The notes below the pieces were generated by a model. That model searched no databases and was not told where the DNA came from. It worked only from the letters and a program-made list of their open reading frames with translations. Positions 1 to 64,000 of a DNA stretch of 64,000 nucleotides are shown here, in pieces (the stretch's first letter is position 1; each line of letters opens with the position of its first letter). A program made the position numbers and the translations under genes. The stretch covers positions 2,232,001 through 2,296,000 of the forward strand of contig NZ_SRMB01000001.1 of the NCBI RefSeq assembly GCF_004745645.1, written 5' to 3'. The stretch comes from Hymenobacter metallicola (GTDB lineage Bacteria > Bacteroidota > Bacteroidia > Cytophagales > Hymenobacteraceae).

Positions 1-483
1 GAGCACGGCACGCTGATGGACGACGAAACCATGAAGCTGATGAAGAAATTTGGCACCTGGTACGTGCCCACCATCACGGCGGGTAAGTCGGTGGCCGACT
101 CGGCTAAAATTCCGAACTACTACCCGCCGCTGGTGACGCCCAAGGCCCTGGCCATTGGCCCCAAGCTGCAGACCACCTTTGGCAAGGCCTACAAAGCCGG
201 GGTTAAAATTGCCTTTGGCACGGATGCCTCCGTGTACCGCCACGGCGTGAATGCCCTGGAGTTTCAGTACATGGTAGAGGCCGGGATGCCCGCCTACGAA
301 GCCCTGCGGTCGGCGACGGTTTCGGCAGCCGAGCTGCTGGGGCAAACCGATAACCTCGGCACCCTGGAAGCCGGCAAGCTGGCCGATGTAGTAGCCGTGG
401 ACGGCGACCCAACCCAGGACATCCGGGCCATGCAGCAGGTACGCTTTGTGATGAAGCAGGGCGTGGTGTATCGGCAGGAGTAG
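1..483 (+). CDS. amidohydrolase family protein, C-terminal part
   Basis: The reading frame is open from the first base, so this is the last 160 residues of a gene that starts outside the window. It resembles imidazolonepropionase-type metal-dependent amidohydrolases. The segment [11 protein letters not shown] supplies the late metal-binding Asp of the TIM barrel, and [18 protein letters not shown] is the usual C-terminal strand where the small beta domain closes. In this family such proteins are often exported Xaa-Pro dipeptidase-like enzymes, but the N-terminus is missing, so substrate and location cannot be told. The stop is followed by a strong palindromic terminator. Confidence 0.85.
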
Positions 484-492
484 TACGGTACT

Positions 493-548
493 GAGTTAAC
501 CCAAAAAAGCCGGCCCGAGTACTCGGGCCGGCTTTTTTGGGTTAACTC
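493..548. terminator. bidirectional terminator, perfect 56-bp palindrome
   Basis: Two 28-bp arms are perfectly complementary with no spacer. The core GCCGGCCCGAGT is flanked by A6 on one side and T6 on the other, so it gives a GC stem plus U-tract on both strands. It lies between the convergent amidohydrolase gene and the T9SS gene and can serve both. Confidence 0.9.
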
Positions 549-557
549 AAGCTCGGT

Positions 558-3500
558 CTACTGCTGGACTGAAAAGCGGCTGGTATACGTAGCGGTGGCG
601 GTGGTGTAGCGCACTACGTACCAGCCAGGCTGCAAGCCGGCTACTGGAATAGCGCCTTCACTTGCCTCCCCTACCCGCTGGCGTAGCACCTGCTGGCCGG
701 TTAGGGTATACACGCTGACTGCTGCGCCAGCCGGGGCCGCCCCGGTGCAGGAGTAGCGCAGGTAGCCGTCGGTTACGGTAGTGGGGTGCACCTGGAAGGC
801 GGTGGCATCATCGGTACTTACCGCAACCACCTGCACGGGCGACGTGCTCGTGGAAGCATCGGTATCTACTTGGCGCAGGCGGTAATACAGTTTAGTGACG
901 CCTACGGGCAAACGAGTGTCCGTCAGGGTGTAGCGGTGGCCGGTGCTGGAAGTACCGTGGCCGGGCACGGTGCCAACGGTTGTAAAGGTCTTGGCATCGG
1001 TAGAACGCTCCACGGCAAAGTAGTCGTTGTTTTTCTCCGTGGCCGTAGCCCAGCGCAGCTGTACCGCATTACCCTGGGCCCGGGCCGTAAACTCAACCAA
1101 CTCTACCGGCAGCGGCCCGGCCGGCACGTTTAAGCGTACCGACACCGTGTTGTTGGGCGCAGTAGTACCCAAGCCATAGTTGCCGGTCATAATGTCCAGG
1201 TCGCCGTCGTTGTCTAGGTCAGCGGCCACAATGGTTTCGGGACCCATACCAACGGCAAACACGCGGTTGCCGAAGAAGAAGCCATTGCCGTTGTTGTAGC
1301 GGACCGTCACAGTGCCGGCCTGCCAGTTAGCAATCAGCACGTCCAGGTCGCCGTCGGCATCCACGTCGGCGGTCAGGACAAATTCCGGGTCGGCATTGGC
1401 TGCTACGGTGGTGGTAAGGCCAAACGTGCCGCCGATGTTGCGAAACTCGGAGAGGTTGTTGGCCCCGGCGCTAGTGGCCAGCAGGTCGAGCGTACCGTTG
1501 CCATCCAGGTCGCCCAGGGCCACCGACAAGGGGCTGCTGCCTACGGCCAGCGTTTGGCCATTGGTGAAGGACCCGCTGCCATTATTCAGCCGCACCGATA
1601 CCGAGTTGCCGACCACGTTAGCGGAAAGCAAATCCAGGTCGCCGTCGTTGTCGATGTCGCCGGCTACCACCTGTAGGGGGGCATTGCCCACGCTTATTTC
1701 GCTGCCGCCGCTGAAAGTACCCAGGCCATTGTTAAAGCGAACTGACAAGGAATTGCCCGCCCCGTTAATATAGTTGGCCGTGGCCAGGTCCAGGTCGCCG
1801 TCCCCATCGAGGTCGGCCAGGATAACGCAGCCCCCGGCGGCGCCCGTGGTTACTTCCGAGCTACCGGCCGTGAAGCTGCCACTGCCGTTGTTGAGGCGCA
1901 CCGACACGATGCCCGCGTCGTAGCTATTGGCCAGAATGTCCAGGTCACCATCCCCGTCTACGTCGCCCACGGCCAAGCCCAGGGGCTGCGTGGTTACGGC
2001 TACTTCCGACGAGCCCGCCGTGAAGGCGCCCGAGCCGTCATTCAACCGCACCGAAACCGTGTTCGAGTTCTGATTGGCCGTCAGCAAATCCAAGTCGCCG
2101 TCGCCGTCCACGTCGGCCGCGGCAATGTGGTAGGGGCGCGTTCCGACGGGTACTTCGCTGCCCGAGCCGTAGCCACCCGTGCCCGTACCGGCCGCCGCGG
2201 CCGTAAACTGGTACACCTGGGAGCGGAAAATCGGGGCGCCTTCCACGTTCTGGCCCTGAGCCCGGCTAGTGGTAAATACCGTTTCACCCGGTTTCAGATC
2301 GGTTGTCGGGTTGAACGTAGCCGTGGTGGTACCAACGCCGCTGTAGGCTCCGGCCAGCAAGCCGCCGCGCTGGGCGCTGAAGGTGCGCAGCTGAGCGCCC
2401 GAAGCCGTAGCGGCCGTTACCGTCTGGGCAAACGTGACGCTTACATTTGTATTTACCGGCACGTTGATGGCATTGCGGGCGGGCACTAGCCCCGTAATGA
2501 CGGGCACGGTCACAAACTCATCGGCCCCGATATCGGGAGTTGAAGCATTGCGGGTGTCGCCGTCGAAATCGGTGGTGAGGCCGCTGATGGGCGTGCCCCC
2601 GTTTTCGGCCAGGGAAGTTTGGAGTGGGCTTACGTGCAGAAAACCGGCATTGGCGCCGCTGGTACTCACAAAGGCTACGTCTTCGGTAACCGAATTACTT
2701 TCCCGGGCCGCTACCAAGGCTTTGTAGCCCGCCAGGGTTTGCTGGGCATTGGTAGCCGTCGTCGTGCCTTCCACATAAATCAGGTTGCGGGCCGAAGGCG
2801 TACCGGCGTAATACAGGTTGTTGTTCGTTTCGGCTGCTAGGTTGGCCGGGGCCGTGCCGTTGGTACCCGAAATCCGGCGCAGCGCGGCCGTATACCCGCC
2901 CGTGCCCGTAGCCGTCGACTTGTTGACCACGATATTGTTGCGGGCATTGAGCGTGCTCGTGCTTTGCGCCGTGTTCAGGTAAATGCCCGACGTACCGAAC
3001 GTCGCCCCCGAACTAGTCCCGGCCAGATACACAGTATTGTAGTAGAGGCTGTTGTTACCGGCTTCCAGCTGGATACCGGCCAGGGCCGTCAGGCTGGTAG
3101 AAGCGGGGGCGCGCAAGTCGCCAATTAAATTGTTGCTCAACGTGTTGGTAGTGCCGCCGGTTAGCCGGATGCCTAGTACCTGGCTAGCCCCGCCCGCACT
3201 CACGCTCAGGTTATACACCTTGTTCTGGGTGATGCTGTTGCTGGTGCCGGCCGCGGCCACAATACCGTTGAGCGTAGCGGCCGTGGTTCCGCTGATGCTG
3301 AGGCTGCTGATGGTGTTTTTGGCCAGGGTAGCGGCGGCACTGTTTCCTAACGAAATACCGAAAACGTTGGCGCCCGTAGTGCTGGTAGCCACTACAATCG
3401 GGCCGCTGCTGCTCCCAATCGTGTTGCCGGTAGTGGTGCCAATGGCAATCGTGGAGCCACTGCCCGCGCTGTAGATGCCGCTCCAAACGCCGTAGGTAGT

Positions 3501-5069
3501 TGCGGCGCTGCTGCTGGTAGCCCAGTTGATGTTGGCTACCGTATTGCCCTGCACACTGGTGGGCGTACCCGCAACGGGCGTTAGGTGAATACCCGAAAAC
3601 CGGTAAGCCGCTGCTCCGGTTATGGTTAGGGCAGTGCCGGTAGCCCCAGGGGCCGTGCCTCCGATAAAGTTGTTGGTTATCGAGTGGCCATTTCCGTCGC
3701 CGACGAAGATGCCGTACATCGTGCCGGTTACTGCGGCCCGGCTAGTGGTTTGGTAGAGGCTGTTGCCGCTGATAGTCCAGCCGTTGCCGGCGCTGGCGAG
3801 CAACAGCCCGTACGCGTCGCCGGTGCTGTAGAAATTCAGCAGGCTGTTGTTGCTGATCGTATTCCGGCTGTTGGTCGAGCTACCCGAATACACCAGCACT
3901 GCCGGGGTGGTGGCCCCACTGCCGATGGCATTGTAGTGAATGGTATTGTCGCTGTTGCCGGTCGTGGTGGCGCCTAGGTTAGAGAACTGCACGTTGGCCA
4001 GGGTGGTGGCCGTGCTTACGCCCTGAATCTGGCAGTGCTGAATCGTGTTGAAGCTGGCGTTGTTGGCAAATTGCAGCACAACCCCGCTGGTGTTGGTATT
4101 GGCAACAGTCAGGTCGGCGGCCGTAGCGGCGCCCGAAACGCTAGCTCCTGAGCCGCCGGGCCGGCCGTCGAGCACCAGATATTTGCCGCCGTAGATGTTC
4201 AGGGTTTGCAAAGCGCTGCCGCTCAGGCTGAGCCCGGTGGCGCCGGCGGCGGGCCGCACCGTAACGGTGTTCGTGGCCGAGCCGCCCGCGTAGGTGTAGG
4301 TGGGCGTAAATGCTTCGGCCGAGCTGAGGTAGTTGCTTTGCAGCTCCAGAGTAAGCGGGCCACAGAGCCCACTCACGTTGACGTCGTTTAGGGCCTCCCC
4401 TAGCGTTTTGTACGTCGTGCCGGCATCAGGGCCCACGGTTTTAATACCGCACAGGGTGGCGGCCACCTTGCTGGTCAGCAGGACGTTGTCAATGGCGGCG
4501 GGGGGCTGAACGCCGCCGTTGGTGTCCTTCCGCCACGAAAAAACCAGTCGTTGCGTGGTACCGGCTGCCGAGGCCGGAACGACTAGCGTTGTGCGCAGGA
4601 AGCCGTCTTTGAGGCCATAGGTAGCTAATGGAGTAGCCGATAGTTGAGACCCGGCCGTTGGAGTGGTGGTCGTCGGTACCAGAAACACGCGCAGGTCGTC
4701 TTCATCAGCCTCGCCCTGCGCTTTCCAGTCAAACGAGAGCAGAATAGCGGTTTGCCCCGCCGGGAAGGTCACGTCGCGGTAGAGGTGAACTGCGCTAGCC
4801 GCTCCGGTGACCGTATAGGTATAGGCGCTGCCATTGTTGGAAATATAGGCTGCCTGAGTGCCCGCCGAGGAGCCATTGCCAGCCGCGTTGCCCACTACCC
4901 ACTGGTTTGTGGCCGAACCATTGACAGCGGTGAAGGCGCCAAAGGTGCCAGCTTCAAAGGTTTCGTTGATAAGGGTTGTTTGAGCCAGGGCCGTGCTGCT
5001 GCCGAGCAAGGAACCCAGACCCATTGTGAGCCACAGCGTAAGGTGGTTGCGCCGTAAAAATGTTTTCAT
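558..5069 (-). CDS. large secreted beta-helix / FG-GAP repeat protein with T9SS sorting domain
   Basis: 1,503 residues. A signal peptide ends near residue 30 (LLGSSTALAQ). Residues about 31-205 look like a choice-of-anchor jellyroll domain. Residues about 205-870 are low-complexity Asn/Ser/Thr/Gly-rich turns such as NTISNNSL and ITNNFIGG, typical of right-handed parallel beta-helix repeats. A bacterial Ig-like segment (PARNAINVPVNTNVSVTF) follows. Then come at least seven FG-GAP/VCBS units, each with a DxDGDGDLDL calcium-binding loop and a VRLNNGSGSF strand. The last 80 residues form a type A T9SS sorting domain (LTGQQVLRQ, LQPGWYVVRYT). It is probably cell-surface or released; adhesion or glycan binding is possible, but no catalytic residues can be named. 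Confidence 0.88.
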   Translation of the reverse strand: MKTFLRRNHLTLWLTMGLGSLLGSSTALAQTTLINETFEAGTFGAFTAVNGSATNQWVVGNAAGNGSSAGTQAAYISNNGSAYTYTVTGAASAVHLYRDVTFPAGQTAILLSFDWKAQGEADEDDLRVFLVPTTTTPTAGSQLSATPLATYGLKDGFLRTTLVVPASAAGTTQRLVFSWRKDTNGGVQPPAAIDNVLLTSKVAATLCGIKTVGPDAGTTYKTLGEALNDVNVSGLCGPLTLELQSNYLSSAEAFTPTYTYAGGSATNTVTVRPAAGATGLSLSGSALQTLNIYGGKYLVLDGRPGGSGASVSGAATAADLTVANTNTSGVVLQFANNASFNTIQHCQIQGVSTATTLANVQFSNLGATTTGNSDNTIHYNAIGSGATTPAVLVYSGSSTNSRNTISNNSLLNFYSTGDAYGLLLASAGNGWTISGNSLYQTTSRAAVTGTMYGIFVGDGNGHSITNNFIGGTAPGATGTALTITGAAAYRFSGIHLTPVAGTPTSVQGNTVANINWATSSSAATTYGVWSGIYSAGSGSTIAIGTTTGNTIGSSSGPIVVATSTTGANVFGISLGNSAAATLAKNTISSLSISGTTAATLNGIVAAAGTSNSITQNKVYNLSVSAGGASQVLGIRLTGGTTNTLSNNLIGDLRAPASTSLTALAGIQLEAGNNSLYYNTVYLAGTSSGATFGTSGIYLNTAQSTSTLNARNNIVVNKSTATGTGGYTAALRRISGTNGTAPANLAAETNNNLYYAGTPSARNLIYVEGTTTATNAQQTLAGYKALVAARESNSVTEDVAFVSTSGANAGFLHVSPLQTSLAENGGTPISGLTTDFDGDTRNASTPDIGADEFVTVPVITGLVPARNAINVPVNTNVSVTFAQTVTAATASGAQLRTFSAQRGGLLAGAYSGVGTTTATFNPTTDLKPGETVFTTSRAQGQNVEGAPIFRSQVYQFTAAAAGTGTGGYGSGSEVPVGTRPYHIAAADVDGDGDLDLLTANQNSNTVSVRLNDGSGAFTAGSSEVAVTTQPLGLAVGDVDGDGDLDILANSYDAGIVSVRLNNGSGSFTAGSSEVTTGAAGGCVILADLDGDGDLDLATANYINGAGNSLSVRFNNGLGTFSGGSEISVGNAPLQVVAGDIDNDGDLDLLSANVVGNSVSVRLNNGSGSFTNGQTLAVGSSPLSVALGDLDGNGTLDLLATSAGANNLSEFRNIGGTFGLTTTVAANADPEFVLTADVDADGDLDVLIANWQAGTVTVRYNNGNGFFFGNRVFAVGMGPETIVAADLDNDGDLDIMTGNYGLGTTAPNNTVSVRLNVPAGPLPVELVEFTARAQGNAVQLRWATATEKNNDYFAVERSTDAKTFTTVGTVPGHGTSSTGHRYTLTDTRLPVGVTKLYYRLRQVDTDASTSTSPVQVVAVSTDDATAFQVHPTTVTDGYLRYSCTGAAPAGAAVSVYTLTGQQVLRQRVGEASEGAIPVAGLQPGWYVVRYTTATATYTSRFSVQQ

Positions 5070-5483
5070 ATAAAGAATTAGCAGTGAAAAAGTAGTTACA
5101 GAGTAAATGTGAACTTAAGCCGGCGTTGACAGCAAGAAGCCTACGGGAACGTAGTAAGCAGTAAAACAAGCTTGCAACAACTTGTAAATATGCTAAAATA
5201 AAACAGTACTATATAATATCCTCCCGATACACTGGATTTTATTTATAAAATCCAGCAAGTTACCTACACCCTATTCTGGCTGCCGCTCTTTCTTTGGTTG
5301 ATTCCGAACGAGCCGCTAAGAGAATGCCCCTAGAGCTGGCCTTGCCGGGCCACGCAATACAAGTCGGCAGTAATAAATTAACCAACAGCAATTTGCATTA
5401 TTCCTACAGTTGAGCTTCGCCTGATTGGGCTAACTTAATGTTCAGACGGCAGTATAGAAGCCTGTACGGCTTCCCTATCACCC
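5070..5483. other. 414-bp divergent intergenic region
   Basis: This separates the T9SS gene (leftward) from the cinA-like gene (rightward) and should hold both promoters. Positions about 5155-5265 are clearly AT-richer than the coding DNA around them and contain a 24-bp palindrome, listed separately. I found no exact TAnnTTTG element, no ORF and no RNA gene. Confidence 0.6.
5232..5255. promoter_or_regulatory. 24-bp palindrome, possible operator
   Basis: CTGGATTTTAT and ATAAAATCCAG are perfect 11-bp inverted arms separated by TT. There is no T-tract beyond the stem, and the site is in the AT-rich part of a divergent promoter region, so a dimeric regulator site is more likely than a terminator. 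The binding protein is unknown. Confidence 0.4.
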
Positions 5484-5993
5484 ATGAAATCAGCTGAAAT
5501 ATCCGCCCTCGTAAAACGCTTTATTCAGTACAAGCTTACCCTGGCTTTTGCCGAAAGCTGCACGGCGGGCCTGCTGCCCTCGGGCCTGGTAGAAGCGCAG
5601 GGCGCCAGCAGCGTCCTGCTGGGCTCTATCGTCACGTACCACCCGGAAGCCAAGCGCAAGCTACTGGGGGTCAGCAAACAAACCTTGGACGTGTACACAG
5701 CCGAGTCGCAGCAGGTAACTAATGAAATGGTGATGGGGCTACACAAGAAGATTGGGGCCGATGTGTGCGTGGCCGTTACGGGCCTGTGCGCGGCCGGGGG
5801 CTCCGAAACCGATGAGAAGCCGGCCGGCACGCTGTTTTTCACCTTCCTGTATCAGAACCGCGCCGAAGAGCACCGGGAAGTGTTCCAGGGCGACTGCCAG
5901 AGCGTGCGCCAGCAGGCCGTCGATTTTGTGTACCGCAAGCTCAACGAACTCCTGGACCGCTTCCCGCCCGACCAGGAGAAATTGACCGATTAA
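5484..5993 (+). CDS. CinA C-terminal domain protein (nicotinamide-nucleotide amidase type)
   Basis: 169 residues, the length of a stand-alone CinA C-terminal (PncC) domain without the N-terminal MoCF-like domain. Family motifs are clear: FAESCTAGLLPSGL near residues 23-36, GSIVTYHPEAKRKLLGV near 49-65, and VAVTGLCAAGG near 96-106, where the family usually has VTGIAGPGG. Family members deamidate NMN to NaMN in pyridine nucleotide salvage, probably in the cytoplasm. Its stop is five bases from the stop of the convergent kinase-like gene, with no terminator between them, so the two 3' ends may overlap as transcripts. Confidence 0.85.
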   Translation: MKSAEISALVKRFIQYKLTLAFAESCTAGLLPSGLVEAQGASSVLLGSIVTYHPEAKRKLLGVSKQTLDVYTAESQQVTNEMVMGLHKKIGADVCVAVTGLCAAGGSETDEKPAGTLFFTFLYQNRAEEHREVFQGDCQSVRQQAVDFVYRKLNELLDRFPPDQEKLTD

Positions 5994-5998
5994 ACCGA

Positions 5999-7036
5999 TT
6001 AATCGGGGCGCGGGCGGGCCAACAGCATCATCTTCAGGTTCTGGTGCACCACGTCGCCCATGCTGCGGCACCGGTCGAAGGCATCGGTGCCGTAGTGTAG
6101 GTTGAGTTGCTCCTTAAGCTGGGCCGTTTTTTCGGGTGTTGACGTCTCGTCGCGCCGCATCACATCCATCAGGTTCTTGAGCCGGTAGCGTTCCAGGCGC
6201 ACGCGCCTCGCTATGAGGGTGCGTTCTTCGGCCTGATACTGCAGAATCGTTTCGGAGGTCAGTAGCTGGCTGCACATCTGTACCACCTTGCGGTTGTCCT
6301 TGAAAAACTGGGGCAGGTACATGGTTTTCTTGCCCTCGTAGCTCTGCTGGTCGAAGTCGATGGCCCGCACGCGGTACTGCTCGTCCTCGAAGTCGGGAGT
6401 GGCAATGATGACGTAGTTATAGGCCCGCATATCGCCGAGCAGGCGGGCAAAGCACCGCTCGTTAAACTTGACGAACTCCTTGGCAATCCGGACTTGGTTG
6501 AGGTGGGGCCGTTTGAGATGGTCGCGGATGAAGTCGTCGCCGGGAATGCCGGCAATGTGTTCCTCAATCAGCGAGTCGCCACAGACGAGGTAATTAATAC
6601 GATTGGGCGAGAGCAGGTGCTCCAGTTCCAGGCCGTACACACGCGAGGCATCGGCCCGCTTCACGTAGAAATAGTCGTAGTTGTCGTTGAGCTGGTTGAC
6701 AATACGCACCCGAAACGGGTTGCTGTTGCCGAACTGACAATAGTCGATACGGTCGGCAAGCAGGTGGTCGGTGAACGACAGGTCGCCATCGGTGCGCAGC
6801 AGGGCGTATACTTCGGCCAGGCCCGCCGAGAGTTCCACCAGCGTACTGGGCTCGTAAAATACCGTCTGCCAGAGCGTGTCGCGGCCGTTGCGGTCCATTA
6901 GCGGAAACGAGCCGCTGTAGCGCAGCAAGTCGCGGTAAGTAACGGGCAGCTTGGTTTCCCGGTCGTAGTCGTGCAGGTAGGCGCGCAGCTCCTGGCCGAT
7001 GGGGTAGCTAATTTTCTTTTTCGATATAAGCGTCAT
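5999..7036 (-). CDS. conserved protein with probable protein-kinase-like fold
   Basis: 345 residues with no signal peptide or membrane segment. I do not know a named family, but kinase-fold landmarks occur in the right order. YFYVKRADASR (Lys126) could be the ATP-binding lysine, GLELEHLL (Glu137/139) a helix-C glutamate, and SLIEEHIAGIPGDDF a hinge. LLGDMRAYNYV (Asp202, Asn207) resembles the GDxxxxN catalytic loop, and RAIDFDQQ (Asp227) a DFG-type metal site. A phosphotransferase acting on a protein or small molecule is therefore possible; this is inference from spacing. The C-terminal 90 residues are charged and helical. The first 11 residues are basic. It is divergent from the phospholipase-like gene across a 210-bp promoter gap. 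Confidence 0.6.
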   Translation of the reverse strand: MTLISKKKISYPIGQELRAYLHDYDRETKLPVTYRDLLRYSGSFPLMDRNGRDTLWQTVFYEPSTLVELSAGLAEVYALLRTDGDLSFTDHLLADRIDYCQFGNSNPFRVRIVNQLNDNYDYFYVKRADASRVYGLELEHLLSPNRINYLVCGDSLIEEHIAGIPGDDFIRDHLKRPHLNQVRIAKEFVKFNERCFARLLGDMRAYNYVIIATPDFEDEQYRVRAIDFDQQSYEGKKTMYLPQFFKDNRKVVQMCSQLLTSETILQYQAEERTLIARRVRLERYRLKNLMDVMRRDETSTPEKTAQLKEQLNLHYGTDAFDRCRSMGDVVHQNLKMMLLARPRPD

Positions 7037-7246
7037 GCGCTGAGTAGTTGGTGAAGATTCGGGCAGGCAATTGCCCCCGGACCTATTCCTGCGCAGTGTA
7101 TCACTATTCCGCCAATAGCCCGTCGGGAAGCAGGAGCAGCCCGGTCAATTTTGCCACAAACTCCGCGAGTAGCAAAATGGCTAATACTTTATTAATCCAA
7201 AATCCCGAACTTCGCGGAGCCTACCATTCGGGTCTTATTTTCTCCT

Positions 7247-8458
7247 ATGAAAAAGTATTTACTGACGCTGGCTGTTGTGCTGCTATGCCCGTTTTTGTCA
7301 TCGGGCTGGGGTTTTCTAGGTCATCGTACCATCAACCAGATTGCGGTGTACACCCTGCCCAAGGCTATGCAGGGATTTTACTACCGGCACCTGGGTGAAA
7401 TTGTGCGCCTGTCGACGGCTCCGGATGAGCGCCGGGAAGACGACCCCAAAGAAGCGCCCAAGCACTACATCGACATGGACCACTATGGCGACGACCCCTT
7501 CGGCGCCATGCCCAAGCTCTGGGAAAAAGCCGTGGCCAAATACTCGGCCGATACCCTGCGCAAGTACGGCACAGTGCCCTGGATTGTCATCGAAACCAAG
7601 GAAGCCCTCACCGAAGCTTTCCGCCAGCGCGACTCGGTAGCCATCGTGCGCCTGTCGGCCGAGCTGGGCCACTATGTAGCCGATGCCTACGTGCCGCTGC
7701 ACACCACCGTGAACTACGACGGGCAGCTAACCAACCAGCACGGCCTGCACAGCCTGTGGGAGTCGAAGCTGCCGGAGCGCCACCTCACCGAATGGAAGCT
7801 TGACAGCGAAAAAGCGGAGTATCTGAAAGATCCGCTGAAGGATATCTGGATGGCCGTGCAGCAGTCCTACGGCTTTCTGGGCGACACCTTCGATAAGGAG
7901 GAAAAAGTAACCCGCACGTTCACCAACGAAACCAAGTACACCTTCTCGCACAAGTACGGCAAAACCCGCCGGGCCTATTCCGATGCTTTTGCCGATGCCT
8001 ACTACAAGGAAGTAGGCGGCCAGGTGGCCTACCGCCTCAAGCAGGCCCCCACCATGGTAGCGTCGATGTGGCTGTCGGCCTGGCAGGACGCGGGCAAACC
8101 CGACCTGGAGGCGCTGCTCGGCAACAAGCCCAGCAAGGAGGAGAAAGAAAAGCTGGCCCTGGAGCTCAAGGCCTGGGACAAGGGTGAACTGGTAACGCAG
8201 GACCTGTTGCTGGCTTTGCACAAGGAAAAAGCAGTGGAACGGCCCGACCAGATCAATTCGGCCCAGGATATGGCTCCCCCACCCGTCGAAACGCCTGCCC
8301 CGGCCGCTCCCGTAGCCCCGGCCACTGGAGCCGCGGCCACGACTGGTGCCGCGGCCCCGGAAAAGGTGAAAGTCAAAACCAAGTCGGACGAGGGCAGCAC
8401 CAAGCGCAAGGAGAAGAAAAAGAAAGAGGACAAGAAGGAAAATGACGGCTGGAACTAG
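7247..8458 (+). CDS. exported zinc-dependent phospholipase C / P1-nuclease-like protein
   Basis: 403 residues. The signal peptide (about 1-20) ends so that the mature chain starts WGFLGH; an N-terminal Trp plus nearby His is the zinc-binding start of the S1/P1 nuclease and bacterial phospholipase C fold. Other zinc-ligand segments are HYIDMDHYGDD near residues 80-90, LGHYVADAYVPLHTT near 141-155, and NQHGLHSLWE near 163-172. The last 90 residues are an Ala/Pro-rich linker and a strongly Lys/Glu-rich tail that are not part of the enzyme fold. The substrate (nucleic acid or phospholipid) cannot be decided. A second member of the superfamily is encoded at 29,287-30,552. Confidence 0.82.
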   Translation: MKKYLLTLAVVLLCPFLSSGWGFLGHRTINQIAVYTLPKAMQGFYYRHLGEIVRLSTAPDERREDDPKEAPKHYIDMDHYGDDPFGAMPKLWEKAVAKYSADTLRKYGTVPWIVIETKEALTEAFRQRDSVAIVRLSAELGHYVADAYVPLHTTVNYDGQLTNQHGLHSLWESKLPERHLTEWKLDSEKAEYLKDPLKDIWMAVQQSYGFLGDTFDKEEKVTRTFTNETKYTFSHKYGKTRRAYSDAFADAYYKEVGGQVAYRLKQAPTMVASMWLSAWQDAGKPDLEALLGNKPSKEEKEKLALELKAWDKGELVTQDLLLALHKEKAVERPDQINSAQDMAPPPVETPAPAAPVAPATGAAATTGAAAPEKVKVKTKSDEGSTKRKEKKKKEDKKENDGWN

Positions 8459-8553
8459 GCGTATTACCTCTTTCAGCTTGCCCAATTACCTGCCCCGACT
8501 GGCTTCTACGCGCTGAAGCCCCTGGGCATATGCCGCCGACGCTATACTTTTGA

Positions 8554-8590
8554 GTTGCTGCCTTCGTAGTAGAAGGCAGCAACTTTTTTT
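8554..8590 (+). terminator. rho-independent terminator
   Basis: GTTGCTGCCTTC pairs perfectly with GAAGGCAGCAAC across a GTAGTA loop and is followed by seven T. It sits after the phospholipase-like gene and 42 bp before the next start, so it may also act in the leader of the cyclophilin gene. Confidence 0.85.
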
Positions 8591-8631
8591 ATGCCAGCCC
8601 GGCTGGCTACTTCCGCCCTGCTTTCTGCCCC

Positions 8632-9402
8632 ATGGCTTCTTTGCGCTCCATCTTTGCTTTTTCCCCCTTCTCGAGGGCCGCGCTGCTGGCTACTAGCCTC
8701 TGGCTGGCCGGCTGCAACCAAACGCCGCCCCCCGAAACTACGGCCCCAGCTAAGCCTACTCCCCCACCCGTGCCGGGCCCGGACCTTACCAGCCTGCGGG
8801 ACAGCAATGCGGCTGCCGTCCTCACGGAGTACCTGCGGGAGTATCCGGGCTCGGAAGTAGTGGTGAAGACCCGCCTGGGCAACATTCGGGTGAAGCTCTA
8901 CGATGACACCCCGATTCATAAGGCCAACTTCCTGCTGCTGGCTCGCAAGGGAGTGTTCGACGAAAGTGTCTTTAACCGCGTCGTCAACGGGTTTGCCGTG
9001 CAGGGTGGCCGCTCCGAGCACCGCACCATTGGTTTGGCCCGCTACCACTTGCCCCCCGAAATCCGGCCAGCCCACTTCCACAAGCGCGGCGCCCTGGGCA
9101 TGGCCCGCTACGACGATGACCAAAATCCGGGCAAGCTCTCTTCCAACGTCGACTTTTACCTCGTGCAGGGCGAAAAGATGACGCCCTACCAGTCGCAGGC
9201 TATGGCGGGGCGCAAGCTCACGGCCGAGCAGCAGCGCGTGTACGAAACCGTGGGTGGCGTGCCGTCCCTGGATGGCAAATACACCGTATTTGGGGAGGTA
9301 GTAGAAGGCCTGGAGGTAATCGACAAAATTGCCGCCGAACCCGTAGACCCCTACAAGTGGCCCAAAAAGGATGTGCACATCAAGATAGAAGTCACCAAGT
9401 AG
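8632..9402 (+). CDS. cyclophilin-type peptidylprolyl isomerase, lipoprotein
   Basis: 256 residues. A lipoprotein signal ends in the lipobox WLAGC (Cys28), followed by a Pro/Thr linker to about residue 55. The cyclophilin domain follows: VVVKTRLGNIRVKLYDD, then PIHKANFLLLARKGVFDESVFNRVV and FAVQGGRSE, matching the F-x-R-V-v-x-x-F-x-x-Q-G-G catalytic strand. An insertion around RHLPPEIRPAHFHKRGALGMAR is usual in bacterial periplasmic cyclophilins. KYTVFGEVVEGLEVIDKIA is the C-terminal family motif. The product is probably an envelope-anchored prolyl isomerase helping exported proteins fold. The stop codon directly abuts the stop of the convergent lipoprotein gene. Confidence 0.9.
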   Translation: MASLRSIFAFSPFSRAALLATSLWLAGCNQTPPPETTAPAKPTPPPVPGPDLTSLRDSNAAAVLTEYLREYPGSEVVVKTRLGNIRVKLYDDTPIHKANFLLLARKGVFDESVFNRVVNGFAVQGGRSEHRTIGLARYHLPPEIRPAHFHKRGALGMARYDDDQNPGKLSSNVDFYLVQGEKMTPYQSQAMAGRKLTAEQQRVYETVGGVPSLDGKYTVFGEVVEGLEVIDKIAAEPVDPYKWPKKDVHIKIEVTK

Positions 9403-9834
9403 CTACTTGGCGCGCCGCACCTGAATCAGCTGGGTTTTGAGCACGTCGCCGGGCTGTAGCTTCAGTAGGCCGACCAGCTCGGCGCGGGTGTAGGCTATGG
9501 TAGTAGCAGAGGGCTGGAAATCGGGCTGAGTCAGGTCGGCGGCCGGGTCGGTGGCCTCTTTGCGGGCCGGGTGCAGGTAGGCGCTGTCGGGCGTGACGCG
9601 GTAGAGGTGGTAAAAAAAATAGCGCATTTCGGCCGTGCCCTGGGGCTGAAACTGCACCACGTACACGTCGCCCACCTGCGGGCGGGCCACCTGGCTCTGC
9701 ACCGCCGTAGGGGCACTGGCAGCGGGTGCTGTAGCTGCGACCGGCTCGGCGGCCGGCGGCTTGGTTTCGGAGGAGTTGCAGGCTCCGCACAGGAGCAGAG
9801 CACTGAGAAAGACGAAAGGCAGCCGGTTTTGCAT
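9403..9834 (-). CDS. small lipoprotein of unknown function
   Basis: 143 residues with a lipoprotein signal ending at LLLCGAC (Cys19) and an Ala/Pro linker to about residue 50. The rest, starting VGDVYVVQFQPQG, is predicted beta-rich and has no motif that I recognise. Its stop codon touches that of the convergent cyclophilin gene, with the two stops forming the short palindrome AAGTAGCTACTT. The distance to the divergent terminator and pepO suggests it is transcribed alone. Confidence 0.7.
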   Translation of the reverse strand: MQNRLPFVFLSALLLCGACNSSETKPPAAEPVAATAPAASAPTAVQSQVARPQVGDVYVVQFQPQGTAEMRYFFYHLYRVTPDSAYLHPARKEATDPAADLTQPDFQPSATTIAYTRAELVGLLKLQPGDVLKTQLIQVRRAK

Positions 9835-9883
9835 GCCGCAAGATAACGCAAGCCCCGGGAAAGCCTCAACGCCCGACCAGAAC

Positions 9884-9924
9884 GCAAAAAAGGCGTTCCG
9901 TGTCGCACGGAACGCCTTTTTTGC
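9884..9924 (-). terminator. strong terminator downstream of the M13 peptidase gene
   Basis: GCAAAAAAGGCGTTCCGTG and its exact complement form a 19-bp stem with a TCG loop. On the minus strand the stem ends in a T6 run, placed 20 bp after the stop of the M13 peptidase. The mirror A/T tracts could also stop transcription coming from the left. Confidence 0.88.
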
Positions 9925-9944
9925 TAAGAAGCAATGCGGACAGC

Positions 9945-12053
9945 CTACCAGATTTTGGCGCGCTTGTTTTGCACGCGCACCATTTTGGCGTCTTCCTTAC
10001 AGCCAAAGGCCTCGTAGAACTGGGGCATGTTCTGCAGCGGCCCGATAGTCCGGAACTGGGCCGGGGAGTGCGGGTCGGTCAGGACCTGCTGGCGCAGGTA
10101 TTCGGGCCGGGCGTTGGCGTGCCATACCTGAGCCCACGACAGGAAGAAGCGCTGCTCGGGCGTGAAGCCGTCGAGCTTGGTTTTGGGCTTGCCGGCTAAC
10201 GCTTTCTGCAAAGCGGTGTAGGCAATGTTCAACCCGCCCAGGTCGGCCAGGTTTTCACCCATCGTCAGCTTGCCGTTCACGTGCACCGAGTCCAGGGGCG
10301 TGAAGGCATCAAACTGGCTGCCCACCATAGCGGCCCGCTGGTCAAACTTTTCGGCATCTTCCTTGGTCCACCAGTCGCGCAGGTTGCCTTCCGAGTCGTA
10401 CTGCCGGCCCTGGTCATCAAAGCCGTGGGTCATTTCGTGGCCGATAACGGCTCCGATTCCTCCGTAGTTGACGGCGTCATCGGCGTTGGGGTCGTAGAAG
10501 GGCGGCTGCAGAATACCGGCCGGGAACACAATTTCGTTCATCGGCGGGTTGTAGTAGGCATTTACCGTGGGCGGCGTCATGCCCCACTCACTCCGGTCAA
10601 TCGGCTTGCCCAGCTTGCTGTTCTCAAAGTTGGCCGACCACATGCGGGCTGCCAGCACGTTCTGCAGGTAGGAGTCGCGGGTAATATTCAGGGCCGAATA
10701 ATCCTTCCACTTATCGGGGTAGCCGATTTTAACGGTGAAGGCATTGAGCTTTTTCAGGGCCTCCGCCTTGGTAGGGGCGCTCATCCACTCGTTGTTCTGA
10801 ATGTGCTCGGCAAAAGCGGCCTTGAGGTTGTTTACCAGCTCCAGGGCCTTCTGTTTGGCTTCGGGCGTGAAGGCCTTGTCTACGTACACCTGGCCGAAGG
10901 CTTCGCCCAGGGCAGCATCCGTCGAGCGGAGCATGCGCTTCCAGCGCGGCTGCATTTTCTTGGCCCCGGTCAGGGCCTGGGTGTACTTAAAGCTTTCGTC
11001 CACGTACGCCTTGGGCAGGGCGTTGGCCACGGAGCTAACCAAGTGCCAGCGCAGGTAGGTTTTCCAGTCGCTAATGGGCTCGGCCTTCATCATGGCATTG
11101 GCTTCCTTCACGAAAGCGGGCTGGCCCACAATGATGGACTTGGCCGCCGACAAATTCTGCTGGGCCAGCAAGGTGGGAAAGCCGATGTTGGGGAACTGCT
11201 TCTGCAGCTCGGCCACCGTCATTTTGTTGTAGTTGGCGTAGGGGTCGCGCAGGTCGACGCGGGTTTTGCTGGCCTTGGCCAACCGGGTTTCCAGGCGCAT
11301 AATGGTCGCCGCATTCTTGGCCGCCGCGGCTGGGCTGTCGCCCATGAGCTTAAACGTGTTGGTCACGTAGGTCACGTAGGCGTCGCGGATGGCTTTGGAC
11401 CGAGGGTCGTCCTTGAGGTAATAGTCACGGTCGGGCAGGCGCAGGCCACCCTGGTAGAGCAGCACGGCGTACTGGGTGCTGTTTTTCTCATCCTGGCCCA
11501 CGCCCATGTTGAACACCGAGCCGGTGCCGATCAGCTGCTGGCGGCCCAGAGAAGCCTGCAGGCCCTTCAGATCCTTGATAGCGTCGATGCGGGCCAACTC
11601 GGGCTTCAGGGGCGCAATACCGGCCTTTTCAATAGCCATCGAGTCCATGGCCGAGGCGTAGAAGTCGCCTACTTTCTGGGCATTGGTGCCTTTGGCGGCG
11701 CTGCGGTTGGCAGCGGCTTCCTCCAGAATCTGGCGCTGCACAGCGCTGTTTTTGTCAATCAGCTCATTAAAGCTGCCCCAGCTGGACTCCGACTCCGGAA
11801 CCGGATTGTTTTTCAGCCAGTTGCCGGAAGCATACTGAAAGAAGTTGTCGCAGGGCGCTACCGACTTGTCGATGTTAGCCACGTTCAGCCCGACTCCTTT
11901 TACTTCGGATTCTTGGCTGGAGGTAGTAGCAGCCGTGGTCGTGCTGGCGGCGGGCGTGGTGGAGGCAGCCGGCGTATTGCTGGCGGCGCAGCCGGCCAGA
12001 GCCAGACCAGCGGCCGCCGTAGCAGCCAGGGTCAGGCGGTTTCGGTTTTTCAT
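9945..12053 (-). CDS. pepO: M13 family zinc metallopeptidase (neprilysin/PepO type), lipoprotein
   Basis: 702 residues from the ATG at 12,053. An upstream in-frame ATG exists, but this start puts a lipoprotein signal (LALAGC, Cys22) at the N-terminus. An Ala/Thr linker leads to DNFFQYASGNWLKNNPVPE, the usual M13 N-terminal motif. The catalytic zinc site is VIGHEMTHGFDDQG (His539, Glu540, His543), with the third ligand in GENLADLGGL (Glu600). NAYYNPPMNEIVFPAGIL is the substrate-binding strand, and the C-terminus ends KRAKIW, like the CxxW ending of the family without its Cys. It probably degrades small peptides in the periplasm or at the cell surface. Confidence 0.95.
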   Translation of the reverse strand: MKNRNRLTLAATAAAGLALAGCAASNTPAASTTPAASTTTAATTSSQESEVKGVGLNVANIDKSVAPCDNFFQYASGNWLKNNPVPESESSWGSFNELIDKNSAVQRQILEEAAANRSAAKGTNAQKVGDFYASAMDSMAIEKAGIAPLKPELARIDAIKDLKGLQASLGRQQLIGTGSVFNMGVGQDEKNSTQYAVLLYQGGLRLPDRDYYLKDDPRSKAIRDAYVTYVTNTFKLMGDSPAAAAKNAATIMRLETRLAKASKTRVDLRDPYANYNKMTVAELQKQFPNIGFPTLLAQQNLSAAKSIIVGQPAFVKEANAMMKAEPISDWKTYLRWHLVSSVANALPKAYVDESFKYTQALTGAKKMQPRWKRMLRSTDAALGEAFGQVYVDKAFTPEAKQKALELVNNLKAAFAEHIQNNEWMSAPTKAEALKKLNAFTVKIGYPDKWKDYSALNITRDSYLQNVLAARMWSANFENSKLGKPIDRSEWGMTPPTVNAYYNPPMNEIVFPAGILQPPFYDPNADDAVNYGGIGAVIGHEMTHGFDDQGRQYDSEGNLRDWWTKEDAEKFDQRAAMVGSQFDAFTPLDSVHVNGKLTMGENLADLGGLNIAYTALQKALAGKPKTKLDGFTPEQRFFLSWAQVWHANARPEYLRQQVLTDPHSPAQFRTIGPLQNMPQFYEAFGCKEDAKMVRVQNKRAKIW

Positions 12054-12307
12054 GCGGAAAGAAGGAAAAGAATTATGGGAAGGCGGAATTTTGGTTAGAA
12101 AGGTAAAAAAAAAGCTGCATCGGCAGCAGATAGCCGCCGCCAGGCTTCCTATCAGATTGCAGGCGGGCATTTTTTACCACGAGGCCGCCAACATTACTTT
12201 TCCACCGGAGTTGCATACCAGGTTAAAGCCAGGCCCAGGCATTCTGCGCGGAACCGTTGTCCTGCCTCGTACCGTTTGCGCTTTCCGAATTCGTACCTTG
12301 CCGTCCT

Positions 12308-13852
12308 ATGCCCCCGCTGTTTAATCGTCGTCCGGAACCTGGCCTGAACGCGCCGCTGCCGCCGGCCCCGCTGCCCCTGGCCGAGCTGCTGGTGCGCGTG
12401 CGCCAGGCGGTGGAAACCCGCTTTGCCGACTCGTACTGGGTGGTAGCCGAAATTGCCGACCTCACCTTGCCCCGGCACGACGGCGGCCACTGCTACCTGG
12501 TCCTCACCGACCAGCACGTCACTGGGCGGGGGGCGCAGCTCAAAGCCCAGGCCCGGGCCACAATCTGGAGCCAGCGTTTCCAGCAGCTGGCCCCGGCTTT
12601 CCTGGAGCAGACCGGCCAAGAGCTGCGGCCCGGCCTGAAGGTGATGCTGCGCGTGCAAATCAAATTTCACGAGCAGTACGGCCTGAGCCTCGACGTACTG
12701 ACAATTGACCCCAGCTACACGGTGGGCGACCTGGCCCGCCAGCGCCTGGAAACGGTGCGCAAGCTGGAAGCCAAGGGCTTGCTGGAACGCCAGAAAAGGC
12801 TCCCGCTGGCTTTAGGTCCGCAGCGTCTAGCCGTAGTTTCGTCGCCGACAGCGGCCGGTTTTCAGGATTTTGTGCAGCACCTGAGCGAGTCGCCGTTCGA
12901 CTTTACCGTGACGCTTTTCCCGGCCGTTATGCAAGGCACCGATTCGCCGGCCAGCATCCTGGCCGCCCTGGATGCTATTCGCCCCCGCCGCGCTTCGCTC
13001 GATGCCGTCATCATTATCCGGGGCGGCGGCGCCAAAACGGACCTGCTGGCCTTTGATGATTATGGACTAGCCGCGGCCGTCGGCGCCTTTCCCCTACCGA
13101 TCCTGACTGGCATCGGCCACGAACGGGACGAAGCCGTGCTGGACTTAGCCGCCCACCTGGCCCTGAAAACGCCCACGGCCGTAGCAGCTTTCCTGGCTGA
13201 GCGCCTGGCCCGGCTCGATGCTGTTTTTTCCGGCTACGGGGAGCGAATCCGGGAAGTAGCTACTCAGCAGCTGCAGGACGCGGCGGACTTACTTACCCAG
13301 GCGGGCACCTTTGTGCTGCGGGCCTCTCAGAACCAACTGGCCGACCACCGCACCGAGCTGTACCAGCGCATTCGGGTGGCCGCCCGCGTGCCACTTCAGC
13401 AGTTGCAGCAGCAGCATCGGCAGCTGGGCCGCCACCGCCAGGCTTTGTACCGGGCCAGCTGGCGCGCACTGTCCCAGCAGCAGCAGGGCCTGCGCACGTT
13501 TGGGCGGCAGCTGGCGCAACGCTTTCGCCGTCTGCACCGCCGCCGCCGGGAGCAGCTGCTCAAACGCCACTATCAGCTGCAGCTAGCCGCCGAGCGCCTA
13601 CTACACCGGGCCACGCTGCGGCTGACTCAACTCAGCACCCCACCCCTGCCCGACGCCGGTGCCCTGGCCCGCCACGGCTACGTGCAACTCATCACGGATC
13701 ATCAGCAGCCCGACGCCACCTTGCAGCCCGGGGATGAAGTTCGCCTTTTATTGCCTCAACTCACGTTGGCGGCCCAGATTACGGACCGCACGCCGCATCT
13801 GGCCCCGTCCCTTCTTTCTTCTGCTTCTGCCAGTTCCGCGTCCAACCAATGA
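12308..13852 (+). CDS. xseA: exodeoxyribonuclease VII large subunit
   Basis: 514 residues from the ATG at 12,308; an earlier in-frame ATG would add 17 residues not typical of the family. An OB-fold comes first (YWVVAEIADLTLPRHDGGHCYLVLTD, residues about 39-65). The catalytic region contains RLAVVSSPTAAGFQDF, IIIRGGGAKTDLLAFDD and GIGHERDEAVLDLAAH. A long Gln/Arg-rich coiled coil follows (about 300-460). With XseB it forms the enzyme that degrades single-stranded DNA to oligonucleotides in repair. It overlaps xseB by ATGA, so the subunits are probably translationally coupled. Confidence 0.95.
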   Translation: MPPLFNRRPEPGLNAPLPPAPLPLAELLVRVRQAVETRFADSYWVVAEIADLTLPRHDGGHCYLVLTDQHVTGRGAQLKAQARATIWSQRFQQLAPAFLEQTGQELRPGLKVMLRVQIKFHEQYGLSLDVLTIDPSYTVGDLARQRLETVRKLEAKGLLERQKRLPLALGPQRLAVVSSPTAAGFQDFVQHLSESPFDFTVTLFPAVMQGTDSPASILAALDAIRPRRASLDAVIIIRGGGAKTDLLAFDDYGLAAAVGAFPLPILTGIGHERDEAVLDLAAHLALKTPTAVAAFLAERLARLDAVFSGYGERIREVATQQLQDAADLLTQAGTFVLRASQNQLADHRTELYQRIRVAARVPLQQLQQQHRQLGRHRQALYRASWRALSQQQQGLRTFGRQLAQRFRRLHRRRREQLLKRHYQLQLAAERLLHRATLRLTQLSTPPLPDAGALARHGYVQLITDHQQPDATLQPGDEVRLLLPQLTLAAQITDRTPHLAPSLLSSASASSASNQ

Positions 13853-14154
13853 CCAACGATACTACCTACCGCCAAGCCATAGAAGAGCTCGAAACTATTT
13901 TACGGGCTCTGGAAACCGATACTGTCGACGTCGACGACCTGACGTCCCGCGTACAACGCTCCGCAGAATTGATTCGCTTGTGCAAACAAAAGCTGCGCAA
14001 TGCTGAGTCAGCCATTGAGCGAGTATTTGAAAACCTGGAAGCGGAAGATGAAGAAGACTCTGACCCCGAGGAGCCGGCTTCTCCTACCATTCCTGCCCCG
14101 GCTCCAGTTCGCCCGCGTCCTAACAACCATCAGCCCGGCCAGTTGCCCTTTTAA
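13849..14154 (+). CDS. xseB: exodeoxyribonuclease VII small subunit
   Basis: 101 residues. The N-terminal 65 residues carry the XseB pattern: YRQAIEELETILRALE, then VDVDDLTSRVQRSAELIRLCKQKLRNAESAIERVFE, two helices that bind the XseA coiled coil. The C-terminal 35 residues are acidic and then Pro-rich (EDEEDSDPEEPASP), longer than in most XseB proteins. The ATG overlaps the xseA stop by four bases. Confidence 0.93.
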   Translation: MTNDTTYRQAIEELETILRALETDTVDVDDLTSRVQRSAELIRLCKQKLRNAESAIERVFENLEAEDEEDSDPEEPASPTIPAPAPVRPRPNNHQPGQLPF

Positions 14155-14191
14155 GCCCTAATTCGCCCCGAGGTAAAAGAAGATTCGCTGC

Positions 14192-14221
14192 TTGCATCCA
14201 ATACGGTTTGCCCTATATTTG
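14192..14221 (+). promoter_or_regulatory. Bacteroidota-type promoter
   Basis: TTG at 14,192-14,194 and TATATTTG at 14,214-14,221 are spaced by 19 bp. This fits the Bacteroidota sigma factor consensus (TTTG, about 19-21 bp, TAnnTTTG). It lies 63 bp before the small gene at 14,285 and may drive the whole sensor operon that follows, since the next gaps are short. Confidence 0.75.
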
Positions 14222-14284
14222 AATGTTCAGCAGTAGCGTTTTTTGTTCAACAAATTCTTACTTACCTCCTAACAACACCATTGT

Positions 14285-14602
14285 ATGGCATTCACCGGCG
14301 ACGAAGGCGAAATCATTTATCAGAGTACGGCCGTACCAATGACCCGCGCCTACCGCGACGAAAAAGGCACCACTTTTAAAGGTCAGTTTTTTGGCAAAAA
14401 CAAGCTCAAGGAAGTTTTAGATGATGCCGGCTCAGAGTATGTCGGGATTCGCATCTACAATGCTTTGGATGAGTCGGGAAATACGTGCTTCGTAATAACG
14501 GCCGTGAAAGCCGATGAAAACGACTTGTACGAGAATAAGTTGTTGGCCAATGGCCCTTCCTGCCCCCCCTGCTGCGCCCCTGATAGTCCTTTAAACGAGT
14601 AA
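14285..14602 (+). CDS. small hypothetical protein, 105 residues
   Basis: Soluble, with no signal peptide. It begins MAFTGDEGEIIYQSTAVPMT, has a KGQFFGKNKLKEVLDD middle and a Cys-rich end (SCPPCCAPDS). I do not recognise a family. A good promoter is 63 bp upstream, and the gene is 9 bp from the first of three seven-helix membrane protein genes, so it is probably the first gene of that operon. The paired cysteines could bind metal or form disulphides; that is a guess. Confidence 0.65.
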   Translation: MAFTGDEGEIIYQSTAVPMTRAYRDEKGTTFKGQFFGKNKLKEVLDDAGSEYVGIRIYNALDESGNTCFVITAVKADENDLYENKLLANGPSCPPCCAPDSPLNE

Positions 14603-14611
14603 CCAAGAAGT

Positions 14612-15310
14612 ATGTCAGCGCCAGATACAGAAGGCCTAATAGCAATAAGCAAGCAATTAAACATAATTTCTCTGCTTACCTATTTAGTGCCGTTAGCGGT
14701 TGGTATTTGGCGTTGGCATTACTTAAGCCCAGCCTATAAAAAAATAGTATGGTTCGTGCTTATTGCGGGCAGCCTATTAAATACTTTGTCTGAAATATGC
14801 CGGATAGTTTGGCAAAACAATTTGGCATTCGTTTACCTAACCAACTGGACCGAGACATTTTTTCTAAGCTGGACATTTTACCTATCGTTTCGGTCACCCA
14901 TTATTCGACGGCGTTTCAGCTGGGCTATTGGTGCCTTTATTGCAATAGCCCTTGTTCAGGTGATTTTTCTGCGTGGTCTATACGCGTCCAATACTTATGC
15001 CCGAGTAGCCCAAAGTATCCTACTTAGTGGGGCCTCTCTGGTTTATTTCGAGCAGACGCTACAAGAACTACGCAATATTCGTCTCAATCATGACCCGATG
15101 TTTTTAGTGAGTACAGGAGTACTAATTTACTTTGCTGGCTCGCTGATGGTCTATGTTTTAGAGGATTCAATGTATGCGCAAAAGCAATATGACCAGGTTT
15201 GGATAATGTACAGCATCCAATTCATTCTGCTTATTGTATTCAACTTTCTACTAGCTCTCGCTTTATATCGAACTGGGCAAAACGCCAAGCGCGTAAACCT
15301 CTTAATCTGA
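14612..15310 (+). CDS. seven-helix membrane protein, paralog 1 of 3
   Basis: 232 residues with about seven hydrophobic segments. The first is LNIISLLTYLVPLAVGIWRW and the last IQFILLIVFNFLLALALY. The most conserved part is shared with the next two genes: YFEQTLQELRNIRL, then DPMFLVSTGVLIYFAGSLMV (residues about 147-185). The three genes are tandem duplicates and lie just before a histidine kinase that has no sensor domain of its own, which suggests that they sense a signal in the membrane for it. That role is inferred from position. The DNA here is clearly lower in GC than the flanking genes. I do not recognise the family. Confidence 0.7.
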   Translation: MSAPDTEGLIAISKQLNIISLLTYLVPLAVGIWRWHYLSPAYKKIVWFVLIAGSLLNTLSEICRIVWQNNLAFVYLTNWTETFFLSWTFYLSFRSPIIRRRFSWAIGAFIAIALVQVIFLRGLYASNTYARVAQSILLSGASLVYFEQTLQELRNIRLNHDPMFLVSTGVLIYFAGSLMVYVLEDSMYAQKQYDQVWIMYSIQFILLIVFNFLLALALYRTGQNAKRVNLLI

Positions 15311-15398
15311 CGAGGGGTAGCTTCAGTAAACAGACAGGCCCACCCTATTGCCTCAGTTTCTTACCGCTCTCCCAGGCGTTGTGTTTCTTTTTGTTGCC

Positions 15399-16091
15399 AT
15401 GGATACCGAGCAAATTGTGGCTTTTGCCCGCCAGTTCAACAACGTTGCTTTGCTTACGTATCTTATACCTTTGGTAGTAGGCATATGGCGGTGGAAATCC
15501 TTGCTGACGGTGTATCGTCCATTAGTTTGGTTTGCTATAGTACCGGGCTGTTTGCTAAATGGCTTACTAGCTGAGATAGGCAGACACATCTTACACAATA
15601 ATATCTTCTTTCTACAACTGGCAACCATTGGGGAAACCTTATTCCTAGGATGGGCCTATCACTATGCCTTTCATTCAAGTTTTGCTCGCAAAGTTTTAGC
15701 GGGAGGAGCACTAATTTTTTTAGCTACTTACTTTATCGAAGCATTCTACATAAATGATTTTGGCGTTGGGCAGGATATTTACACTCATGTTGTCCAGAGC
15801 CTTTTATTAGTTGGAGCCGCCGTAGCTTATTTCGAGCAGACCTTGCGCGAGCTACGCAATATTGACCTTGGAGAAGACCCTATGTTTATGGTTAGTGTTG
15901 GCTCTATCTTATATTATGCGGGTACATTAATGGTTTTTGTACTTGAAAGCCAGATGCAGTCACAGCCCGACCTTATCTGGACTATGTATATGATTCAGTT
16001 TATCCTACTCATCGTGTTTAATGTATTTCTAACTATTGCTATTTGGAATGGCAACCATCAGACGGAGTGTATCTCTTCCGTAAGCCAATAG
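15399..16091 (+). CDS. seven-helix membrane protein, paralog 2 of 3
   Basis: 230 residues from the ATG at 15,399. That start aligns with the N-terminus of paralog 1 (DTEQIVAFARQFNNVALLTY against DTEGLIAISKQLNIISLLTY), so the upstream in-frame ATG at 15,348 is not needed. It has the same seven-segment layout and the same conserved block YFEQTLRELRNIDL plus DPMFMVSVGSILYYAGTLMV. It is preceded by an 88-bp gap and followed by a 160-bp gap that contains a lone TATTTTTG (16,128-16,135) without a clear -33 element. The GC is low like that of paralog 1, so the pair may have arrived or been duplicated together. Confidence 0.7.
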   Translation: MDTEQIVAFARQFNNVALLTYLIPLVVGIWRWKSLLTVYRPLVWFAIVPGCLLNGLLAEIGRHILHNNIFFLQLATIGETLFLGWAYHYAFHSSFARKVLAGGALIFLATYFIEAFYINDFGVGQDIYTHVVQSLLLVGAAVAYFEQTLRELRNIDLGEDPMFMVSVGSILYYAGTLMVFVLESQMQSQPDLIWTMYMIQFILLIVFNVFLTIAIWNGNHQTECISSVSQ

Positions 16092-16251
16092 CTGGACCGT
16101 AGCCGGCAACGATACTCTCAAGCCCCTATTTTTGGGACCTGCTTTACCACTAGCACCAAATTTTCTTAGCTCAATCATATCAATCCTACTCGGGATTGTG
16201 TAATTTCCTCTCTTCACTCCCATCCCATTTCACACCCTTGCCGCGCTTTGC

Positions 16252-16941
16252 ATGCAGATTCCTTCGTGGCTTCTCACGTTTTGCGAATACTTGGAGCATA
16301 CAGCCAGCTTGATGGTACTGATTCCCCTGGGATTGGCCTTTTGGCGGTGGCCTCGCCTCCCGAACCCGATGCGGCTTATGACGGGCTACTTAGTGTTTAC
16401 GGAACTAGCCTTGCTGCTCTCCAGCCTTGTTGAACTATACCGGCCCCAGTGGAACTACGCGCTTTGGCATGTATTCACGCTAGTCCAGACGCTGTTCTTT
16501 TTCCGGATTTATTATCTCACCTTGTCGGCTCGCACGGTGCGTCGCTTAATTAAATTTATGGCCGGGGGCTTCACCGTCTTTGCGTTGCTCGACACCTTCT
16601 ACTTAGAGGGTCTTCAGCAGGTGAACTCCTATACCCATGTAGCCCAGAGTGCCCTGCTGATTGGATTAGCCTTGCTGTATTTTGAGCAGTTGCTCAACGA
16701 GCTACACATTACGCGTTTAGAACAAGACCCACTTTTTTTGGTAAGTTCCGCGGTTGTTTTGTATTTTTCGGGTACGGTACTGCTGTATGTATTCGTTAAC
16801 AAGCTTTCCGCCCCCGCTGATTACGCGAGCCATCAAGTGATTTATACTCTTAATGCTATGGTCAATTTGGTTCAGTATCTGCTGTTTGCCCTAGCGTTTT
16901 GGTATGCTGGTCGGGCCCAGTCTTCCCGGTCGCACTCATGA
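16252..16941 (+). CDS. seven-helix membrane protein, paralog 3 of 3
   Basis: 229 residues, about seven hydrophobic segments. It starts MQIPSWLLTFCEYLEHTASL and keeps the family block YFEQLLNELHITRL plus DPLFLVSSAVVLYFSGTVLL. It is more diverged than the first two and its GC is nearer to the local average. Its stop overlaps the histidine kinase start by ATGA, so this copy is the one most tightly coupled to the kinase. A role as the kinase's membrane sensor or partner is inferred from that coupling. Confidence 0.7.
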   Translation: MQIPSWLLTFCEYLEHTASLMVLIPLGLAFWRWPRLPNPMRLMTGYLVFTELALLLSSLVELYRPQWNYALWHVFTLVQTLFFFRIYYLTLSARTVRRLIKFMAGGFTVFALLDTFYLEGLQQVNSYTHVAQSALLIGLALLYFEQLLNELHITRLEQDPLFLVSSAVVLYFSGTVLLYVFVNKLSAPADYASHQVIYTLNAMVNLVQYLLFALAFWYAGRAQSSRSHS

Positions 16942-17753
16942 ATACGTGGCTGCTCCCGGTTATGCTGGCTACGCCGGTGCTGCTGCTGCTAGCCCTGGGC
17001 ATTGTGGGCTTTGTACTACGCTATCAGCGCCGTCTACTGCGCCAGCAGGAGCAGCTCCGGCAAGTCCGCGACGCCTCCCAGCAACAGGCTTTGGAAGCAG
17101 CCTTGCTGGCGCAGGAAGATGAGCGCCGCCGGATTGCGGCTGATCTGCACGATGGGGTGGGCACCACTTTAGCCATTGCCAAACTGCACCTGAGTACCCT
17201 GGGGCAACCAAACTTGACCGAAGAAGCAACTGCCCTGCTCGACCAAGCTATTGGCGAAGTGCGCCGCATCTCCCGCAACCTGTTGCCGGCCGCTCTGCAG
17301 AAGTTCGGCTTACCCTTCGCCCTGGATGCCCTGGCGCGCACCGTCCCGGCCGATGGCCCTACCCACGTTATCATTGAACAACGCGGCCAACCCCGCCGCC
17401 TCGACCCCAAACGGGAGCTTATCGTATTCCGAGTAGTGCAGGAGCTGCTGGGCAACGGCCTGCGCCACGCCCACGCCGACACGATAGAGGTAAGTGTGGA
17501 TTTTGGGCCGGATTACCTCTCCTTGCAATACCGCGACAACGGGGTTGGCTTTGACCCCGCGGCCGGCGACCTGCCGCCCGCGCCCGGCGTCCGCTCAGGG
17601 CTTGGCCTTACCAATTTGCGCAGCCGCGTAGCGGTACTGCACGGCACCCTGCGCCATGAGTCGGCCCCGGGGGCAGGCAGCAAAGTTTGGATTTCCTTCC
17701 CTATTCCGTATCTTCCGGCCGATCAGAAACCCGCCCTAACTACCTCTATATGA
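16938..17753 (+). CDS. sensor histidine kinase, HisKA_3 type, with one membrane helix
   Basis: 271 residues from the ATG at 16,938, overlapping the previous stop. One N-terminal helix (residues about 4-27) is followed by a short Arg/Gln-rich linker. The dimerisation and phosphoacceptor motif is ERRRIAADLHDGVGTTLA (His71). The HATPase_c domain shows VVQELLGNGLRHA (N box), YRDNGVGFDP (G1) and GLGLTNLRSRV (G2). It is a NarL-class kinase with no PAS, GAF or periplasmic domain, so the sensing part must lie elsewhere; the three upstream membrane paralogs are the obvious candidates. The receiver gene overlaps its end by ATGA. Confidence 0.9.
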   Translation: MNTWLLPVMLATPVLLLLALGIVGFVLRYQRRLLRQQEQLRQVRDASQQQALEAALLAQEDERRRIAADLHDGVGTTLAIAKLHLSTLGQPNLTEEATALLDQAIGEVRRISRNLLPAALQKFGLPFALDALARTVPADGPTHVIIEQRGQPRRLDPKRELIVFRVVQELLGNGLRHAHADTIEVSVDFGPDYLSLQYRDNGVGFDPAAGDLPPAPGVRSGLGLTNLRSRVAVLHGTLRHESAPGAGSKVWISFPIPYLPADQKPALTTSI

Positions 17754-18163
17754 GCACACCTAGTATCCGCTTAGCCGTCGTCGACGACCATATTCTATTT
17801 CGTAAAGGGCTGCGGGCCCTGATTAGTGGCTTCCCGGATATGGAAGTGCTTTTCGAAGCCGGTGACGGTCAGGAGCTTCTAGAGCACCTCGACCAGGGGA
17901 TCATACCCGATGTTGTGTTGATGGATTTGCAGATGCCCACCCTTGACGGTCTGCAGACGGTGCGCCTGATGCGCGCTCAGTATCCCCGGGTACGGGTAGT
18001 CATCATTTCCATGCATGATGAGCCCGAATTGATTGACAGCCTGCATACAGAAGGCGCCCACGGCTATTTGCTCAAGAACGCGAATCCGGAAGAAGTACGG
18101 GGCGCTATTCTATCGGCAGCAGGCCAGGGCAGCTCGACTCGCTCGAGCATGGCAGTGCTGTAA
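17750..18163 (+). CDS. response regulator with receiver domain only (HTH output domain missing)
   Basis: 137 residues. It is a complete receiver domain of NarL/FixJ type: AVVDDHILFRKGLRAL (Asp12, Asp13), VVLMDLQMPTLDGLQ (phosphoacceptor Asp59), VIISMHDE and GYLLKNANPEE (Lys switch). In this class a LuxR-type HTH of about 65 residues normally follows, but here the frame stops after a short Ser-rich tail (SSTRSSMAVL) and a terminator begins 27 bp later. It is therefore either a true single-domain regulator or a gene that lost its output domain by deletion. ATGA overlap with the kinase gene shows that they are a pair. Confidence 0.85.
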   Translation: MSTPSIRLAVVDDHILFRKGLRALISGFPDMEVLFEAGDGQELLEHLDQGIIPDVVLMDLQMPTLDGLQTVRLMRAQYPRVRVVIISMHDEPELIDSLHTEGAHGYLLKNANPEEVRGAILSAAGQGSSTRSSMAVL

Positions 18164-18190
18164 CAGTTCCCTTATTTTGTCTTGGTTTAA

Positions 18191-18220
18191 AAAACGCCGC
18201 GGAAAGCTCCGCGGCGTTTT
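18191..18220 (+). terminator. rho-independent terminator of the sensor operon
   Basis: AAAACGCCGCGGA and TCCGCGGCGTTTT form a 13-bp perfect stem with an AAGC loop. A T-rich run follows. It closes the operon 27 bp after the response regulator stop. Confidence 0.88.
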
Positions 18221-18315
18221 GTTTTGTATTTTCCCAGTCTAAGCCACTTCTGCCTCGATTATCTTTGTGAGGCTCCAAGTGGGCCTTACCCGTTTATTCC
18301 TCTCTACAGTTTGTT

Positions 18316-19707
18316 GTGCACAAGTTCATTATTGCGGGCCTGCTGCTCTTAGTTTTAAAGACCTATCCGGCCGCCGCCCAAACCTATATTGTTGACGTAA
18401 GCAAGCACGCTATTGCTCTGGAGCCAACGGGCAGTTATCGGGTGGTGCAGGTAATAGATGCCCGCGCCGACCGTACTCGGCTGGGCGCAGTGTATCAGGG
18501 GCTGGACAATGTGCTAACGTCGGCCACCTTTGCCGAGCCGCTCGAAGAAACGCTGCTGCGCCATATACTGCCCACTCAGCCCGCAGCACCGGCGCGCCCA
18601 GTAAGCATGCGGGTGCATGTTCTGAGCCTGGGAGAAGACATCCGGCCATCCGTCGAAACTGGCACCGTGGAGCTGGTCGTAGACTTTTTGGAAAAACGCG
18701 ACCAGGGCTACGCCGTGCTGGCTACGCACGGCGAAACGCTGGAAAGCACGGGCTTGGATGTAACGGGCAAGCTGGCGCCTCTACTTTCCCAGGCCCTGCG
18801 CAATAGCTTGTTGAAACTAGCGGCGCTGCCGGCGAATGCCGCCCCTCTAGGGCCAGTGCTGAGCGAACCAGAAGTTCTCAACGGCACGGGAGGAATAGCC
18901 GCCGTACGCTACCCTATTCAACAGGAACCGTTGCGGCGCGGCATCTACCGCACCTTTGCCGAGTTTCAGGCCAATCAGCCCAGCATCAACCAGGAGCCCT
19001 TTGTGCTTACGTATCGGAAGCGTACGGGCAAGCAGTGGGACGGAGCGGCCCGTATCGATGCCAACTATCTGTATATGAGTCCAGAGAAGCCCGAACGGCC
19101 GGTACGGGATGTCTGGGGCCTCTGTGACGGAGAAAAGCTTTATATCCTGCACCGCAATGACTTTTTTGAGTTGCAGCCGCAGGGTTGTGGGTACACCTTT
19201 ACGGGCATAACCCCGGCCAACTCCTCGGATGTAGCGGCGGCAACCTTGCTGGGCGGCCTTGCCGGCGGTGTCTTGGCCGGGGCTATTTCCGGGGGCCAGC
19301 CCCGCCCTTACGAAGTACACTTGGCTTCGGGCCGGGTTGTGGCCAGTGCGCCGGCCTTAGCTACCGATGCGCAAGGCTTTGTCCAGGCCGACACGGCAGC
19401 TATTTATCTGTACCGCCGGCCCGATGCGGTTCCTTCGCAAACCCTGAAAGTAGTTATCGACAATCAGGAAGTGGCAACCCTGCTCCCCAGCAGCTACGTG
19501 GCCCTGGGCTGGCGTGACCGTCGCCACAAGATTACCTTATGCGTGCAGGGTGCTCAGCAGGCCTGTTACAGCTTCATTCCCGACTTTGCGGTAGCTACCT
19601 ACCTGGAATGCGCTATTCCAAGTGCCGTGAATGAGGTGCCAACCTTTAGAAGGGTGCTTACCAAGGAGGGCATATTCTACGTGAAGAGGTTTCGGCCCCG
19701 CAAGTAG
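18316..19707 (+). CDS. exported protein of unknown function with DUF2846-like C-terminal part
   Basis: 463 residues with a GTG start; no ATG lies in frame before the mature part. The signal peptide is about residues 1-21 (LLLLVLKTYPAAAQ). The chain has a beta-rich first half, then a glycine-rich stretch (LLGGLAGGVLAGAISGG, near residue 315) that could be a membrane-inserting segment or flexible linker. After it, AAIYLYRRPDA and TLKVVIDNQEVATLLPSSYV resemble the DUF2846-type lipoprotein fold. TATCTTTG at 18,260-18,267 is a possible -7 promoter element, but no good -33 element stands in front of it. Function unknown. Confidence 0.72.
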   Translation: MHKFIIAGLLLLVLKTYPAAAQTYIVDVSKHAIALEPTGSYRVVQVIDARADRTRLGAVYQGLDNVLTSATFAEPLEETLLRHILPTQPAAPARPVSMRVHVLSLGEDIRPSVETGTVELVVDFLEKRDQGYAVLATHGETLESTGLDVTGKLAPLLSQALRNSLLKLAALPANAAPLGPVLSEPEVLNGTGGIAAVRYPIQQEPLRRGIYRTFAEFQANQPSINQEPFVLTYRKRTGKQWDGAARIDANYLYMSPEKPERPVRDVWGLCDGEKLYILHRNDFFELQPQGCGYTFTGITPANSSDVAAATLLGGLAGGVLAGAISGGQPRPYEVHLASGRVVASAPALATDAQGFVQADTAAIYLYRRPDAVPSQTLKVVIDNQEVATLLPSSYVALGWRDRRHKITLCVQGAQQACYSFIPDFAVATYLECAIPSAVNEVPTFRRVLTKEGIFYVKRFRPRK

Positions 19708-19723
19708 CGTCACGCATCTGCCT

Positions 19724-20086
19724 TTAGGCCAGTTCCACGCTTGGGTCCCAGAACAGGGTTTTGAAATCCTGTACCTGGTCGTCGACGACGCGTATGCCTT
19801 CGGCTTCCAAAAACTCCTGCATGGCCGTGGGCGTGGCAAAATGCTGGCGGCCCGTGAGCAGCCCTAACCGGTTGATAACCCGGTAGGCGGGTATGGCCTC
19901 GGGGCCGACGGTGGGGTGCGCCGCCATCATGGCCCACCCCACCATCCGGGCGCCGTGCCGGGCCCCGAGGTAGTGGGCAATGGCTCCGTAGGTGGTCACG
20001 CGGCCGCGCGGAATCAGGCGGACCACGTCGTGCACGTCGCGGAAGAAATTTCGGTGGGCGTCGGTGGGCTGTTTCGGCGTTTTCAT
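19724..20086 (-). CDS. alkyltransferase-like protein (MGMT family without the acceptor cysteine)
   Basis: 120 residues covering the DNA-binding domain of O6-alkylguanine-DNA alkyltransferases: DVVRLIPRGRVTTYGAIAHYLG (residues about 20-42, with the Tyr and Arg used in base flipping) and the recognition helix region ARMVGWAMMAAHP. The acceptor motif PCHRV is replaced by PAYRVI, so no methyl transfer is possible. In characterised ATL proteins this form binds alkylated guanine and brings in nucleotide excision repair. The C-terminus is slightly longer than in short ATLs (about 100 residues). It converges on the preceding gene with a 16-bp gap. Confidence 0.88.
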   Translation of the reverse strand: MKTPKQPTDAHRNFFRDVHDVVRLIPRGRVTTYGAIAHYLGARHGARMVGWAMMAAHPTVGPEAIPAYRVINRLGLLTGRQHFATPTAMQEFLEAEGIRVVDDQVQDFKTLFWDPSVELA

Positions 20087-20243
20087 ACCGGCAAAGTACG
20101 GGGAAACGGGGTCGTGGATACGCCCCGCCCGAAGCTCAACACTAGCCTTGGCCCTACAAACCTCCTGAGCTGTAGTGCGTAGAGGAGGTACTGCTGCTTA
20201 GCAGGAAATATTCTTTCCCTAACCTCCACTACTCCTACTTGCT

Positions 20244-20738
20244 ATGTCTGACAAACTCAAAAGCCTCGACGACCTGTTTCAGGAACAACTCAAAGACCTT
20301 TACAGCGCCGAAACGCAGCTGACCAAGGCCCTGCCCGATATGGCCAAAGAGGCCCGCGACCCGCGCCTGCAGCAAGCCTTCGACCAGCACCTGATTGAAA
20401 CCAAAAACCAGATTGCCCGCCTCGAGCAAATAGGCCGCGGCCTGGGTGCCGACTTGGAAGGCCACACCTGCAAAGCCATGCAGGGCCTGGTAGCCGAGGG
20501 CAAGGAAACCATTGCGGAAGACGCTACCGACGAAGTAAAAGACGCGGCTCTGATTGCCTCGGCTCAGCGCGTGGAGCACTACGAAATTGCCGGCTACGGC
20601 ACGGCGGCCCACTATGCCCTGCGCCTGGGCCACACGGAGGCGGCCGAGTTGCTGCGCCAGACGCTGCAGGAAGAACAGGCCACCGACACGCTGCTCAACA
20701 ACCTGGCGAAGAACTACATCAACGCCAAAGCTATGTAA
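20244..20738 (+). CDS. DUF892 / YciE-YciF family ferritin-like protein
   Basis: 164 residues, all helical. It begins KLKSLDDLFQEQLKDLYSAETQLTKAL, the family's N-terminal signature, and contains HLIETKNQIARLEQI and ASAQRVEHYEIAGYGTAAHYA, which supply the Glu/His residues of a ferritin-like four-helix bundle. Members are usually stress-induced; the iron-binding role is known only for a few. The gene has its own terminator and the gap before it is 157 bp, so it is probably monocistronic. Confidence 0.9.
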   Translation: MSDKLKSLDDLFQEQLKDLYSAETQLTKALPDMAKEARDPRLQQAFDQHLIETKNQIARLEQIGRGLGADLEGHTCKAMQGLVAEGKETIAEDATDEVKDAALIASAQRVEHYEIAGYGTAAHYALRLGHTEAAELLRQTLQEEQATDTLLNNLAKNYINAKAM

Positions 20739-20755
20739 GGGGCCTTGCCCTACTC

Positions 20756-20784
20756 AAAAAAGCCTGCAACCAGCAGGCTTTTTT
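20756..20784 (+). terminator. rho-independent terminator
   Basis: AAAAAAGCCTGC and GCAGGCTTTTTT form a 12-bp stem with an AACCA loop and end in a T-run. It lies 17 bp after the DUF892 gene. Confidence 0.9.
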
Positions 20785-20914
20785 TGTGTCTTACCCCCTG
20801 TGGCAACCAAAGCCGCCGATTCGGCCGAACCCTTCCCGGGGGCCTGTCGTTGTTGAACGTCAGCGGTCTGGCAAGTGGACCGCGGTGATTGAGTTGGGAA
20901 ACATCCCCTTATAC

Positions 20915-22072
20915 ATGCAATACGAACAAGAAACGGTAGAAACGGAGTCGCGCCCCGGGCGCAAGGTGTTGTGGATTGTATTAACTATAGCCATCATTGC
21001 CGCCCTGGCATTTGTTAAGATTAAATACTTTCCTTCCCCCAATGCCGACGCCAAAGGCGGTGGTGGCCGGGGTGCAGGCAGTGGTGGCGGCGGCAAAGGT
21101 GGCCCCGGCGGGGGGCCGGGTGGCAAAGGCGGCGGGCAGAAGCTCCCGGTGCAGGTGTACGTGGTGAAGCCCACCAATCTTTCCGACGAAGTAGCTGCGA
21201 CCGGCTCGGTACTGGCCGACGAGTCGGTGGTGATAAAGAGTGAGCTGTCGGGCAAAATCACCAGCCTCAATATCCGGGAAGGCCAGCCCGTGCGCAAAGG
21301 TCAGTTGCTGTTCAGCATCAACGCCGATGAGGCCCAGGCCGCCATTCGCAAGCAACAGTATAATATTCAGCTGTTCCGCGACCAGGAAAAGCGCCAGCGC
21401 ACCCTGCTCGACAAAGAATACATCAGCGCCCAGGAATACGAGCAAGCCAACAACCAGCTGCTGACGGCCCAGGCGGATCTGAAAGCCCTGCAGGCTTCTC
21501 TGGATAAAGCCTACGTGCGGGCGCCTTTTGATGGGGTGCTGGGCCTGACGACGGCCACAGTGGGCACCTACGTAAGCCCCGGTGCCGAAATAACGACCCT
21601 CTCGCGGGTGCGGCCGGTCAAGATTGACTTTGCCGTGCCCGGCCGCTTTGCCAGCAACGTGCGCGTAGGCGACGTGGTAGCCGTGACGGACGAAGGCACC
21701 AACAAAAAGTACGAAGCCAAGGTGTACGCCATTGACCCGCAGATTGACCCCGTGAGCCGCACCCAACCAGTGCGGGCCCGCTACGCCAATGCCAACAACG
21801 AGCTGCGGCCCGGCGCTTTCGTGAAAGTCAACCTGCAACTGGGGGAATCGACCGACGCCCTGCAGGTGCCCACCGAATCGGTGATTCCCGAGGCCAGCGG
21901 CTACAGCGTCTACACCGTAGAAGGAGGCAAGATGGTACCGAAGAAAGTGAAAATCGGAATTCGCTCCGACAAAGTGATTCAGATTACCGACGGCCTGGCC
22001 GTGGGGGACTCCGTGATTCGCACGGGCATTCTGCAAGTGAAACCCGGCGACGCGGTACGCGTGACAAAGTAA
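20915..22072 (+). CDS. RND efflux periplasmic adaptor (membrane fusion protein)
   Basis: 385 residues from the ATG at 20,915; the open frame extends upstream but overlaps the previous terminator. One membrane helix (about 20-37, VLWIVLTIAIIAALAF) anchors it. A Gly/Lys-rich linker of about 30 residues follows. The lipoyl half-motifs are SELSGKITSLNIREGQPVRKGQ and AYVRAPFDGVLGLTTATVGTYV, separated by a short alpha-hairpin. Beta-barrel and membrane-proximal domains end with VRTGILQVKPGDAVRV-like strands. It links the RND pump encoded 107 bp downstream to the TolC-type channel after that. The very long glycine linker is unusual for an adaptor. Confidence 0.92.
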   Translation: MQYEQETVETESRPGRKVLWIVLTIAIIAALAFVKIKYFPSPNADAKGGGGRGAGSGGGGKGGPGGGPGGKGGGQKLPVQVYVVKPTNLSDEVAATGSVLADESVVIKSELSGKITSLNIREGQPVRKGQLLFSINADEAQAAIRKQQYNIQLFRDQEKRQRTLLDKEYISAQEYEQANNQLLTAQADLKALQASLDKAYVRAPFDGVLGLTTATVGTYVSPGAEITTLSRVRPVKIDFAVPGRFASNVRVGDVVAVTDEGTNKKYEAKVYAIDPQIDPVSRTQPVRARYANANNELRPGAFVKVNLQLGESTDALQVPTESVIPEASGYSVYTVEGGKMVPKKVKIGIRSDKVIQITDGLAVGDSVIRTGILQVKPGDAVRVTK

Positions 22073-22179
22073 TTTCTGTCCCGGGCCGTCCATCGTGCTA
22101 CTACTCTGGTTTGTACCAACTGAGTAGCAACGATAATCGGCCCGGTGAATTTCACCGCAACCACTGCGTGTAACTGTAT

Positions 22180-25100
22180 ATGAGCTTATCATCCACCAGC
22201 ATCAACCGCCCGGTCCTCGCCATCGTGATGAGCCTTGTCATCGTGATATTTGGCGTTATCGGGTTTCGCTACCTCAGCATCCGGGAATACCCCAGCGTTG
22301 ACCCGCCCATTATTACGGTGTCAGCGGCCTACACCGGCGCCTCGGCCGACGTGATGCAGGGCCAGGTCACGGAGCCGCTCGAAGAAGCCCTGAACGGCAT
22401 TGCGGGCATTAAGAACCTAACCTCCAACTCCCGGGACGGCCGCACCCAGATTACGGTGGAGTTTGACCTCGACGCCGACCTGGAAACGGCCGCCAACGAC
22501 GTGCGCGACAAGGTATCGGGGGCCCAGGGCCGGCTGCCGCGCGACATCGACCCGCCCGTGGTGAGCAAGGCCAACGCCGACTCCCAACCCATCGTCATGA
22601 CCTACCTCAGCTCCAACCAGCGCACGTTGCTGGAGCTGACTGACTATGCCAATAACACCCTCAAAGAGCGTCTGCAGACCATTCCGGGCGTGTCGGAAGT
22701 GCGGGTATACGGCGAGCGGAAGTACTCCATGCGCCTGTGGATGGACCCGGTGAAGCTGGCGGCCCTGGGCGTGAGCCCCGTGGACGTGCAGGCTGCCCTG
22801 ACCCGCGAAAACGTGGAGCTGCCCAGCGGCGCCGTGCAGGGCCAAAACACCCAGCTCACCCTGCGCACCATGGGCCGGCTGACCTCGGTAGAAGATTTCA
22901 ACAACCTGATTATCCGCAAGGACGAATCGTCGCTGGTGCGCTTGTCGGACATTGGCTACGCCGAGCTCTACCCCGAAAACGACCAGACTATCTTCAAGGT
23001 GAACGGCGTGCCGATGGTGGGCCTGGCGGTTATTCCGCAGCCGGGCTCCAACCAGATTGACATTGCCACGGAGTTCAACAAACGGATTGCGCTCTACGGC
23101 AAAGACCTGCCCAAGGACCTGGTGCTGAAGCCCGGCTTCGACAACTCGGTGTTTATCCGCAAGTCCATCAGTGAGGTAGAGCACACCATTATCGAAGCCT
23201 TCGTGCTGGTGGTTATCATCATCTTCCTTTTCCTGCGCGACTGGCGCTCCACGCTGATTCCGGTGGTGGCCATTCCGGTGTCGTTGGTGGGTATTTTCTT
23301 CGTGATGTACCTGCTCAACTTCTCCATCAACGTGCTGACGCTGCTGGCCATCGTGCTGGCCATTGGTCTGGTAGTGGACGACGCCATTGTGGTGCTGGAA
23401 AATATTTACTCCCGCATCGAGGAGGGTGAAGACCCCAAGGAGGCGGCCATTAAGGGGTCCGAGGAAATTCTGATGGCCGTTATCAGTACCACCATCGTAC
23501 TGGCGGCCGTGTTTCTGCCCGTCGTATTCCTGACGGGGATTACCGGCCGCCTGTTCCGCGAATTTGGCATTGTGGTGGCCGGCTCGGTACTGATTTCGGC
23601 CTTCGTGTCCTTGACGCTGACGCCGATGATGTGCTCGGTGCTGCTCAAGCGCCAGGAAACCCACAACTGGTTTTACCGCAAAACCGAGCCCTTCTTCCAG
23701 AAGATGATTGGCGGCTACCAGGACAGCCTGCAAACCTTTTTGCGCAACCGCTGGCTGGCGTGGCTCGTGGTGGCCGGTACGGGCGTGGGCATCTGGTTTT
23801 TCATGAAAGCTATTCCCTCGGAACTGGCCCCCGTGGAAGACCGCAGCCGCGTGAACATCAACGCCACCGGGCCGGAAGGCGCTTCCTTCGAGTACATGGA
23901 CGCCTACATGGCCCAGATTACCAAGATGGCCATGGACTCGGCCGGTACAAACAGCCTGAGCAGCGTCTTTGCCGTGACGTCGCCGGGCTTCGGCGGGGGT
24001 TCCAACTCGGGCACGGCCCGGGTGCTGCTCCTCGATGCCGACCAGCGGCCCCGGACCCAGGATCAGGTTGCTACGGCCCTGAGCTCGGGCGTGAAGCGTC
24101 TGACTGCCGCCCGCACCTCCGTGTCGCAAGACCAGAGTATCGGCGGGGGCGGCGGGGGTGGCGGGGGCCTGCCGGTGCAGTTCGTTATCCAGACGCAGGA
24201 CTTCGACAAGCTGCGCGCAGCCGTACCGAAATTCCTGGATGCCGCCCGCCAGGACCCCACGTTCCAGTTCGTGGATGTCAACCTGAAGTTCAACAAGCCC
24301 GAGCTGCGCGTGAACATTGACCGGGAAAAGGCCCAAAGCCTGGGCGTATCGGTGCAAAGCATCAGCCAGACCCTGCAAGCCGGCCTGAGCGGACAGCGCT
24401 TCGGCTACTTTATCCGGGAGGGCAAGCAGTACCAGATTATTGGCCAGGTGGCGCGCGAAGACCGCAACCAGCCCCTGGACGTGCGCCTGCTGTCGGTGAA
24501 AAGCACCGACGGCACGCTGGTACAGCTCGATAACGTGATTAACCTGACCGAGAGCAGCACCCCACCCCAGCTCTACCGCTTCAACCGCTACAACTCGGCT
24601 ACGTTCTCGGCCTCGCTGGCGCCGGGCAAAACCCTGGGCGACGGTATTGCGGCCATGCGCGGCATCGCCGAGAAAAATCTCGACGACACCTTCTCCACCG
24701 AACTGTCGGGCGCCTCGCGCGACTTTGAGGAAAGCTCTTCGTCCCTGCTCTTTGCCTTCGGCCTGGCCCTGGTGCTGATTTACCTGGTGCTGGCCGCCCA
24801 GTTTGAGAGCTTCCGGGACCCCATCATCATCATGGTGACGGTACCGCTGGCCTTGTCCGGGGCCTTGCTCAGCTTGTGGTACTTCAACCAGACGCTCAAC
24901 CTGTTCTCCCAGATCGGCATTATCATGCTGGTGGGTCTGGTTACCAAAAACGGTATTCTCATCGTGGAATTTGCCAACCAGCAGGTCGAGAATGGCAAGG
25001 ACTACATGACCGGCCTGATCGAAGGAGCTACGGCCCGCTTCCGCCCTATCCTGATGACTTCGCTGTGCGCCATTCTGGGTATTCTGCCCATTGCCATTGC

Positions 25101-25278
25101 CACCGGGGCCGGCGCCCTGAGCCGGCGGGCTATGGGTATCGGGGTTGTGGGTGGCTTGTTCTTCGCCACTGCCCTGACCCTGTACGTAGTGCCGGTGATG
25201 TACTCGTATTTCGCCACGGCTAAGAAGCACCATAAGAACCAGGAAGAAGCCGAACCCAAGCAAGCTGTAACGGCTTAA
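22180..25278 (+). CDS. RND efflux pump, inner-membrane permease
   Basis: 1,032 residues, the normal size for the HAE-1 (AcrB) family. It starts MSLSSTSINRPVLAIVMSLV, and has LLAIVLAIGLVVDDAIVVLENI in the fourth membrane helix, with the proton-relay pair Asp400-Asp401. The second half repeats the fold with LVGLVTKNGILIVEFANQ and GIGVVGGLFFATALTLYVVPVM. A glycine run (SIGGGGGGGGGLPVQFV) occurs in the porter domain. The pump exports lipophilic compounds by proton exchange; the substrate cannot be inferred. It shares an operon with the adaptor and TolC-type genes. No regulator gene is adjacent. Confidence 0.95.
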   Translation: MSLSSTSINRPVLAIVMSLVIVIFGVIGFRYLSIREYPSVDPPIITVSAAYTGASADVMQGQVTEPLEEALNGIAGIKNLTSNSRDGRTQITVEFDLDADLETAANDVRDKVSGAQGRLPRDIDPPVVSKANADSQPIVMTYLSSNQRTLLELTDYANNTLKERLQTIPGVSEVRVYGERKYSMRLWMDPVKLAALGVSPVDVQAALTRENVELPSGAVQGQNTQLTLRTMGRLTSVEDFNNLIIRKDESSLVRLSDIGYAELYPENDQTIFKVNGVPMVGLAVIPQPGSNQIDIATEFNKRIALYGKDLPKDLVLKPGFDNSVFIRKSISEVEHTIIEAFVLVVIIIFLFLRDWRSTLIPVVAIPVSLVGIFFVMYLLNFSINVLTLLAIVLAIGLVVDDAIVVLENIYSRIEEGEDPKEAAIKGSEEILMAVISTTIVLAAVFLPVVFLTGITGRLFREFGIVVAGSVLISAFVSLTLTPMMCSVLLKRQETHNWFYRKTEPFFQKMIGGYQDSLQTFLRNRWLAWLVVAGTGVGIWFFMKAIPSELAPVEDRSRVNINATGPEGASFEYMDAYMAQITKMAMDSAGTNSLSSVFAVTSPGFGGGSNSGTARVLLLDADQRPRTQDQVATALSSGVKRLTAARTSVSQDQSIGGGGGGGGGLPVQFVIQTQDFDKLRAAVPKFLDAARQDPTFQFVDVNLKFNKPELRVNIDREKAQSLGVSVQSISQTLQAGLSGQRFGYFIREGKQYQIIGQVAREDRNQPLDVRLLSVKSTDGTLVQLDNVINLTESSTPPQLYRFNRYNSATFSASLAPGKTLGDGIAAMRGIAEKNLDDTFSTELSGASRDFEESSSSLLFAFGLALVLIYLVLAAQFESFRDPIIIMVTVPLALSGALLSLWYFNQTLNLFSQIGIIMLVGLVTKNGILIVEFANQQVENGKDYMTGLIEGATARFRPILMTSLCAILGILPIAIATGAGALSRRAMGIGVVGGLFFATALTLYVVPVMYSYFATAKKHHKNQEEAEPKQAVTA

Positions 25279-25287
25279 TGCCCATTG

Positions 25288-25328
25288 AAAATCCGGCCGC
25301 CGTTCGTACCGGGCGGGGCCGGATTTTT
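25288..25328 (+). terminator. hairpin between pump and channel genes (terminator or attenuator)
   Basis: AAAATCCGGCC pairs with GGCCGGATTTT over an 18-base GC-rich loop and is followed by another T. It lies in the 69-bp gap inside the efflux operon, 20 bp before the channel gene start. It may lower channel expression relative to the pump rather than end the transcript fully. Confidence 0.65.
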
Positions 25329-25347
25329 GCCCATTATTTTGTCTAGA

Positions 25348-26784
25348 ATGCAGTTTTCCGCCCGTCTTCGCTCTTTCTCACCCCTAGCCGCATTTTTTCT
25401 GCTGGCCTTGCCCGCGCTGGCCCAGCAGCCCGTGCCCATGCCACGGCAACCAGCCACCCAGCCCCAGGGAAAGCCGCAAACGGAAAAGCCTGTAACGGTA
25501 GCTTCCGCGGCGCCGCTTTCCCTGACCGAGGCCATCCGTATCGGGTTGGAAAACAACTACAATATTCGCCTGGCGGCTACCGATGAGCAGATTGCCGAAA
25601 ACAACGTGACCCGCGGCAACGCCGGGCAGCTGCCGGTCGTGAACGGTAACCTGACCCGCAACTTCAACCGCAACAACGTGCGGCAGGAGTCGTCGAGCCG
25701 GCCCGAGCCCAGCACGGCCAGCAATGCGCAGTCGAACCAGCTGAATGCCAACGTGGCCGCTACCTGGACCGTATTCGACGGCTTCGGCATGTTCATCGCC
25801 TACGACCGGCTCAAGGCCCTGAACCAGAGTCAGCAGCAGCTCACGCGGGCTACGCTGGAGGAAACCGTGGCCGATATTACCAGTGCCTACTTTGCCGTGG
25901 TGCGCGAGTCGGGCAAGATCAAGTCGATTGAGGAAGCCCTCAAAATTGGTCAGGCCCGCATCGACCTGACCCAGGCCCGCGTGGAGGTGGGCGTGAGTGC
26001 CAAGGTAGAAGTGCTAACGGCCCGCGTGGATTACAACGCCGACCAATCGGCCTTGATTCAGCAGCAGGAGGCCTTGGCTACGGCGAAGATTACCCTCAAC
26101 AACCTGCTGGGCCGCTCCCCCCGCCTCGACTTTCTGCCCTCGGATTCCATTGTGGTGGCCCGCGACCTGAACCGCGACGCCGTGGCCCAGGCTATTGAGC
26201 AAAACAACCCCCGCCTGCAACAGGCCCGCACCAACACGGAAGTAGCTACCTTCGACCGGAAACTGGTCCGCGCCTCGCGCTTTCCCCAGGTTGGCCTGAC
26301 CTCGGGCTACGGGCTGAACCGCAACGTGAACGGAGCCGCTTTTTTCGGTAGCCAGCTCGTGACCAACACCAGCCGCAACTACGGCCTGAATTACGGCGTG
26401 GTAGCCTCGGTGCCTATTTTCGACGGCTTCAACCGCCGCCGCCTCGAGCAGAATGCCCGCATCGGGGAAGAGCAAAGCCAGTTGCAGCTCAGCCAGACCC
26501 AACTGCAGCTCGAATCGGAGGCGGAACAGGCCTTTGCCCAGTACCAGAACCGCCTGCAGCTGCTGGAGCTGGAAGAAGCCAACATTCTGCTGGCCCGCGA
26601 AAATGTGGCCATTGCCCTGGAGCGGTACCGCCTGGGTCTGCTCACCCCTATTGCCCTGCGGGAAGCCCAGCGCACCCAGCTCGATGCCGAAGTGCGTTTG
26701 CTCGACATCCGCTTCCAAGCCAAGCAGGCCGAAATTGTGCTGCGCCGCCTGAGCAGCGGCCTGGTACAGCAACAGGGTCAATAA
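25348..26784 (+). CDS. TolC-family outer-membrane efflux channel
   Basis: 478 residues from the ATG at 25,348. The signal peptide ends near residue 25 (LALPALAQ). Two OEP repeats follow: SLTEAIRIGLENNYNIRLAA opens the first and AQAIEQNNPRLQQARTNTEVA the second, each with a long coiled helix pair. Strand segments such as GLTSGYGLNRN, NYGLNYGVVASVPIFDG and LERYRLGLLTPIALREAQR match the barrel and the conserved GLxTxxxxxxAQ motif. It completes the three-part efflux system. The upstream hairpin may tune its expression. Confidence 0.93.
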   Translation: MQFSARLRSFSPLAAFFLLALPALAQQPVPMPRQPATQPQGKPQTEKPVTVASAAPLSLTEAIRIGLENNYNIRLAATDEQIAENNVTRGNAGQLPVVNGNLTRNFNRNNVRQESSSRPEPSTASNAQSNQLNANVAATWTVFDGFGMFIAYDRLKALNQSQQQLTRATLEETVADITSAYFAVVRESGKIKSIEEALKIGQARIDLTQARVEVGVSAKVEVLTARVDYNADQSALIQQQEALATAKITLNNLLGRSPRLDFLPSDSIVVARDLNRDAVAQAIEQNNPRLQQARTNTEVATFDRKLVRASRFPQVGLTSGYGLNRNVNGAAFFGSQLVTNTSRNYGLNYGVVASVPIFDGFNRRRLEQNARIGEEQSQLQLSQTQLQLESEAEQAFAQYQNRLQLLELEEANILLARENVAIALERYRLGLLTPIALREAQRTQLDAEVRLLDIRFQAKQAEIVLRRLSSGLVQQQGQ

Positions 26785-26872
26785 GTAGCAGCACTAGCAC
26801 GCAGACAACGGCAGCTTCTGTATCTTAAAGGCCCACGCCCCCACGCCCGGAGGCGTACTGCCCCGACGTATT

Positions 26873-27292
26873 ATGGCCGCTTCCGAGCCTGCTGCTACCT
26901 GTAGCATCGTTTACCGCCCCGACCTGCACTTGCTGGTAGGCCGCTGGCCCGGCGACGCGCCGGTGCCCCAGCTGCAAGCCGATTACGAAGCCATCCTGCA
27001 GGAGGCGGAGCGCTACAGCGTAGCCCGCTGGCTGCTCGATGTGCGCCGCCGCGACCAGCTCAGCCCCGAATTAGGGCAGTGGGCCAATTATACGTTCTAC
27101 CCGCTGGCCAGCACCCGCCTGGCGCCCCAGCTCCTGCGCATAGCCGTGCTGTGCTCCCCGGCCCGCCTGGCCGTATACGACTCGGATGCCCAGCAGCGGG
27201 CCTACCTGGCGTATGGCCTTTCGGCGGAACGGACCTACCGGCTGCGTTTATTTGGCAGTGAAGGAACGGCTATGGAATGGCTGTATAGCTAG
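26873..27292 (+). CDS. hypothetical protein, STAS/SpoIIAA-like fold possible
   Basis: 139 residues, soluble. The pattern of a beta strand with YRPDLHLLVGRWPGD, a helix LQADYEAILQEAERYSVARWLLDVRRRDQL, and SPELGQWANYTFYPL resembles small SpoIIAA/STAS-like proteins of this lineage, which are mostly uncharacterised. I see no catalytic motif. The gene stands alone between the efflux operon and an SBBP-repeat gene. Confidence 0.6.
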   Translation: MAASEPAATCSIVYRPDLHLLVGRWPGDAPVPQLQADYEAILQEAERYSVARWLLDVRRRDQLSPELGQWANYTFYPLASTRLAPQLLRIAVLCSPARLAVYDSDAQQRAYLAYGLSAERTYRLRLFGSEGTAMEWLYS

Positions 27293-27492
27293 CTGCATGC
27301 CCTATTCAGGTCTGGATTTCGGTTTTTCCAGCCGGGCAGCAAAGCCAGAGCAGTGGTATAATACACAACAATAGGACGCGGTTTTCCGAATATAGCCCGG
27401 CACTCACCCGTGCCGACGGCTGCTTCGTGGTCGGCGGAACGGGTCAGGTATTGGTAGGCCTACCCCACTCACTTATCCTGAACCGCACCTTT

Positions 27493-29178
27493 GTGAAAAC
27501 AACTACTCCGTTTCTGCGCCCTTCCTTAGTTGCTGCATTCCTGCTAGCTAGTTTAACCAGCCGCGCCCAAACCCCAGCCTGGCAATCGGTGGTAGCCGCG
27601 GGCTGGGACGTAGCCGCTAGCGCAGCCGACGCGGCGGGCAACGTCTACCTGGCCGGCACGTTCGACGGTACTATTACCCTGGGCAGTACCACGCTGATTA
27701 CTGCCGGCAACCGGGACATCTTTGTAGCCAAGTGGAGCACGGCTACCAACAGCTTCCTTTGGGCCCGGCGGGCGGGCGGCTCCGGCCCGGATGCCGTGAA
27801 TGCTATAGCCGTGAGCGGGACCAATGTGTACGTAGCCGGCACCTTCGTAGGCGCCGCCGCCAACTTCGGCGCGACGACGCTGGCCTCGGCCGGTGGGAAT
27901 GATATTTTCGTGGCCAAGCTTACGGATGCGGGTTCCGCCCCTTCGTTCAGCTGGGCGCAGCGGGCGGGCGGTAGTATCGGCGACTATCCCGCCGCCCTGG
28001 CCGTCAGCAACTCCGGGGTTTTCCTGACCGGACGGTTCGAAAGCTCGACGGCTACCTTTGGCAGCACGACCCTCACCAGCAACGGCTTCGACGACATTTT
28101 CGTCGCCAAGCTCACCGATGCCGGCGCTACCAGCAGCTTTGCCTGGGTACGGCAAGCGGGCGGCCCGGGCGTAGACCAGGCCCAGGCGCTTGCCGTGAAT
28201 GGCCTGAACGTCTTTGTAGCCGGTAATTTCAGCGGCTCGGCCCGCTTTGGCGCCAACACGCTGACGGATGCCGGGCAGGGCGACCTGTACGTAACCAAGC
28301 TGATTGACAACGGCACCTCCGGCAGCTTCGAATGGGCCACCCGGGGCGGCAGCAATGGCTTCGACCAGGCCTCGGCTTTAGCAGTCAGCAACACGGGTAT
28401 CTACGTGGCCGGCAGTTTCCAGGGCCGCACCGCCAGCTTCGGCACGCAGCAGCTCACCAATGCCGGCACGTTTGGCGACGTCTACGTGGCCAAGCTCCTG
28501 GATACGGGCAGCAGCGCCAGCTTTGTGTGGGCCCAGCGTGGGGGCGGCGCCCAGAACGACCAAGCCGCGGCGTTGGCGGTCAATGGTTCTAGTGTGTACG
28601 TGGCCGGTACTTTCGACCAGAGCCCCGCCACCTTTGGCAGCACCACGCTTCCCAACGCCGGCGGCACCGACGGATTCGCAGCTCGCCTGACCGATGCCGG
28701 GGTTAGTGGCAACTTTACCTGGGCCCTGGGCTTTGGCGGCACCTCCGGTGATTTTGCTAGCTCGATAGCCGTTATCGGCAAGCAAGTATACGTCGGCGGT
28801 ACGGCCAGCCCACCGGCCAGCTTCGGCGTGCTTGGTTTGCTGCCTAGCCCCAGCACGGGCACCGTCGGCTTTCTGGCTTCCCTGGTCGACAATGCCCCTT
28901 TAAGCCAGCGGGCCGCCTCGCAGTTGCCGGGCCTGAGCATCTACCCCAACCCCGCCCGGAATGCGGCTACCGTGGAGCTGCCGGCCGTGCTGGGCGCTAC
29001 GCAGGCCACCCTAACCCTTACTGATGCTGTGGGCCGGGCCGTGCGCACCACCTCGGCGGCTCTCCCTGCCGGCGGTCTGCGCCATACCCTCGACGTAAGC
29101 AACCTGGCGCCGGGCCTCTACACGCTACGAGTGCAGATTGGCACCCACACCGCCACCCAGCCGCTAGCCGTGGAGTAA
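27493..29178 (+). CDS. secreted SBBP-repeat protein with T9SS sorting domain
   Basis: 561 residues with a GTG start at 27,493; this choice puts the signal peptide (VKTTTPFLRPSLVAAFLLAS) at the N-terminus, while the earlier ATG at 27,427 does not. The body has about seven repeats of roughly 60 residues built on VYVAGTF, FGSTTLTSAG, DIFVAKL and SFSWAQRAGG, i.e. SBBP/beta-propeller-type units. The C-terminal domain LSIYPNPARNAATVELP, ending GLYTLRVQIG, is a type A T9SS signal. It is probably displayed on the surface or secreted; ligand unknown. A strong terminator follows. Confidence 0.87.
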   Translation: MKTTTPFLRPSLVAAFLLASLTSRAQTPAWQSVVAAGWDVAASAADAAGNVYLAGTFDGTITLGSTTLITAGNRDIFVAKWSTATNSFLWARRAGGSGPDAVNAIAVSGTNVYVAGTFVGAAANFGATTLASAGGNDIFVAKLTDAGSAPSFSWAQRAGGSIGDYPAALAVSNSGVFLTGRFESSTATFGSTTLTSNGFDDIFVAKLTDAGATSSFAWVRQAGGPGVDQAQALAVNGLNVFVAGNFSGSARFGANTLTDAGQGDLYVTKLIDNGTSGSFEWATRGGSNGFDQASALAVSNTGIYVAGSFQGRTASFGTQQLTNAGTFGDVYVAKLLDTGSSASFVWAQRGGGAQNDQAAALAVNGSSVYVAGTFDQSPATFGSTTLPNAGGTDGFAARLTDAGVSGNFTWALGFGGTSGDFASSIAVIGKQVYVGGTASPPASFGVLGLLPSPSTGTVGFLASLVDNAPLSQRAASQLPGLSIYPNPARNAATVELPAVLGATQATLTLTDAVGRAVRTTSAALPAGGLRHTLDVSNLAPGLYTLRVQIGTHTATQPLAVE

Positions 29179-29189
29179 GCTGGCTTAGC

Positions 29190-29257
29190 AGCTACGACTC
29201 CCACAAAAAGCCCCGGCCGCGGAATTACGGTCGAGGCTTTTTGTGTGAGTCGTAGCT
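29190..29257. terminator. bidirectional terminator between convergent genes
   Basis: Two 23-base arms, from AGCTACGACTCCCACAAAAA at 29,190 and at 29,235-29,257, are complementary except for one position and enclose a 22-base loop. The A5 and T5 tracts make it work for the SBBP gene on the + strand and the phospholipase-like gene on the - strand. Confidence 0.85.
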
Positions 29258-29286
29258 CCGGGAAGAACCGAAAAAGCTGATGGTTG

Positions 29287-30552
29287 CTATTTGATGTTGA
29301 TGGCCCGCAGCTGCTGCAGCGCTTCCTGGGTTTCCTGGCGCTTGGCGGCTTCTTTCTCGTCTTCGTCTTTGGGTTCCTTCGGCGTGGTGCCGTAAAAAGT
29401 CAGGATGTTTTGCTTCTGCGGGCCACTCACGCCGTCGAACTTGGCCTTGGCCAGCTCCCGCACCCATTCGCCGTACGTTTGGTCGGCCAGGGCATATTCG
29501 CCGGCTTTGGTTTGGTGGCCGGTGTCGAAGTCGGCATTGGCCAGGCGCGGGGCCGCGGCTACCGTGTCTTTGGGTTCCTGCTCCACCAGAGCGCAGTATT
29601 TCACGATTACCTGCCGGAAGCTGGCCTTGAACAGCTCCTGCGCCTCGGGCGTGGGTGGCCGGAAGGCAAAGGGCTTCAGCGGCCCAATTTTGGGCATTAC
29701 CCGCACGAAATACGACAGAATCCGGGCCCCGGTGCCGGGATGCTCGTAGGCGGTGCCGTACTGCTTGCGGAATTTCCGCTCACTCTCCTTATATACGTAT
29801 TCGCGCCGGCGGGCCAGGGGGCTCAGCTTACGAATTTCCTTTTTCTGGGACTGCCAGGCGGCGCGGCTGGCAATGGGAATAAGCTGGCGCACGGCGAAGC
29901 GGAAGGAGCCGATGCTCAGGTCCACGTTGAAAATAACCTTGCCCAGCTCCAGGCCATAGGTTTTCTTGAAAGCCTCTTCCAGCACCCGCTTGCTTACCTG
30001 AAAGCCCACGTAGCGCTGGTAGTCACTGGTGCGGTAGCGGCCATTGGCCACCTGCACCACGTCGAAGGCAAACTCGAGCTGGGTGTGCTGCTTGGGCGCC
30101 TCGACGTAGGTAATGTTCCTGCCAAACTTCTGCCCCAGTTCCGGATACACCAGCGGCATGGCCTTGTTGGTGCCCTCGGGGTGGCCGTTGATGTCGGCCG
30201 CATAGTGGCCCAGCGCGCCCAGGGCAAAGGCGTACTCGTTGCGGTCCTGGGCCCCATCGAGCAGGTTGCGCACGAAGTCGCCGCTGCGCACGTAGTGGGT
30301 CAGGTTGGTAAACAGCGTGGAGCCAAAGGGGTAAAAGCCCATGTCCTGAATGATGGAGCCGCCGTAGGCGTAGGACTTGGCTTCGAGCAGTTGCTCATCG
30401 GTGGCACCGGGGTAGCGGCGCTGCAACAAGGGCATCAGGCAGCGCTGCCAGGTCGAGTCGATATTGGCCTGGTGGGTGAGCACCGAGTAGCCAGAGGCGG
30501 AAAGCGGCGCGAGCAATACGGCCCAGACGCTGCACAGTAACCATTTGAGCAT
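29287..30552 (-). CDS. exported zinc-dependent phospholipase C-like protein
   Basis: 421 residues. The signal peptide covers about 1-20, so the mature chain begins near YSVLTHQANIDSTW, placing the first zinc-ligand His close to the new N-terminus. GGSIIQDMGFYPFGS and LGALGHYAADINGHPEGT (residues about 112-128) give the His/Asp ligands of the fold. The C-terminal half is basic and ends in a Lys/Glu-rich tail. It is a distant relative of the protein at 7,247-8,458. Activity on phospholipid is assumed from the family, not shown. Confidence 0.8.
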   Translation of the reverse strand: MLKWLLCSVWAVLLAPLSASGYSVLTHQANIDSTWQRCLMPLLQRRYPGATDEQLLEAKSYAYGGSIIQDMGFYPFGSTLFTNLTHYVRSGDFVRNLLDGAQDRNEYAFALGALGHYAADINGHPEGTNKAMPLVYPELGQKFGRNITYVEAPKQHTQLEFAFDVVQVANGRYRTSDYQRYVGFQVSKRVLEEAFKKTYGLELGKVIFNVDLSIGSFRFAVRQLIPIASRAAWQSQKKEIRKLSPLARRREYVYKESERKFRKQYGTAYEHPGTGARILSYFVRVMPKIGPLKPFAFRPPTPEAQELFKASFRQVIVKYCALVEQEPKDTVAAAPRLANADFDTGHQTKAGEYALADQTYGEWVRELAKAKFDGVSGPQKQNILTFYGTTPKEPKDEDEKEAAKRQETQEALQQLRAINIK

Positions 30553-30665
30553 GCAATAGGATACTTCCGCGCGGGACTACGATGTCGGGTGGGAAGCTTT
30601 GTCAGTACGGGAAAGCTGAACAGGAGTTATAATTGGAAAGGTTGAATTTCAGGCCTTAACCAACC

Positions 30666-30698
30666 AAAAAGGCAACGACTTCCAGCCGTTGCCTTTTT
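30666..30698 (-). terminator. rho-independent terminator
   Basis: AAAAAGGCAACG and CGTTGCCTTTTT form a 12-bp perfect stem with a 9-base loop and U-tracts on both strands. It can end the leftward MaoC transcript. Confidence 0.82.
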
Positions 30699-30767
30699 TC
30701 TAAACTATAAGCTCCCCATAAGGTTTTCGCCCGAAGCCGGCGCCGTACCCTGGGCTTGTAGCCAGCC

Positions 30768-31232
30768 TTATACAAAGTGGTAGAGAAAAGTAATGACTCC
30801 GCTGTAGGCCGGTTTCTTGGCGTCTTTTACTTCCATCGTCACCTCGATACGGGCTTTGGCAATGCCGCGCAGATCTTTCACCGAAAGCAGCTTGGCCCGC
30901 AGGCGCACCTCGCTGTTAACCGTGACGGCCTGGTTGAAGCGCAGGCTTTCGATTTCGTAATTCACCTGCATTTTCAGGTTCTCAATCTGCACAATCTGGG
31001 TCCACAGGTAGGGCAGCAACGACACGGTCAGGTAGCCGTGGGCAATGGTAGCGCCGAAGGGCGACTCGGCTTGGGCCTTATCGGGCTCGGTATGAATCCA
31101 CTGAAAGTCTAGGGTAGCGGCGGCAAACTGGTTGATTTGCTCCTGCGTGATGGTGTGGTATTCGGAGACGCCTAGCTCCTGGCCTTGGTACTGCTCCAGC
31201 TCCTGGAGGCTGTTAATGGTTACCGTGCTCAT
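30768..31232 (-). CDS. MaoC family dehydratase (R-specific enoyl-CoA hydratase fold)
   Basis: 154 residues from the ATG at 31,232; the longer open frame has no family similarity in its first 43 residues. A hot-dog fold with the hydratase 2 signature DFQWIHTEPDKA and FGATIAHGYLTVSLLPYL (Asp and His catalytic pair, residues about 48-90). The enzyme hydrates enoyl-CoA esters. It lies 4.7 kb from the phenylacetate cluster but on the opposite strand, and it has its own terminator, so I do not place it in that pathway. Confidence 0.88.
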   Translation of the reverse strand: MSTVTINSLQELEQYQGQELGVSEYHTITQEQINQFAAATLDFQWIHTEPDKAQAESPFGATIAHGYLTVSLLPYLWTQIVQIENLKMQVNYEIESLRFNQAVTVNSEVRLRAKLLSVKDLRGIAKARIEVTMEVKDAKKPAYSGVITFLYHFV

Positions 31233-31644
31233 GCGGGGTGGTGTAGGGGGAAAACGGTAGAGACGCAGCTTGGCGCCTACTGGTTGAGTAATTTGACTGC
31301 CCGGCAGCCGGTGGCTCCAACGAGCAAGCGCAAAGATGCGTCGCGGCCTTGGTTCTAGCACCGCACCAGCCTGTTTACTTACGCAGTGTACTCGGCGGCC
31401 GCTGCAGAATAGCCCTGCAGCCCGGCCTATTTTTCCTCTTCATACTCTCTTCACTGCCTGCCGAGCAAGTTTGCAGCGTTGATCCGGCAACAGTGCCGGG
31501 CTTGGTGCAGCCCTTCGGCCGGCGCCTGTGCCACCCGCAGTAGCCTTGCCCTGGGTCAACTTTCCGTTTTGCTTTCCTGTATCTTACCTTCCGGCCCCCG
31601 TACTGCGGCCGAGCCACGGAGGCTGTGCTTTTTTACTTTTTCCC
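31233..31644. other. 412-bp divergent intergenic region
   Basis: It separates the MaoC gene (leftward) from the OmpR-type regulator gene (rightward). The sequence is GC-rich and I see no exact Bacteroidota promoter, no hairpin with T-tract and no convincing small gene. TATCTTAC near 31,580 is the closest match to a -7 box for the regulator. Confidence 0.5.
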
Positions 31645-32340
31645 ATGAATGTTCTGATTGTTGAGGACGACAATGCCCTGGCCCAGGAGCTGGCCTTGTA
31701 TCTGCAGCACGAGCGCTACCACTGCGACTTTGCCCGGACCGGGGCCGAGGCTTCGGAAAAGCTTTACGTCAACGAATACGACTTCGTGCTGCTCGACCTG
31801 GGCTTGCCCGACCAAGATGGGCTGCACCTGCTGGCCGAAGCCCGGCAGGAGCACAACAGTCAGGCATCCATTATTATTCTGAGTGCCCGCGGCTCGGTCG
31901 ATGACCGGGTGAGCGGCCTGCAGCTGGGCGCCGACGACTACCTGCCCAAGCCCTACTCGCTGATGGAGTTGGCCACGCGGATGCAGGCCATTACGCGGCG
32001 CAAGCACGGCCTCACGCAGGAAACCTTGTCGTTTGGCCACTTCGTGATTAACCTCAGCGAGCGGACCCTGCGCCACGGCGGCACCGAAGTAGTCCTCACG
32101 CGCCGCGAGTTCGACCTGCTGCACTACCTGCTGCTGCACCGCGGCCGGGTGCTCACGCGCATGCAGCTCAGCGAGCATATCTGGGGCAACATGATCAGCG
32201 ACCGGGACGACCACGACTCGAATTTTATCGACGTGCACGTGAAGAATATTCGCAAGAAGCTCAGTGCCTTCGACACCCACGAGTGGGTCGAGACGGTGCG
32301 GGGCATCGGGTACCGTTTCAAGCCGACCCAGGAAGTGTGA
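31645..32340 (+). CDS. response regulator, OmpR/PhoB family
   Basis: 231 residues from the ATG at 31,645. Receiver domain: MNVLIVEDDNALAQEL, FVLLDLGLPDQDG (phosphoacceptor Asp51), IIILSARGSVDDRVSGL and GADDYLPKPYSLMEL (Lys). The winged-helix DNA-binding domain has LTRREFDLLHYLLLHRGRVLTRMQL and ends FIDVHVKNIRKKL and ETVRGIGYRFK. It pairs with the kinase gene that overlaps its stop by four bases. The target genes cannot be seen from the window. Confidence 0.93.
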   Translation: MNVLIVEDDNALAQELALYLQHERYHCDFARTGAEASEKLYVNEYDFVLLDLGLPDQDGLHLLAEARQEHNSQASIIILSARGSVDDRVSGLQLGADDYLPKPYSLMELATRMQAITRRKHGLTQETLSFGHFVINLSERTLRHGGTEVVLTRREFDLLHYLLLHRGRVLTRMQLSEHIWGNMISDRDDHDSNFIDVHVKNIRKKLSAFDTHEWVETVRGIGYRFKPTQEV

Positions 32341-33668
32341 AGCTCCAGCAAAAGCTCGTTCTGCTCACCACGCTTTCCAAGGCCCTGATGGCGGTGGTGC
32401 TGTTGCTGGCCCTACCCTGGATTGTGGAAACCCTGGCCCTGGGCCACACCGACGCCTCGCTCCGGGCCGAGCAGCAGCAGGTGATGCGCCGCATTGGCGA
32501 AATCGGCATTGCGAGCTTTCTGACTGAGCCCAACCCCAACCAAAAAGTACACTACGACCTGCTGCAGGACGAATTCATTGACCTGCGCCGCGCTTCCACG
32601 CCCCTACCCGACACCGTGGCCACCCTGCCCCGGCAGCAGCACGGCACCCTGGTCGATTTTCGGGTGCTGCGCCACACGTTTCAGCTCCAGGGACAGTGGT
32701 ACGTCGTGGAAATCGGCAAGAGCATTGCCTCGGTGGAAGACGTCTACTCCCTGCTCCGTTCCCTGGCCGCCTACGCCCTGCTCTTTGCCGTACTGACCAC
32801 ACTGCTCATCGAGCTGGGCGTCATCAACTACCTGCTCCGGCCCGTCGACCAGATTGTGGAGCGCCTGCGGGCGGTACAAGGCCCCATGCCCGCGCCCCTG
32901 CCGCCTCTGCAAACCACCACCTCCGACTTTCAGTACCTGGATGCCACTATTCGGCGCATGCTGCAGAAAATCCGGCGGGTGTTTGAGCAGGAGCGCGAAT
33001 TTATTGCCAATGCCTCCCACGAGCTGCTCACGCCGGTCAGCATTCTGCAAAACCGCTTTGAGAACATGCTCCAGGCCGAAATTCTGCCCGAGGAAGCCGA
33101 ACAGCAGATTGTGACCTCCCAGCGCACCCTGCACCGCCTGACGGCCACGCTGCGCACCTTACTCATGATTTCGCGCATCGAAAACGAGCAGTACGCCCGC
33201 AACGACAAGGCCGACCTCGGGGCCGTGCTGCAAGAAGTAGTTGACGAGCTGGAAGACCGTATTGCCGACGAGCAGCTGACGGTGGAATGGGCCCTGGAAG
33301 GCCGTCCCCACCTGGCCGCGGCCAATACCAGCCTGCTGTTCACCTTTTTCTACAACCTGCTCAGCAACGCGGTGAAGTACAACCACACCGGCGGCCGGAT
33401 TCAGATTGGCGGCCAGCAGCCCGCAGGCCAGCCCTACCGCCTGCAGGTGCGCAACACGGGCCGCGTGATTCCGGCCGAGCACCTACCCCACCTGTTCGAG
33501 CGGTTTCGGCGGGCCTCTAATGTCCACACCGCCGAAGGTTACGGCCTGGGGCTGGCGTTGGTGCGCACCATTGCACAGTTTCACGGCTTCCGCTTGCAGG
33601 TCGAGTCGACGGAGCAGGAGGGCACGACATTTACCGTGTGGCTACCCACGGCAGAACTGGCGGCGTAG
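32337..33668 (+). CDS. sensor histidine kinase, HisKA type
   Basis: 443 residues with a GTG start in a GTGA overlap with the regulator stop. Two membrane helices (about 14-34 and 142-165) enclose a periplasmic loop of roughly 105 residues, followed by a HAMP-like linker (LLRPVDQIVERLRAV). The phosphoacceptor motif is FIANASHELLTPVSILQ (His228). The ATPase part has FFYNLLSNAVKYN (N box), VRNTGRVIPAEHLPHLFERF and GYGLGLALVRTIA (G2). The G1 box is NTGRV, not DxGxG, as in several related kinases. Confidence 0.92.
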   Translation: MKLQQKLVLLTTLSKALMAVVLLLALPWIVETLALGHTDASLRAEQQQVMRRIGEIGIASFLTEPNPNQKVHYDLLQDEFIDLRRASTPLPDTVATLPRQQHGTLVDFRVLRHTFQLQGQWYVVEIGKSIASVEDVYSLLRSLAAYALLFAVLTTLLIELGVINYLLRPVDQIVERLRAVQGPMPAPLPPLQTTTSDFQYLDATIRRMLQKIRRVFEQEREFIANASHELLTPVSILQNRFENMLQAEILPEEAEQQIVTSQRTLHRLTATLRTLLMISRIENEQYARNDKADLGAVLQEVVDELEDRIADEQLTVEWALEGRPHLAAANTSLLFTFFYNLLSNAVKYNHTGGRIQIGGQQPAGQPYRLQVRNTGRVIPAEHLPHLFERFRRASNVHTAEGYGLGLALVRTIAQFHGFRLQVESTEQEGTTFTVWLPTAELAA

Positions 33669-33865
33669 CCTGTTTCCAGAAATAAGTAGTCGACAACAAG
33701 GCCCTGCTCGGTAACGAGTGGGGCCTTTCGTGGTATTTTCGGCCTCGAACCATCGGGAATGAAAACCACGCGCTGCTTCTACCGTTGTTCTTAGTAGCCC
33801 CGGCACTTCCGGGGGACTCATAGTACGGGCTCAACCGCCTACTTTCCTCCTTCGCCCCGGCTCTT

Positions 33866-34246
33866 TTGCGTTACCTGGCTTCCATTCTGCTCCGGCCTAC
33901 CGCTGGCCTGCTCTTCGGCTTGGTGCTGGGGTTGCTGGTCGTTTCACCCGTAGCTAGGGCCTCTGCCCCGGCCGCCGTGGTACGGCCTGCCGAAGCCCCT
34001 ATGCCCGCCGTGGCCCTGCCCGCCGACTGGCAGGGCCTCCACCCCGAAGCCAGGGTAGAAACCGACCCAACGCTGCTGCGCCCCAGCCTTGCGGGCCCGG
34101 CCCTGTTGCCGCCCGGTCCCGGCTTGCTCGTGGCTCGGCGCCCAGTAGTGCGCGACGCTTCGGGCCGGCGGCAACGGTGCCTCGCACCCAACCAGCGCTG
34201 GCTAGCCACCTGGCTCTGGACCAGCGTTTTGCCCAACGCCCCCTAA
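33866..34246 (+). CDS. small hypothetical protein, possibly exported
   Basis: 126 residues, starting with TTG (RYLASILLRPTAGLLFGLV follows), which gives a plausible signal peptide of about 33 residues ending in ARASA. The remainder is Ala/Pro-rich and without motifs. A similar-length ORF lies on the opposite strand, a usual result of the high GC content, so the coding status is uncertain. Confidence 0.4.
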   Translation: MRYLASILLRPTAGLLFGLVLGLLVVSPVARASAPAAVVRPAEAPMPAVALPADWQGLHPEARVETDPTLLRPSLAGPALLPPGPGLLVARRPVVRDASGRRQRCLAPNQRWLATWLWTSVLPNAP

Positions 34247-34539
34247 GGCCAAGCATAACTTCTTCAGTCGTAGCTATTTTGGTAGTGCCCTCCGGAGGCA
34301 CTTCCCTGGTAGCACGTGCGTATCTCGGCCGTCTGCTTGCTGATTACGGGCCTGGGAAGGGCCGCTAAAGCGTGCTTTGGCCAGCTTTCTACCAAACCCG
34401 TACCGTGGCCGACTTACTGGCCTCTCTGGTGTACATCTGGCCTTCAAGGCTTCTCCAACAGCCCTTTTTCGCTTGACTATCCATGCTAATTCCTCAACTT
34501 ATTTTCCTGCGTCAGCTTCGCCAACGTCTTCCTGCCTCT

Positions 34540-35427
34540 ATGCCTTCTGCTCCCACCAATACCCCCGTCAACTTAACCGAGAAGATCAAAAACCTGGCGC
34601 TTATCGTGGCGGGCATCCTGTGCGCGGGCATGGGCTTGAAAGGATTTCTGCTTTCCAGTCATTTCATTGATGGCGGTGTTACGGGCATTTCCATGCTGAT
34701 ATCGGCCACCTTGCACGTGCCGTTATCTTGGTTGCTACTCATCATCAATTTGCCGTTTGTAGTACTGGGCTACCGGCAAATCGGCATGGGCTTCGCCGTG
34801 AAAAGCGCCGCGGCCATTGCCGGGCTGTCGTTGGCCCTGGCCGTGGTGCCCTACCCCGACGTGACCAAAGACCTGCTGCTGACGGCCGTGTTTGGCGGAG
34901 TCTTTATCGGGGCCGGTATCGGGTTGGCCATGCGGGGCGGAGCCGTGCTCGATGGCACGGAAGTGGCGGCTTTGCTGATCAACCGGCACACGCCCTTACT
35001 CAAGGTCAGTGACGTGATTCTGGTCCTGAACATCTTTATCTTCGGCGTGGCGGCCTTTGTGCTGGGCGTGCAAACGGCCCTGTATTCGATTCTGACCTAC
35101 GTGGCCGCCTCCAAAACCCTGGACTTCCTGCTCAACGGCATCGAGCAATACACGGGCGTCACCATCATTTCGGCCCGGAGCGAGGCTATCCGCGAGGCTA
35201 TTACGACCACGCTGGGCCGGGGCGTCACGATTTACCAGGGCAAGCGCGGCTACGGGAAGCGCGGCGACCGGGACCTGGACATGGACATTGTCTTTACCGT
35301 CGTGACTCGCCTCGAGCTGCCCCAGCTGCGCACCGAGGTGCGCCGCCTCGACCCCCAAGCCTTCGTTATTCAGCACAGCATCGACGACGCGGAAGGCGGC
35401 ATGGTAAAAAAGCGTCCATTTCACTAA
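34540..35427 (+). CDS. YitT family membrane protein (DUF161 plus DUF2179)
   Basis: 295 residues from the ATG at 34,540; an earlier ATG at 34,483 is also in frame. Five or six membrane helices include LALIVAGILCAGMGLKGFLL, the family signature HFIDGGVTGISML, and FIGAGIGLAMRGGAVLDGTEVAA. The cytoplasmic C-terminal domain (residues about 205-280) matches DUF2179: VTIISARSEAIREAI, LGRGVTIYQGKRGY and IVFTVVTRLELPQLR. The transport substrate of this family is not established. Confidence 0.88.
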   Translation: MPSAPTNTPVNLTEKIKNLALIVAGILCAGMGLKGFLLSSHFIDGGVTGISMLISATLHVPLSWLLLIINLPFVVLGYRQIGMGFAVKSAAAIAGLSLALAVVPYPDVTKDLLLTAVFGGVFIGAGIGLAMRGGAVLDGTEVAALLINRHTPLLKVSDVILVLNIFIFGVAAFVLGVQTALYSILTYVAASKTLDFLLNGIEQYTGVTIISARSEAIREAITTTLGRGVTIYQGKRGYGKRGDRDLDMDIVFTVVTRLELPQLRTEVRRLDPQAFVIQHSIDDAEGGMVKKRPFH

Positions 35428-35475
35428 CGGACCCAGCCTCATGCGGCTTTCATCTGCGCCCCGTACTCTGCCGCC

Positions 35476-35730
35476 ATGTTAACGTACTCTCACTTTCAGG
35501 CACTGTCGGCCGCGGAGCAGCAGGCCCACGCCAAAACCTGGGGCATCTTCATAGTTTCGCGCCCCTGCGGTTCCTTTATCGTCGACTTGTACTACCTAGC
35601 GGGCTACTACTGCGAACTATGGCGGCCGCTACCGGCCGCGCACGTGGCGTATGTGCGCCCATTTTTTGAGCAAGCTCAGCTTTATCCTTACCTGAGTCTA
35701 ATCAGCTTACCGCACAACCTACTGGCCTAG
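35476..35730 (+). CDS. small hypothetical protein, 84 residues
   Basis: Starts MLTYSHFQALSAAEQQAHAKTW; one aromatic-rich segment (FIVDLYYLAGYYCELW). No signal peptide and no family that I recognise. The size and composition (HVAYVRPFFEQAQ) are like small orphan proteins of this lineage. It stands alone 48 bp after the YitT gene. Confidence 0.55.
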   Translation: MLTYSHFQALSAAEQQAHAKTWGIFIVSRPCGSFIVDLYYLAGYYCELWRPLPAAHVAYVRPFFEQAQLYPYLSLISLPHNLLA

Positions 35731-35888
35731 CCGTGGGCTTATCCAAACAACCGTATAGAAATTGGCACTGCATTTCCCTGGGTGCATTATCAGCTTCTAT
35801 ATATTTTGTTATCAGCAACTTGCCTAACACAGACCAAGCTAACCTCCTCACCTGGCAGGGTTGCGGTTAAGGACAAGTCAACATCATA

Positions 35889-35906
35889 AACTAACAAACG
35901 TTTGTT
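35889..35906. promoter_or_regulatory. candidate TetR operator in front of paaK
   Basis: AACTAAC, spacer AAAC, GTTTGTT: a 7-4-7 dyad with one mismatch between arms; its inner 14 bases (AACAAACGTTTGTT) are a perfect palindrome. The same layout and 15 of 19 aligned bases occur in front of paaA (39,357-39,374). It contains the probable -33 element of the paaK promoter, so a bound repressor would block RNA polymerase. Confidence 0.7.
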
Positions 35907-35932
35907 TATGTAAGTAAACCCGCCTACTTTTA
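35901..35932 (+). promoter_or_regulatory. probable paaK promoter
   Basis: TTTG at 35,901-35,904 and TACTTTTA at 35,925-35,932 (one mismatch to TAnnTTTG) are spaced by 20 bp. The start codon is 33 bp further on. The -33 box lies inside the operator. Confidence 0.55.
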
Positions 35933-35964
35933 ATTGCGCCTTTGCCCAGTATGCTCTGCTGCCC

Positions 35965-37305
35965 ATGCTCTTCCAACCAGAAATCGAACGGATGCCCCTG
36001 GCCCAGCTGCGGAAGCTGCAAGATGCGCGGCTGCGGCAGCAGGTAGAATACGTGTACCACCGGGTGCCTTTTTACAGGGCCAAGCTGGATGCGCTGGGCG
36101 TTCATCCTTCCTCTTTCAACGGGTTGGCGGATATAACCAAGCTGGGGTTCACCCGCAAAGCCGACTTCCGCGACAATTACCCCTTCGGCCTGTTTGCCGT
36201 GCCCCAGCCCGAGGTGGCCCGCCTGCACTGCTCCAGCGGCACCACGGGCAAGGCCACCGTGGTCGGCTACACAGCCCAGGACCTCACCATCTTTGCCGAA
36301 GTAGTGGCCCGTTCCCTGGCCGCGGCGGGGTGCCGGCCGGGTATGAAGCTACAGAATGCCTACGGCTACGGCCTGTTTACGGGCGGCCTGGGCATTCATT
36401 ACGGAGCCGAAAAGCTGGGCCTCACCGTCATTCCCGTCTCGGGCGGGGGCACCGACCGGCAGTTGCAGCTGCTCCAGGATTTTCGGCCCGAAATCATCTG
36501 TGCCACGCCTTCCTACGCGCAAGTGTTGGCCGAGGAAATGCAGCGCCGCCGCATTTCGCATAATTTCATCAACCTGCAGTATGCCGCCCTGGGCGCCGAG
36601 CCGTGGACGGAAACCATTCGGCAGCAGGTGGAAAGCGGGTTGCACGTGCGGGCTACCAATATTTATGGCCTAAGCGAAATCATGGGGCCGGGCGTGTCGC
36701 AGGAGGACGTGGATGAGCAAGGCACGGGCAGCTACATCTGGGAAGACCATTTCCTGCCCGAAGTAGTCGATAAGGACAGCGGTGAACCCGTGGCCGAGGG
36801 CGAGTTGGGCGTGCTCGTGTTTACGACGCTAACCAAGCAGGCCATGCCCATTCTACGCTACTGGACCAACGACATTACCAACATCTACTACGGCGAGTCC
36901 CGGAGCCGCACCCACGTGAAGATGGGCCCGATTCGGGGCCGGGCCGACGATATGCTCATCATCCGCGGCGTTAATTTCTTCCCAACCCAGGTCGAGGATA
37001 TCCTCAGCGGACTAGACCACGTGAGTCCGTACTACCAGGTGGTGGTGTCCCGCCGCGGCAGCCTGGACGAAGTGAAAGTCAGCGTCGAAATCAGTGAGGA
37101 GCTGATGCGCCGCCTGGAGCTGGACGCGGTGACAGAAGCGGCCGTGCAGCAGCACGACTGCCTGCGGAATCTGCAGGGCGCGTGTGCCAAGAAAATCAAG
37201 GACAACATTGGCCTGAGTATGCAAGTACAGCTGGTGGGCTTTGGGCAGCTGCCGCGCAGTGAAGGCGGCAAGCTGAGCCGGGTACAAGACTTGCGAAACC
37301 TCTAG
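35965..37305 (+). CDS. paaK: phenylacetate-CoA ligase
   Basis: 446 residues, normal for PaaK. It activates phenylacetate with ATP and CoA to phenylacetyl-CoA, the first step of the pathway. The adenylation P-loop is CSSGTTGKATV (residues 89-99). NIYGLSEIMGPGV, VFTTLTKQAMPILRYWTND, and GRADDMLIIRGVNFFPTQVE are the later ANL family motifs, and GGKLSRVQDLR near the C-terminus holds the catalytic Lys. An ATG 11 bp upstream of the chosen start is out of frame. It has its own operator and promoter and is followed by the TetR gene. Confidence 0.95.
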   Translation: MLFQPEIERMPLAQLRKLQDARLRQQVEYVYHRVPFYRAKLDALGVHPSSFNGLADITKLGFTRKADFRDNYPFGLFAVPQPEVARLHCSSGTTGKATVVGYTAQDLTIFAEVVARSLAAAGCRPGMKLQNAYGYGLFTGGLGIHYGAEKLGLTVIPVSGGGTDRQLQLLQDFRPEIICATPSYAQVLAEEMQRRRISHNFINLQYAALGAEPWTETIRQQVESGLHVRATNIYGLSEIMGPGVSQEDVDEQGTGSYIWEDHFLPEVVDKDSGEPVAEGELGVLVFTTLTKQAMPILRYWTNDITNIYYGESRSRTHVKMGPIRGRADDMLIIRGVNFFPTQVEDILSGLDHVSPYYQVVVSRRGSLDEVKVSVEISEELMRRLELDAVTEAAVQQHDCLRNLQGACAKKIKDNIGLSMQVQLVGFGQLPRSEGGKLSRVQDLRNL

Positions 37306-37398
37306 CTGATGCGTGTACATAAATACGGGGCTTCTTCTAGCTTTACCCTCCACAACCCCACCCGCCCCCACGTGCACGTCTTATTCTCTGTAAGCTGA

Positions 37399-37980
37399 AT
37401 GGCCAAAAAAGTCAAAACCAACAAACGGCAGGTGATTCTGGAAGAAGCCGCCAAGCTCTTCAAAGCCAAAGGCTTCGGGGGCACTTCCATGCGCGACTTG
37501 GGCTCCCAGGTGGGCATGGAGGCGGCCAGCATGTACAACCACATCAGCTCCAAGGACGACATTCTGGAAAGTATCTGCTTTCACGTGTCGAACACCTACA
37601 TTTCCCAGCTCCACGAAATCGAGCAGCTGCCGGTATCCTACGTCGACAAGCTCAAGGCCCTGATCCGCCTCCACATCCGGCTCATGATTGAGGACGGCGC
37701 GGCCGTGTCGGTGGCCAACAACGACTGGAAATACCTCAGCGACGACAAGCTCCAGCAGTTCAAGGACGCCCGCAAAACCTACGAAAAGGGCTTTGCGGCC
37801 CTCATCGAGCAGGGCATCGAAGCCGGCGAGTTTCAGCCCATGAACGTGTCGGTGGCCTTGTTCACAATTTTGTCGGCCGTGCGCTGGGTGGAACTCTGGT
37901 ACCGCCCGGGCCGCGGCATTACGGCCGAGGAGCTGGAAGAAAACATCATGACCATCCTGCTCAACGGACTGGCCAAGTAA
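37399..37980 (+). CDS. TetR family regulator of the phenylacetate cluster
   Basis: 193 residues. The N-terminal HTH is typical: RQVILEEAAKLFKAKGFGGTS, then MRDLGSQVGMEAASMYNHIS (residues about 9-50). The rest is a helical ligand-binding domain. By position it is the functional counterpart of PaaR, which in other bacteria releases DNA when phenylacetyl-CoA binds. The two matching dyads before paaK and paaA are its likely sites; no such dyad lies before its own start. The ligand is inferred, not visible. Confidence 0.88.
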   Translation: MAKKVKTNKRQVILEEAAKLFKAKGFGGTSMRDLGSQVGMEAASMYNHISSKDDILESICFHVSNTYISQLHEIEQLPVSYVDKLKALIRLHIRLMIEDGAAVSVANNDWKYLSDDKLQQFKDARKTYEKGFAALIEQGIEAGEFQPMNVSVALFTILSAVRWVELWYRPGRGITAEELEENIMTILLNGLAK

Positions 37981-37988
37981 AGTAGCTG

Positions 37989-38069
37989 GTTTTTGGTGAT
38001 TGGTTTTTGGTTTATGGCCTCTTGCAGGGTCAGCAGACGACTACCAACCAAAAACCAATTACCAAAAAC
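37989..38069. repeat. intergenic inverted-repeat element E (TTTTTGG type)
   Basis: 24-base arms at 37,989-38,012 and 38,046-38,069, with 23 of 24 positions complementary, enclose a 33-base loop. Each arm contains two copies of GGTTTTTGG-like units, and the similarity extends a few bases outward to about 37,984 and 38,083. It fills the gap between the TetR gene and paaE. Confidence 0.75.
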
Positions 38070-38085
38070 AAAAAACCAATCAGTA

Positions 38086-39165
38086 ATGAGTCGATTTCAT
38101 AAAGTCCGCATCAAGCGCATCGAAAAGGAAACGCCCGACAGCGTGGTGGTATCGTTGGACGTGCCTGAGGATCTGCGCGACACGTTCCGCTTCACTCAGG
38201 GCCAGTACCTGACGTTTCGGCGGGAACACAACGGGGAGGAATTGCGCCGCTCCTACTCTATTTGCAGCAGTCCGCTGGAAAACGAGTGGCAGGTGGCCAT
38301 TAAGAAAGTGCCCGAGGGTCGGTTTTCGTCCCTGGCCGTGGACGTGCTCAAGGTGGGTGAAGAGCTGGACGTGATGCCGCCGGCCGGCCATTTCTACACT
38401 GAGCTGCATCCCGAGCAGGCCAAGCACTACGTCATGTTTGCCGCCGGCAGCGGCATTACGCCCGTGTTCAGCATTATCAAAACCGTGCTGCTGACCGAGC
38501 CCCAGAGCCGCGTGACGCTGATTTATGGCAACCGGGGCCGCAACTCCATCATCTTCAAGGAAGGCATCGAGGCGCTCAAGAACAAGTTCCTCAAGCGTCT
38601 GAGCGTATACCACATCCTGAGCCGGGAGCAGGGCGACACCGACCTGCTTTTCGGCCGCATCGACCAGCCCAAGACCGAGCTGTTCCTGCAGAAAATCCTG
38701 CCCGCCGCCCAGATTGACGAGTGCTTTATCTGTGGCCCCGAGGAAATGATTCTGGGCGTGAAAGCCGCTTTGACCAGCGCCGGCGTAGCGCCCGAAAAGA
38801 TTCACTTCGAAATGTTCGGCACCGCGGGTGGCGGCAAAACCCAGGCTGGCCCGGCCAAGGTGCGCCCCGTGGGCGAAGACGACAAGCACAGCCAGGTCAC
38901 GGTGCAGCTCGACGGCAACACCCGCGTCCTGGAAATGTCGTACTACGGCAACACGATTCTGGACGCCCTGCTCGAAACCGGCGTGGATGCGCCCTACTCC
39001 TGCAAAAACGGCATGTGCAGCACCTGCCGCTGCCGCGTAGTGGAAGGTCAGGTGGAAATGGACGTCAACTACTCCCTTTCCGACACTGAAGTGGCCAAAG
39101 GCTACGTCCTCTCCTGCCAGGCCCGCCCCACGTCGGAGAAAGTACGGGTGGATTTCGACCAATAG
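38086..39165 (+). CDS. paaE: phenylacetyl-CoA epoxidase reductase subunit
   Basis: 359 residues from the ATG at 38,086. FAD domain: LRRSYSICSSPLENEWQVAIK. NAD(P)H-binding domain: HYVMFAAGSGITPVFSIIKT and ECFICGPEEMI. The C-terminal plant-type ferredoxin domain has the [2Fe-2S] cysteines in PYSCKNGMCSTCRCRVVEG and a later YVLSCQARP. It passes electrons from NADPH to the di-iron centre of PaaA. In many clusters paaE comes after paaABCD; here it is placed first, with its own spacer element on each side. Confidence 0.94.
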   Translation: MSRFHKVRIKRIEKETPDSVVVSLDVPEDLRDTFRFTQGQYLTFRREHNGEELRRSYSICSSPLENEWQVAIKKVPEGRFSSLAVDVLKVGEELDVMPPAGHFYTELHPEQAKHYVMFAAGSGITPVFSIIKTVLLTEPQSRVTLIYGNRGRNSIIFKEGIEALKNKFLKRLSVYHILSREQGDTDLLFGRIDQPKTELFLQKILPAAQIDECFICGPEEMILGVKAALTSAGVAPEKIHFEMFGTAGGGKTQAGPAKVRPVGEDDKHSQVTVQLDGNTRVLEMSYYGNTILDALLETGVDAPYSCKNGMCSTCRCRVVEGQVEMDVNYSLSDTEVAKGYVLSCQARPTSEKVRVDFDQ

Positions 39166-39177
39166 TTAAGAACGAAA

Positions 39178-39315
39178 TTCCCCTCGTTTTTTCAAGGAGG
39201 GGTGCCCGAAGGGCGGGGTGGTAAACTCGTCAGAACGACCTTGTAGCAGTAGCTCTGGTAATCGTTCAACGCTCCGGTCAACCATCCCTAACCCCTCCTC
39301 ATCAGAGGAGGGGAA
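39178..39315. repeat. intergenic inverted-repeat element D (CCCCTC type)
   Basis: The outer arms (TTCCCCTC ... GGAGGGGT at 39,178-39,203 and its imperfect complement at 39,290-39,315) pair with each other. Each arm can also fold alone through CCCCTC/GAGGGG. Inner sequence GGGCGGGGTGGT and ACCATCCC extend the pairing. It lies between paaE and the paaA operator. Confidence 0.7.
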
Positions 39316-39356
39316 CTAGCCTTAGCTATATTAAGCTCAATATTTTTCTTACTTTT

Positions 39357-39374
39357 AACTAACGAATGTTAGTT
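39357..39374. promoter_or_regulatory. candidate TetR operator in front of paaA
   Basis: AACTAAC, spacer GAAT, GTTAGTT: perfect 7-4-7 dyad ending 18 bp before the paaA ATG. A weak promoter can be drawn around it (TTTT at 39,353 and AAACTTTG at 39,375-39,382, one mismatch to the -7 consensus), so the dyad would sit between the two boxes. It matches the paaK site in spacing and sequence. Confidence 0.72.
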
Positions 39375-39392
39375 AAACTTTGTTGAAAGCGC

Positions 39393-40346
39393 ATGGAAAC
39401 GGTAGAAATCAACCTCGAAGAGCAGTTTCAGGCCCGCATCGACGCGGACATTCGCATTGAGCCCAAGGACTGGATGCCCGACGCGTACCGCAAGACGCTG
39501 ATCCGGCAGATTTCCCAGCACGCCCACTCCGAGCTGGTCGGCATGCTGCCCGAAGGCAACTGGATTACCCGCGCCCCTTCGCTCAAGCGCAAGTCCATCC
39601 TGCTCAGCAAAGTGCAGGACGAAGCCGGCCACGGCCTCTACCTCTACTCGGCCGCCGAAACCCTGGGTGCTTCGCGGGACCAGATGCTGGCCGACCTGCA
39701 CTCGGGCAAAGCCAAGTATTCCAGCATTTTCAACTACCCCACCCTGAGCTGGGCCGACATGGGCACGGTGGGCTGGCTCGTGGATGGGGCCGCCATCCTG
39801 AACCAGGTGCCGCTGTGCCGCACGTCCTACGGCCCCTACGCCCGGGCCATGGTGCGGGTGTGCAAGGAGGAAAGCTTCCACCAGCGCCAGGGTTTCGAAA
39901 TCATGCAGACCCTGTGCGAAGGTGCGCCCGAGCAGAAAGCCATGGCCCAGGAAGCTCTGAACCGCTGGTGGTGGCCCACGCTGATGATGTTCGGCCCCAA
40001 AGACGCCGACTCGCCCAACACCGAGCAGAGCATGAAGTGGCGCATCAAGCGCTTCACCAACGACGAGCTGCGCCAGAAATTCGTGGACATGATGGTGCCC
40101 CAGGCCGAGTTCCTGGGCCTCACCGTACCCGACCCCGCCCTAAAGTGGAACGAGACCAAGCAGGGCTACGACTTCGGCGAGGTGAACTGGGAGGAATTCT
40201 GGAACGTGGTGAAAGGCAACGGTATGTGCAACAAGGACCGCCTCGGCGCCCGCGTAAAAGCCCACGAGGAAGGCGCCTGGGTGCGCGAAGCCGCCCTGGC
40301 CCACGCCAAGAAGCGCGCCGCTAAAGCTGAAACCCAGGCCGCATAA
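39393..40346 (+). CDS. paaA: phenylacetyl-CoA epoxidase catalytic subunit A
   Basis: 317 residues. Ferritin-like di-iron protein with the two carboxylate-His motifs [15 protein letters not shown] (near residue 72) and [15 protein letters not shown] (near 158). It begins with a short acidic N-terminus ([14 protein letters not shown]) typical of PaaA. With PaaB, PaaC and PaaE it converts phenylacetyl-CoA to the 1,2-epoxide, making the aromatic ring open to later attack. It is the first gene of the epoxidase group and is directly preceded by the operator. Confidence 0.96.
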
Positions 40347-40355
40347 AACCGAACG

Positions 40356-40451
40356 ATGTAGAGACGCATACTTGCGTCTCCCATTGAACGAACTTCGCCT
40401 TCACCGCCGCGCACTAAACAACGATTGAGACGCAAATATGCGTCTCTACAT
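40356..40451. repeat. intergenic inverted-repeat element A (GAGACGCA type)
   Basis: 25-base arms at 40,356-40,380 and 40,427-40,451 are complementary except for one base. Each arm is itself a hairpin (GAGACGCA, TACT, TGCGTCTC), so the element can form either two small hairpins or one long one. It fills most of the gap between paaA and paaB and must be transcribed if the two genes share an mRNA. Confidence 0.8.
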
Positions 40452-40462
40452 TTCAGACGAAG

Positions 40463-40750
40463 ATGAACCAATCCGAATGGCCGCTGTGGGAAGTTTTTAT
40501 CCGCAGCAAGCAGGGCCTCGACCATAAGCACGTGGGCAGCTTGCACGCCGCCGACGCCACCATGGCCATCCAGAACGCCCGCGACGTGTACACCCGCCGC
40601 CTCGAAGGCATCAGCATCTGGGTCGTGGAAAGCCAGCACGTGCACGCCTCCAACCCCGACGACGCCGAGGCCTTCTACGACCCGGCCAACGACAAAGTGT
40701 ACCGCCACCCGACCTTCTACCAGGTGCCGGACTCCATCAAGCACATGTAG
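40463..40750 (+). CDS. paaB: phenylacetyl-CoA epoxidase subunit B
   Basis: 95 residues, standard PaaB length. It starts MNQSEWPLWEVFIRSKQGLDHKHVGSLHAAD-like and contains MAIQNARDVYTRRLEGISIWVV, matching the family through to YRHPTFYQVPDSIKHM at the C-terminus. PaaB bridges PaaA-PaaC heterodimers in the epoxidase. The preceding gap is largely taken by repeat element A. Confidence 0.95.
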   Translation: MNQSEWPLWEVFIRSKQGLDHKHVGSLHAADATMAIQNARDVYTRRLEGISIWVVESQHVHASNPDDAEAFYDPANDKVYRHPTFYQVPDSIKHM

Positions 40751-40801
40751 GCTGTCGGCCTCATCAGCGCCGACCTTTCCCGTCTTAACCCTCCGCCCGC
40801 T

Positions 40802-41605
40802 ATGCAAGTTGCCCCTTCCGAAACCGCCGCCCTGAACTCGTACTCGCCCGAACTGCGGCAGCAGCTGTTTCTCTGCGTGCTGCAGCTGGCCGACACCAGC
40901 CTGATTCTGGGCCACCGCCTCTCCGAGTGGTGCGGGCACGGCCCGGTGCTGGAGCAGGATCTGGCCATGGCCAACATTGCCCTCGACTTGCTGGGCGAAA
41001 CCCGCAGCCTCTACCAGTACGCCGCCGAGCTGGAAGGCCAGGGCCGCACCGAGGACGACCTGGCCTTTCTGCGCCTGGCCGTGGAGTACAAGAACCCCCT
41101 GCTGGTGGAGCAGCCCAACGGCGACTTTGCCGACACCGTGACCCGGCAGTTTCTGTTCGACAACTTCCACTACCACTTCCTGCGGGCTCTCAAAAACAGC
41201 CCCGATGAGCGCCTGGCCGCCATTGCCGAAAAGGCCGTGAAGGAAGCCGCTTACCATTTGAAGTGGAGCTCGGAGTGGCTGATTCGCTTAGGTGACGGTA
41301 CCGAGGAAAGCCGCAAGCGCCTCGACAAAGCCCTGGATACCCTCTGGCGCTATTCCGGCGAACTGACCAAGCCCACGGCCACCGAACAGGCATTGCAAGC
41401 CGCCGGCATTATCCCCGATTATGCCACGCTGCTGCCCACCATGGAAGCCCACCTGAACCACGTGTTCCAGGAAGCCACGGTGCCCGTGCCCCAGGGCGTG
41501 TTTATGATGACCGGCGGCAAAGAAGGCCGGCACACCGAGCACCTGGGCTACATTCTGGCCGAGCTCCAGTACATGCAGCGCACGTATCCGGGAATGAAAT
41601 GGTAG
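40802..41605 (+). CDS. paaC: phenylacetyl-CoA epoxidase subunit C
   Basis: 267 residues. Helical ferritin-like structural partner of PaaA. Family stretches include LADTSLILGHRLSEWCGHGP, MANIALDLLGETRSLYQYAA, NGDFADTVTRQFLFDNFHYH and KEAAYHLKWSSEWLIRLGDG. PaaC keeps the fold but does not bind iron in characterised complexes. The stop overlaps an alternative ATG of paaD, so the two are likely co-translated. Confidence 0.95.
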   Translation: MQVAPSETAALNSYSPELRQQLFLCVLQLADTSLILGHRLSEWCGHGPVLEQDLAMANIALDLLGETRSLYQYAAELEGQGRTEDDLAFLRLAVEYKNPLLVEQPNGDFADTVTRQFLFDNFHYHFLRALKNSPDERLAAIAEKAVKEAAYHLKWSSEWLIRLGDGTEESRKRLDKALDTLWRYSGELTKPTATEQALQAAGIIPDYATLLPTMEAHLNHVFQEATVPVPQGVFMMTGGKEGRHTEHLGYILAELQYMQRTYPGMKW

Positions 41606-41610
41606 GTACT

Positions 41611-42105
41611 ATGCCCACCGAGGAACGCATCTGGCAACTGCTGGAAGAGGTGTCGGACCCCGAGGTGCCCGTGCTCAGCATTCTGGATTTGGGCATCGTG
41701 CGCGGCGTGCAGGTGCAGGGCGAGCAGGTCACGGTGAGCATTACGCCAACGTACTCGGGCTGCCCGGCCATGAACACCATAGCCACCGAAATCCGGCTGC
41801 GCCTCCTGGCCGAGGGCATCACCCAGGTAACGATTCACAACCAGCTCAGCCCGGCCTGGACTACGGACTGGATGAGCCAGGCCGGGCGCGAAAAACTGGA
41901 AGCCTACGGCATTGCCCCGCCCGTGGATGGCACCGCCACCGGCCACGTGCTCAACCTCTTCGGCAAGGACACGGCCGTGCGCTGCCCGCTCTGCAAGTCC
42001 GATAACACCCACCTCGTCAGTCAGTTCGGCTCCACGGCCTGCAAAGCCCACTACCAGTGCGACGACTGCCACGAGCCCTTCGACTACTTCAAATGCCACG
42101 CGTGA
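41611..42105 (+). CDS. paaD: phenylacetate pathway Fe-S maturation protein PaaD
   Basis: 164 residues from the ATG at 41,611; the ATG at 41,599, overlapping the paaC stop, is also possible. The N-terminal DUF59/MIP18 domain has LLEEVSDPEVPVLSILDLGI and YSGCPAMNTIATEI. The C-terminal zinc-ribbon-like part has RCPLCKSDNTHLVSQFGSTA, then CKAHYQCDDC and FDYFKCH. It is required for epoxidase activity in characterised systems, probably by maturing a metal centre. Confidence 0.94.
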   Translation: MPTEERIWQLLEEVSDPEVPVLSILDLGIVRGVQVQGEQVTVSITPTYSGCPAMNTIATEIRLRLLAEGITQVTIHNQLSPAWTTDWMSQAGREKLEAYGIAPPVDGTATGHVLNLFGKDTAVRCPLCKSDNTHLVSQFGSTACKAHYQCDDCHEPFDYFKCHA

Positions 42106-42115
42106 GACGCTTCAG

Positions 42116-42222
42116 TATTGAGTAGTTGGTATTAGGTAGTGAGACAAATAATAGTCACTCCGCTTTTCCCTTACTCACCCCCTGAACGTCTCGCTACTAA
42201 CTACTTAGTACTAACAACTACA
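42116..42222. repeat. intergenic inverted-repeat element F (imperfect)
   Basis: GTAGTTGGTATTAGGTAG then TGAGAC (ending at 42,145) pairs imperfectly with GTCTCGCTACTAACTACTTA and onward (42,188-42,220). The right arm carries an extra TACTAAC-like unit. It occupies the paaD-paaH gap and ends right at the paaH start. Confidence 0.55.
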
Positions 42223-42224
42223 AG

Positions 42225-43403
42225 ATGATCATCGGAATTATCGGCAGTGGCGCCATGGGCGCGGGAATTGCGCAGGTGGTAGCTTCTGCCGGCCACACGG
42301 TGCGCCTGCTCGACCAGAACCGCCAGGCCCTGGACCGCGCCGGTAAGTCGATACAGGGCAGCCTGGACAAGCTAGCCGAGAAAGGCAAGCTAACCGCGGA
42401 AAAAGCCGCCGACATTTTCAACCGCCTGCACCTGACCCAGGACATTGGCGCCTTCAACGACTGTGAGCTGGTGCTCGAAGCCATTGTGGAAGACCTGGCC
42501 GTGAAGCAGCAGCTGTTTCGGGAGGTGGAAATGATGGTGCCCGACACCTGCATACTGGCCTCCAACACCTCTTCCCTGTCCATTGCTTCCATTGCCGCGG
42601 CCTGCCAGAAGCCGGAGCGGTTTATTGGCATCCACTTCTTCAACCCCGCCCCCGTTATGCAGCTGGTCGAAGTCATTCCGGCCGTGCAAACGCGCGAAGG
42701 GCTGGCCGAAGAAGTGCGGGACCTAGTACAGAGCTGGGGCAAGCTGCCCGTCCTGACCAAGGACACCCCGGGCTTTATCGTCAACCGCGTGGCCCGGCCT
42801 TTCTACGGCGAGGCCATCCGGATTCTGGAGGAAGGCATAGCCGACGTGGCCACCATCGACTGGGCCCTGACCGAGCTGGGCGGCTTCCGCATGGGCCCGT
42901 TCACGCTCATGGATTTCATCGGCCACGACGTGAACTACCGCGTCACGGAGTCCGTTTTCACCGCCTTTTTCTTCGACCCGCGCTTCAAGCCTTCTTTTAC
43001 CCAGAAGCGCCTGTTTGAGGCCGGCTACTACGGCCGCAAGTCGGGCCGGGGCTTCTACAGCTACGCCGAAGGCGCCGTGCAGCCCGAGCCGACCCGCGAC
43101 GAAGCCCTGGGCCGCACGATATTGAACCGCGTACTGGCCATGCTCATCAACGAAGCCGTGGACGCGCTGCACCTGAACGTGGCTTCCAAGCAGGACCTGG
43201 AGTTGGCCATGACCAAGGGCGTAAACTACCCCAAAGGCCTGCTGGCCTGGGCCGACGAGCTGGGCCTGGCCACCGTACTAGCCACCCTCGACGAACTCTA
43301 CGACGAATACCACGAGGACCGGTACCGCGCCAGCGCCCTGCTGCGCCGCATGGTCCGCCAGAACCAGACCTTTTTCCAGCATGCGTCAGCCCTCAGCCGC
43401 TAG
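42225..43403 (+). CDS. paaH: 3-hydroxyacyl-CoA dehydrogenase of the phenylacetate pathway
   Basis: 392 residues. Rossmann NAD site at the start: IIGIIGSGAMGAGIAQVVAS. Catalytic region FIGIHFFNPAPVMQLVEVIP (His near residue 143), then TKDTPGFIVNRVARPFYGEA. Two C-terminal dehydrogenase modules, the second beginning ALGRTILNRVLAMLINEAVD. It oxidises 3-hydroxyadipyl-CoA to 3-oxoadipyl-CoA. It is shorter than the E. coli enzyme (about 475). It overlaps paaI by 23 bp. Confidence 0.93.
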   Translation: MIIGIIGSGAMGAGIAQVVASAGHTVRLLDQNRQALDRAGKSIQGSLDKLAEKGKLTAEKAADIFNRLHLTQDIGAFNDCELVLEAIVEDLAVKQQLFREVEMMVPDTCILASNTSSLSIASIAAACQKPERFIGIHFFNPAPVMQLVEVIPAVQTREGLAEEVRDLVQSWGKLPVLTKDTPGFIVNRVARPFYGEAIRILEEGIADVATIDWALTELGGFRMGPFTLMDFIGHDVNYRVTESVFTAFFFDPRFKPSFTQKRLFEAGYYGRKSGRGFYSYAEGAVQPEPTRDEALGRTILNRVLAMLINEAVDALHLNVASKQDLELAMTKGVNYPKGLLAWADELGLATVLATLDELYDEYHEDRYRASALLRRMVRQNQTFFQHASALSR

Positions 43404-43815
43404 CACCGCGCGGGCCGAAGCCGTGAAGGAGCGCATGCTCCAAAACGACGCCTTCAGTAAGCTGCTGGGTCTGGAAGTCGACGAAGTCGGCCCCGGCTAC
43501 TGCCGCCTGCACTTCACCGTGCGCCCCGACATGCTCAATGGCTTTGCGGCACTGCACGGCGGCGTCACCTTCTCAGCCGCCGATTCAGCCTTTGCCTTTG
43601 CCTGCAACAGCCACGGCCGCCAGAGCGTGGGGCTTACCGTCACCATCGACTACCTCGAAGCCGGCAAGCTTGGCGACGTTATTACCGTGGAGGCCCGGGA
43701 AGAAGGCCTCAAGCACAAAGTGGGCGTCTACACCATTCGCCTCACCAACCAGCACGGTACGCTCCTGGCCCTGTTTAAAGGCACCGCCTACCGCACCAGC
43801 AATGAAATCTTGTGA
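43381..43815 (+). CDS. paaI: hydroxyphenylacetyl-CoA thioesterase PaaI
   Basis: 144 residues, hot-dog fold. The family signature FAALHGGVTFSAADSAFAFACNSHG-like region (residues about 55-78) supplies the active-site Asn/Asp positions; DMLNGFAALHGG is the strongest part. DYLEAGKLGDVITVEA follows. It hydrolyses dead-end CoA esters and so frees CoA when the pathway stalls. The start lies inside the paaH 3' end, giving a 23-bp overlap and likely coupling. Confidence 0.92.
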   Translation: MRQPSAASTARAEAVKERMLQNDAFSKLLGLEVDEVGPGYCRLHFTVRPDMLNGFAALHGGVTFSAADSAFAFACNSHGRQSVGLTVTIDYLEAGKLGDVITVEAREEGLKHKVGVYTIRLTNQHGTLLALFKGTAYRTSNEIL

Positions 43816-43828
43816 GACACAAATAGGC

Positions 43829-43940
43829 CGTCATGTCGAACATTCTGCGCTTCAAGCAGTGAGGAATCTCGCGTGCTGACGTTGTGCAAGTAATCTGATT
43901 TCCATTGCACGCGAGATTCCTCACTGCGTTCGGAATGACG
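43829..43940. repeat. intergenic inverted-repeat element B (CGCGAGATTCC type)
   Basis: Inner arms of 21 bp at 43,856-43,876 and 43,907-43,927 (GCAGTGAGGAATCTCGCGTG plus C, and its exact complement). Outer arms CGTCATGTCGAAC and GTTCGGAATGACG pair with two mismatches. The element is 112 bp and lies between paaI and paaJ. Confidence 0.82.
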
Positions 43941-43962
43941 TTCTTAACCGAAGAAACTACCC

Positions 43963-45168
43963 ATGAAACAAGCTTATTTAGTTGACGGTATCCGCACGCC
44001 CATCGGTAATTTCGGCGGCAGCCTGTCGTCCGTCCGCCCCGACGATATGGCGGCCCTGGTGATTCAGGAGCTGCTCAAGCGTAACTCCGGCGTCGGCCCC
44101 GCGGCCGTGGCCGACGTAATTCTGGGCTGCGCCAACCAGGCCGGGGAAGACAACCGCAACGTGGCCCGCATGGCGTTGCTGCTGGCTGGCCTGCCCACCG
44201 CCGTACCCGGCGAAACCGTGAACCGCCTCTGCGCCTCGGGTTTGTCGGCCAGCATTGCCGCCGCCCGCGGCATTCAGTCGGGCGACGGAGACCTGTTCAT
44301 TTCCGGTGGCGTGGAGAGCATGACCCGCGCGCCCTACGTCATGTCCAAGCCCAGCAAGGCCTTCGGCACCGACTCCAAAATGTACGATTCGAGCTTCGGC
44401 TGGCGCTTTGTCAACGAGAAGCTGGAGGCTATGTACGGCATCGATGCCATGGGCGAAACGGCCGAAAACCTGGTCGACCAGTACCACATCAGCCGGGAAG
44501 ACCAGGACCAGTTTGCTTATGAGTCGCACCAGCGGGCCGGCCGGGCCCGGGACTCGGGCCGTTTCGCCGAGGAAATCGTGGCCGTGCCCATCCCCCAGCG
44601 CAAGGGGGAGCCGGTGCTGTTTGCCCAGGACGAGTTCATCAAGTCGGAAACGACTCTGGACGTGCTGGCCAAGCTGCGCCCAGCTTTCCGCAAGAATGGC
44701 TCGGTTACGGCCGGCAATTCCTCGGGGCTGAACGACGGGGCCGCGGCTTTGCTGCTGGCTTCGGAAGACGGCCTCAAGCAGCACAATCTCACGCCCCGGG
44801 CCCGGCTGGTTTCGATGGGCGTGGCCGGCGTGGAGCCCCGCACGATGGGCATCGGCCCGGTACCGGCCTCCCAGCTGGCTTTGAAAAAAGCCGGCCTCAC
44901 CCTCGACCAGATAGACATTATCGAGTTCAACGAAGCCTTTGCCGCCCAAACCCTGGCCTGCGTGCGGGGCCTGGGCCTGGAAGGCAACGACCCGCGTATC
45001 AACCCCAACGGCGGCGCTATTTCCCTGGGCCACCCGCTGGGCATGAGCGGGGCCCGCATCCTGAACACCGCCGCCCTGGAGCTACACCAGCAAAACAAGC
45101 GCTACGCCCTCATCACGATGTGCGTGGGCGTGGGCCAGGGCTACGCGGCCATCATCGAAAAGGTATGA
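43963..45168 (+). CDS. paaJ: 3-oxoadipyl-CoA thiolase
   Basis: 401 residues. Catalytic nucleophile in TVNRLCASGLSASIAAARG (Cys90), then GGVESMTRAPYVMSK. The C-terminal motifs are NPNGGAISLGHPLGMSGARI (catalytic His) and MCVGVGQGYAA (Cys387). The usual GGGQG reads GVGQG here, a common variant. It splits 3-oxoadipyl-CoA to succinyl-CoA and acetyl-CoA, the end of the pathway. The stop overlaps the paaY start by ATGA. Confidence 0.94.
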   Translation: MKQAYLVDGIRTPIGNFGGSLSSVRPDDMAALVIQELLKRNSGVGPAAVADVILGCANQAGEDNRNVARMALLLAGLPTAVPGETVNRLCASGLSASIAAARGIQSGDGDLFISGGVESMTRAPYVMSKPSKAFGTDSKMYDSSFGWRFVNEKLEAMYGIDAMGETAENLVDQYHISREDQDQFAYESHQRAGRARDSGRFAEEIVAVPIPQRKGEPVLFAQDEFIKSETTLDVLAKLRPAFRKNGSVTAGNSSGLNDGAAALLLASEDGLKQHNLTPRARLVSMGVAGVEPRTMGIGPVPASQLALKKAGLTLDQIDIIEFNEAFAAQTLACVRGLGLEGNDPRINPNGGAISLGHPLGMSGARILNTAALELHQQNKRYALITMCVGVGQGYAAIIEKV

Positions 45169-45764
45169 TCTACTCGTTCGACGGCATTGTTCCGGTCGTG
45201 CACGAGTCGGCTTTCGTGCACCCGCAGGCGGCCGTAACGGGCAACGTCATCATTGGCCGCAACGTGTACGTGGGGCCCGGCGCGGCCATTCGTGGCGACT
45301 GGGGTCAGATCATCATCGAGGACAACTGCAACGTGCAGGAGAACTGCACCGTGCACATGTTTCCAGGCACCACCACCCGGCTCAAGGAAATGGCCCACAT
45401 CGGCCACGGCGCCATCATTCACGGCGCCACCGTGGGCCGCAACGTGCTGGTGGGCATGAACGCCGTGCTCATGGACCGGGTCGACATCGGCGACGAGTGC
45501 ATCATCGGGGCCCTGAGCTTTATCAAGGCCGACGAGGTGATTCCGCCCCGCAGTCTGGTGGTGGGCAACCCGCACAAAATCATCCGCCAGGTCAGCGACG
45601 AAATGCTGCGCTGGAAAACCGAAGGCACCCACATCTACATGCAGCTCCCCGCCGACCTGCACGCCACCCTGCAGCCCTGCGAGCCCCTGCGCGAAGTACC
45701 CGCCGACCGCGCCGTGCAGCAAGGCAGCTACCAAACCTGGGCCGAGCGGAAAAGCGGCGAATAA
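45165..45764 (+). CDS. paaY: PaaY-type hexapeptide-repeat protein (gamma-carbonic anhydrase fold)
   Basis: 199 residues from the ATG at 45,165. A left-handed beta-helix with hexapeptide repeats runs from VHPQAAVTGNVIIGRNVYVG to IGDECIIGALSFIKADEVIP. The three zinc His positions appear in NCTVHMFPG, MAHIGHGAIIHG. Characterised PaaY is a thioesterase acting on stalled CoA intermediates of the pathway, although the fold is that of a gamma-carbonic anhydrase. Its 3' end is 7 bp from the left repeat of the small mobile-like element. Confidence 0.9.
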   Translation: MIYSFDGIVPVVHESAFVHPQAAVTGNVIIGRNVYVGPGAAIRGDWGQIIIEDNCNVQENCTVHMFPGTTTRLKEMAHIGHGAIIHGATVGRNVLVGMNAVLMDRVDIGDECIIGALSFIKADEVIPPRSLVVGNPHKIIRQVSDEMLRWKTEGTHIYMQLPADLHATLQPCEPLREVPADRAVQQGSYQTWAERKSGE

Positions 45765-45771
45765 ATCAGAA

Positions 45772-46156
45772 CGTCATGCTGAGCGAAGCCGAAGCATCTC
45801 TACCGCTTCGAATGGGCGCTGACTTGACTAGGTTTCATCTATAATGCTCCACCCTATGCGCCAAACTGATTTACCAGAACGCTGGAAAGCCAAGCTGCGA
45901 AATTACTTGATTGCAAAGGGCAGTGAGTACGAAACACTCGGCTGCCATGACTTTCCTAATGGCAGCTTGTTGCGCATCACATTTGAAGATGAATCAAAAG
46001 TTGAATTCAAATATGCCTTCGTCATCGAAGCTCCTGAATTCAAAGAAATAGCCGTCTTTACCGAGCATTGCGGTTACCACCTGTTCCCGCTGTACGAGGG
46101 AATAGACGTGGCAATAGAGCAGCAGTAGAGATGCTTCGGCTTCGCTCAGCATGACG
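45772..46156. mobile_element. 385-bp element with 32-bp perfect inverted repeats carrying one small gene
   Basis: Arms at 45,772-45,803 and 46,125-46,156 are exactly complementary over 32 bp (start CGTCATGCTGAGCGAAGCCG). Between them is one 94-codon ORF, and its stop codon (46,126-46,128) lies inside the right arm. I see no target-site duplication and no transposase. The arm sequence is of the same general type as the small hairpin repeats elsewhere in this cluster (CGTCATnCTGAGC), so it may be a hairpin element that picked up a gene, mobilised in trans. Confidence 0.7.
45844..46128 (+). CDS. small hypothetical protein carried between inverted repeats
   Basis: 94 residues, soluble; it may start at the second Met (45,856). 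Segments LPERWKAKLRNYLIAKG, SLLRITFEDESKVEFKYAFV and IAVFTEHCGYHLFPL suggest a small alpha/beta protein with two long beta strands. The GC content is lower than that of the paa genes on both sides. Its 3' end, including the stop, is within the right inverted repeat, so the gene and the element form one unit. I do not know a function; the size and genome context would also fit an immunity or antitoxin-like protein, but no partner is seen. Confidence 0.72.
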   Translation: MLHPMRQTDLPERWKAKLRNYLIAKGSEYETLGCHDFPNGSLLRITFEDESKVEFKYAFVIEAPEFKEIAVFTEHCGYHLFPLYEGIDVAIEQQ

Positions 46157-46203
46157 GCCTAGATAAAATTCCTCTTTTACTACCCCCTTCCTTTCCCCTA
46201 CCT

Positions 46204-48255
46204 ATGACTCCCACCCTCGAAAACTTTGTGCTGGGCCGCTGGACGGCCGGCTCGGGCGAGCAGCACGAGCTCTACGACGCCTCCACCGGCGAAGTCATTG
46301 CCATTGCCAACGGCGAAGGCCTCGACTACGCCTCGATGTTCGACTACGCCCGCCGCGTCGGCAACAAGGCCCTGCGCAAAATGACTTTCCACGAGCGGGG
46401 CCGCATGCTCAAGGCCCTGGCCCTGCACCTCGACAGCAAAAAGGAAGACTTCTACACCCTGAGCTACCGCAGCGGGGCCACCCGCGCCGACTCCTGGATT
46501 GATATCGAAGGCGGCATCGGCAACCTGTTTGCCAACGCCTCGCTGCGTCGCAAATTCCCCGACAAGCCCTTCTACGTCGAGTCGGACCCGATTGCGCTGT
46601 CCAAGGCGGGCAACTTCATGGGCCACCACATTCTGGTGCCCAAGGAAGGCGTGGCCGTGCACATCAACGCCTACAACTTCCCCATCTGGGGCATGCTGGA
46701 GAAAATTGCGGTGAACATGCTGGCCGGCATGCCCGCCATTGTGAAGCCCGCCGTGCCCTCGGCTTACCTGACCGAGGCCGTGGTGCGCGAAATTATTGCC
46801 TCCAAAATTCTGCCCGAAGGCGCTTTGCAGCTCGTCGTGGGCTCGGGCCATGGTATTCTGGACCACGTCAACTACCAGGACGTCGTCACCTTCACCGGCT
46901 CGGCCGAAACCGGGCGTAAGCTCAAGGGCCACCCGAAGATCCTCTCGGAAGCCGTGCCCTTCACGATGGAAGCCGACTCGCTCAACGCCGCCGTGCTGGG
47001 CCAGGACGCCGTGCCGGGTACCGTAGAGTTTGACCTGTTTATCAAGGAAGTCCGCAAGGAAATGACCTCGAAGGCGGGCCAGAAGTGCACCGCCATCCGC
47101 CGCATCATCGTGCCCGAAAACCTGGTCGAGGACGTGCAGATTGCCCTGGGCAAGGCCTTGGCCCAAACCACCATTGGTCACCCGTTGGCCGAAGGCGTGC
47201 GCATGGGCGCTTTGGCCGGCCGGGAGCAGATGCAGCGCGTGCGTGAGCGGGTGGAGCACCTGGCCAAAAACACGCCCATCGTGTATGGCAACCTGGACGA
47301 CGTACAGGTAATTGGCGGCGACTGCAAAGTGGGCGCATTCATGTCGCCCATCGTGCTGCTCAATCCCGAGCCGTTCAAGTTCACCGACACCCACGAAATT
47401 GAGGCGTTCGGGCCGGTGAGCACCATTATGCCCTACAAGGACGTGGACGAAGCCATTACCCTGGCCAACATGGGCAAAGGCTCCCTGGTGTGCTCGGTGG
47501 CGACCAACGACCCGCGCACGGCCCAGGAGTTCGTGCTGGGCTCGGCCACCCACCACGGCCGGATTCTGGTGCTCAACGGCGAAGTTGCCAAGGAAAGCAC
47601 CGGGCACGGCTCGCCCCTGCCCCTGCTGATACACGGTGGTCCCGGCCGGGCCGGCGGCGGGCAGGAAATGGGCGGCATTCGCGGCGTGGAGCACTTCATG
47701 CAGCGCGTCGCCATTCAGGGCTCCCCCACCATGATTACGGCCATTACGGAGGTATATCAGCCCAAGGCCAAGCAGATTGAGAAAGACAAGCACCCCTTTC
47801 AGCACTACTTCGAGGAGCTGGAAATCGGGCAGACCTACACCACTCACCGCCACACCGTCTCGGAAGCCGACATCACCAACTTCGCCCAAGTGTCGGGCGA
47901 CAATTTCTACGCCCACGTCGACGCGACTTCCCTGGAAGGCACTCTGTTTAAAGGCCGCGTGGCCCACGGTTACTACATCCTCTCGAAGGCCGCCGGCATG
48001 TTCGTCGACCCGCGCAAGGGCCCGGTGCTGCTCAATTACGGCCTCGACGAGTGCCGCTTCACCAAGCCCGTCTACCCGGGCATGACCATCGGCGTGCAGC
48101 TGACGGTGAAAGAGAAAATTGGCCAGGAGAAGCGCGACGCCGAGGATGTTGCCAAGGGCATCGTCCGCTGGCTCGTGGACGTAACCGACGAAACCGGCGA
48201 AACCGTAGCCGTGGCCACGATTCTGACCATGGTCAAGAAAAAGAACCAGGAGTAA
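46204..48255 (+). CDS. paaZ: oxepin-CoA hydrolase / 3-oxo-5,6-dehydrosuberyl-CoA semialdehyde dehydrogenase
   Basis: 683 residues, two domains. The aldehyde dehydrogenase (about 1-510) has VTFTGSAETGRKLKGH, the catalytic Cys295 in AGQKCTAIRRIIV, and EIEAFGPVSTIMPY. The C-terminal MaoC domain (about 540-680) has DITNFAQVSGDNFYAHVD and FKGRVAHGYYILSKAAG, the Asp-His hydratase pair. It cleaves the oxepin ring and oxidises the resulting aldehyde. The gene follows the small mobile-like element by 47 bp. Confidence 0.96.
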   Translation: MTPTLENFVLGRWTAGSGEQHELYDASTGEVIAIANGEGLDYASMFDYARRVGNKALRKMTFHERGRMLKALALHLDSKKEDFYTLSYRSGATRADSWIDIEGGIGNLFANASLRRKFPDKPFYVESDPIALSKAGNFMGHHILVPKEGVAVHINAYNFPIWGMLEKIAVNMLAGMPAIVKPAVPSAYLTEAVVREIIASKILPEGALQLVVGSGHGILDHVNYQDVVTFTGSAETGRKLKGHPKILSEAVPFTMEADSLNAAVLGQDAVPGTVEFDLFIKEVRKEMTSKAGQKCTAIRRIIVPENLVEDVQIALGKALAQTTIGHPLAEGVRMGALAGREQMQRVRERVEHLAKNTPIVYGNLDDVQVIGGDCKVGAFMSPIVLLNPEPFKFTDTHEIEAFGPVSTIMPYKDVDEAITLANMGKGSLVCSVATNDPRTAQEFVLGSATHHGRILVLNGEVAKESTGHGSPLPLLIHGGPGRAGGGQEMGGIRGVEHFMQRVAIQGSPTMITAITEVYQPKAKQIEKDKHPFQHYFEELEIGQTYTTHRHTVSEADITNFAQVSGDNFYAHVDATSLEGTLFKGRVAHGYYILSKAAGMFVDPRKGPVLLNYGLDECRFTKPVYPGMTIGVQLTVKEKIGQEKRDAEDVAKGIVRWLVDVTDETGETVAVATILTMVKKKNQE

Positions 48256-48265
48256 AACTGCCGTG

Positions 48266-48366
48266 TGTCATCCTGAGCAAAGCGAAGGATCTTATTACAG
48301 CAGCACGAGTCGTAACAACGATTTTGGTTCTGGCGTGATAAGGTCCTTCGCAAGCTCAGGATGACA
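48266..48366. repeat. intergenic inverted-repeat element C (GTCATCCTGAGC type)
   Basis: The left arm TGTCATCCTGAGCAAAGCGA and onward (48,266-48,295) pairs with 48,338-48,366 with two mismatches and one extra base. It fills the paaZ-crotonase gap and ends 24 bp before the next start. It is a relative of the arms of the gene-carrying element at 45,772. Confidence 0.78.
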
Positions 48367-48390
48367 GCCGATTTACCAAAAGCACCCACT

Positions 48391-49167
48391 ATGACCACCG
48401 ATACCCTTTCTGCCGGCCAAGTCGCCGTAACTACCGATGCCCACGGCATCAGCACCGTTTCCTTTTTCCACCCCAGCCACAACTCCCTGCCCGGCGCCCT
48501 GCTTACCCAACTGGCCAACACCATTACTGCCACGGGGCACGACCCGGCCACCAAAGTCATCATCCTGCGCAGTGAGGGCGAAAAAACCTTCTGCGCCGGC
48601 GCCAGCTTCGACGAGCTGATTGCCATTCAGGACGAAGCCCAGGGCCTGGAATTCTTCTCCGGCTTTGCCAAAGTCATCAACGCCTGCCGCACCTGCCCCA
48701 AAATCATCATCGGCCGGGTGCAGGGCAAGGCCATCGGCGGGGGCGTGGGCGTAGCGGCCTCTACCGACTATTGCTTTGCCACCGCCCAGGCCGCAGTAAA
48801 GCTGAGCGAGTTGGTGGTCGGCATTGGTCCCTTCGTAGTGGGTCCGGCCGTGGAGCGCAAAATCGGGCAGTCGGCCTACGCCCAGCTGGCCCTGGATGCG
48901 GGCGAGTTCCGCTCAGCCGAGTGGGCCCGGGACCGGGGCCTCTACGCCGAAATACTGCCCACCGCCGCCGAATTGGACCAAGCCGTGCAGACCTTTGCCG
49001 AAAAGCTGGCCCGCTACAATCCTGAGGCGCTAGCAGATCTGAAGCAGGTGTTCTGGCAGGGCACCGAGCATTGGGCTACGCTGCTGCCCCAGCGCGCGGC
49101 CATTAGCGGCCGACTGGTCTTGTCGGACTTTACCCGCGCGGCCATCAGCCAGTTTAAGAGCCGGTAG
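48391..49167 (+). CDS. enoyl-CoA hydratase/isomerase of the phenylacetate cluster
   Basis: 258 residues from the ATG at 48,391. Crotonase fold: ILRSEGEKTFCAGASFDELI forms the first oxyanion loop and RVQGKAIGGGVGVAASTDYC the second. KLSELVVGIGPFVVGPAVER keeps the second catalytic Glu; the first Glu of classical hydratases is Gly here (GGGVGV). It could be the PaaG-type ring isomerase or the PaaF-type hydratase. Only one crotonase is in the cluster although the pathway needs two activities, so one must be elsewhere or this enzyme does both. Confidence 0.85.
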   Translation: MTTDTLSAGQVAVTTDAHGISTVSFFHPSHNSLPGALLTQLANTITATGHDPATKVIILRSEGEKTFCAGASFDELIAIQDEAQGLEFFSGFAKVINACRTCPKIIIGRVQGKAIGGGVGVAASTDYCFATAQAAVKLSELVVGIGPFVVGPAVERKIGQSAYAQLALDAGEFRSAEWARDRGLYAEILPTAAELDQAVQTFAEKLARYNPEALADLKQVFWQGTEHWATLLPQRAAISGRLVLSDFTRAAISQFKSR

Positions 49168-49184
49168 CCCCAGACGAATAACAG

Positions 49185-49224
49185 CAGAAAGCCCCGTTTC
49201 CAGCGCTGGAAACGGGGCTTTCTG
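49185..49224. terminator. palindromic terminator at the end of the phenylacetate cluster
   Basis: CAGAAAGCCCCGTTTCCAGC is followed directly by its exact complement, giving a 40-bp perfect palindrome with a short T-run. It ends the + strand cluster 17 bp after the last stop and marks the last clearly chromosomal feature before the prophage. Confidence 0.85.
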
Positions 49225-49355
49225 TTTGCAGAGGAGGAGGAACTTGAATAGGAAGTCCTAACTACCTGAGTACTTGCAGCGAGTAGGCGGAGTAAAAAGG
49301 AATGTTATACGAAATTGTATACATCACCTGTACATCGGCCTACCAGGGCAACCAA

Positions 49356-49835
49356 CTAAGCAGCCTTATCGAGGTCGGCCCGGTAGGACACAACCATAGA
49401 AGGGATTGACTGCTCAGCTGCGATGTGGTTGCCCAGATTAAAAGACTCCGCCGTTGCTCCTTTACCAGCCTTTAGAGCATCCGCCAACGTGCGGGCCATA
49501 TCACGCCACATATCCCGGTCGCGCTTGAGTTCCTTTATCTCGGCTGACTCGTGGACAACAGCCAGCTCACTTGAGTTAGCTTCAACTGGTGCTGGCATCG
49601 GGTCGGCTGGCTGCGTCTTGGTCTTCATCTCTCCTTTACCACCAATAAGCCAGGCAGCATTCAGCAATGGAAAGGTGAGGACTATCTTTTCTAAAGTCTC
49701 AATGGATGGCTTATTCAGGCCGGCCTCATAGCGACCATACAGACCTGGATCCATTCCTATTTTATCGGCAAAGCCCTTTTTGCTAAGGTTGGTGCTTTCT
49801 CGAAAGGCCTGTAGCCTGCTGCTAATTGCTTCCAT
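49356..49835 (-). CDS. prophage XRE-type repressor
   Basis: 159 residues from the ATG at 49,835; an ATG at 49,868 would add 11 residues. N-terminal HTH: ISSRLQAFRESTNLSKKGFADKI, then GLYGRYEAGLNKPSIETLEKI (residues about 3-50), followed by a linker (KTKTQPADPMPAPVE) and a coiled helix ELKRDRDMWRDMARTLADAL for dimerisation. No Ser/Lys autoprotease motif is seen, so it is not a LexA-like CI. Divergent from the first early gene across a gap with matched operator-like motifs, in the manner of CI/Cro. Confidence 0.85.
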   Translation of the reverse strand: MEAISSRLQAFRESTNLSKKGFADKIGMDPGLYGRYEAGLNKPSIETLEKIVLTFPLLNAAWLIGGKGEMKTKTQPADPMPAPVEANSSELAVVHESAEIKELKRDRDMWRDMARTLADALKAGKGATAESFNLGNHIAAEQSIPSMVVSYRADLDKAA

Positions 49836-49879
49836 TTCAGCTGTATCATTTATTATTAGTGAAAACATGCACTTATAAC

Positions 49880-49967
49880 TGCAAGTTTTCGTATGTTTAC
49901 AGTGTTAGATTATGTGGCCTACTGCCAATAATCTGTTCAAACATACACAGATATACGAAAACTTGCA
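49880..49967. promoter_or_regulatory. operator pair between repressor and first early gene
   Basis: TGCAAGTTTTCGTAT at 49,880-49,894 is perfectly complementary to ATACGAAAACTTGCA at 49,953-49,967. The right copy runs into the start codon of the early gene, and the left copy is about 45 bp before the repressor start. Related GCAAACTT motifs recur at 50,228-50,313. The XRE protein is the likely binder. Confidence 0.65.
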
Positions 49968-50215
49968 TGAAAAACGCCGAAGTAATTTTTGAGCGTCTGC
50001 CCGAAGAAAGCTACAGCGAACAGAAAATTCGCTTTCAAAAGGCTTTGAATGAAGTTATTCCGCACATGGACAAGTATTATTCCCAGCAGACAGCCCGCAA
50101 ATTTCCTGCAAGGAATCGAGTGCATATTCGTGCAGTTAAGCAGACCGGGGTAGTAGACTGGCCTGTGTTGAAGTATTGGTATTCGGAATATATGCCTGTA
50201 GAGGCATATGTATAA
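49967..50215 (+). CDS. small early phage protein, Cro position
   Basis: 82 residues from the ATG at 49,967. Highly charged: VIFERLPEESYSEQKIRFQKAL, then SQQTARKFPARNRVHIRAVK and VVDWPVLKYWYSEYM. I do not recognise a family, and no clear HTH is visible. Its start codon overlaps an operator-like repeat and it is divergent from the repressor, so it holds the position of a Cro or early regulator. The DNA is AT-rich compared with the chromosome. Confidence 0.65.
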   Translation: MKNAEVIFERLPEESYSEQKIRFQKALNEVIPHMDKYYSQQTARKFPARNRVHIRAVKQTGVVDWPVLKYWYSEYMPVEAYV

Positions 50216-50227
50216 GGCTCTTTTTTT

Positions 50228-50313
50228 GTCCATGCATTTGCAAACTTGCACAAATGCATTTGTTATTAATGAAAGTTTGCATAGATTTGAACCATCAATA
50301 ACTGCAAACTTTC
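50228..50313. promoter_or_regulatory. second cluster of operator-like motifs
   Basis: Contains TGCATTTG/CAAATGCA (50,233-50,240 and 50,251-50,258) around CAAACTTG, and the perfect inverted pair GAAAGTTTGCA (50,271-50,281) and TGCAAACTTTC (50,303-50,313). All share the TGCAA(A/G)(C/T)TT core found at 49,880. The cluster ends 6 bp before the next start, so it probably controls the early operon. Confidence 0.6.
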
Positions 50314-50318
50314 ACATC

Positions 50319-50552
50319 ATGCATATTACTACTACCCCTACCCCCACTGCCAAGCCTTGCATCCGAGACTACTCCGAACTGGTGACCACGGTGGTTCCCG
50401 AAGCCTTTGCCAAGCTGGTGCCCCTTGAAGAACTGCAACGCCGCCTCTCGGAAGTAGCACGGGAAAAGCCCCACCTCGCTGAGGAAACACCCCTCTACCT
50501 GAAAAACGAAACCCGCCGCCGGGCTGCCTTCGAAGGCGCCCACCTCCGCTAA
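50319..50552 (+). CDS. small early phage protein
   Basis: 77 residues from the ATG at 50,319. A Thr/Pro-rich start, then VPEAFAKLVPLEELQRRLSEVA, an amphipathic helix, and a basic end (LKNETRRRAAFEGAHLR). No family recognised. It is the first gene downstream of the second operator cluster and is separated by only 4 bp from the next gene. Confidence 0.6.
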   Translation: MHITTTPTPTAKPCIRDYSELVTTVVPEAFAKLVPLEELQRRLSEVAREKPHLAEETPLYLKNETRRRAAFEGAHLR

Positions 50553-50556
50553 GTTC

Positions 50557-50961
50557 ATGTCGCTCCCCACTGCTACCGCCTGCGCCCTGTGGTGCCCCGA
50601 CTACTTCAATAAAGCCGCCGTGCTGGATTTCTGGTTGAGCCATCCCGCAGTACCGGCCACCAAAGCCGAGGCCACCCGCGCCGAGCTGCCCACCTGGTTG
50701 CCGGCCCGAGTAGCGAAGTCCTGGCTCAACCTCTATCTCTTCTTGGAAGCCGCTCGCACCGCTGGGCCGCTGGCCGACCGGGATGAAGTAGCGGCCCTGC
50801 TCACAGAGCTAAAAGAGTCCGGAGTAGTGGAGCCCGAAGAGCGCATAGACCTTAAACCAAAGCTGCTGCGCAGCACCCAGGCGGAATTCGAGTGGCACGC
50901 TGCCCGCATCCGCAGCGCCGTCGAGGCCCGCCACCACGCACAACACGAGCACGCCGCTTAA
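50557..50961 (+). CDS. early phage protein, 134 residues, unknown
   Basis: Soluble, mainly helical: LDFWLSHPAVPATKAEATRA, LPARVAKSWLNLYLFLEAAR, DRDEVAALLTELKESGVVEP, ending in a His-rich tail (EARHHAQHEHAA). No motif recognised. It lies in a run of closely packed genes between operator cluster and exonuclease, as is common for phage host-takeover or recombination genes. Confidence 0.65.
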   Translation: MSLPTATACALWCPDYFNKAAVLDFWLSHPAVPATKAEATRAELPTWLPARVAKSWLNLYLFLEAARTAGPLADRDEVAALLTELKESGVVEPEERIDLKPKLLRSTQAEFEWHAARIRSAVEARHHAQHEHAA

Positions 50962-50991
50962 TCATCCTCTCATCATACCCGCATTTGCCCT

Positions 50992-51222
50992 GTGATTACG
51001 CTCTCCACTACTACCAACAGAGTCCTACGGGAAACCACTGTAACGGCTAAAACAACCGCTGGCGTTTTTCTATGCGCTGAAACGTGGTCAGGCACTGGGG
51101 CCCGCGTGGCCGTGCAGCTGGCTCAGCACGTGCGCCGCTCGGCCGAGAACCTGGAGCGCCGCCTCCACATTGCCCAGGCTACTTCTACCACCCAGGCTCG
51201 CCTGCTAGCTGAGCGTCTGTAA
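50992..51222 (+). CDS. small early phage protein, 76 residues
   Basis: GTG start at 50,992. Thr-rich N-terminus, then GVFLCAETWSGTGARVAVQL and a basic helix QHVRRSAENLERRLHIAQAT. The stop overlaps the next ATG by one base (TAATG). Function unknown. Confidence 0.55.
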   Translation: MITLSTTTNRVLRETTVTAKTTAGVFLCAETWSGTGARVAVQLAQHVRRSAENLERRLHIAQATSTTQARLLAERL

Positions 51223-51422
51223 TGCGAATTACTGCTATCCGCGCCGCTGCTATCCGGGCCAATAGAATCACGCTCGTGGCTATGCTCAGCCTGCTGCTGG
51301 CCCAGGCCTGCCACCGCAAGGCCTTCACCCAGAGCTCAGGCACAAAGCACACCCGCCCCGCCTGGAAGCGCACTAGTCTGCTCCTGCTGGAGCAGGAGCA
51401 AGCCGACCCGGCCCGCCTGTAA
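51222..51422 (+). CDS. small phage lipoprotein or membrane peptide
   Basis: 66 residues. A basic start (RITAIRAAAIRANR) is followed by a hydrophobic stretch ITLVAMLSLLLAQACHRKAF in which LLAQAC fits a lipobox (Cys30). The mature part would be about 37 residues, basic. It could be a membrane-acting early protein such as an exclusion peptide; an Rz1-like role is unlikely because it is not beside lysis genes. Coupled to the previous gene by TAATG. Confidence 0.5.
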   Translation: MRITAIRAAAIRANRITLVAMLSLLLAQACHRKAFTQSSGTKHTRPAWKRTSLLLLEQEQADPARL

Positions 51423-51501
51423 ACAAACAAGGGCCGCGCCCGGCATGGCACAGCCCTCATTAAACCTCTCAATTACGAAAGGCATCACACGCCACAAACT
51501 T

Positions 51502-52404
51502 ATGCAAACCAAAGAACAATTAGAAACTTTCCGCAACCTGTGCAAGGCTAACAACCTGGGAAAGGTCGATGTATGGCAGCACAAACAGTCTGGAAATTGG
51601 ATTATCGGTCGGGCTGGCATTGAGAAAATCCAGGGCCTGAACAACATTCAGATCGGCATTGAGGTAGCCGCCGCCGGCGTAGACTTCGCTGTGGTGAAAG
51701 CCACCGCCGCGCGCACCATAGAGCGCAAGAAGCTCAAAGTAGAGTCGCTGGGCAGCGCCAATGCCAAGAATAGCCAAGTAAGCTACTACGCTGAAATGGC
51801 GGAGAAGCGCGCCAAATCTCGCTCCATCCTGATGCTGATGGGCTTCTATGAGCTGGGCGTGTATGGGGAAGAGGAAGCCGATGAATTCAAGCAGTCCAAG
51901 AATGTAGGTGCTCCTACGCTGGACGATGTAGAGGCCGCACCCGGTGCGCGCCCTACCCAGCCGGCTGCCACACCCGTGGCCACCGAGCCGGCTTCAACAA
52001 CTGCCGCAGCACCCGCTGCCCTGGCCGAAAGTGGTGAACCTGTCCTGGTCATTCGTGCCTCCGAGAAGGAGTTGAATGAGTTGAATCTACTCATTGCCAA
52101 CCCACTGCTCGATGCCGATGAGCGCACCCTGCTGCTGTCCAAGCCAGTAGATCAGCGGCCAGCGGAATGGGTAGCCCGCACCATTGCCGGGCTAAAGAAA
52201 ATCTATGCGGAGCGCCAGGACCCCAAGACGGCTTTGGAGGCCGCCCGCAAACAGCTGCGCACAGCTGCTGCCAAATACAGCAAGGAAATGGGCGAAGGAG
52301 AATACAACCGGCTCATGCAGCGGGCCCAGGCGCTGACGGCTAAGCCCGAAGAGCTGCGCGCCGAGGCCCGTCAGTGCCAGAATCAGTTCGCTGTAGCTGC
52401 CTAG
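51502..52404 (+). CDS. phage early protein, possibly involved in DNA recombination
   Basis: 300 residues from the ATG at 51,502. The first 140 residues are conserved-looking: ETFRNLCKANNLGKVDVWQH, GIEKIQGLNNIQIGIEV, and VSYYAEMAEKRAKSRSILML followed by GFYELGVYGEEEADEF. Phage proteins with a similar EMAEKRAxxR..L segment are often near single-strand annealing and exonuclease genes, so a link to recombination is possible but not shown. A Pro/Ala linker leads to a helical C-terminus (KELNELNLLIANPLLDADER). A terminator follows. Confidence 0.6.
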   Translation: MQTKEQLETFRNLCKANNLGKVDVWQHKQSGNWIIGRAGIEKIQGLNNIQIGIEVAAAGVDFAVVKATAARTIERKKLKVESLGSANAKNSQVSYYAEMAEKRAKSRSILMLMGFYELGVYGEEEADEFKQSKNVGAPTLDDVEAAPGARPTQPAATPVATEPASTTAAAPAALAESGEPVLVIRASEKELNELNLLIANPLLDADERTLLLSKPVDQRPAEWVARTIAGLKKIYAERQDPKTALEAARKQLRTAAAKYSKEMGEGEYNRLMQRAQALTAKPEELRAEARQCQNQFAVAA

Positions 52405-52411
52405 TCATCAT

Positions 52412-52440
52412 GCCCCGCTGCCACTGGTGGCGGGGCTTTC
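52412..52440 (+). terminator. rho-independent terminator in the early region
   Basis: GCCCCGC pairs with GCGGGGC with an inner CAC/GTG pairing, followed by TTTCTC. It lies 8 bp after the previous stop and divides the early genes into two transcription units. Confidence 0.7.
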
Positions 52441-52495
52441 TCGTGCCAATTCGAAGGTATTGCACTCACGCCAGAACATAGAAGATTCTATATAG

Positions 52496-52732
52496 ATGTC
52501 TACTTACCTCTCCATCTCTGCTCTTCGTGATAGTGCCAACCCAGAGCAGGTACTAGCCGACTACTACGCTACCTGCTCAGATGAGCAGGTAGCTAAGACG
52601 TACTCTGCTGTAGCTCGTGGCCTGGCTGTATTTGAAGAAACTCCTCGAGGAGAATTGGGTCCCGCCCTGCGTCGGCATCTGAATGTCCTAGCTGCTGAGC
52701 AGCAGCGCAGAAAGGAGGTAGCACGTGCCTAG
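52496..52732 (+). CDS. small phage protein, 78 residues
   Basis: Helical: LSISALRDSANPEQVLADYY, SDEQVAKTYSAVARGLAVFE, LGPALRRHLNVLAAEQQRRK. No family recognised. The 3' end contains a strong Shine-Dalgarno (AAAGGAGGT) for the exonuclease gene, which it overlaps by 8 bp. Together the pair look translationally linked. Confidence 0.6.
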   Translation: MSTYLSISALRDSANPEQVLADYYATCSDEQVAKTYSAVARGLAVFEETPRGELGPALRRHLNVLAAEQQRRKEVARA

Positions 52733-53708
52733 CTACTTCAAACTCCGCACAGGCCTGAGCCGTGGTACCGATAACCCCACGGCTAACAAGAAGGTGTGCA
52801 CCTATAAGGAGGAGTACTTCTGCCAGGATGCTACGGGTGTGTACTCAGTGAATGTGTACGAGGATGGCTTTGTCTACATGAGCCCCGTGCCCAGCAAGGA
52901 ACTGCGGGCTAAGTACCCCAACGCCGTTCTAGTGGTACCAGCTGAGGCAGAGCCCTGCACCGCGGCCGACTACGAGGCTGCGCACACGCTGTTCGTCGTA
53001 GCCGAGGCTAAGCGAAAGGCAGAGGAGGAAGCCTTGAAGTCGCTGCGCAAAGGCATGAGCCGCAATCAGCATGCGGCCGAGGAAGCCGATGTAGCCGAGC
53101 CCGTACCGGTGGGGAGTGCTCCAACGCCGCACTTCCTGGCCGACTTCACGGTGCTGGACCTGGAATTCCAGGGCACCGACCTGCTGGAGCTGGCAGCCAT
53201 CCGCTACCAAGACTGGCAACCAGTCAACCAGCTACAGAGCTTTGTGCGCTTCCGTGGCCCACTCAATCACCATGTCACAAAGCTGACAGGCATCACGTCG
53301 GCCGACGTGTGGAATGCTCCCGAGGAAAAGGCCGTGCTGCGCCAGTTCAAGGCGCTGGCCGATGACTCGCTGCTGGTGTGCCACAACCTGAGTGCCGACC
53401 GGCGCATCCTGGAAGCCGCCCGCACCCGTCAGGGCGCGCCGGTTCCTTTGCCTAATCAATGGTTTTGCACGCTGGCCCTTTCCCGCCAGCGACTGCCCAC
53501 TGCACCCAGCCATAAGCTAGGCGACCTGTGCACCAGCTTCGGTATTTCTGCCCACGGTGCCCACCGGGCCCTGCGTGATGTCGAGATGTGCGCTGGCCTG
53601 CTCCAGCGCTTTCACCAGCTCGAACCCATTAATGGGCCCCTGGTGGTCAAGGCCAAAGGCAAGAAGGCCACGGTCGGCACTCCCTCGCTTTTTACCGTTG
53701 CTGCCTAA
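52725..53708 (+). CDS. DEDDh 3'-5' exonuclease of the prophage
   Basis: 327 residues with a GTG start, chosen because AAAGGAGGT lies 5 bp upstream at 52,711-52,719. The first 135 residues are an unknown domain (KVCTYKEEYFCQDATGVYSV). The DnaQ-like domain follows: Exo I FTVLDLEFQGTDLLELAAIR (Asp145, Glu147), Exo II LLVCHNLSADRRIL (Asp225), Exo III HGAHRALRDVEM (His280, Asp285). All four acidic residues and the His are present, so it should be active on DNA or RNA 3' ends. It may help phage replication or recombination. Confidence 0.88.
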   Translation: MPSYFKLRTGLSRGTDNPTANKKVCTYKEEYFCQDATGVYSVNVYEDGFVYMSPVPSKELRAKYPNAVLVVPAEAEPCTAADYEAAHTLFVVAEAKRKAEEEALKSLRKGMSRNQHAAEEADVAEPVPVGSAPTPHFLADFTVLDLEFQGTDLLELAAIRYQDWQPVNQLQSFVRFRGPLNHHVTKLTGITSADVWNAPEEKAVLRQFKALADDSLLVCHNLSADRRILEAARTRQGAPVPLPNQWFCTLALSRQRLPTAPSHKLGDLCTSFGISAHGAHRALRDVEMCAGLLQRFHQLEPINGPLVVKAKGKKATVGTPSLFTVAA

Positions 53709-53738
53709 GTAATTGCTGCCCACCTACAATCAACGACC

Positions 53739-54314
53739 ATGAACCATACGCATTCCTTACACCTGCTTTATTCTGAGTTTATAAAGCAGCATAGCTCATT
53801 TAGTGACTTTCAGTCGGATGTCAACATTGAGCACCTTTCTAATGGGCAGCCTATCGTCTGCAACCATTCCTTGTACCTGTTTGATGAAAAGAGCCTTATA
53901 GAGCTTGAGCAATGGATGGAGCGAATGAAGCAGGCTATTGCTGCTTATCGCCCATTGCTTGAGGCCGCGCCCGGTCTGGTTGCTCAATACACCGAAGACC
54001 GCCGAGCTATGGTGACTCGGCAGCTTGACAGCCAACTCAAAGCCCGCCAAAAGAAGACCACGCGTCCGGGCTGGGTATACCTGATGTACAACCAGCGAAA
54101 TGGGTACTACAAAATAGGATATTCTGCGGTACCTGAATTTCGTGAAAAGACACTGCAGTCGGAAGAGCCGGAGGTAGTGTTGCTCTGTGCCTGGGAGGGC
54201 TCTACCGCTGACGAGAGGGACTTGCATCAACGATTCGCAGACAAGCGCTTGCGAGGTGAGTGGTTTGCGCTGACCGCCTTAGATGTTGAGTCTGTACGCT
54301 CCCTATCAGCATGA
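53739..54314 (+). CDS. GIY-YIG / T5orf172-type nuclease domain protein
   Basis: 191 residues. The first 105 residues are helical and unknown. The C-terminal part matches GIY-YIG nucleases of the T5orf172/Mug113 type: GWVYLMYNQRNGYYKIGYSA (Val113-Tyr114 and Tyr124 to Tyr128), then VPEFREKTLQSEEPE (Arg135 region) and TADERDLHQRFADKRLRGEW (Glu). Such domains cut DNA in mobile elements or in repair. The gene overlaps the replication initiator start by four bases (ATGA). Confidence 0.8.
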   Translation: MNHTHSLHLLYSEFIKQHSSFSDFQSDVNIEHLSNGQPIVCNHSLYLFDEKSLIELEQWMERMKQAIAAYRPLLEAAPGLVAQYTEDRRAMVTRQLDSQLKARQKKTTRPGWVYLMYNQRNGYYKIGYSAVPEFREKTLQSEEPEVVLLCAWEGSTADERDLHQRFADKRLRGEWFALTALDVESVRSLSA

Positions 54315-55285
54315 GTTCCGCTGCTCAGCTCTTCGTGAGCCATTCCGTTACGCCCAGTACCTCCGCGAAAATGTCCCTGATTTCAAACCGCCCTCTTGTG
54401 ATACCACCAGCGGTGCTGGCTCTTGAAGCGCCTTCCTTAAATGCGAAGGCGCTACTAGCCGATATATTGGACTTGAACAAGGTGAGCGGGCACGTATTTG
54501 CGCGGGATGAGTACTTCGCTGAACGGTATAAAATTGGTAAACGAAGCGTTGGGGATGCCTTAAAATGGCTGGAGGATAATGGCTGGATTACGCGTGAGCT
54601 GGACAACTCGGCGCGTAATAAGCGTAACCTTCTGCCTACGGAAAAAGCAACATTGCTCTTAGGTAAGTCCTTGCGGATTTCGCAACCATTAGCCGAAGAG
54701 CATGCGAAATCCGCCATTACTTCATGCGAAATCCGCATGGAGTCCATGCGAAATCCGCAAGGACTCCATGCGAAATCCGCAGACATAAACACCAGTTTAA
54801 ACAAAAGGGGAAACCAAAGTAAAAACGAAGAAGAAGGCACGTCCTCGCCTTCGTCGGCCCAGGCTTTCGATAAAAAGGTTACCTCTCAACCTGCCAGCCA
54901 AAACCCGGTACCGGGAACAGAGGGGGGCGCGGCGCTGCCGGCGGCCGATGCGGTAGCCGACGCTACCGATGCCGACGGCGCGCTGGTGCTGACCAACCCG
55001 AAAATCTTCCGGGCCGCATGCCTCGAACTCAACCCCGCCTACGCTACCATCGACTTCGAACACTACCGCCTGGAAATCCTCTTCGAAGCCCGTGGGCAGA
55101 AGTTGCGCAAAACGGCCTACGAGTGGCGCAAATACCTCCGGCACTGGCTCAACAACTCCAAGAAGAGCCGTGACGGGCTAATCCTGGCCGCTGTGCCCGG
55201 CCAAACCAAAGGCGACCCGCGCGCCATCCAACCGCTGGCTGCTCGGTCCAGCGCTTCCCCCACCATGAAAAAATCCTGGAGCTAA
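54311..55285 (+). CDS. phage replication initiator (winged-helix) protein
   Basis: 324 residues. A winged-helix N-terminal domain (about 25-115) has SLNAKALLADILDLNKVSGH, FARDEYFAERYKIGKRSVG and DALKWLEDNGWITREL, a pattern like phage O/DnaD-type initiators. A variable, low-complexity middle (about 130-235) contains the iteron array. The C-terminal part (FRAACLELNPAYATIDFEHY, RKTAYEWRKYLRHWLNN) probably contacts the helicase. The next gene is DnaB, again as in lambdoid O-P or DnaC modules. The protein role is inferred from this layout. Confidence 0.75.
   Translation: MSSAAQLFVSHSVTPSTSAKMSLISNRPLVIPPAVLALEAPSLNAKALLADILDLNKVSGHVFARDEYFAERYKIGKRSVGDALKWLEDNGWITRELDNSARNKRNLLPTEKATLLLGKSLRISQPLAEEHAKSAITSCEIRMESMRNPQGLHAKSADINTSLNKRGNQSKNEEEGTSSPSSAQAFDKKVTSQPASQNPVPGTEGGAALPAADAVADATDADGALVLTNPKIFRAACLELNPAYATIDFEHYRLEILFEARGQKLRKTAYEWRKYLRHWLNNSKKSRDGLILAAVPGQTKGDPRAIQPLAARSSASPTMKKSWS
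54673..54837. other. probable phage replication origin: four iterons plus A-rich tract inside the initiator gene
   Basis: CATGCGAAATCCGC occurs four times at 54,701, 54,723, 54,745 and 54,767, exactly 22 bp apart, and an inverted copy of 12 bases (GCGGATTTCGCA) is at 54,673-54,684. Immediately after the last copy, 54,781-54,837 is A-rich on one strand and would melt easily. Because 22 is not a multiple of three, the repeats are read in all three frames, so selection is on DNA and not protein. The arrangement is the same as the lambda origin in gene O. Confidence 0.85.
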
Positions 55286-56754
55286 TGCACGCTGCTGCCC
55301 ATCTATCTCCGAATTCCATTAAAATCGAAATGTCCGTGCTGGGCATCATCCTGGCTGAGGCTCGCACCCTGCACACGGTGCTATCGATTCTGAGCACTGC
55401 CGACGTGTTTTACGTCGAAAAGCACCAACTCATTTACACCGCCATTCTGCACCTGCACCAGCAGAAGGAAGCCGTTGACCTGCTGACGGTGGTGCAGCAC
55501 CTGCGTGGCAAAGGCACCCTGAAAAAGGCCGGCGACACGCACTACATCGCGTCGCTGAGCCAGAACCTGGGCAACGTAGCCAACCTGGAATCCTACTGCC
55601 GTATCCTGCAGCAGCAGTACGCCCGCCGTGTGGTTATCAAGGCCGGGCATCTGCTCGAGCAGCACGGATACGACGAAGGCCAGGACCCGCTGGAGGTCGT
55701 AGCCCAGGCGCAAATGCAGCTCACTCGCTTGCAACAGGGCCTTGATACCCGAGGTGCTGTGTCGGCCGCTGCGCTGCTGCCCTCCGTACTCGACAGCATT
55801 CGCAAGGCCGTCGGCCAAAAGGGCATGACGGGCGTGCCCACGGGCCTGACCGAGCTGAACGACGCTACCGGCGGCTGGCAGCCCACGGACTTCGTGGTGA
55901 TTGGCGCCCGGCCCGGGATGGGCAAAACGGCGGCCCTGCTCTACCACGCCCGGGAAGCGGCCATTGTCAACAACATTCCCACGGCCATCTTCTCGATGGA
56001 GATGCCGGCGGCCCAGCTGGTGCTGCGCCTGCTGGCCACCGAGGTTGACGGTTATTCTAACAACGACCTGCGCCGAGGCAAGTTTGCTGGTGGTGTCGAA
56101 GAGGTGGATCACATTGCCAGCAAAGCCCAGCGCCTGGGTGGCGCTCACAACCTGTTCATCGACGATACACCGGCGCTGAACATTCACCAACTCAGCGCCA
56201 AGGCTGCGCGCCTGGTGGCCGAGCACGGGGTGGGCCTGATCCTGATTGACTACCTGCAGTTGATGTCCGGTACCAACAAGGGCCGGGGCGGCAACCGGGA
56301 AACCGATATTGCCGAAATCAGCCGCGGCTGTAAGGCCTTAGCCAAAGAGCTGAACGTGCCGGTCATTGCGTTGTCCCAACTTAGTCGCTCGGTCGAGCAG
56401 CGCGGCGGGGAGAAGCGGCCCCAGCTCAGCGACCTGCGCGAGTCGGGCACTATCGAGCAGGATGCGGACATGGTGATTTTCCTCTGGCGTGGTGAGTACT
56501 ACAACATCGAGGAGTACGCTGACGGCACACCCACCAAGGATACCATCCTCTACGACATTGCCAAGCACCGGGGTGGGGCCCTGGGGGAGATGGTGTTCGG
56601 CTGCCGCATTCAGCGGGGGCTCTTCTCCGACCTGAACGGCAGCCCGGCTCCGGCCGGGGAGCGGCCCTTCTACGACAAGGAGTCCAAGCAGACGGTGCAG
56701 CTAGGCAAGCTGCCAGCCAGCCGCTTCGAGGAGGAAGTTGATCTGCCTTTCTGA
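55285..56754 (+). CDS. replicative DNA helicase DnaB (prophage copy)
   Basis: 489 residues. The N-terminal DnaB domain (about 8-110) has EMSVLGIILAEARTLHTVLS. The RecA-like domain has the Walker A GARPGMGKTAALLYH (residues 207-221), Walker B GVGLILIDYLQLM, and PVIALSQLSRSVEQR and RPQLSDLRESGTIEQDADMV. It unwinds DNA at the fork as a hexamer. The start shares one base with the initiator stop (TAATG). As no separate loader gene is seen, the initiator may load it. Confidence 0.95.
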   Translation: MHAAAHLSPNSIKIEMSVLGIILAEARTLHTVLSILSTADVFYVEKHQLIYTAILHLHQQKEAVDLLTVVQHLRGKGTLKKAGDTHYIASLSQNLGNVANLESYCRILQQQYARRVVIKAGHLLEQHGYDEGQDPLEVVAQAQMQLTRLQQGLDTRGAVSAAALLPSVLDSIRKAVGQKGMTGVPTGLTELNDATGGWQPTDFVVIGARPGMGKTAALLYHAREAAIVNNIPTAIFSMEMPAAQLVLRLLATEVDGYSNNDLRRGKFAGGVEEVDHIASKAQRLGGAHNLFIDDTPALNIHQLSAKAARLVAEHGVGLILIDYLQLMSGTNKGRGGNRETDIAEISRGCKALAKELNVPVIALSQLSRSVEQRGGEKRPQLSDLRESGTIEQDADMVIFLWRGEYYNIEEYADGTPTKDTILYDIAKHRGGALGEMVFGCRIQRGLFSDLNGSPAPAGERPFYDKESKQTVQLGKLPASRFEEEVDLPF

Positions 56755-56918
56755 TGGAAGCCTACTCCCCCGAAATGGCCCAGTGGGTAGCCAAGGTGCT
56801 ACGTAAGGCCTCCCCCAAAGAATTCGACAACTGGCGCAAATACTACGAGCAGCGCGGCGGCCCCGGCCTGGAGCTGGTCAAAGCCGAACTCCAAGCACGT
56901 CAACAAGTCAACGTATGA
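56754..56918 (+). CDS. small phage protein, 54 residues
   Basis: Start ATG shares one base with the dnaB stop (TGATG), and its own stop overlaps the next start by ATGA. Sequence begins MEAYSPEMAQWVAKVLRKAS and goes on with KEFDNWRKYYEQRGGPGLEL. Codon use and tight spacing support coding. Function unknown. Confidence 0.65.
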   Translation: MEAYSPEMAQWVAKVLRKASPKEFDNWRKYYEQRGGPGLELVKAELQARQQVNV

Positions 56919-57091
56919 GTGCCATCACCAAAATCAAAGCGCGTCTGCGCACCGAGCACACGGAGGGGCTGCCGCGTTTGCTGCGACTCTATGCCGCCGA
57001 TTCTGAGGCCCTGCGCCTGATTACCGCCGAAATCAATCACCGCCAGCAGCTGGCGAACATTAAAGCCAAAGTTCAACGATACCGACCATGA
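56915..57091 (+). CDS. small phage protein, 58 residues
   Basis: Second gene in the ATGA-linked chain after dnaB. Basic and helical: MSAITKIKARLRTEHTEGLP and LRLITAEINHRQQLANIKAK. It overlaps genes on both sides by four bases. Function unknown. Confidence 0.62.
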   Translation: MSAITKIKARLRTEHTEGLPRLLRLYAADSEALRLITAEINHRQQLANIKAKVQRYRP

Positions 57092-57261
57092 AGCACCAAG
57101 TAGAAACTGAAGCCCAGCTTGTCCTGATGAAATTTGAGCTGGAAGAAAAGGCAAGAGCCGTACTCGTCGTGAACCCGCCGCGCTGGGCCTATTTCTCCTT
57201 CACAAAAATGAGAGTTGCTCCAAAGCCACCTGATCCACTAAACGTGCTTTTGAGCACATAG
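57088..57261 (+). CDS. small ORF, possibly truncated by the opposite-strand cargo gene
   Basis: 57 codons linked by ATGA to the previous gene. The first 30 residues (MKHQVETEAQLVLMKFELEE, then KARAVLVVNPPRWA) look coding, but the last 25 are read through the 3' end of the opposite-strand exported-protein gene (57,189-57,512). The original end was probably replaced when that gene entered. Confidence 0.45.
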   Translation: MKHQVETEAQLVLMKFELEEKARAVLVVNPPRWAYFSFTKMRVAPKPPDPLNVLLST

Positions 57262-57512
57262 CCCTCCTGGTAGAGGCCGGTAGTTACGTGTTGGATTGTT
57301 AGAGCCGCCTCTTGCATACTGCTCGAGTTTGTCCCGCCATTCAACTTCATTTCTTCTGTCTTATCGCCGGGGCGCGCAATGATCAGTTTGCCTGTGCCCG
57401 ATACCGTGTCAACTATTCGCACGACTACTACATCCGTCCCAGCGGTTTGTGCCATCACGGGTGAAGCTCTTAGTGCCAACAGGAACACCCCTAAGAATAC
57501 AAGTTTTTTCAT
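57189..57512 (-). CDS. small exported protein, cargo gene 1 of a related pair
   Basis: 107 residues from the ATG at 57,512. Signal peptide MKKLVFLGVFLLALRASPVM ends before AQ. The mature part is beta-rich (VVVVRIVDTVSGTGKLIIAR, LYQEGYVLKSTFSGSGGFGA) and ends TLIFVKEK. It resembles the protein at 57,754-58,089 in layout (VVR, GYVL/GYIL, FVK), so the two are probably paralogs. Antisense to the phage early genes: a lysogen-expressed cargo gene is likely. Function unknown. Confidence 0.72.
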   Translation of the reverse strand: MKKLVFLGVFLLALRASPVMAQTAGTDVVVVRIVDTVSGTGKLIIARPGDKTEEMKLNGGTNSSSMQEAALTIQHVTTGLYQEGYVLKSTFSGSGGFGATLIFVKEK

Positions 57513-57544
57513 GCTACCAATATACATCAGAAAGGAAGCAGGTA

Positions 57545-57748
57545 ATGGCTAAAGGCTTCACCCCTGAAGGCCTGGCCGGGCGCATCATCACGCCCGGCCC
57601 CAAGCCTCCTACCGACCGGCCCCGCTACATGGCCGCCGAATCCAAGACGGAGCCCGGCTTATGGCACTGCAAAATCAACAGCATGAGTCCTGAACGCTGG
57701 CGGGCGCTAGAGCTACTGCTAAAGCAACATGGCTTCCATCCCTATTAA
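57545..57748 (+). CDS. small phage protein, 67 residues
   Basis: Starts at 57,545 after AGGAAGCAGGTA. Basic, Pro/Gly-rich first half (FTPEGLAGRIITPGPKPPTD), then ESKTEPGLWHCKINSMSPER and a helix RALELLLKQHGFHPY. It lies between the two opposite-strand exported-protein genes, 5 bp from the end of the second. Function unknown. Confidence 0.6.
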   Translation: MAKGFTPEGLAGRIITPGPKPPTDRPRYMAAESKTEPGLWHCKINSMSPERWRALELLLKQHGFHPY

Positions 57749-57753
57749 GCCGC

Positions 57754-58089
57754 CTACGGCTTCGAGGGTTTGACGAAGACGAGGGTTGTGCTATTGCTGA
57801 TTTGTGATGGCACACCCACGATGCTTGCCTGAAGAATGTACCCCTGCTGATACAACTTGTTCAGGAAATCAAAATACCCCTTTGCCGCAACCTGGTTGTC
57901 CTTACGGGTATAGCCGGATCTGAACTCTAATTCCTCCTGCTTACCCGTTCCTCGTTCGATCACAAGCCGAACCAAATCTGTGTCTTCGGTCACGCGCACT
58001 ACGATCATAGGAGGCTCACTCGTTTGCGCCCACACTGGTGCACTGCCCAGCACCAGCAGGCAGCTCAGAAGAAAGAATAGCTTTTTCAT
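57754..58089 (-). CDS. small exported protein, cargo gene 2 of a related pair
   Basis: 111 residues from the ATG at 58,089. Signal peptide MKKLFFLLSCLLVLGSAPVW ends before AQ. Mature segments MIVVRVTEDTDLVRLVIERG, FLNKLYQQGYILQASIVGVP and TTLVFVKPSKP parallel the first member. The pair with exported products, on the strand opposite to the phage genes, suggests a surface or periplasmic trait given to the lysogen. No family is recognised. Confidence 0.72.
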   Translation of the reverse strand: MKKLFFLLSCLLVLGSAPVWAQTSEPPMIVVRVTEDTDLVRLVIERGTGKQEELEFRSGYTRKDNQVAAKGYFDFLNKLYQQGYILQASIVGVPSQISNSTTLVFVKPSKP

Positions 58090-58167
58090 AGCGCCCAAGA
58101 TATCTCAGAAACTCCGAGAAACTCCCCCCTTCCAGAAAGCATTATCGACCCACATTCCTCTTTCCCA

Positions 58168-58350
58168 ATGTCCCCTACCCGTACTGTGCAATCCCGGCGG
58201 GCCTACCGTACTGCCGACTACAATTACCTGCTGATCAACTATGGCCAAAAGAAGGCGGCGGCCTGTGCCTCTGACCTGGGCCGCACGGTTGGCAGCCTCA
58301 AATACTTCATCAACGCCCACCCAGAGCTGAAGAAGCGGGGGCGGGCATGA
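58168..58350 (+). CDS. small phage HTH-like protein, 60 residues
   Basis: Very basic start (TRTVQSRRAYRTADYNYLLI), then NYGQKKAAACASDLGRTVGS and LKYFINAHPELKKRGRA. The segment GQKKAAACASDLGRTVGSLK looks like a helix-turn-helix of the type found in small phage regulators (helix, turn, recognition helix). It is followed by a terminator. DNA-binding is inferred. Confidence 0.6.
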   Translation: MSPTRTVQSRRAYRTADYNYLLINYGQKKAAACASDLGRTVGSLKYFINAHPELKKRGRA

Positions 58351-58352
58351 AA

Positions 58353-58377
58353 AAGCCCCGCTAGTATGGCGGGGCTT
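58353..58377. terminator. terminator between early genes and RelA/SpoT-domain gene
   Basis: AAGCCCCGC and GCGGGGCTT form a 9-bp stem with a 7-base loop, with A and T runs on the outside. It can end both the + strand early transcript and the leftward RelA/SpoT-domain gene. Confidence 0.72.
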
Positions 58378-58391
58378 CTTCATTCGACTAA

Positions 58392-59456
58392 TTAGGAGTT
58401 AGGTTTCCGCTTTTTTGCTAGCTCTTCCCGTTCCTCAATGACTGATTGCACCCAATCAGTTCCTTCACGCCCTCTAAGCCTAAGTTTAAAGTAGGCATCA
58501 TTTCCAACTTCCATTACCATTCGAAAGGCTCCAACTTGAGCTAGACGTGTTCTATGCTGCGGTGCCTCTCGTACCCACCTTGCTTCAAGTTTTGGCAGTG
58601 ATTCGATTCCTATTGAATAGGCCTCTTGTATCTCTTTCATCCCTAAGCCTAATGTAAGAAGCTCATTAAATACGTCACTCACAGATAATACATTCGATCT
58701 TTTGTGGTGAGGAAAATGCTTATCTATAAATATCTTAAGCACATCAAGGTTAAATTCTTGTTCAGGGAATGGTTCGGCTTCGCCTACTTGGTTCGCAAGA
58801 GTTTCACGGTACTCCTGCAAGCCATACCTCAAGGTTTCAAATTGCTCATCGGCCTCTTCGAATTTTGCGCTTAATCGATAAAGCTGTCGTTTAAACTGAT
58901 CAGGGACCTGTTCGGTGCTCTTGTAAGCTAACTTATGCTCTATCTCTGCCCAAGCATGCATTAGAATAGTTCTGACCTGAACTTCTACCTTAAGATTTTC
59001 AAGGCCACGATAATTTGGAGGCTTTAACCAGGACTCCTTTATAGTTAAGATAAAGTGAGTCGACCGATATCCGAACTCATGCGGGGCTAACCTCGAAGCT
59101 GTATCTTCTTGGGTTTTTACGTCAAACTCGGTGGTAAAAATCTCACAAATCCGATCTACATCACTCGGGTAATAGCATATAACCCGTAGGCCACACCAAT
59201 CTTCAATCTGTTCAAAAGGACTATTATAATTTTTCCGAGTTATTTTTTCGTAAGCAGAAGCGGCGTCCTTCACTCTGTACAGGACGTCTAGATAAGGAAT
59301 CTTCTTCTCGCCCAAGAAGCTTTTTATGGCTTGCTGCATATTGATTCCCAATCTTTCATAATCAGGTCGAAGCTCATCATATTGTCTGTAGAACTCTTCT
59401 TGGGTTATAACTGGGATATTTTCCTCTACTGTCTTGGGTTGGTTCCTAGCAGGCAT
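58392..59456 (-). CDS. RelA/SpoT-domain nucleotide pyrophosphokinase, possible toxSAS/CapRel-like defence protein
   Basis: 354 residues. The synthetase domain (about 50-185) is complete: IEDWCGLRVICYYPSDVDRI (metal Asp86), the G-loop APHEFGYRSTHFILTI (Tyr130), EVQVRTILMHAWAEIEHKLA (Glu159, His167). There is no hydrolase, TGS or ACT domain, and residues about 215-354 form a separate helical C-terminal extension. Small enzymes of this type with a C-terminal regulatory domain include prophage-encoded CapRel, which modifies tRNA or nucleotides when a phage infects. The gene is opposite to the phage genes and clearly AT-richer than they are, which supports recent transfer. Its assignment to CapRel is not proven. 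Confidence 0.8.
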   Translation of the reverse strand: MPARNQPKTVEENIPVITQEEFYRQYDELRPDYERLGINMQQAIKSFLGEKKIPYLDVLYRVKDAASAYEKITRKNYNSPFEQIEDWCGLRVICYYPSDVDRICEIFTTEFDVKTQEDTASRLAPHEFGYRSTHFILTIKESWLKPPNYRGLENLKVEVQVRTILMHAWAEIEHKLAYKSTEQVPDQFKRQLYRLSAKFEEADEQFETLRYGLQEYRETLANQVGEAEPFPEQEFNLDVLKIFIDKHFPHHKRSNVLSVSDVFNELLTLGLGMKEIQEAYSIGIESLPKLEARWVREAPQHRTRLAQVGAFRMVMEVGNDAYFKLRLRGREGTDWVQSVIEEREELAKKRKPNS

Positions 59457-59596
59457 TTATAGAATTTTGAAACGTTCAGACCCAAAGTATGATTAAACAT
59501 TAGAATTGTAAAATTTTAACTATCCTTTTCTAGCTCTAAATGCTGAATGGAGCCAGTTTTGATACCTGCGAAGTCCAACTGGATAGGAAAATCAAA

Positions 59597-59899
59597 ATGG
59601 CTTTTCTTCAGACTATTTCCCAGCCTTGGCAACAGCACGCCGAGCACCTTCGCCAAGTACTGGCTCAGCTCGACCCCAAGGAGCGCCGCCGCATCCTCGA
59701 TTACATCAGCATGCCCCCTGAGCCACCGAAGCCCAAGGCCTACCCCATCGGGGAATGCATGCGGGCCGCCCGCCGGGTGGCGGAGCTTCTCCAATTGCAT
59801 CAGAAGTGGACCCAGGCCAAGGCCCGCCGGGAGACGGCTCGGGAGCTGGGGGTAAGCCCGGTACAGCTGCGCCGGATGCTGCGCCACGTCGAACAATAA
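59597..59899 (+). CDS. small phage protein before the packaging genes
   Basis: 100 residues from the ATG at 59,597. Helical: WQQHAEHLRQVLAQLDPKER, a Pro-rich turn (MPPEPPKPKAYPIGE), then MRAARRVAELLQLHQKWTQA and an HTH-like end ARRETARELGVSPVQLRRML. A regulator of late genes or a packaging accessory is possible. Its stop codon is inside the left copy of a 16-bp direct repeat that bounds the cargo segment. Confidence 0.65.
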   Translation: MAFLQTISQPWQQHAEHLRQVLAQLDPKERRRILDYISMPPEPPKPKAYPIGECMRAARRVAELLQLHQKWTQAKARRETARELGVSPVQLRRMLRHVEQ

Positions 59900-59913
59900 A
59901 CTGCGCGACGTTT
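59898..59913. repeat. left copy of 16-bp direct repeat bounding the cargo segment
   Basis: AAACTGCGCGACGTTT, identical to 61,883-61,898. It overlaps the last two bases of the stop codon of the preceding gene. The repeat itself is nearly palindromic (AAAC...GTTT). Confidence 0.7.
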
Positions 59914-60101
59914 CCAGCAGATAAGCAAAGCCAGGAGTTCACGAAACTCATCTCGAATCCGAGTTTTGTGAATTTTGAAAATTGAACCTATTTCTTGAAC
60001 TCAATCTGAGCTTTAGGACCACTTTGCCATGCTAGTGGACATGGATGGGCAGCGGTTCACGAATAGGAGTTAATTGAAGAAGTCGAGGTCACCGAATGTC
60101 A

Positions 60102-60132
60102 AAAAGCCCCAGCTTGATAGGCTGAGGCTTTT
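60102..60132 (-). terminator. terminator of the T9SS cargo gene
   Basis: AAAAGCCCCAGC and GCTGAGGCTTTT form a 12-bp stem with one mismatch and a 7-base loop; on the minus strand it ends in a T-run. It lies about 20 bp after the cargo gene stop. The 250 bp between 59,900 and 60,150 hold no ORF that I can support. Confidence 0.75.
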
Positions 60133-60150
60133 GCGTAGGTGAGGTAGAAG

Positions 60151-61656
60151 CTAGCGCTTTACAATACGGAAGCGGTCCTGGAAGTCGGCGCCGGTGTGCA
60201 CCAAGTACAGACCGGTGGGCAACTCTGCTAGCGACACCTGGAATCCGGTGCCATGGAGCAGCACCCGCCCTGCTAGGTCGCTCACACGGTAGGCACCACG
60301 GACGGGCAGTTGCAACATGTCGTCCGTTGGGTTCGGGAAAGGCGCGGGCCGCTTCGTGGCAACTGGCCGCGCGGCCAGGGTCGTGCAGGCCTGCCGAATG
60401 GCCGCCTCCGAACAACCGGTCGCGTTACCGCTGATGTTGGCGCCGCCGCCGCGGACCAAGTGCTGGCATAGCCAAGGCACGTTGCACCCCGTCAGGCTGC
60501 TGTTGTTGCGCAAATAGAGATAATTCAGCGTCGAATAGGTGGTAAACGTCAACCCCTGCGTGAGCGTGCGCAGCGCAGGGTTGTCGTCGATTGCGAGGTT
60601 TGTCGGGGCCGTGGCACCCGTGAAGCCGCTGATGCTGTCGAGCAAGACGTTTTGCGAGATACTTAGGTCCCGCGGCGGTGCGGCCATCGACCGAAAGCCG
60701 GTGATCTGTTCCAGGCCCGCGTTGTAGGTTATGGCGATAGACACGCCAAAGCGGCTGTTATTGAAGTTGGCAATCTCTTTCAAGCGCGGGTTGCGGCTGA
60801 TGTTCACGAGCGAGACATCGCTGTTATCGAAGCCGGACAGGGTTTCCAAAACCGGGTTTTCCATGATGCCCACTTGCCCCGTAGCGACCAGTCCTCCATT
60901 AAAGCCTGAAATGGTGCGCAAGGCATCGTTTACGGTAATATTGACGGAACCAAGGCTGCGCAACGCGTTGAAGCCGACTATTGCCTGCAGCTGGGGATTA
61001 CTTTGGACTTGAATATCTGCCGCGGCAGTGAGCGCGCCAAATGTCGAAATTCTATCCAGCAAGGGGTTGTTGGTGATGGTCAGCCGGCTCGTTAACGTGC
61101 GCAGGTTGTTAAAAGCATTGACGGAGCGCAGGGCGGAGTTTTGCGAAATGTAGACCTCCCCTGCGCTGGACAATAGTCCAAACCCGCGAATTTCTGTGAA
61201 AGACGTACCAGAGAAGGCCACACCGCCCGCGCTTACTAAGAAGGGGAAGTCGTCGAACGTGCCCACTCCGCTTTGAATGTGCACCACTCCACCGACAGTG
61301 CCAATGTCATTGAGACCCGCCAAGCTGGCCAGCAGGTTCTTTTGAATAATTACGTCCCCTGTCACAGCAGTGATGTGTAGCAAGCCGCTCACGTCTGTAA
61401 CACCTCCGTCCGGCGTGCCGTCGGCGTTGCGGTTGTAGCCCCGGATAAAGATGGACTGAGCGGTGGAGCAGCGAGTTCCAGAGCCAAGGTAGTTGTTCAG
61501 CTCTTCCTGGGTGTTGAACCGAAGGGCGCAGGTTTGGCTTTGGGCGTGGGCCGATGAGGCCATTGCCAAGGCCAGCAGTAGCACAGGCAGCCAACTAAGG
61601 AGCCAGAGCAGACGGCGGGAGATAGAAGGGGGCGTGAAAGTGGAGCAGTAGGGCAT
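60151..61656 (-). CDS. secreted receptor-L/LRR-like repeat protein with T9SS sorting domain, prophage cargo
   Basis: 501 residues from the ATG at 61,656. The signal peptide ends near residue 39 (LALAMASSAHAQ). About 14 solenoid repeats follow, each with a pattern like LTITNNPLLDRISTFGAL or VNISRNPRLKEIANF, as in receptor L-domain/leucine-rich repeats. CNVPWLCQHLVRGGGANISG is a Cys-bounded cap. The end, APFPNPTDDMLQLPVRGAYR and LPTGLYLVHTGADFQDRF, is a type A T9SS signal. It should be secreted by the host's T9SS. Inside a prophage, opposite to the phage genes, it is an unusual lysogenic conversion candidate. Confidence 0.85.
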   Translation of the reverse strand: MPYCSTFTPPSISRRLLWLLSWLPVLLLALAMASSAHAQSQTCALRFNTQEELNNYLGSGTRCSTAQSIFIRGYNRNADGTPDGGVTDVSGLLHITAVTGDVIIQKNLLASLAGLNDIGTVGGVVHIQSGVGTFDDFPFLVSAGGVAFSGTSFTEIRGFGLLSSAGEVYISQNSALRSVNAFNNLRTLTSRLTITNNPLLDRISTFGALTAAADIQVQSNPQLQAIVGFNALRSLGSVNITVNDALRTISGFNGGLVATGQVGIMENPVLETLSGFDNSDVSLVNISRNPRLKEIANFNNSRFGVSIAITYNAGLEQITGFRSMAAPPRDLSISQNVLLDSISGFTGATAPTNLAIDDNPALRTLTQGLTFTTYSTLNYLYLRNNSSLTGCNVPWLCQHLVRGGGANISGNATGCSEAAIRQACTTLAARPVATKRPAPFPNPTDDMLQLPVRGAYRVSDLAGRVLLHGTGFQVSLAELPTGLYLVHTGADFQDRFRIVKR

Positions 61657-61968
61657 GAAATCGATAAGAAACTTGATAACCAACGGGTTATCTGACGGCC
61701 TGGAAGCTCCAAAGCTACGCGTAGTTCGGGCCCTTTCCCATACCCAGTTTTGGGTATTTTGCTACTTTCCCAATTACCTGCGTCAGAATAGTGTCTAAGC
61801 GTTCAGGGTAACGGTGGTTTAGGTTCGCAGCCACTCTGCAACGGCTAGAAGGTGACGAAGGAAGCCTTTTTGCCTTCTTCCCAAACTGCGCGACGTTTTA
61901 CCCCACCTCCGCGACGTTTCGGTCTATGGACGTTTTGTACCCACTCGGGATGGTTGGAGTTTCGTGGT
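61657..61968. other. 312-bp gap between cargo gene and terminase genes
   Basis: It contains the start region of the cargo gene, the right copy of the 16-bp direct repeat (61,883-61,898) and a partial third copy GCGACGTTT (61,911-61,919). It must also hold the promoter of the terminase genes if they are not read from upstream. No exact promoter match or ORF was found. Confidence 0.55.
61883..61898. repeat. right copy of 16-bp direct repeat bounding the cargo segment
   Basis: AAACTGCGCGACGTTT, identical to 59,898-59,913 and in the same orientation. The 1.97 kb from one copy to the other holds only the T9SS gene and its terminator. Confidence 0.7.
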
Positions 61969-62775
61969 ATGTCCACCTCCGCCGAGAAAACCGCCTTCCA
62001 GAAATTGACGCCGAAGCAGAAAGCTTTCGTCAATGCTATCTGTGCGGACCCCAATATTTCGGCCACGGCAGCTGCGCTGAAGGCGGGTTACACGGGCACC
62101 GGCGTTCGGGTGGAGGCCCACCGCTTGCTAACAAATGCTAACATCCGCAAAGCCTTCGGTGAGAAGCTGAAGGATGTAGGGCCCAGCACCGAGGAAATTG
62201 CCCACCGTTGGGATCGGGTGAGTCGGGCCAGCCTCGACGACTTTTACACGCTGAAGCTGGTGGAGGTCGAAAACAAAGTCCCGCAGCATCTGTCGCTGGC
62301 CATCGAGCAGGAGCAGGAGGCCATTGCCTACGAACGGGCGTATGCGCCCCGGGCTGCGCAGGTGCTAGGGTACCAGGGAGAAGAGTTGTCACAATACATG
62401 GACAAATCCGAAGGCAAAGTCCGTCGGATGCAGCTGCGTATTCTGGAGTGGGAAATGGCCTTGGAGCGCAATCCCGAGGCGACTCGTTTGGTTGACGGGC
62501 CACAGAAGTTTGAGGAGCGGCTGGAGCTGGACTTAGTGAAGGCTCAAAAGCTGGGCGTGCTGGACCTGGCGAAATCCATCAAGGAAACTACCAACGGCAC
62601 CGGCCTGGAAATGCGTGATGTGGATGGTGCACTGGACAAGCTGGCCCGCATCAAAGGAGCCTACGAGAAGGACAATGAGCAGAGCCGTGCGGTAGCGGTC
62701 ATCAACACCAAGACGGAAATCATCAACACCGGCCCGCCCATTGCGCGCTCGGAAAAGGACATTGATGATGTTTAA
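61969..62775 (+). CDS. terminase small subunit
   Basis: 268 residues from the ATG at 61,969. The N-terminal DNA-binding domain is typical: LTPKQKAFVNAICADPNISA, then ATAAALKAGYTGTGVRVEAH and LLTNANIRKAF (residues about 12-60). The rest is helical, longer than usual for this family, with KVRRMQLRILEWEMALERNP. It recognises phage DNA for packaging and presents it to TerL, whose start overlaps its end by 11 bp. Confidence 0.88.
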   Translation: MSTSAEKTAFQKLTPKQKAFVNAICADPNISATAAALKAGYTGTGVRVEAHRLLTNANIRKAFGEKLKDVGPSTEEIAHRWDRVSRASLDDFYTLKLVEVENKVPQHLSLAIEQEQEAIAYERAYAPRAAQVLGYQGEELSQYMDKSEGKVRRMQLRILEWEMALERNPEATRLVDGPQKFEERLELDLVKAQKLGVLDLAKSIKETTNGTGLEMRDVDGALDKLARIKGAYEKDNEQSRAVAVINTKTEIINTGPPIARSEKDIDDV

Positions 62776-63970
62776 GTCCGGCCAGCTTTTCGTGGAGAAC
62801 TACAACAGCAGCGCCGAAACGCTGGTGAATCAGGGCGGCACGTCGTCGGGCAAGACGTACGCCATTCTGCAGGTCCTGTTTCAGAAGCTCTCCGAGCGGC
62901 GCCGCAAAGTGTGCACCGTCGTCGGGCAGGACATTCCTAACCTCAAGGCCGGCGCGCTGCGGGATGCCCTGGACATCTACAACAACACCCCTGAGCTGCA
63001 GAGCCTGATCAAGTCCTACAATAAGTCGGAGCGCATCTTCGAATTCCATAACGGGTGCGTGATGGAGTTCAAGAGCTACACGGACGCCCAGGATGCCAAG
63101 AGTGGTAAGCGGGACTTCCTCTTCGTCAACGAAGCCCAAGGCGTCATCAAGCCCATTTTTGACGAGTTGGAGCTGCGCACGAAGGAGCAGGCCTTTATTG
63201 ACTACAACCCCAACGCCGAGTTCTGGGTGCATGAGGAAATCATCGGGCGGTCGGGCGTCGAGCTGCTGATCAGTGACCACCGGCAGAACCCGTTCCTGCT
63301 GGAGAAGCAACGGGCCAAGATTGAGGGCCTCAAGGAGAAGGATCTGGAACTGTGGCGCGTGTACGCCCGGGGCAAGACAGGCAAGATCGAGGGCCTGGTG
63401 CTGCGCAACTGGAGCCTGTGCAATTACGAGGACATCCCGGCCGGGGCCCGCTTCTTGGGCCGCGGCATTGACTTTGGCTTCACCAATGACCCGACCACGG
63501 CCATCGACGTGTACCTGTCCGGTGGCGAGCTGTGGGTAGATGAAGTGCTCTACGAGGAAGGCCTGACCAATCCGGATATCCACCGGCGCCTGCTGGCCGA
63601 AGACCCAGCGGCCACGCTGAAAGTGACCATTGCCGACTCGGCCGAGCCCAAGAGCATCGAGGAGCTACGGCGCCTGGGCTTCTCGAAAATTGAAGGGGCC
63701 GTGAAGGGCGCCGATTCGGTGAGCAACGGCCTTGATATCCTGAAGCGCTACCACCTCAACGTCACCCGCCGCAGCACCCACCTGCGCAAGGAGCTCAGCA
63801 ACTACAAATGGCGAGTAGACCGCACCACGGGCAAAGCCACCAATGAGCCCGTCGACGCTTTCAACCACTGCATTGACCCGCTGCGCTACGTGGTCCTGAA
63901 TGTCCTGGGCAAGCCCCGGGCGGCGCCCATCACGCACTTCCAATCCTTCGGCACAACCCGCCGCCGTTAA
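62765..63970 (+). CDS. terminase large subunit
   Basis: 401 residues; ATG at 62,765 or 62,768. ATPase domain: Walker A NQGGTSSGKTYAIL (Lys30), Walker B KRDFLFVNEAQGV. The nuclease domain contains GRGIDFGFTNDPTTAIDVYL (first Asp), VTIADSAEPKSIEELRRLGF (second Asp) and DAFNHCIDPLRYVVL (third Asp). It translocates and cuts DNA at the prohead portal. It belongs to the PBSX/Terminase_6 type. The gene is complete. Confidence 0.95.
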   Translation: MMFKSGQLFVENYNSSAETLVNQGGTSSGKTYAILQVLFQKLSERRRKVCTVVGQDIPNLKAGALRDALDIYNNTPELQSLIKSYNKSERIFEFHNGCVMEFKSYTDAQDAKSGKRDFLFVNEAQGVIKPIFDELELRTKEQAFIDYNPNAEFWVHEEIIGRSGVELLISDHRQNPFLLEKQRAKIEGLKEKDLELWRVYARGKTGKIEGLVLRNWSLCNYEDIPAGARFLGRGIDFGFTNDPTTAIDVYLSGGELWVDEVLYEEGLTNPDIHRRLLAEDPAATLKVTIADSAEPKSIEELRRLGFSKIEGAVKGADSVSNGLDILKRYHLNVTRRSTHLRKELSNYKWRVDRTTGKATNEPVDAFNHCIDPLRYVVLNVLGKPRAAPITHFQSFGTTRRR

Positions 63971-63974
63971 GCCT

Positions 63975-64000
63975 ATGCTCGCACTACACACCTTGCCCAC
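63975..64000 (+). CDS. start of next phage gene, cut by window edge
   Basis: ATG at 63,975, 5 bp after the TerL stop, with eight codons (MLALHTLP) to the window end. By usual phage order it should be the portal protein, but the sequence here is too short to say. Confidence 0.4.

Follow-up and report, generated by a model that had tools for sequence, protein, structure and literature searches.

A probable replication origin embedded in the lambda-O-like initiator gene of a Hymenobacter prophage

The embedding of a replication origin within the gene of its own initiator is already known from phage lambda gene O and from the plasmids pSK41 and pPR9. In lambda, the origin lies in the middle of gene O and comprises four iterons and an adjacent AT-rich region, and six iterons are described for Stx phages (available part of PMC7466680). 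In pSK41, the Rep boxes and the origin sit in the middle of rep, whose product has a winged-helix (WH) N-terminal domain and an origin-encoded linker that is dispensable, while in pPR9 a phage-like pfam13730 N-terminus together with the origin region has replaced that of pSK41 and the C-terminus stayed (available part of PMC5703833). Here we analysed the window, that is, the whole stretch of 64,000 nucleotides of Hymenobacter metallicola DNA, in which a preliminary description had recognised an iteron array inside a prophage gene and had proposed the lambda solution for a Bacteroidota phage. The iterons lie inside the gene at O residues 116-144 in lambda and at residues 121-157 in the window. 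Both have four direct iterons, spaced 20-24 bp in lambda and 22 bp in the window, and both have AT-rich DNA directly downstream (PMC7466680, available part). No Bacteroidota phage with an embedded iteron origin was found in a literature search covering titles and abstract beginnings, with subscription journals mostly outside its coverage.

An iteron array inside a prophage initiator gene

The prophage part of the window contains genes for a repressor (49356-49868, minus strand, HTH_3, about 5 kb from the array), an exonuclease, a T5orf172 protein, the initiator and DnaB, with terminase genes near the right end. The features of the locus are as follows:

54311..55285, plus strand: replication initiator gene, 324 aa, with N-terminal winged helix, disordered linker and C-terminal helical domain (ORF, PHROG matches, AlphaFold model)
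54386..54646, plus strand: winged-helix DNA-binding domain, residues 26-112
54539..54577, plus strand: probable recognition helix, residues 77-89, KRSVGDALKWLED (helix before the two-stranded wing in the model, which suggests the role)
54672..54684, minus strand: inverted iteron, TGCGGATTTCGCA in plus-strand letters (sequence)
54703..54715, plus strand: iteron 1, TGCGAAATCCGCC (sequence)
54725..54737, plus strand: iteron 2, TGCGAAATCCGCA (sequence)
54747..54759, plus strand: iteron 3, TGCGAAATCCGCA (sequence)
54769..54781, plus strand: iteron 4, TGCGAAATCCGCA (sequence)
54783..54837, plus strand: AT-rich tract, probable DNA unwinding element (least stable 50 bp at the array end; AT-leaning codon choice)
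54971..55165, plus strand: C-terminal helical domain, residues 221-285, probable helicase-contact domain (model and sequence comparison)
55285..56754, plus strand: phage DnaB-type replicative helicase (DnaB_C 4.4e-82, DnaB N 5.8e-26, phrog_19 7.3e-100)

The start at 54311 was favoured over a 304-aa version (P0001) because a VSHS stretch before the second methionine recurs in the relatives P0002-P0004, P0006 and P0009. The initiator ATG overlaps the stop of the preceding ORF and the initiator stop overlaps the dnaB start by one base, so that the three genes probably form one operon. In the AlphaFold model, residues 31-120 form a confident WH with MarR-type structure matches, the linker is disordered, and residues 221-280 fall in blocks of pLDDT 64-82. 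The protein matched phrog_270 (replication initiation protein; E 1.9e-11, residues 33-172), phrog_428 and the O-like phrog_391 (7e-8), and it reached 22.7 bits with HTH_36 (PF13730; E 8.8e-5) against a curated cut-off of 25. RepA_N was absent among its three Pfam matches (E up to 0.5); in a Foldseek search with the model, 4pql and 4pt7, which we take to be RepA_N entries, ranked 24 and 50 among many MarR-type folds. Elsewhere in the prophage, 51445-52404 encodes a 319-aa early protein that lacks Pfam matches as well as PHROG matches below 0.01, at a position where phages often keep a recombinase, and 57189-58098 (minus strand, between dnaB and the terminase genes) encodes two adjacent similar proteins of 112 and 114 aa, both with signal-peptide-like starts.

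The array consists of four copies of CATGCGAAATCCGC starting at 54701, 54723, 54745 and 54767 (spacings 22, 22 and 22 bp), preceded by the inverted copy at 54672-54684, whose centre is 31 bp rather than 22 bp away from that of the first direct copy, and followed directly by the A-rich stretch 54783-54837. All sites are odd palindromes whose two arms differ at a single position (TGCGAA-A-TCCGCA), and the first direct copy has a final C in place of A. The four direct copies at 22 bp, the inverted copy upstream and the A-rich tract downstream, as well as the position of the array within a winged-helix ORF just before dnaB, had been named in the preliminary description and were borne out. The exact word TGCGAAATCCGC occurs five times in the 5.94-Mb genome, all in this array; with up to one mismatch it occurs at 52 places, versus 14 for the backwards-read pattern. 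The clustered-repeat score of the 300 bp that follow the WH codons was 16, compared with a maximum of 9 in 60 dinucleotide shuffles, and it also exceeded all 21 control segments of the same locus. The clustering of the array is not due to chance.

Arrays and unstable DNA in related loci

A WH alignment (A2) was searched in genomes of the family (204 genomes, E limit 1e-6), order (390, 1e-8) and class (395, 1e-8), and matches were obtained in 23, 23 and 4 genomes of these overlapping sets, respectively. Forty loci were fetched, giving 41 with the window; the order-level match G280 (score equal to that of G268) was left out. When clusters of 12-mers were searched on both strands along the full length of each locus (about 7.2 kb, and 5.3 kb in L070) irrespective of gene position, the best short-repeat cluster fell inside the WH gene in 22 of the 41 loci, and a long tandem repeat elsewhere outscored it in L062, L066 and L067. 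Over the 300 bp that follow the WH codons, 25/41 loci scored above all 60 shuffles for repeats, including L064, which is not to be counted as bearing iterons since its AT-rich repeat lies in a single frame. Among the close WH relatives (E 4e-20 or better, 18 loci), 16 had an array at the same place, and in 14 of these 16 no control segment scored as high (1 of 21 did in L035 and in L044).

The 16 loci that did not exceed all shuffles (L043, L045, L051-L057, L060, L063, L065 and L068-L071) are distant or truncated except L043; a single one of the 60 shuffles reached the repeat score in L063 and in L070, L055 and L057 are short ORFs, and L069 has an array by palindrome search. In L043, the three sites that score highest in the 7.2 kb under a matrix from L039 and L042 lie downstream of the WH (+52, +74 and +119) and are degenerate but in the 22-bp register, while with a broader seven-locus matrix only +119 came out on top and +97 was eighth. 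The match in L045 covers WH positions 2-68 of 87 and its ORF stops 12 nt later, and this locus (L045:3713-4800) reads as an initiator relative cut off within the WH and followed by a transposase-like ORF (named by reading). An intact homologue without repeats, which the preliminary description had named as evidence against its proposal, was thus found only doubtfully among close relatives (L043), whereas several distant relatives (E above 1e-15) have intact ORFs and no array detectable by the shuffle test.

Spacings and reading frames were counted in the 21 loci whose palindrome score was at least 18. Their 93 centre-to-centre spacings were exactly 22 bp in 43 cases and 22-24 bp in 67, and 15 of the remaining 26 were 32-35 or 44 bp, near whole helical turns. 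In one relative (L073:3700-4000), half-sites lie 12 and 21 bp apart, giving most copies a period of 33 bp (three turns) rather than 22, with all copies but the last ones in one frame.

The least stable 50 bp of the gene began at -12 to +16 nt relative to the array end in 20/21 loci (19/21 within the range of -10 to +60 preset in the script, L044 lying at -12), the exception being L069 at -419 nt; the window gave +0, and lambda O under the same treatment +4. Mean AT content was 0.65 in the 60 bp after the array, compared with 0.47 before it and 0.46 for the whole gene. Tract AT exceeded the expectation from amino acids and locus codon usage (z above 1.64) in 15/21 loci (mean z 2.9; rest of the gene, mean z -1.0 over 20), and the window tract had a codon-choice z of 2.5 to 3.8 depending on the codon table. 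The bias was missing from the tract of L038 (z -1.1) and extended beyond the tract to the remainder of the gene in L034 and L035. AT-leaning codon choice in the window also covered the WH and iteron codons but left out the C-terminal ones, a contrast that fits a mosaic gene.

The gene following the initiator encodes DnaB in the window, L040 and L043 (by Pfam), in L037, L039, L042 and L044 (by DnaB motif) and in L011 (by comparison), and a DnaC-like AAA loader in L038, L051, L062, L066 and L073. In three further loci (L034:4342-5094, L046:2123-2899 and L059:1910-2809), its place is taken by a P-loop-less protein of roughly 250-300 aa that matches phrog_35728 (unknown function) and is a candidate non-ATPase helicase loader. 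Kinship of these P-loop-less proteins (alignment A5: L034, L036, L046, L059, L067) with lambda P was looked for and gave no significant match (hhalign probability 0.6%, E 0.1), and the alignment had no solved structural relative up to E 1.

These data bear on an alternative in which the array is mainly a control site, through which the initiator represses its own gene or sets copy number or incompatibility, with the origin lying elsewhere. Inverted and direct palindrome copies inside a gene could serve as an operator, and mini-replicons of pPR9 and pSK41, which differ in the N-terminal/origin block, are compatible (PMC5703833, available part), but the least stable AT-rich tract adjoins the array in 20/21 loci, codon choice in that tract is bent towards AT in 15/21, the array lies about 360 bp into the gene and not at its start, and helicase or loader genes come next in several relatives. 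We therefore regard this alternative as improbable, although origin and control roles of the array could coexist.

Coupling of the iteron word to the winged helix

Half-sites aligned on the palindrome centre differed widely among loci, the words including the following:

CCATGCGRA: window, L037
GCCTGCGGA: L034-L036
TATTGCAAA: L039
TACCGCAGA: L040, L041
AAGCCGGAA: L046, L047
TACCCGCAA: L048
TACCCCAAA: L049
TCTTTAAAA: L072
CCTGAACTA: L073

After dereplication of the 21 array loci to 18 with pairwise WH identity below 90%, iteron similarity correlated with WH identity (Mantel test, 5000 permutations, r = 0.53, P = 0.0002), whereas identity over the last 110 residues showed no correlation with it (r = 0.02, P = 0.39), the P values being descriptive as the loci are related. 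Shared descent inflates the WH correlation, WH and iterons lying in one gene, and the C-terminal control reduces this effect without removing it. The result agrees with the expectation, raised in the preliminary description, that the iteron word should change together with the WH domain in related prophages. Iteron-linked columns were not enriched in the recognition helix (P = 0.65; 12 versus 46 columns); WH columns 53, 56 and 79 were among the highest-ranked, which with 18 loci is a lead only. The half-sites CCGGAA, CCGCAA and CCCAAA, for instance, go with the recognition helices KDTVSVAIK, TDTVNRAVK and VNTAQTCVK (L046, L048 and L049, respectively).

In relatives, WH and array are seen to move together as one exchanged block, and the C-terminal domain remains linked to its helicase gene. 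Two relatives show this in reciprocal form. H. fodinae (L010/L037) shares WH, linker and iteron with the window, with 59% identity in the WH and 48% over residues 21-210, the alignment not reaching the C-terminal domain; identity between the two DnaB proteins is 43%. L011, in turn, is 59% identical over residues 189-324 in the C-terminal region and 67% in DnaB, and its WH does not align with that of the window; its array has the word TAAAGTGTCA at spacings of 12-30 bp (score 15 versus a shuffle maximum of 7). At the protein level, P0002-P0006 repeat the L010/L037 pattern and P0008 the L011 pattern, as does P0007 by reading. Four genes with other WH types were inspected, and an array was present in L011, L027 and L032 and not found in L026. 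Unlike the 22-bp arrays, those of L011 and L032 are built from TAA(A/G)GTGTCA words that lie 12, 15 or 18 bp apart, with a single 30-bp interval in L011.

The coupling also weighs against the idea that the repeats serve regulation or partition by binding a host factor, the prophage repressor or some other protein. Palindromes of 13 bp would suit a repressor as well, and an HTH_3 repressor is encoded about 5 kb away, but no exact copy lies near the repressor gene or elsewhere in the genome and the iteron word tracks the WH of its own gene and not the C-terminus, which leaves this explanation very unlikely. A broader reading of the same data is that a single scaffold underlies, in Cytophagales prophages, a natural library of at least a dozen distinct WH/iteron pairs, each with an orthogonal origin specificity and with half-sites that differ stepwise. 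WH, array and AT tract would be exchanged as a unit independent of the C-terminal-helicase unit, and origin swaps would allow escape from replicon incompatibility; we consider the chances of this proposal evenly balanced.

The preliminary description had further held that DNA and not protein is kept, given that the window copies are read in three frames. This was confirmed for the window, whose four direct copies read HAKSA, CEIR, MRNP and HAKSA, and extended to the 21 arrays, in which copies span three frames in 13 (window included) and two in 8, so that no repeated peptide is kept; the frame argument does not apply to L011 and L032, as all their copies share one frame. The view that the repeats are kept as protein, namely a repetitive linker peptide, draws on the recurrence of HAKSA, CEIR and RNPQ among close relatives and on the single frame of L011, L032 and most of L073, but it is barely credible in view of the absence of any single repeating peptide in the window and the 12 other three-frame and 8 two-frame arrays and of a linker modelled as disordered, and for the window the frames contradict it.

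We also scanned bare DNA for three GCRRAWTYYGC copies at 22 bp. Among 2.9 million viral contigs there were 12 hits, namely this prophage, H. fodinae, seven mutual near-copies and the distinct L078, L084 and L085, and in all 12 the array lay 97-138 codons after the preceding stop of an ORF reading as HTH/WH. HTH_36 was listed for all five that were run (L075, L076, L078, L084, L085; 3e-13 to a weak 0.005, L084 and L085 being below cut-off), and replication-initiation PHROGs were matched by all four run (L075, L078, L084, L085). Scanning of genome contigs with the same pattern gave 7 hits, of which three were in WH genes (L087, L088, L092), two of them copies of loci already in the set. In L088 (3495-4392, a Bacteroidales genome), copies of GCGCAAAATTTGCGC with 22-bp spacing extend across two overlapping frames, with the WH ORF stopping after the array and a second ORF starting within it, a layout that may represent a split initiator, a frameshift or an assembly error. 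The remaining hits (L089, L090, L091 and L093; sources including Ignavibacteria, Mycetocola and Acidobacteriaceae) have the 22-bp-spaced triple outside an obvious WH gene, so that the DNA pattern alone is not fully specific. Searches at the protein level returned 10 proteins with the protein itself, 1 with a short WH profile, for which length restricts the candidates, and 66 with a full-length profile, while single-protein scans of viral contigs found the prophage itself and a 100% identical copy of L017, otherwise none. Against named phage genomes, tblastn gave only 7 weak matches; they span 21-24% of the protein and all come from Lactobacillus, Lacticaseibacillus and Leuconostoc phages.

Proposed mechanism and relation to known systems

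Judged from sequence comparison, this locus is very probably the replication origin of a Hymenobacter prophage, embedded in its own lambda-O-like initiator gene; the WH-coupled iteron words and the adjoining AT tract support the lambda-like solution suggested earlier for a Bacteroidota phage. The N-terminal winged helix would bind the five palindromic iterons, probably as one dimer per 13-bp site, and with a spacing of 22 bp these dimers would all sit on the same side of the helix. The resulting nucleoprotein complex may then open the AT-rich tract that adjoins the array on its 3' side, and the C-terminal domain, held on a disordered linker that is partly iteron-encoded, may bring the phage DnaB encoded by the next gene to the melted strand. 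Were the pairs to bind as predicted, natural cognate pairs would reveal the DNA code of one WH scaffold, and the set would suggest a simple origin finder for uncultured phages that looks for clustered palindromes behind a WH domain and, after them, the least stable part of the gene. The relatives also provide several phage examples of a block exchange described for plasmid pPR9 and a few others (PMC5703833, available part).

The earlier statement that the initiator has no obvious similarity to O stood for single sequences, direct comparison with a single lambda O sequence having found nothing, but not at the profile level, where lambda O (in its N-terminal half) and the window protein both matched phrog_678 and phrog_345 over the N-terminal domain and linker (2.4e-5 and 3e-4, respectively, for the window protein, over WH and linker). 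Both also matched phrog_391, in different parts, and the best family of lambda O, phrog_277, was not among the listed matches of the window protein. The iteron word differs from that of lambda and the window has one extra inverted copy. The lambda partner is a P-type loader of host DnaB, whereas the next gene in the window encodes a phage DnaB, and because of this helicase gene we describe the initiator as working like O and do not file it as O proper. The use of lambda as precedent held in that the gene anatomy is alike, but lambda is not the sole one, since the staphylococcal plasmids pSK41 and pPR9 are equally close (PMC5703833, available part). The block exchange of pPR9 is of the same kind as that between the window and L011, while pSK41 is a RepA_N plasmid and the Rep of pPR9 a chimaera, the window protein has no RepA_N match (E up to 0.5), and the C-terminal domain of pSK41 Rep contacts the DnaG primase whereas that of the window protein travels with DnaB. 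A further close system is the phrog_270/HTH_36 group of phage initiators, to which the window protein has a direct match (phrog_270) and in which L075, L078, L084 and L085, fetched by DNA pattern alone, match phrog_270 and have embedded 22-bp arrays; the family description is silent on embedded origins, and iteron words differ among members. Compared with the known systems, the window stands apart by its iteron word, host lineage and DnaB partner, and its relatives provide a large set of apparently matched pairs of winged helix and iteron.
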